Assembly: GCA_018646565.1 (NCBI GenBank)
Contig: JABGUO010000274.1
Location: 1 to 14,865, forward strand
Source of the DNA: Opitutia bacterium
GTDB taxonomy: Bacteria; Verrucomicrobiota; Verrucomicrobiia; Opitutales; Seribacteraceae
Direction: 5' to 3'
Length of the DNA stretch: 14,865 nt
In this document: positions 1 to 14,865 of the stretch, piece after piece
How positions within the stretch are numbered: the stretch's first letter is position 1
Layout: every line of letters begins with the position of its first letter
Translations under genes and position numbers: made by a program
The notes under the pieces: generated by a model
The model's input: only the letters and a program-made list of their open reading frames with translations
Told to the model about the DNA's origin: nothing
Database searches by the model: none

Positions 1-1
1 C

Positions 2-544
2 ACCAGCGACCACGGGGAATCACTTGGCGATCATGGACTCATGTATAAAGGATGCCGTTTTTATGAAGGACTGGTACGGGTTCCCCTTATTTTTTCCTGG
101 CCCGGAAAGTTCATCCAGGACAGCCAAAATAATTCACTGGTTGAAATGCTCGACTTATCCGCCACCTTGTTAAACTTGGCCAGTGTTGATTTGCCGGATT
201 ATTTACAGGGAATCAGTCTCCTTCCCATTCTCTTTGGACAAGCGAAAAGTGGGGAACACCGTGATTTTGTAAGGAGCGAATACTTCGACGCCCTTGACCC
301 TCACTTCACAGGGGGAAACGGCACTTATGCGACCATGCACAGGACTAGGAAACATAAGCTTTGTGTATACCATGGAAAAGGGGTGGGTGAATTATTTGAC
401 CTCGACCAGGATCCATGGGAACACAATAACCTCTGGGACTCATCCGTCCATTCCGATATCAAAAACCAATTGCTTGCGGAGAGTTTTGACGCCCATGTTC
501 TGCTTACCACTGATGTCGGATCGAAAAGGATTGCCCCCATGTAA
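2..544 (+). CDS. Sulfatase (S1 family), C-terminal part; 5' end outside window
   Basis: The reading frame is open from the first bases and ends at TAA 542-544, so the N-terminal half, including the formylglycine site, lies upstream of the window. The visible part begins with TSDHGESLGDHG, the alkaline-phosphatase-fold segment that supplies the late metal-binding Asp-His pair of S1 sulfatases. The conserved RVPLIFSWPGK strand and a LVEMLDLSATLLNLA helix follow. Near the end lies ELFDLDQDPWEHNNL, the usual sulfatase C-terminal motif. S1 sulfatases hydrolyse sulfate esters and most in this setting are exported. It is read in the same direction as the lyase-like gene at 1015 but is separated from it by two terminator hairpins, so the two are probably separate transcripts. 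The substrate and subfamily cannot be assigned from this fragment. The family call is secure. Confidence 0.93.
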   Translation, partial: TSDHGESLGDHGLMYKGCRFYEGLVRVPLIFSWPGKFIQDSQNNSLVEMLDLSATLLNLASVDLPDYLQGISLLPILFGQAKSGEHRDFVRSEYFDALDPHFTGGNGTYATMHRTRKHKLCVYHGKGVGELFDLDQDPWEHNNLWDSSVHSDIKNQLLAESFDAHVLLTTDVGSKRIAPM

Positions 545-587
545 AAAAATCCTCTTGTATTCACATTCAAACAGGCTTTCTTTACTC

Positions 588-723
588 TTTTCAAAAAAAT
601 TAATTTTCTTTTGAACGTTTTACAAAGTCTGTTGGTCTTACCCATTGACAGTAGTCAGTTTGTTTCAGTTTAGTTTGTTTTTCAAAAGCCCAAGAACACC
701 GCAGTAATGCGGTGTTTTTGTTT
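588..723 (+). repeat. Tandem repeat copy A (136 bp)
   Basis: The last 71 bases (653-723) match 850-920 of copy B at all but two positions. The first part, starting at TTTTCAAAAAA and containing TTTTGAAC and GTCTTAC, is recognisably related to copy B but more diverged, and is shorter by about 12 bases. The conserved block contains a T-rich run (AGTTTGTTTCAGTTTAG) followed by CAAAAGCCCAA and then the hairpin. The even length and high identity suggest a duplicated unit such as a small RNA gene or a terminator cassette, rather than chance A/T-richness. Confidence 0.85.
692..719 (+). terminator. Rho-independent terminator-type hairpin in repeat copy A
   Basis: The stem core AACACCGCA (695-703) pairs with TGCGGTGTT (708-716) around the loop GTAA (704-707), a GNRA tetraloop in RNA. 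Flanking A and T runs extend the stem by three more pairs with one G-U wobble. TTTTTGTTT follows. It lies about 150 bases after the sulfatase stop codon and probably ends that transcript, or ends a small RNA encoded by the repeat. Confidence 0.85.
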
Positions 724-772
724 ATAAAGGAATCAAATGATATTCGTGGTAATCGAGGATGATAAATGGGCT

Positions 773-920
773 TTTTCAAAAAACTTTATTTATTTTGAAC
801 ATTTTTGAAATTTCTTGCGTCTTACTTACCGACACGAGTTATAAACGCGAGTCAGTTTGTTTCAGTTTAGTTTGTTTTTCAAAAGCCCAAAAACACCGCA
901 GCAATGCGGTGTTTTTGTTT
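773..920 (+). repeat. Tandem repeat copy B (148 bp)
   Basis: This is the second copy of the unit at 588-723, in the same orientation and 49 bases further on. Its last 71 bases are almost identical to copy A, differing only at one base in the stem flank and one base in the tetraloop. Just before the conserved block it carries about ten extra bases (ACGAGTTATAAACGCG region). These include a TATAAA that could act as a -10 element, but copy A has no counterpart, so it is weak evidence for a shared promoter. Confidence 0.85.
889..916 (+). terminator. Rho-independent terminator-type hairpin in repeat copy B
   Basis: A perfect 12-bp stem forms between 889-900 (AAAAACACCGCA) and 905-916 around the tetraloop GCAA (901-904), and it is followed by GTTT. 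The A-run on the left and T-run on the right mean it could terminate transcription from either direction. Relative to copy A the loop changes from GTAA to GCAA. Both are GNRA loops, so the RNA structure is kept despite the base change. Confidence 0.87.
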
Positions 921-1014
921 GGTGAGGTTTCCATTTCCATGTTAGAGAAATGTGTAAAATATTCATCTTCAACATCGACCATTCAGTAGATCAAATTTAG
1001 TTTATATTACATTT

Positions 1015-1875
1015 ATGAATCCCCTCGGACTACACTTATGGTATTTTGATCTAATTAAATACTTATTATTTTTGGCTCTTCCCATTTTAGTAAAAGGAAA
1101 ATCAGAATTGTTAAGTGATATTGAATTACAGGCGGATATAAACTCAAGTTTGAATGCAATCGCCCAGGTACAAAAAGCATTCGGTAAATATTCCATTGAA
1201 ACACCCGAAATATTTAGTGGGAACCATAGAGAATTCGAACACATAAAATTAGTTAAAGACTCGGAGTTGGGAAGTGCCTTTGCCTTTTATATTCACCGTG
1301 ACGAAGATGGAGATAGGGATAAAAAATGGCCAAAGGGAAAGGAAAGACAGCGAAACGAAATCAAGGGCTATCAGAGTTCTCCTGAAACTCTGAAAGCAAA
1401 AATTTCAGAAACCCATTATATTAAATGGTACCTTAAGATTGAAAAGACCTTCAAGATTACCAAAGCATTTTGCCACTTCTTTCAGTTGAAAGCAGTTGGT
1501 TCTCAAAATGTTGAAGATCCTATTTTAACCCTATCGGGGGTGATTGAAAGGGGGAAACCTCAACTTCAGTTACAATGGTGGTCTGGTGATCAGTCAGGGC
1601 GTATTTTTCTCGCCGATTGGGAAGACTGTAAAGACAAGTGGCTAATCTGCGAATCCCTTTGTCATTATGCCAAGGATGGGTCCTTTAAATTTTCAATTCG
1701 TTCCGTCGACGGAGATTTAAATATAAAAAAGGTCCAAAAACTTGAAACATGGCGAAAAGGCTTTTCTTTTGTTCGTCCCAAATGGGGAATTTACCGGAGC
1801 ATTGCAGGCGTTAAGCAAAACATGAATTCAGAAGATCAGATTTTGTTAAATAATATCCTAGTTAAAAAGATTTGA
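1015..1875 (+). CDS. Secreted jelly-roll protein resembling polysaccharide lyases
   Basis: This 286-residue protein starts with a hydrophobic segment (LIKYLLFLALPILVKG, about 13-28) that fits a signal peptide. The body looks like the beta-jelly-roll lyase-like proteins of the heparinase-I/alginate-lyase type. Features include a polar RQRNEIKGY strand (111-119, with R113 and E115), an aromatic THYIKWYLKIEKTF strand (133-146), HFFQLKA (154-160), LQLQWWSGD (184-192), and a late RPKWGIYRS motif (254-262). In such lyases a conserved Arg and Glu on one strand and a Lys/Tyr near the C-terminus line the substrate groove. I recognise this pattern from family knowledge but cannot assign a CAZy number. 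There is no clear Shine-Dalgarno sequence before the ATG. The location next to several sulfatases supports a role in uronic-acid polysaccharide breakdown. Alternatively it is a non-catalytic carbohydrate-binding protein. Confidence 0.62.
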   Translation: MNPLGLHLWYFDLIKYLLFLALPILVKGKSELLSDIELQADINSSLNAIAQVQKAFGKYSIETPEIFSGNHREFEHIKLVKDSELGSAFAFYIHRDEDGDRDKKWPKGKERQRNEIKGYQSSPETLKAKISETHYIKWYLKIEKTFKITKAFCHFFQLKAVGSQNVEDPILTLSGVIERGKPQLQLQWWSGDQSGRIFLADWEDCKDKWLICESLCHYAKDGSFKFSIRSVDGDLNIKKVQKLETWRKGFSFVRPKWGIYRSIAGVKQNMNSEDQILLNNILVKKI

Positions 1876-1936
1876 TTACAGAGATAATAGAGCATGAGCT
1901 TGCCCTCACACGCCAGTATCACAAGAATTGAAAAAA

Positions 1937-2317
1937 ATGACCGATCCAAGAGAAGGGCAATCTACCATACAATCGACAAGACCGTGGGGTGATATACATA
2001 TGGTCGTTCGTAACCAGAAGTGCTCGGTTGACCTGACCGAAGTCAAACCCGGTGAACGGGCGAGTCTCCACTCCCATGCAATCAGGCATGAACTTTTTCA
2101 CTTTCTCGATGACGGGGCTATTTTGGAAATTGATGGGAAACTCTTTCATCCCAAAGCTCATGAGGAATTTTTAATCAAACCCGGACAAAAACACCGCTTT
2201 TGGGCTGAGGAGTCCAGCTTTCGCATGCTGGTCATAAGTTTAGGTGAGTGGAAAGCAGAAGACCAAATCCGCCATGAAGACGACTACGGAAGAAAGGGAG
2301 AAACTATCAAATTTTAA
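1937..2317 (+). CDS. Stand-alone cupin like the C-terminal domain of type II phosphomannose isomerase
   Basis: The 126-residue product is a single cupin barrel with the signature of the isomerase domain of ManC/AlgA. It has TRPWGD near the start, VKPGERASLHSHAIRHEL (36-53) with likely metal ligands H45, H47 and E52, then LIKPGQKHRFWA with H86. It ends with the typical EDQIRHEDDYGR. Full ManC proteins are about 460-480 residues with an N-terminal guanylyltransferase domain. That domain is absent, so this is a lone cupin that may isomerise a (phospho)sugar or serve another role. The start is uncertain: ATG 1937 is chosen here, but a TTG at 1928 in the same frame would add three residues, and no strong ribosome site decides. 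Its TAA is followed directly by the pdxA ATG, which points to translational coupling. Confidence 0.85.
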   Translation: MTDPREGQSTIQSTRPWGDIHMVVRNQKCSVDLTEVKPGERASLHSHAIRHELFHFLDDGAILEIDGKLFHPKAHEEFLIKPGQKHRFWAEESSFRMLVISLGEWKAEDQIRHEDDYGRKGETIKF

Positions 2318-3307
2318 ATGTCAAAACCACGCATAGCAATAACCATGGGAGACCCTGCCGGAATAGGCCCTGAGATCTGTCTCGATCTTTTGGCAGACCA
2401 AGAAATTCAGGAACTTTGTACCCCCATTATTTTTGGGGATCTTGCAGTTCTTAAATCATGTGCCGAAAAGACGGGGAAACCTTCCCATTTCCAAGCCATC
2501 AAAAAAGAAAATCTAGATTCAAACGATTCACCAGTAGTCCTTGATTTAGATTTAATGAATTTAGAAAAGTTACAACCAGGCACAATAAGTTTTGAAACGG
2601 GGAGAGCAACATACGGATATATTAAATCCGCAATCGATGCATGCCTTAGTAATCAAGTCGATGCAGTTACTACATGCCCGGCGAATAAGGAAGCACTTCA
2701 AAAAGCAGGCGTCCCCTACCCTGGGCATACAGAGATTTTCGCCGACCGCACCGGAACCGATAAATTTTGTATGGCTTTTATCTCTGATATTATCAGTTGT
2801 AGCTTAGTCTCCGTTCATGTCGGGTATGAAGAAGTTCCTAATCTACTAAGCATCGAACGGATATGCGAAGTAATCGAAATGACTCGAGACACTCACAAAA
2901 AATTGCTTGGACGCGAACCGAGAATCGCGGTCTGCGGTCTCAACCCACACGCCGGCGAAAATGGATTATTCGGAAATTGCGAAGAAGAACGTATCATTTT
3001 GCCTGCCATTGAAAAAATGCGTCAGGATGGTGGCGACCTAATCGGTCCCTTACCACCCGACACCGCCTTCACGCCTTCTCGACGAACCCAAACCGATGCC
3101 TATATCTGCATGTATCATGATCAGGCACTCATCCCCGTAAAGGCACTCGCCTTTGATCAGGCAGTCAATGTTACACTAGGCCTGCCTATCGTCAGAACAT
3201 CAGTGGATCATGGCACTGCCCTTGACATCGCTTGGCAGGGAAAGGCCGATCCTCAGAGCCTCAAGCAAGCTGTTCTGCTTGCAACCAAGCTCAGCCAACA
3301 GAAATGA
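2318..3307 (+). CDS. pdxA: 4-hydroxythreonine-4-phosphate dehydrogenase (PdxA family)
   Basis: This is a full-length PdxA-family protein of 329 residues, the usual size. It opens with the hallmark AITMGDPAGIGPE. TCPANKEALQKAG (119-131) and PYPGHTEIFADRTG follow, then GLNPHAGENGLFG (207-219), YICMYHDQALIP (262-273) and TSVDHGTALDIAW (295-306). H167, H211 and H267 match the three metal-binding histidines of the E. coli enzyme. PdxA oxidises 4-phosphohydroxy-L-threonine with NAD(P)+ in pyridoxal-phosphate synthesis in the cytoplasm. The family also includes PdxA2 enzymes that act on four-carbon sugar-acid phosphates, so a catabolic role is possible in this carbohydrate-rich setting. No other vitamin B6 gene is nearby. 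It abuts the cupin upstream and overlaps the next gene by ATGA, as in an operon. Confidence 0.96.
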   Translation: MSKPRIAITMGDPAGIGPEICLDLLADQEIQELCTPIIFGDLAVLKSCAEKTGKPSHFQAIKKENLDSNDSPVVLDLDLMNLEKLQPGTISFETGRATYGYIKSAIDACLSNQVDAVTTCPANKEALQKAGVPYPGHTEIFADRTGTDKFCMAFISDIISCSLVSVHVGYEEVPNLLSIERICEVIEMTRDTHKKLLGREPRIAVCGLNPHAGENGLFGNCEEERIILPAIEKMRQDGGDLIGPLPPDTAFTPSRRTQTDAYICMYHDQALIPVKALAFDQAVNVTLGLPIVRTSVDHGTALDIAWQGKADPQSLKQAVLLATKLSQQK

Positions 3308-4035
3308 AACTGGTACCTGGGCTTCTGCTAATATTCCAAAGTGCGTTTTCGTTTGCCGATGAAAAAAAAGTAGTTCAACAAATTTACGATTTAGGAGGCA
3401 AAATCTTTTATAAGCAAGGTCAAGTCGTTGAAATAGTTCTCAATAGAACTCAGGCTAAGGCTCCAATACAAAAATTTCCTATCCATTTCCCTCATCTGAC
3501 CGACCTATCTCTTGAACAGACCGAGGCAGGCGATATGGATATGATTGACCTCGCGAAACTATTTAAGCTCGAATGGCTCAACCTCTATCGCACACAAGTA
3601 GGAGACGAAGGCACTCGCCATCTGTCCAGATCCAAATCCCTCAAACACCTCCCCATTGGGCAAACCAGGATTACCGACAAAGGAATCGGTCACTTAGCTC
3701 AAATGAAACAGCTTACCTACCTCGGTCTACGGGGAAATAAAATTACCGATAAGAGTGCTCCTCACTTGGCTAAGCTCATTCACCTCGAAGGCTTATACCT
3801 TGGAGAGACCCAAGTGACCGACCAGACTGTTCATAAACTGACCCAATTAACCAAGCTCGAAAAGCTCTGGTTGCACGATCTGCTAATCTCCGATGATTCT
3901 CTGAATAGTCTCGCTCAAATGAAAAGTCTTCAAGAACTCCACATCTACGCCACCCAGATTTCCCCAACAGGATTCCAAGACCTACAAAAAAGCTTGCCCC
4001 GTTGCCGGATAATTCACGAAGCTTTGATTAGATAA
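3304..4035 (+). CDS. Secreted leucine-rich-repeat protein
   Basis: The 243-residue protein has a short signal peptide (MKLVPGLLLIFQSAFSFA, 1-18). After a spacer it has seven back-to-back repeats of exactly 24 residues, starting at residues 65, 89, 113, 137, 161, 185 and 209. They follow LxxLxLxxTxITDxGxxxLxxLxx, for example LTYLGLRGNKITDKSAPHLA (137-156). This LRR type is common in Planctomycetes and Verrucomicrobia and usually serves in binding. No catalytic domain is present. The frame is also open further upstream inside pdxA, but the ATG at 3304 gives the signal peptide and overlaps the pdxA TGA as ATGA, so it is preferred. The gene converges on the DUF1552 gene with only nine bases between stop codons. 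The binding partner is unknown. Confidence 0.88.
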   Translation: MKLVPGLLLIFQSAFSFADEKKVVQQIYDLGGKIFYKQGQVVEIVLNRTQAKAPIQKFPIHFPHLTDLSLEQTEAGDMDMIDLAKLFKLEWLNLYRTQVGDEGTRHLSRSKSLKHLPIGQTRITDKGIGHLAQMKQLTYLGLRGNKITDKSAPHLAKLIHLEGLYLGETQVTDQTVHKLTQLTKLEKLWLHDLLISDDSLNSLAQMKSLQELHIYATQISPTGFQDLQKSLPRCRIIHEALIR

Positions 4036-4044
4036 TCACAACCA

Positions 4045-5346
4045 CTAGATTTCAAGACCCTGAAACCCGGAGGCGGTGCTCCTGCCAAAAGATTCTATCT
4101 CCACTCCCATTCGTTGAGCCAGAGGGATGAAGAGATTAGATAATGGAGTGTTCTCTTTGTCATCGTGAGCGACGAAGGATCCGTGCTTATATCCACCACC
4201 AGCTACGATAATGGGGAGATTGCGCCAGTCATGCGAAGAGGCGTTACCCAAATTGGATCCAAAAAGAATTGATGTTCCATCAAGCAAAGATCGACCCTCT
4301 TCTTGGTGCAACTTGAGCTTGCCGAGAAAATCAGCAAACAGAGAAAATTCAGCTTTTTCGATAATTTCTAATTCCTCAATCTTGTCTTCATCCTTACCAT
4401 GGTGGGACAGGTTGTGCCAGTCGGTCTTCACTCCCTTAATGTTACTGGGCACCGCATTGAATGCACCCAAGGAAAAGGTCATTACTCGAGAAGAATCGGT
4501 TTGCAAAGCAAGGGCCATTAAATCGTACATCAATTGCTGCTTGGCCAATAAATCAAAGCGATCTTGTACATCATTGGGCTCTGAGTAATTAACCTTTGGC
4601 TTAGGTTTCCCGGACCAGTCTTTGTTTTGTTGGAGTCTTTTTTCTAAGTTTCGAACGGAAGAAAAATATTCTTCCAATTTATCACGATCAACTTGACCGA
4701 GGTTTCCCTGTAACCTTCGAGCATCCCCCCTTATGACATCAAGAATGCTCTGCCCACGGTTTAAGTGGTTCAGCTGTTCTTTGATTTCTTTATCTGTGCC
4801 CTGAACAAAAAGTTTGCGATATACTTTTGATGGCGAAGATTGAGATGGAATAGATACACCATTAGTATTCCATGAAATCGATTGCCCTCCTCCCCCCGTA
4901 CCCAAATTGATTGAAGGAATTCTGGTTTTCGTTCCAATCTTACCAGCGATCAACTGATCCAATGAGATCGCATTCTTAAAACCAGCCAAGCCGGGTCGTT
5001 CGACCGCTGTCAACCAAGTCATTTCCGATGCATGCCCGCTACTTCCCTGTTGATTAGAATGAGAAAGCCCAGAGAAAAGAGTAAAATCCTTTCGCAGATG
5101 TTTTAACTCTTCAAGATAAGGAGTTATTTCATACTCATATCCTGATTTTTCAGGAAATAGGTTGGGGCCATGAAAACCCAATGCCGCATTAATCGCCACA
5201 AAACGATTCGGTACTCGCGGAAGAATCGGCGTTCGGGCAAATACTGGAGTCATTGCCTCAAGCATCGGTAAAGCAAGCGATACGCCTGCACCCTTTAGGA
5301 AAGTTCTACGAGACAACGATTCGGATCGATAAATATAGGCGGTCAT
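4045..5346 (-). CDS. DUF1552 family protein, Tat-exported
   Basis: This is a 433-residue protein of the DUF1552 family. Its N-terminus carries a twin-arginine signal, LSRRTFLKGAGVSLALPMLE (11-30), with a probable cleavage site near PVFA (35-38). The typical family features follow: FVAINAALGFHGPNLFPE, LFSGLSHSNQQGSSGH, the mid-protein SWNTNGVSIPSQSSPSKVYR, and a C-terminal GSNLGNASSHDWRNLPII with GGGYKHG. The Tat signal implies export of a folded, perhaps cofactor-bearing, protein. The biochemical role is not established. The gene lies five bases downstream of the DUF1592-type cytochrome gene. The two families are regularly paired in Planctomycetes and Verrucomicrobia, which suggests a joint periplasmic or surface redox function. 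Its position after sulfatases suggests use in polysaccharide degradation, by inference only. Confidence 0.93.
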   Translation of the reverse strand: MTAYIYRSESLSRRTFLKGAGVSLALPMLEAMTPVFARTPILPRVPNRFVAINAALGFHGPNLFPEKSGYEYEITPYLEELKHLRKDFTLFSGLSHSNQQGSSGHASEMTWLTAVERPGLAGFKNAISLDQLIAGKIGTKTRIPSINLGTGGGGQSISWNTNGVSIPSQSSPSKVYRKLFVQGTDKEIKEQLNHLNRGQSILDVIRGDARRLQGNLGQVDRDKLEEYFSSVRNLEKRLQQNKDWSGKPKPKVNYSEPNDVQDRFDLLAKQQLMYDLMALALQTDSSRVMTFSLGAFNAVPSNIKGVKTDWHNLSHHGKDEDKIEELEIIEKAEFSLFADFLGKLKLHQEEGRSLLDGTSILFGSNLGNASSHDWRNLPIIVAGGGYKHGSFVAHDDKENTPLSNLFIPLAQRMGVEIESFGRSTASGFQGLEI

Positions 5347-5351
5347 AAAAG

Positions 5352-7760
5352 TTATTTACTTTGAAAAATAGTTGAAGCCACCACCGCATGCAAGAGATCA
5401 CCCACGCGATATTTATTGGCTGCACATTTGTTGATAATTCGATCAATTTCATCCTTGTCGGAAAAGCCAAGTTCACGACCAGTTCCAAAGGTAAGCAATT
5501 TTTGAACGAATGCACGGGCCAAGGTTTTTTCATTCCCGGCCAAAGCGTTCTGAAACTCTTTAAAATTGGTGAAATGAGCACCATCAACAAAATGCCCAGA
5601 TGCATCCACCAGTGGTCCCTGCTTATAGCGAACTACCTGGGCTCTGACTTTCTTTTCGACTGAAGGTGCTTGAGGATTCAAAGATCGATAATTCTCCCGG
5701 TATCCTCCAATGGGGTTAAAAGATTCAAGAGCAAAGCCAAGTGGGTCAAATTTTGCATGACATCCCTGACAGCTGATCATACTCCGATGCTTCTCCAAAA
5801 GATCCCGTAATGTCTCGGCTCCGCGAATATCGGGCTCGACTCCGGAAATTAGAGGAGGTGGCGGAGATGGCATTTGTCCAAGAATTCTCTCCATTACCCA
5901 AACCCCGCGAAGCACAGGAGAAGTATTGGTTCCGTTTGCGGTCACTTTAAGAACGCTCGCCTGAGCAAGTAAACCGCCGCGGGGAAGATCAACGGGTAAT
6001 GAGACTCGACGGATCTCATGCCCCGTAACGCCGGGTACGCCGTAGTGCTGAGCCAAACGTTCATTGAGCATCGCAAAGTCGGATTTTACAAAATTAGATA
6101 CGGGCAAGTTTTCTTTGAACAGGTATTGAACAAAGGCTCTAGTTTCTTTCAGCATCGATGTCTTGAGATACAAATCGTATTCGGGAAACAAAACTCGATC
6201 GGGAGAGGTAAAGTCGATATTTCTCAGATCGAGCCAATTGTTTGTAAAATCTTCGATAAATCGCTCAAAACTTTTGGCATGCAAAAGCATTTCAGTTTGC
6301 GGCCGAAGCCACTTTAAATTATTTCCTTTCACTCCATCCATGTCCTGATTGACCAACTCTTTATGCCCAAGACTTCTTGCTAAAAAGAGATGGAGGCGAC
6401 TGGCCAAGGCACCACCTTTAAAATTGAGCAATGGTTCGTTTAAATAAAGAAAACGAGGTGAGGAAAAGAGAGCACAAAAAACTGTTTTCAAAGCAGATTC
6501 CAAACTTTCACCTTTCTTTCGCTCATCCCCAAAAAGATTAAAGTAATCTTCCATTTCCTCATTCGTAACCGATTGCCGAAAAGCAAGAGAACCTACTCGA
6601 AAAAGAAACTTCTGAATGGTCTTATTTTCATCCTCGCAAATTAATTCGAACTTGGGCTTGTACCAATGCTTTTCCCGGTTACTGGGATGATTAGGTTCGA
6701 CCTCGTGCCTATCAATTCCTTCAAATATGTAGTCGTAACCGGTTCCTGGATAACCCTTGCTTAATGGGCCCTCAACTTCAGCCCCGATGAAGGCGAACCC
6801 TTTACCCTTATAAGTATTAGGATTCATATGCTCGAATCCAGGCACACGATAAATTCCCTGAGGATCAAACTTGATCATATAACCATGATCCAACCATACC
6901 TCCAGTTCAACAGTAGTTGATTTTTTGGGCAAAAAGGAAGCAGTTCCTAAATGGAGTTTGGGACTGCCAGGCTCATAACTCTCTGCCTGAATCAGGCAAG
7001 TAACAGCCTTGTCAGTTTGATAACCGTAACCTGTTAAACTAATCTTATAGAGACCTTCACGCTGCACTCGTGATTGGCGCAATAAACCCGTAGGGTATCC
7101 TCCACCATAAAAATGAACAATCGCTCCATTCGTTAATCTTTTCCATGATTTACCGACATGTTGATTGATCTCCCGTTCTTCAAAATTGATCTTCTTGGTG
7201 GTTTGCTTGTAGGGATGGTGAGTCTGTCGAACCGTTTGATCGAAGATCAGACCCGCAGCATGGATGTATTGTTTGAGGTGCTCCATGGACAAACCTAATG
7301 CACTTCCAATATTATTAAATTCATGCGAATGCCCGTCCTCCGGTAATAAGTCAGCAAGTCTTAGCCGAGTCCCAAATAGATCGTTCATGGTATTCTCATA
7401 TTCTCTTCGGTTTAACCGACGAAGAACTGTTCCCTTTACCTTACTATGTGCCTCCGAAAGGTGACCCCCAAGTAATTCCCGCACCTTTATCAACTCAACT
7501 GGACCGGGGCGATCCTTCACCTTTTGAGGTGGCATTTCTCCATTGATCGCTCGTTCATAAATTCTCTCCCAAGTTGCAAACGCTTCAGGGTCCTCCAATT
7601 TCTCGGACAATTTATCCATCGCCAACCCACCCTTCTTTGCTCCGTCACCGTGGCAATCGAAACAATGAAGCTCAAGAAAAGGCATCAACTGACTCTTCCA
7701 CTCAGCCAAAAGGCTGTAATAGGAGAAGGCGAACAGAATGATAAGAAATCGGTTATTCAA
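5352..7760 (-). CDS. Large DUF1587/1592/1588/1585 protein with two CxxCH haem sites
   Basis: The 802-residue protein starts with a signal peptide (LIILFAFSYYSLLAE) and a cytochrome-c-like region with the haem motif CFDCH (33-37) followed by KKGGLAMD. DUF1587 follows around 110-175 (RRLNRREYENTMNDLFG). A beta-rich middle region of about 200 residues may bind carbohydrate. DUF1595/DUF1592-type helices come next (FRVGSLAFRQSVT; ALKTVFCALFSSPRFLYLNE). DUF1588 has GGLLAQASVLKVTANGTNTS and a second CQGCH (about 664-668). It ends with DUF1585 (LVDASGHFVDGAHF; LLTFGTGRELGFSD). The start codon is TTG: an in-frame TGA lies about 25 bases upstream and the next ATG would remove the signal peptide. The two haem sites suggest electron transfer outside the cytoplasm. 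It is probably co-transcribed with the DUF1552 gene. The substrate is unknown. Confidence 0.93.
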   Translation of the reverse strand: MNNRFLIILFAFSYYSLLAEWKSQLMPFLELHCFDCHGDGAKKGGLAMDKLSEKLEDPEAFATWERIYERAINGEMPPQKVKDRPGPVELIKVRELLGGHLSEAHSKVKGTVLRRLNRREYENTMNDLFGTRLRLADLLPEDGHSHEFNNIGSALGLSMEHLKQYIHAAGLIFDQTVRQTHHPYKQTTKKINFEEREINQHVGKSWKRLTNGAIVHFYGGGYPTGLLRQSRVQREGLYKISLTGYGYQTDKAVTCLIQAESYEPGSPKLHLGTASFLPKKSTTVELEVWLDHGYMIKFDPQGIYRVPGFEHMNPNTYKGKGFAFIGAEVEGPLSKGYPGTGYDYIFEGIDRHEVEPNHPSNREKHWYKPKFELICEDENKTIQKFLFRVGSLAFRQSVTNEEMEDYFNLFGDERKKGESLESALKTVFCALFSSPRFLYLNEPLLNFKGGALASRLHLFLARSLGHKELVNQDMDGVKGNNLKWLRPQTEMLLHAKSFERFIEDFTNNWLDLRNIDFTSPDRVLFPEYDLYLKTSMLKETRAFVQYLFKENLPVSNFVKSDFAMLNERLAQHYGVPGVTGHEIRRVSLPVDLPRGGLLAQASVLKVTANGTNTSPVLRGVWVMERILGQMPSPPPPLISGVEPDIRGAETLRDLLEKHRSMISCQGCHAKFDPLGFALESFNPIGGYRENYRSLNPQAPSVEKKVRAQVVRYKQGPLVDASGHFVDGAHFTNFKEFQNALAGNEKTLARAFVQKLLTFGTGRELGFSDKDEIDRIINKCAANKYRVGDLLHAVVASTIFQSK

Positions 7761-7906
7761 TGTACATCAAGTTAGGGAACATAAACCAGATTTCAATTCG
7801 AAGAAGTTGGAAACCTAATTTTTTTTGTTTAACCTGCTGCTCATTTCTTAATTTTTTGATGAAATGTATGCAACCTAATCAAAGTTGAATCGGAGTAATT
7901 TTAAAT

Positions 7907-9376
7907 TTACTTACCCTCTTTCCACCATTTTTTCATCAGGATGACATTACCTTGAATCTCATCAGCTCTTTCCTTTCTGCCTTTGATTGCCTGTCCGCCA
8001 ATGTAGATCTTCATGTCGCTATCGTACATCTTCATCGGTTCGACTTTCTGTCCATGATCACCTGTTTCCTTAATCCACAGATCGAGAGTCTTTCTCATTT
8101 TCTGTAGAGCTTTCAAATGATTGGGGCTATCTGCTAAGTTCTCCAGTTCCCATGGATCATTGCTTAAGTCATAAAGCTCTTCTTTTGTTCTGGCAGGAGA
8201 AAGTAAAAGCTCTTTCTGTAGGTTGGTTAGTTTTCCTTTTTCTCCCCATTCCCGTATCGCCAAGTAAGTATCCTTGTTGTCCTTATATGCACAGGGTTGT
8301 AGATGCGGGCGATTCGGGTATCCGTTTCGAATGTACTTATATCGAGATGTTCGGACCGCACGGATACGGTCGTAAGTCTCATCACAACGGTCTCTGGCAC
8401 TAACTGCAAATTTACGTTTTACTGCATTGGAACCGAATAAACTTTGAGCCTCCATATATTTTGGCACCTCAATACCAGCAAAATAAAGCGAAGTGGCTGC
8501 CACATCAATATGCAACACTGGATCTTTTCTTACACTCCCAGCCTTCACTCTTCCGGGTGCGTGCACAAAGAACGGGATCATCATGCCTTCATCGTAACAA
8601 AACTGTTTTCCCCGGGCGTGACTGACTCCATGATCGGTAATGAAAAAGATCACGGTATTTTCAAACTCACCCTCTTTTTTAAGACGATCTATGATTTGCC
8701 CCACCTGTAAATCCATTAAATTAAAGGTATCCAAATAGGCTGCCCAATCTTCCAACACTACCGGATGCCGTGGGTAGTAGGGGGGAACTTCAACCTTAGA
8801 AGTATCCACATGAGGAATATCTTTTGAAGATCGAGCTTGGGAACGGGCTTTTCCTCCGCTCAGACAAATCTTGGCAAAGAAAGGTTGATCCTTCTTTCGC
8901 CCTGACCATTCGGGTGCATCGAAAACTTTTGTATCCCATTCAAAATTATAATCCGATTTCCCAAACCTTAGCTTATGTTTTGGACTCGCTATTCCAGCAC
9001 CATGTACGCTCCCACCAAGACATGTATAATACCCCGCCTCATTAAAAAACTCGGGAATTAATTTCACATGATCAGGTTTCTGAATTTTCACTTCACCACG
9101 TCCGCTGCGGTGATGATGAGCTCCAATACTTGTCTGAAACATCCCGGTAATTAGGGCGGATCGGGCAGTTGAGCAAACTGGTGCAGTAACCGATGCATTG
9201 GTAAAGCGTACTCCATTCTTAGCCAATCCATCCAATATTGGGGTTTGAACAAGTTTTTCTCCATTAAAACCATAATGCTTCGATTGGTCCTCGACCACAA
9301 TCCAGAGGATGTTGGGACGCATGCTTTTAGGCTCAGCATGCAAAGAGATTAATCCAATGAAAAGAAAACGAAACAT
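7907..9376 (-). CDS. Sulfatase (S1, heparan N-sulfatase-like) with CSTAR active-site motif
   Basis: This 489-residue sulfatase has a short signal peptide (MFRFLFIGLISLHA). The first metal-binding pair is E29-D30 in ILWIVVEDQS. The active-site loop reads VCSTARSALITGMFQTSIG, with the candidate formylglycine residue C68 and R72. The late metal site is FFITDHGVSHARGK. The C-terminus carries ELYDLSNDPWELENLADSP. The TSIGAHHHRS stretch after the active site resembles sulfamidase/heparan-N-sulfatase-like bacterial enzymes. The usual CxPxR motif has Thr instead of Pro at the third position, which may affect formylglycine formation. It lies 20 bases downstream of the HAD gene, consistent with one transcript, and 146 bases upstream of the DUF1592 gene. 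The substrate is not certain: N- or O-sulfated sugars are possible. Confidence 0.93.
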   Translation of the reverse strand: MFRFLFIGLISLHAEPKSMRPNILWIVVEDQSKHYGFNGEKLVQTPILDGLAKNGVRFTNASVTAPVCSTARSALITGMFQTSIGAHHHRSGRGEVKIQKPDHVKLIPEFFNEAGYYTCLGGSVHGAGIASPKHKLRFGKSDYNFEWDTKVFDAPEWSGRKKDQPFFAKICLSGGKARSQARSSKDIPHVDTSKVEVPPYYPRHPVVLEDWAAYLDTFNLMDLQVGQIIDRLKKEGEFENTVIFFITDHGVSHARGKQFCYDEGMMIPFFVHAPGRVKAGSVRKDPVLHIDVAATSLYFAGIEVPKYMEAQSLFGSNAVKRKFAVSARDRCDETYDRIRAVRTSRYKYIRNGYPNRPHLQPCAYKDNKDTYLAIREWGEKGKLTNLQKELLLSPARTKEELYDLSNDPWELENLADSPNHLKALQKMRKTLDLWIKETGDHGQKVEPMKMYDSDMKIYIGGQAIKGRKERADEIQGNVILMKKWWKEGK

Positions 9377-9396
9377 GATATAAGGATGTTCTGAAA

Positions 9397-10098
9397 TTAA
9401 TTTTCAAACAAGCAAATTAACTTATCTATCGTAGCATTCTCTAAAGAAGGAAGGCACCAATCCGCTTGACTTAATTTCTCCTCATTGTGAATGGCAGAAA
9501 TACCTAACACGCGTAACCCTGCACCTTTCGCCGATGCAACACCGTTTGGAGAATCCTCGATCGCTAAGCAATCTCCTGGTTTTAAACCAATTCCAACCAC
9601 CGCTTTTGCATAAGTCGCAGGATCGGGCTTGGTCTTGGGTACATCATCACTAGTGACGATGGATCCGAACAGGTTTTGTAACCGACCACCAGCAAGAAAA
9701 CTGAGCACTGCGTCAACATCCGACCTTCTTGAACCTGTCGCTAGAGCTATGGGGAATCGTTCGGCTGTGGAAAGAACCAAATCGACTGCACCAGGCATTG
9801 GGTGGGCCTCCTCAGAAACTAATCGCCTGAGAGCATTTGCTTTTCGTTTTGACCATTCCTGAAAAAGGTTTTCGTCATATTTGATTCCTGAAAATTCAGC
9901 CAAACGTCCCATTGCGTATTTTTCATCTGACCCCGTACACTTAGCAAGAAAAGTATCATAACTCTCTTTCATTTCATCCCCCATTGCCTCGCAAATCGCC
10001 TGATAATGGGCAAACTCACTCTCGATAATCACGCCATCCATATCGAAGACGACACCCTTTAAAACTGGGTTACTCACGATTTGCTTTCTTCTTTCCAT
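9397..10098 (-). CDS. HAD-superfamily hydrolase, beta-phosphoglucomutase-like
   Basis: The protein of 233 residues carries all HAD motifs. Motif I is VVFDMDGVIIESE with D19 and D21. Motif II is ALATGSRR with T121. The conserved lysine lies in KTKPDPATY (155-163), and motif IV is AIEDSPNGVASA with E181 and D182. The helical cap between motifs I and II puts it in the beta-phosphoglucomutase/phosphatase subgroup, which acts on small phosphosugars in the cytoplasm. The ATG at 10098 lies inside the upstream sulfatase gene (29-base overlap). A GTG at 10077 would shorten the overlap to 8 bases and still leave motif I intact, and the purine-rich AGAAGAAAG before it could serve as a weak ribosome site. 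Lying between two sulfatase genes, it probably processes a sugar phosphate from the same polysaccharide. The exact substrate cannot be read from sequence. Confidence 0.9.
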   Translation of the reverse strand: MERRKQIVSNPVLKGVVFDMDGVIIESEFAHYQAICEAMGDEMKESYDTFLAKCTGSDEKYAMGRLAEFSGIKYDENLFQEWSKRKANALRRLVSEEAHPMPGAVDLVLSTAERFPIALATGSRRSDVDAVLSFLAGGRLQNLFGSIVTSDDVPKTKPDPATYAKAVVGIGLKPGDCLAIEDSPNGVASAKGAGLRVLGISAIHNEEKLSQADWCLPSLENATIDKLICLFEN

Positions 10099-11473
10099 GC
10101 TTGGGTCGATGGATCAGACCTAAAAAAGTAGGCTCGATCAATTGTGCGTTCCATGATTTGCGCAACTTTTGCAACTCCTCGATCCGTTCTGGTCGTTGTT
10201 CAGCCAAATCAATGGTTTCACCAATATCGACCTTTAAATTATACAACTGGGGGTTTGCTCCCTTCCAGGTAATAACCATTTTATCCATCCCTTCGCGCAC
10301 CGCGAATCGATTACGATCGAACTGTCGAAGATAAATTGCTCGATGAGGATTACCCTTGTCATCACCTTTAAGGAAAGGAATCAGGTTCACTCCGTCCAAT
10401 GGTTTATCCTCGGATACTCTTGCCCCCGATAAGGCCACGATAGTTCCTCCTAGATCCAATGATGAGACAGGTGCTTCATAGGTGGTTCCCGCAGGTAGTT
10501 CCCCTTTCCATTGGATGGCAAAAGGTACACGATAACCACCCTCCCATGCATCTCCTTTTTTACCACGAAGTGGAGTGTTCTGAGATGCGTTCTTAGTCGT
10601 CGGGCCTCCGTTGTCAGAAAGAAAGGCAACAATAGTACTTTCCTCCAAACCACACTTACGTACTTCAGCTAACACCCTCCCCACTCCATCATCAACCGCA
10701 CTTACCATAGCCGCATAGGTCTTTCTTTTCTTGTCCTTGATTTCAGGAAAACGACTGAGATACTTTTCTGTCGCCTCCAGAGGCGTGTGTGGGGCGTTAT
10801 AAGAAAGAAATAAAAAGAAGGATAAGCCGCGGTTTCTTTTAACAAAAGAGACTGCTTCATCAGAAAAATCATCGGTTATATATTTTCTAGGTGGAACAGG
10901 TTCATAATTCTTCAGCAACCATGTTCTGTAACTTTCCGACTCACCTTTGGCGTCCTGACTTCTTTTGATAGTAAGCTTTTCTGGAAAATAAGTGTGACCA
11001 CCACCAAGATGTCCGTAGAACTCATCGAATCCTCGTTTCATTGGATGGCTTGCCGGAATATGAGCCCCCAAATGCCATTTTCCGATAATTCCAGAATGAT
11101 ATCCAGCAGGTTTAAGAAGTTCCGCAATTGTCTTTTCATCGCGGGTCAACCCCATGTTTGGATCATTAGGCTGATACTGAGGATTTCTCTCAAATCCAAA
11201 TCTTTGGGGATATCGTGCGGTCATGAAACCCGCCCTCGAGGGACCGCACACAGCATAGGCGACATATCCACTGGTACAGCGAATTCCGTTCTTTGCAATC
11301 GAATCAATATTGGGAGTGGGAATATCTTTACATCCGTTAAAACCCACATCAGCATAACCTAAGTCATCACACATAATTACGATCAGATTGGGCTTTTTCA
11401 CAACAGATGCTACCAAAAAAGGGGCAATCAAATTCAATGTAAAAATTAAAAGGGGTAAAAAGAACAGTTTCAT
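10070..11473 (-). CDS. Sulfatase (S1, arylsulfatase/GALNS-like) with canonical CGPSR
   Basis: This 467-residue exported sulfatase has a long hydrophobic signal peptide (LFFLPLLIFTLNLIAPFLVA). The metal-binding pair is D36-D37 in IVIMCDDLGYADVG. The active-site motif is canonical, C76-G-P-S-R80 followed by AGFMTARYPQRFG. IIGKWHLG (129-136) supplies the catalytic Lys and His, and FLSDNGGPTTKNAS the second metal site. It ends with a basic tail (HRPKHGKKKANRE). Cys-to-formylglycine conversion would be expected. The upstream ATG has no Shine-Dalgarno sequence. It is the first gene of the minus-strand run and is divergent from the sulfatase-GH30 fusion across 138 bases, so both could share control elements. 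The subfamily resembles arylsulfatase-A/GALNS-type enzymes, but I cannot name the substrate. Confidence 0.95.
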   Translation of the reverse strand: MKLFFLPLLIFTLNLIAPFLVASVVKKPNLIVIMCDDLGYADVGFNGCKDIPTPNIDSIAKNGIRCTSGYVAYAVCGPSRAGFMTARYPQRFGFERNPQYQPNDPNMGLTRDEKTIAELLKPAGYHSGIIGKWHLGAHIPASHPMKRGFDEFYGHLGGGHTYFPEKLTIKRSQDAKGESESYRTWLLKNYEPVPPRKYITDDFSDEAVSFVKRNRGLSFFLFLSYNAPHTPLEATEKYLSRFPEIKDKKRKTYAAMVSAVDDGVGRVLAEVRKCGLEESTIVAFLSDNGGPTTKNASQNTPLRGKKGDAWEGGYRVPFAIQWKGELPAGTTYEAPVSSLDLGGTIVALSGARVSEDKPLDGVNLIPFLKGDDKGNPHRAIYLRQFDRNRFAVREGMDKMVITWKGANPQLYNLKVDIGETIDLAEQRPERIEELQKLRKSWNAQLIEPTFLGLIHRPKHGKKKANRE

Positions 11474-11611
11474 TTTGATTGGTATTTTGAATAAAATTAA
11501 ACGGTAGGAGGAATAAATGCTTTCAGACTTATTAAACTTCTAAATAATGGCTTATTTACTTGCAATGCGATTAAAACATACAGGGAGTTCTCTTTTAATA
11601 TCCAATCTGCC
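11474..11611. promoter_or_regulatory. Divergent intergenic region between sulfatase and sulfatase-GH30 genes
   Basis: These 138 A/T-rich bases separate two genes read away from each other and must contain at least one promoter, possibly two. Several weak -35/-10-like hexamers are present on both strands, but none is good enough to name. The plus strand contains a textbook AGGAGG at 11506-11511 that belongs to neither flanking gene. It precedes an 8-codon ORF, which is followed by a 22-codon ORF running into the fusion gene. A shared control region for the two enzymes is an inference from the arrangement. Confidence 0.5.
11517..11543 (+). CDS. Candidate 8-codon leader ORF with strong ribosome site
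   Basis: The ORF encodes MLSDLLNF and stops at TAA. It is preceded by a perfect AGGAGG (11506-11511) at five bases from its ATG, the best Shine-Dalgarno sequence I see in the window, where most genes have none. It lies in the 5' region of the sulfatase-GH30 gene. If transcribed it may be translated as a leader that affects downstream initiation. Chance occurrence is quite possible. Confidence 0.25.
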   Translation: MLSDLLNF

Positions 11612-11615
11612 ATGA
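11547..11615 (+). CDS. Candidate 22-codon upstream ORF overlapping the fusion gene start
   Basis: The ATG lies three bases after the stop codon of the 8-codon ORF. The frame runs for 22 codons (beginning MAYLLAMRLKH) and its TGA overlaps the ATG of the sulfatase-GH30 gene as ATGA. Such an overlap is typical of translational coupling. No known peptide is recognised, and there is no separate ribosome site, so it would depend on reinitiation after the preceding mini-ORF. Confidence 0.22.
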   Translation: MAYLLAMRLKHTGSSLLISNLP

Positions 11616-14437
11616 CTACTTATTTTTATTATTTGTCGATTTGTCTAATCACCCTCTTCCCTGCATTTTCAAATATTAAGCCAAATGTTCTTTTTATTGC
11701 AATCGACGATCTTAGACCGGAACTAAGTTCTTATGGTTCCAAAGTAAAGACACCCCACATTGATCAACTTGCTTCCACTGGTATGCTTTTCGAAAGGGCT
11801 TATTGCCAGCAAGCCGTTTGCGGGGCTTCACGCCTTTCCATTATGGGAGGTCTTTACCCTACCCTAACTGGAGAGCAAACCTTTCATGTGGATGGTTGGA
11901 GAAAAAGGCACCCCGATCTCAAGACCCTCAATCAGCATTTTACCGAGAAGGGTTTCAACACTATAGGGTTGGGTAAGATTTACCACGGGAACAATGGTCC
12001 CGGTGTAGATCAGAAAAACTGGACTCAATGGGTCAAAATGAAAGGGGTTTCTCACTACGCCAAAAAAGAAAATATCGATATTTTAAATAAAGCTCTGACC
12101 GAAATCCAACCGGGCGTTGAACATGATCCGCTCAAAGGTCCTCTAACGGAGAGTGCGAATGTGCACGACGACACTTACACCGATGGAAGGACAACCGCAA
12201 AAACTATCGAACTCCTTAAAAGCTTGGGAGAGAATAGAGAAAAACCTTTTTTCCTAGCAGTTGGTCTGACCAAACCCCACCTTCCATTCGTAGCCCCAAA
12301 GAAATATTGGGACATGTACAATAGAGCAGACTTTAACATGCCATCGAACAAAGGAACCCCCCCTGGATATCCAAGCTATGCAGCCAATCAGTTTGCTTAT
12401 GAAATGCACAAGTACAGTGATTTCAATGGTAAAAGCCCCAAGGATTTGTCTGATAAAACAAACAAACGCTTGCTTCATGGATACGCGGCATGCACAAGTT
12501 ATGCAGATGCATGTGTGGGGCGAATTCTCAATGCATTAGAGAAAAACAATCTCGCAGAAAATACCATTATTGTCCTGTGGGGAGATCATGGATGGAAACT
12601 TGGAGATCATTCGAGTTGGTGCAAGCATACCAACTTTGAATGCGATACCCGAGTTCCTTTGATTGTACGGGATCCTCGTTTGGAGGGTGGGCAAAAAACC
12701 AACAGACTAGTAGAATTAATCGACCTGTACCCGACTCTATGTGATCTGACTGGCTTACCTATTCCTGATCACTGCCAAGGTCGAAGTTTCCGCAAACTAC
12801 TCTCCGATCCTGAAGCGGGTCATCGCTTGGACGCCTACAGTTCCTACCCGACTTACAAAAATATTGGCCACAGTATTCGTTTTAAAAACTTTCGTTATAC
12901 GGAATGGCATGACAAGGATAAAAATACGGTCGCACAAGTGCTGACTAATCTTGAGGCAGACCCAGGAGAAGTCACCAATTGTATGGACGATCCAAATTGT
13001 GCCGATGATTTATCCTATGCTCAAGAAAGACTCAATCTTCGCGCCAGTCAGGCAATCCAACCCAACCCACCGAGCGAATCAGCCCCACCCCAGAAGCAAT
13101 TATTAAATATCGATCCCTCTCCTGAAAACCTTAGGCAGTCGATTGATGGCTTTGGCGGTTCTCTTGCTTTTTGGGCAATTCAAGCCGATGACGAAGCCTT
13201 GGGGTTTGCATTTAAGGAATTAAAAACCACTATTTTGCGAGCCCAGGGTGAAGTATCAAAAAAAGGAATCGTTGATCACAACCGTGAGATTTTGCAACGG
13301 GCTATGAAATTAAATCCTGAACTCGAAGTCCTGCTCACTTTCTGGCAACCCCGTTCCTCCACGCTTCTCAAAACTGATGATTGGCTCGATGAAATCGCCA
13401 CAGTAAAAGACAAGCAATACTTCCTAAAGTCAGAAATGGAGGATGCATGGGCGACAGAAATTGTGAACCGGGTTCAGCAATATTTGGATTGGGGTATCAA
13501 TGTAACCAATCTTGGGGTTCAGAATGAAACTAATTATTCTCACCTTGGCACCCAGACCTGTATTTGGGATCCATTAGTACTTAAGTCATTTATCGAAAAT
13601 AAACTTAAACCGAAACTGGTAAAAGCTGGACTTAAAGTTTTAATCACCGCACCTGACCTTGCTTATGTCGGATACAAGGGAACCGAAGTGCGGCGCTTTC
13701 TACCCACTATCCAAAGCAAAGCCGTCGATCTGGTTGCCTACCACATGTATGATAGCTTTAAAGATGGTACTGATGGCAGTCTTGAAGTGCTCAGGGAAAA
13801 CAGTAAACAAATCGGACAGATTCGAAATGAAAATTTCCCCCTTAAGAAATTTTGGATGACTGAAACGACAGGGGCTCAATGGAATAATGACGAATGGCAT
13901 ACTTATGGATGGACTCCCGAAGCTTCTGAATTCGATAAGGCACTATTAGCTGCACGCTATATACACATGACTTTTGCCGAGGCTCAAGCAAACGTATTTT
14001 TGTGGTGGGGCTTGGTTTATTCTCTCGCTCCAGACCGAGTTAACGATCAAATGACTCGCCAAAAGCATCGTGATGAAGGCCTCGTTTTAGTTGAGGAAAA
14101 GGGAGGGGCGAACGGAAAACAAAAATTTCTCGAAAAGACCAAAAAGTTTTATTTCTTTAAACAGTATGCCAATTATATTTGGAAAGGTTCCCGAAGGATT
14201 GAACTTGAATCCCCCGCCCCCTTGGAGATAACCGCTTTTCAAACTTATGATAAAAGTAGAATTGTGGTGGTCGCAATCAACCCTTCTAACTCCAAACAAA
14301 TTCTAGAAATCAAAATTCCGGATGGAATGATTGAGAGAAGAGCCTTTCAGACTGACCAAAAATTAAATTGTGAACTAGTACAACCGTCCCAAGCACTTCC
14401 CCCGCAATCAGCACGCACTTACATTTATACTCGGTAA
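11612..14437 (+). CDS. Bifunctional fusion: iduronate-2-sulfatase-like sulfatase + GH30-type glycoside hydrolase
   Basis: One uninterrupted frame encodes 941 residues with a signal peptide (about 1-20). Residues 22-480 form a sulfatase of the iduronate-2-sulfatase type. It has NVLFIAIDDLRPELSSYG with D32 and D33, the active-site motif C70-G-A-S-R74, the marker VGLTKPHLPFVAPKKYW, and WGDHGWKLGDHSSWCKHTNF with D325-H326. A Pro/Gln-rich linker follows (483-496). Residues 500-941 resemble a GH30 enzyme of clan GH-A: the hallmark IDGFGGS (511-517), the likely acid/base E639 in GVQNETNY, and the likely nucleophile E751 in WMTETTG. A C-terminal beta domain ends the protein (FFKQYANYIWKGSRRIE; ITAFQTYDKSRIVVVAINPS). 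It should remove sulfate and cleave a glycosidic bond on one exported chain. The sulfatase motif has Ala in place of Pro, a variant accepted by some maturation systems. The exact substrates are unknown. Confidence 0.9.
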   Translation: MTTYFYYLSICLITLFPAFSNIKPNVLFIAIDDLRPELSSYGSKVKTPHIDQLASTGMLFERAYCQQAVCGASRLSIMGGLYPTLTGEQTFHVDGWRKRHPDLKTLNQHFTEKGFNTIGLGKIYHGNNGPGVDQKNWTQWVKMKGVSHYAKKENIDILNKALTEIQPGVEHDPLKGPLTESANVHDDTYTDGRTTAKTIELLKSLGENREKPFFLAVGLTKPHLPFVAPKKYWDMYNRADFNMPSNKGTPPGYPSYAANQFAYEMHKYSDFNGKSPKDLSDKTNKRLLHGYAACTSYADACVGRILNALEKNNLAENTIIVLWGDHGWKLGDHSSWCKHTNFECDTRVPLIVRDPRLEGGQKTNRLVELIDLYPTLCDLTGLPIPDHCQGRSFRKLLSDPEAGHRLDAYSSYPTYKNIGHSIRFKNFRYTEWHDKDKNTVAQVLTNLEADPGEVTNCMDDPNCADDLSYAQERLNLRASQAIQPNPPSESAPPQKQLLNIDPSPENLRQSIDGFGGSLAFWAIQADDEALGFAFKELKTTILRAQGEVSKKGIVDHNREILQRAMKLNPELEVLLTFWQPRSSTLLKTDDWLDEIATVKDKQYFLKSEMEDAWATEIVNRVQQYLDWGINVTNLGVQNETNYSHLGTQTCIWDPLVLKSFIENKLKPKLVKAGLKVLITAPDLAYVGYKGTEVRRFLPTIQSKAVDLVAYHMYDSFKDGTDGSLEVLRENSKQIGQIRNENFPLKKFWMTETTGAQWNNDEWHTYGWTPEASEFDKALLAARYIHMTFAEAQANVFLWWGLVYSLAPDRVNDQMTRQKHRDEGLVLVEEKGGANGKQKFLEKTKKFYFFKQYANYIWKGSRRIELESPAPLEITAFQTYDKSRIVVVAINPSNSKQILEIKIPDGMIERRAFQTDQKLNCELVQPSQALPPQSARTYIYTR

Positions 14438-14612
14438 ATGAAGGTGTAAGGTTCGGCGGTCTAAATAACCACACTTGCTAATATCCTAGTATATACCTAC
14501 TGACAAAAAGTGTTTTAAACGGTGGGCTTATTCCTACCTGTAGATTTAATCAGATAGCAGGAAAATGAATTCTTTCATCAAGGGAATATCAAGAAAGTCA
14601 TGGTGAATTACT

Positions 14613-14865
14613 CTACTTTACTTTCATAATCCCACGCATTAACATGTGGTGACCAGGGAAAGTGCATACATAAGGATAATCTCCCCTGGTAGATGGAGCC
14701 GTAAAAGTAAGTACTTCTTCTTTTCCATGATCTAAAAGTTTGGTAGAGAAAAGTACATCTGTGCTATCCGGCACAAAAGCCAGATCAAATCCTTTAGCCC
14801 CAAGGATTAGGGCTTGCTGGGCCACTACATCGGCTTTTGCAGGCTTGGTAAATACCAGATTATGA
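14613..14865 (-). CDS. Azurin/plastocyanin-type copper domain, C-terminal end; start outside window
   Basis: The minus-strand frame is open to the right edge and ends at the stop codon at 14613-14615. It starts within HNLVF, continues to FTAPSTRGDYPYVCTFPGHH, and ends LMRGIMKVK. The spacing Cys, +5 His, +9 Met in CTFPGHHMLM matches the azurin copper ligands, and the early His of HNLVF is the fourth ligand. A type-1 copper site for electron transfer is therefore well supported. A GTG at 14825 could be read as a start but would cut off the first ligand, so this is the tail of a longer protein. In PVC bacteria such domains often sit at the C-terminus of large secreted dehydrogenase-like, CxxCH-containing proteins, but the rest cannot be seen here. 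Confidence 0.88.
   Translation of the reverse strand, partial: HNLVFTKPAKADVVAQQALILGAKGFDLAFVPDSTDVLFSTKLLDHGKEEVLTFTAPSTRGDYPYVCTFPGHHMLMRGIMKVK

Follow-up and report, generated by a model that had tools for sequence, protein, structure and literature searches.

The window, a stretch of 14,865 nucleotides from an Opitutia bacterium (contig JABGUO010000274.1), belongs to a fragmented MAG of 522 contigs that is 78% complete. Its plus strand carries, at 11612..14437 with the stop codon inside these coordinates, a gene for a 941-aa protein in which an S1 sulfatase is fused to a GH30 domain, an architecture shared by its relatives. The protein opens with a probable signal peptide (residues 1-20; 11612..11671), modeled as a hydrophobic N-terminal helix at residues 2-18, and continues into a type I, S1_7-like sulfatase domain (residues 22-482; 11675..13057). 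A Pro/Gln-rich linker (about residues 483-494; 13058..13093), through which the frame stays open with neither stop nor frameshift, leads to the GH30 domain, a TIM barrel with a beta domain (residues 495-941; 13094..14434). The divergently oriented neighbor on the minus strand at 10070..11473 encodes a second sulfatase with the motif CGPSR, which shares 80% identity with its positional counterpart at locus L009 and is kept beside the short, two-domain form of the fusion. Structural statements refer to the second of two AlphaFold models, the first (14 sequences, pLDDT 72) having been set aside.

Residues 22-482 adopt an alkaline-phosphatase-like fold and match the Pfam Sulfatase model, placing this half among the type I sulfatases of family S1. 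The metal and catalytic residues D32, D33, K122, H125, H223, D325, H326, and K338 are all present and are invariant in 42 of 42 fusions, with D32 and D33 seen in 41 and one row cut at that point. Sulfatases are recognized by the motif (C/S)-x-(P/A)-x-R, and Ala is tolerated at the Pro position in some known members. The window enzyme fits this motif with C-G-A-S-R (residues 70-74; 11819..11833), Ala replacing the canonical Pro, and the same CGASR occurs in all 42 fusions and in 119 of 120 sulfatase relatives among the matches listed, no motif being found in the remaining one. By both sequence and fold the closest solved relative is 6HHM (about 36% identity, E 1.4e-82), whose PDB title supplies both the S1_7 assignment and the term "ulvan-specific"; going by this neighbor, the window sulfatase probably resembles SulfAtlas subfamily S1_7. 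Iduronate-2-sulfatase 5fql ranks second (E 1.3e-58), consistent with the IDS-like type proposed in the first-pass annotation. The enzyme of 6HHM, P18_S1_7 (FA22070) of Formosa agariphila, is reported as a xylose-2-sulfate sulfatase of the ulvan pathway and shows the same catalytic residue pattern in alignment, but its record is without a fusion, its motif is C-A-P-S-R, and its polymer is ulvan, not xylan. It is tabulated as a 2-sulfo-D-xylose sulfatase in a source whose table also places the 4-sulfo-galactose sulfatase cgsB in S1_7 (PMC9096561), and two reviews give conflicting modes of action, endo or exo, for the S1_7 xylose sulfatase. Stand-alone orthologues of the window sulfatase are present in L098 and L099.

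The Pfam match to the C-terminal half is thin, covering the C-terminal domain only, so this half was also examined by profile search and by fold comparison. Xylanases are the best matches in both, which bears out the earlier assignment to GH30 and rules out that this half is something else. The domain is a (beta/alpha)8 barrel with a fused beta domain, as in the GH30 family, and its nearest fold is that of GH30_8. In clan GH-A the two catalytic Glu residues stand at the ends of strands 4 and 7, and the GH30 subfamily 8 glucuronoxylanases have an Arg-containing pocket for 4-O-methyl-glucuronic acid. In the model, E639 (13526..13528), the predicted acid/base, follows barrel strand 631-635 and aligns with the NEP of GH30 xylanases, while E751 (13862..13864), the predicted nucleophile, ends strand 746-751; both are invariant in 42/42 fusions. 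The solved xylanases XynC (3kl3) and CtXyn30A (4uqa) of GH30_8 and AcXbh30A (7n6h) of GH30_10 are about 20-23% identical to this domain, and their solved chains are without a sulfatase. The 42 relatives that cover the two halves retain their catalytic residues, apart from the one row cut at D32/D33, and both active sites appear to be intact, as had been suggested at the outset.

Relatives place this two-domain protein within a larger enzyme. Forty-two aligned rows represent the fusion junction; they are drawn from genomic and metagenomic sequences of two phyla and include some near-identical pairs and many that are only 50-70% identical. The linker region (residues 478-507) is variable in sequence and measures 29 aa in 20 of 43 aligned rows, with an overall range of 27-65 aa. 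A genome scan yielded 41 loci, in Verrucomicrobia and Planctomycetes, that encode the GH30 half, and among ORFs with both ends present, 18 carry the sulfatase-GH30 unit as the C-terminal half of a chain of 2,042-2,304 aa ordered GH26-GH3-sulfatase-GH30. This four-enzyme chain is found in 19 of the 20 loci that hold both the sulfatase and GH30 and whose start can be judged. At E<=1 the N-terminal GH26 module of L011 has just three PDB matches, namely the beta-1,3-xylanase 2ddx (E 3.9e-33) and two AlXyn26A sequences. Among the PDB matches of the GH3 module, which also include beta-glucosidases, the xylosidases 7zb3 and 8c7f rank second and third.

Eighteen four-domain loci have 2 kb or more of upstream sequence. 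In 17 of them a beta-xylosidase-type GH43 lies upstream, as a separate same-strand gene in 16 and fused in frame in one, and in 13 of the 18 an MFS_2 or Sugar_tr gene (sugar transporter) stands between GH43 and the chain. The GH43 of L011 matches the xylan beta-1,4-xylosidase 1yrz (E 4e-177); the four-domain locus L035 has no GH43 neighbor. A further sulfatase cluster occurs in 20/41 loci. Neighbors were annotated by scanning one representative per cluster, and the ten proteins so annotated include no lyase, rhamnosidase, or mannosidase. The window contig holds further sulfatases, with no GH3 or GH43 among ten proteins scanned.

Loss of the N-terminal half seems to have occurred more than once. 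The window genome and G007, which both carry the short form, show no GH26-GH3, no close GH43 relative, and no GH10 in assemblies that are 78% and 87% complete, respectively, and queries with GH26-GH3 and GH43 gave matches in 6 of 23 genomes searched, the window genome having none. An AU test on a quick tree of 42 rows rejects a single clade of all short forms (p about 5e-63), with the caution that this grouping was chosen in view of an earlier tree, whose rooting is unsure because the program warned that long branches meet at the outgroup. P0023 was discarded as a short form, lying at zero distance from L025, whose frame is 2,121 aa; it was excluded from the count of form changes, as was P0014, whose N-terminus is missing. 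Elsewhere in the window genome a xylose isomerase gene adjoins an AraC-type regulator with a sugar-binding domain and a GH43-family stretch. As a marker of carriers xylose isomerase is not decisive: it occurs in 5 of 8 same-genus genomes with the chain or part of it vs. 2 of the other 8, which is not a clear enrichment.

Either half may also stand alone or be differently joined. The GH30 half occurs by itself, for example, in P0069 and P0070 (contigs over 340 kb), L043, and L044, and the sulfatase half in, for example, P0088 on a 103-kb contig. Seven of the 120 nearest sulfatases among the matches listed, 61-66% identical to the window sulfatase, are fused to GH10; in P0094, where domain order was checked, the sulfatase precedes GH10. 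No S1-GH10 fusion was found at E 1e-150 in 288 genomes drawn from the phylum (best three candidates per genome), the sole match being the sulfatase part in the window genome. Listed matches to P0094 in the 19 genomes holding the loci end by residue 534 and the GH10 module starts at 502, and therefore none covers that module. The coupling of desulfation to cleavage put forward in the first-pass annotation stands as the likely purpose of the fusion. That it is "obligate" is not supported, because each half is found alone and members of this sulfatase clade have GH10 xylanases as partners in place of GH30.

The protein is probably a secreted enzyme with two active sites for sulfated xylan, one desulfating xylose and the other cutting the backbone. 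Activity, substrate, sulfate position, linkage, secretion, and maturation of the window enzyme are what we infer in this scheme, and the candidate substrate can be narrowed, provisionally, to xylan, the four-enzyme chain of the relatives probably degrading sulfated xylan of algae. In favor of this reading are the closeness of the sulfatase to 6HHM, the xylanase matches of the GH30 half, the GH26, GH3, and GH43 partners and the transporter in relatives, the sulfatase-GH10 fusions, the published loci of similar content, and the xylose isomerase gene of the window genome with its neighbors. Against it stand the identity of about 36% to 6HHM, the galactose sulfatase in S1_7 and the conflicting reviews, the lack of GH26-GH3, GH43, and GH10 matches in the two incomplete short-form genomes, the unclear enrichment of xylose isomerase, the CGASR motif, the beta-glucosidases among the GH3 matches, and locus L035. 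Conversion of Cys70 to formylglycine would ready the sulfatase domain, which would then take sulfate off beta-D-xylose residues, most likely at O-2, and the GH30 domain, as a retaining hydrolase acting through E639 and E751, would cleave the xylan backbone at the desulfated place, such that a sulfate blocking xylanases is cleared by the very molecule that cuts. In most relatives with a judgeable start, the GH26 module, related to beta-1,3-xylanases, and GH3 would act ahead of these domains on the same chain, and the upstream GH43 xylosidase and sugar transporter would finish hydrolysis and import; the window organism would carry a shortened derivative without GH26-GH3.

Several other explanations were weighed. 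A fragmented MAG as source would favor an assembly artefact or a missed frameshift near 13060, but the same in-frame junction in the 42 divergent rows rules out a frameshift or missed stop there, leaves an artefact with next to no probability, and shows the single-frame fusion first described from the window to be real. It is improbable, too, that the sulfatase half is unmatured or inactive and serves as a binding module for GH30. Formylglycine maturation is not assured, because the motif is CGASR and not the CxPxR read by the formylglycine-generating enzyme (FGE), and both the uniformity of CGASR across fusions and relatives and the lack of a match to the anaerobic maturase model TIGR03942 in the 78% complete window genome fit such a loss. 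Against this, the remaining metal-binding and catalytic positions do not vary among the fusions, three FGE-family stretches lie in the genome, and Ala is accepted in some known motifs.

With respect to substrate, a mixed sulfated heteropolysaccharide containing xylose (ulvan, sulfated xylomannan, or xylogalactan), with the sulfatase acting on Xyl2S within it and GH30 on a short run of xylose or uronate, is rather unlikely. The "ulvan-specific" title of 6HHM points that way, Xyl2S is described as a known ulvan component (PMC8511951), S1_7 enzymes are noted in Verrucomicrobiota PULs for other sulfated polymers (PMC8857213), and GH26 is listed as also containing mannanases (PMC6556568). The annotated neighbors, however, offer none of the lyases, rhamnosidases, or mannosidases sought, the GH26 module finds beta-1,3-xylanases rather than mannanases, and the GH30 half finds xylanases. 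Following the label in the first-pass annotation, the sulfatase could instead be an iduronate/uronate-2-sulfatase in a fusion for a uronic-acid-rich glycan (GAG-like or glucuronan), but the reported xylose-2-sulfate enzyme is the closer relative and the partner domains and neighbors are of xylan type, making this very improbable.

Beyond the preferred sulfated-xylan enzyme itself, a wider and more tentative reading, somewhat less likely to hold than to fail, is that the family constitutes the first clade of xylan sulfatases (xylose-2-O-desulfating), that the full form amounts to a sulfated-xylan utilization locus strung together in a single secreted protein (with endo-beta-1,3-xylanase, xylosidase, desulfatase, and GH30 xylanase working in relay), and that the short form is a trimmed desulfatase-xylanase that arose from it repeatedly as the N-terminal half was lost.

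Sulfatase-glycoside hydrolase fusions as such are already known. P36_S1_25-GH78 of F. agariphila (6HR5), a sulfatase-rhamnosidase presented as the first multimodular enzyme reported for ulvan degradation (PMC8511951), likewise joins a sulfatase to a hydrolase acting on the desulfated sugar, but has only two modules, from another sulfatase subfamily and another hydrolase family, and acts on rhamnose-3-sulfate. Marine Bacteroidetes PULs with sulfatase-GH10, GH3, GH30, GH43, and more sulfatases are assigned to sulfated xylans (PMC6794258). Their sulfatase-GH10 proteins join a sulfatase to a xylanase-type module as here, with GH10 in place of GH30 and no GH26 or GH3 on the chain; the loci of the relatives have GH43 genes (17/18), further sulfatase clusters (20/41), and on-chain GH3, with GH26 and GH30 where those PULs have GH10, while among the ten proteins scanned on the window contig there are further sulfatases but no GH3 or GH43. 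The proven beta-1,3-xylan utilization locus of Vibrio sp. EA2, as described in the main text of PMC12125979, brings together GH26 beta-1,3-xylanases, GH3 and GH43 xylosidases, and an MFS transporter, but as separate proteins with an extra ABC transporter, and that text makes no mention of a sulfatase or GH30. Neither the sulfatase-GH30 fusion nor the GH26-GH3-sulfatase-GH30 chain is named in the titles and abstract openings matched, a scope outside which subscription papers and preprints fall, so that absence in print is not established. No paper among the matches listed for the phrase "xylan sulfatase" contains it, and the accessible sections of PMC6419167 hold nothing on sulfated xylan beyond the reference list.

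Papers on marine PULs make use of the notion of sulfated xylan (PMC6794258), and one protein with both active sites offers a direct test of whether xylan desulfation exists, which sulfate is removed, and whether desulfation gates cleavage. The four-enzyme chain also offers a starting point for engineering a domain relay against algal xylan. Such relatives suggest that Verrucomicrobiota and Planctomycetota can unite much of a degradation pathway in a single polypeptide, a capacity that would go some way toward accounting for their ability to compete for the complex polysaccharides of algae.

The sulfatase-GH30 fusion is real and conserved. As the first-pass annotation had claimed, the two enzymes lie in a single chain; both halves are spanned by 42 of the 56 ORFs compared (41 loci found by searching genome contigs with the GH30 half as query, and 15 proteins). 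The two active sites, described there as apparently intact, are so by sequence: C70-G-A-S-R74, K122, H125, H223, D325, H326, K338, and H339 of the sulfatase and N638, E639, H711, and E751 of the GH30 domain are kept in all 42 fusions, K221 in 41, and D32 and D33 in 41, the remaining row lacking that part. The linker stretch (residues 478-507) varies in sequence and in length (27-65 aa), 20 of 43 rows having 29 aa. When residues 490-941 were searched against proteins of 0.55-1.75 times the query length, 7,998 candidates were scored and 29 matched at E <= 1e-3; P0003, a 941-aa protein 98% identical to the window protein, represents 90 sequences. The locus titles name Verrucomicrobia, Opitutia, Akkermansiaceae and similar groups, or Planctomycetes, some indicating ocean surveys and two (L043, L044) groundwater. 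Matches at E <= 1e-80 occur in 11 of 25 genomes of the window's genus as grouped by the tool, its own included; the 13 genomes taken from elsewhere in the order have none. Relaxing the cut-off to E <= 1e-3, which admits weak and partial matches, raises the count to 19 of 38 genomes.

The window's short form is an exception among its relatives. The 41 loci were sorted by blastp against the modules of the long-form locus L011 and the GH43 of L028. Eighteen carry an ORF complete at both ends (2,042-2,304 aa) that joins GH26-like, GH3, sulfatase, and GH30 modules; L042 (3' end cut) and L047 (cut at both ends) show the same set. Six start within GH3 at a contig end, L048 retains the end of GH3 with sulfatase and GH30 in an apparently broken frame, two meet the contig end slightly ahead of the sulfatase, and L034 has a broken frame. 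L009 is a 941-aa short form; L018, L037 (short at its start), L043, and L044 are GH30 only, and in six loci only GH30 is visible where the contig ends. Where both domains are present and the start can be judged, 19 of 20 loci are four-domain and one is short; additional short forms are known from the protein search. Pfam confirmed GH3, Sulfatase, and GH30C in L011, L016, and L028 and barely detects the N-terminal module (GH26 in L016, 20.1 bits against a cut-off of 20.2), for which the only PDB sequences at E <= 1 are the beta-1,3-xylanase 2ddx (3.9e-33) and two AlXyn26A entries. In two Rubripirellula-type proteins (P0024, P0114) a tandem HSGVP pentapeptide array lies between the GH3 and sulfatase modules.

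Neighbor genes were clustered by blastp, with ten proteins scanned, one per cluster; the upstream counts cover the 18 loci in which a four-domain ORF has at least 2 kb of sequence ahead of it (L011-L016, L019-L021, L024-L026, L028, L030, L035, L039, L042, L046). A same-strand GH43+GH43_C2 gene lies upstream in 16 and is absent from L035; in L028 (2627-9541) its counterpart is fused in frame at the start of a 2,304-aa five-module chain, GH43-GH26-GH3-sulfatase-GH30. An MFS_2 or Sugar_tr gene stands between GH43 and the four-domain gene in 13 of the 18. A further sulfatase cluster, whose representative is nearest in the PDB to SGSH and S1_8A, is present in 20 of 41 loci. Directly 3' of the four-enzyme gene of L011, a 3,283-aa ORF runs from 11369 (+) to the locus end. 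Genomes with the four-enzyme protein also encode giant chains of 1,717-2,168 aa (L100:4428-10934, L101:5531-10684, L102:7448-13876) with sulfatase, BNR sialidase-like, and SASA (sialate O-acetylesterase) modules, and a second sulfatase in L100 and L102; they appear to be a sialoglycan-directed equivalent of the xylan chain.

The short forms of the window and L009 share a setting of a divergent sulfatase, plus HAD and sulfatase genes, the divergent sulfatases being 80% identical to each other. The window has, all on the minus strand, the divergent sulfatase (10070-11473, motif CGPSR), a HAD-family gene overlapping it by 29 bases (9397-10098), and a putative sulfatase (7907-9376, motif CSTAR, Thr replacing Pro/Ala). 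The HAD cluster recurs near the L009 short form and the L037 GH30-only ORF. An 802-aa PSCyt1/PSD2-5/PSCyt3 protein (5352-7760, -) adjoins a DUF1552 (HXXSHH) protein whose N-terminus is Tat-like (4045-5346, -), and members of both clusters also occur downstream of L021's long form. A cupin gene and the ORF directly after it occupy 1928-3307 (+); we take the start of the latter to resemble a PdxA-type 4-hydroxythreonine-4-phosphate dehydrogenase.

A tree of the GH30 domain alone, rooted on distant GH30 proteins, has several weak inner branches and drew a program warning about long branches joining at the outgroup; in it, four-domain forms diverge first within the fusion clade, with the short forms nested inside. 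The 42-row S1-GH30 tree places the window in an eight-row short-form clade (SH-aLRT 99), sister to the long pair L010 (cut at a contig end) and L011, and other short forms (P0016, P0019, P0020; also P0018) elsewhere; the fewest long/short changes are three. A single clade of all short forms was rejected on this tree. The simplest reading is that GH26-GH3 was lost more than once and a signal peptide gained, a direction inferred from the rooting. GH26-GH3 and such a GH43 were not found in the incomplete assemblies of the window genome and of another genome with the short form (G007).

Several lines of evidence point to xylan as the probable substrate. The nearest solved sulfatase, 6HHM, is listed in one review under the name P18_S1_7, as a 2-sulfo-D-xylose sulfatase that acts in ulvan breakdown (PMC9096561). 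A second review likewise counts xylose sulfatases in S1_7 and S1_8 but, at odds with the first, terms S1_7 exo and S1_8 endo (PMC8360166). Against this reading, identity to 6HHM is just 36%, S1_7 also holds a carrageenan 4-sulfatase (PMC9096561), and the GH3 relatives include glucosidases. The GH30, GH26, GH3, and GH43 modules alike have xylan-active nearest or near relatives, the L011 GH43 matching xylan beta-1,4-xylosidase 1yrz at E 4e-177. The long-form chain and its neighbors have GH26, GH3, GH43, and MFS in common with the beta-1,3-xylan locus described for Vibrio sp. EA2 (PMC12125979), and sulfated xylan is the substrate assigned to PULs of North Sea Bacteroidetes that combine sulfatase-GH10 with GH3, GH30, GH43, and further sulfatases (PMC6794258). 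Among the best 120 of 7,996 sulfatases (E <= 1e-20, length-limited), 107 have sulfatase-type domains alone, and partners are GH10 in seven (sulfatase first in P0094), PF06439 in four, and GH3 in two. Xylose isomerase is present in ten of 23 genomes searched, including the window's own, where the gene (L103, contig C433) adjoins a regulator with a Peripla_BP_3 sugar-binding domain and AraC-type HTH; also beside it are a regulator of the GntR/FCD type and a stretch of the GH43 family with its frame broken by TGA. Two further points count against xylan: GH10 is present in three of 23 genomes, the window's own not among them, and among 16 same-genus genomes xylose isomerase occurs in five of eight carriers of the chain or part of it versus two of eight others, not clearly an enrichment.

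The CGASR motif deviates from CxPxR in all 42 fusions and is found in 119 of the best 120 of the 7,996 sulfatase relatives. Formylglycine maturation is plausible given three FGE-family stretches in the window genome, though the anaerobic maturase model has no match there. Export (from the hydrophobic N-terminus), sulfate ester hydrolysis, and retaining chemistry of the GH30 domain are strongly indicated. The sulfatase would act on xylose-2-sulfate, and GH30 would cut the xylan backbone adjoining the xylose freed of sulfate. Sulfatase-GH fusions as such are already known, namely S1_25-GH78 (PMC8511951) and sulfatase-GH10 (PMC6794258). No title or abstract opening among those listed by the literature searches names either the sulfatase-GH30 pairing, which the first-pass annotation did not know as a described enzyme, or the four-enzyme chain; that pairing and that chain would therefore be the new features. 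Holding both sites in one chain would probably bring a gain.
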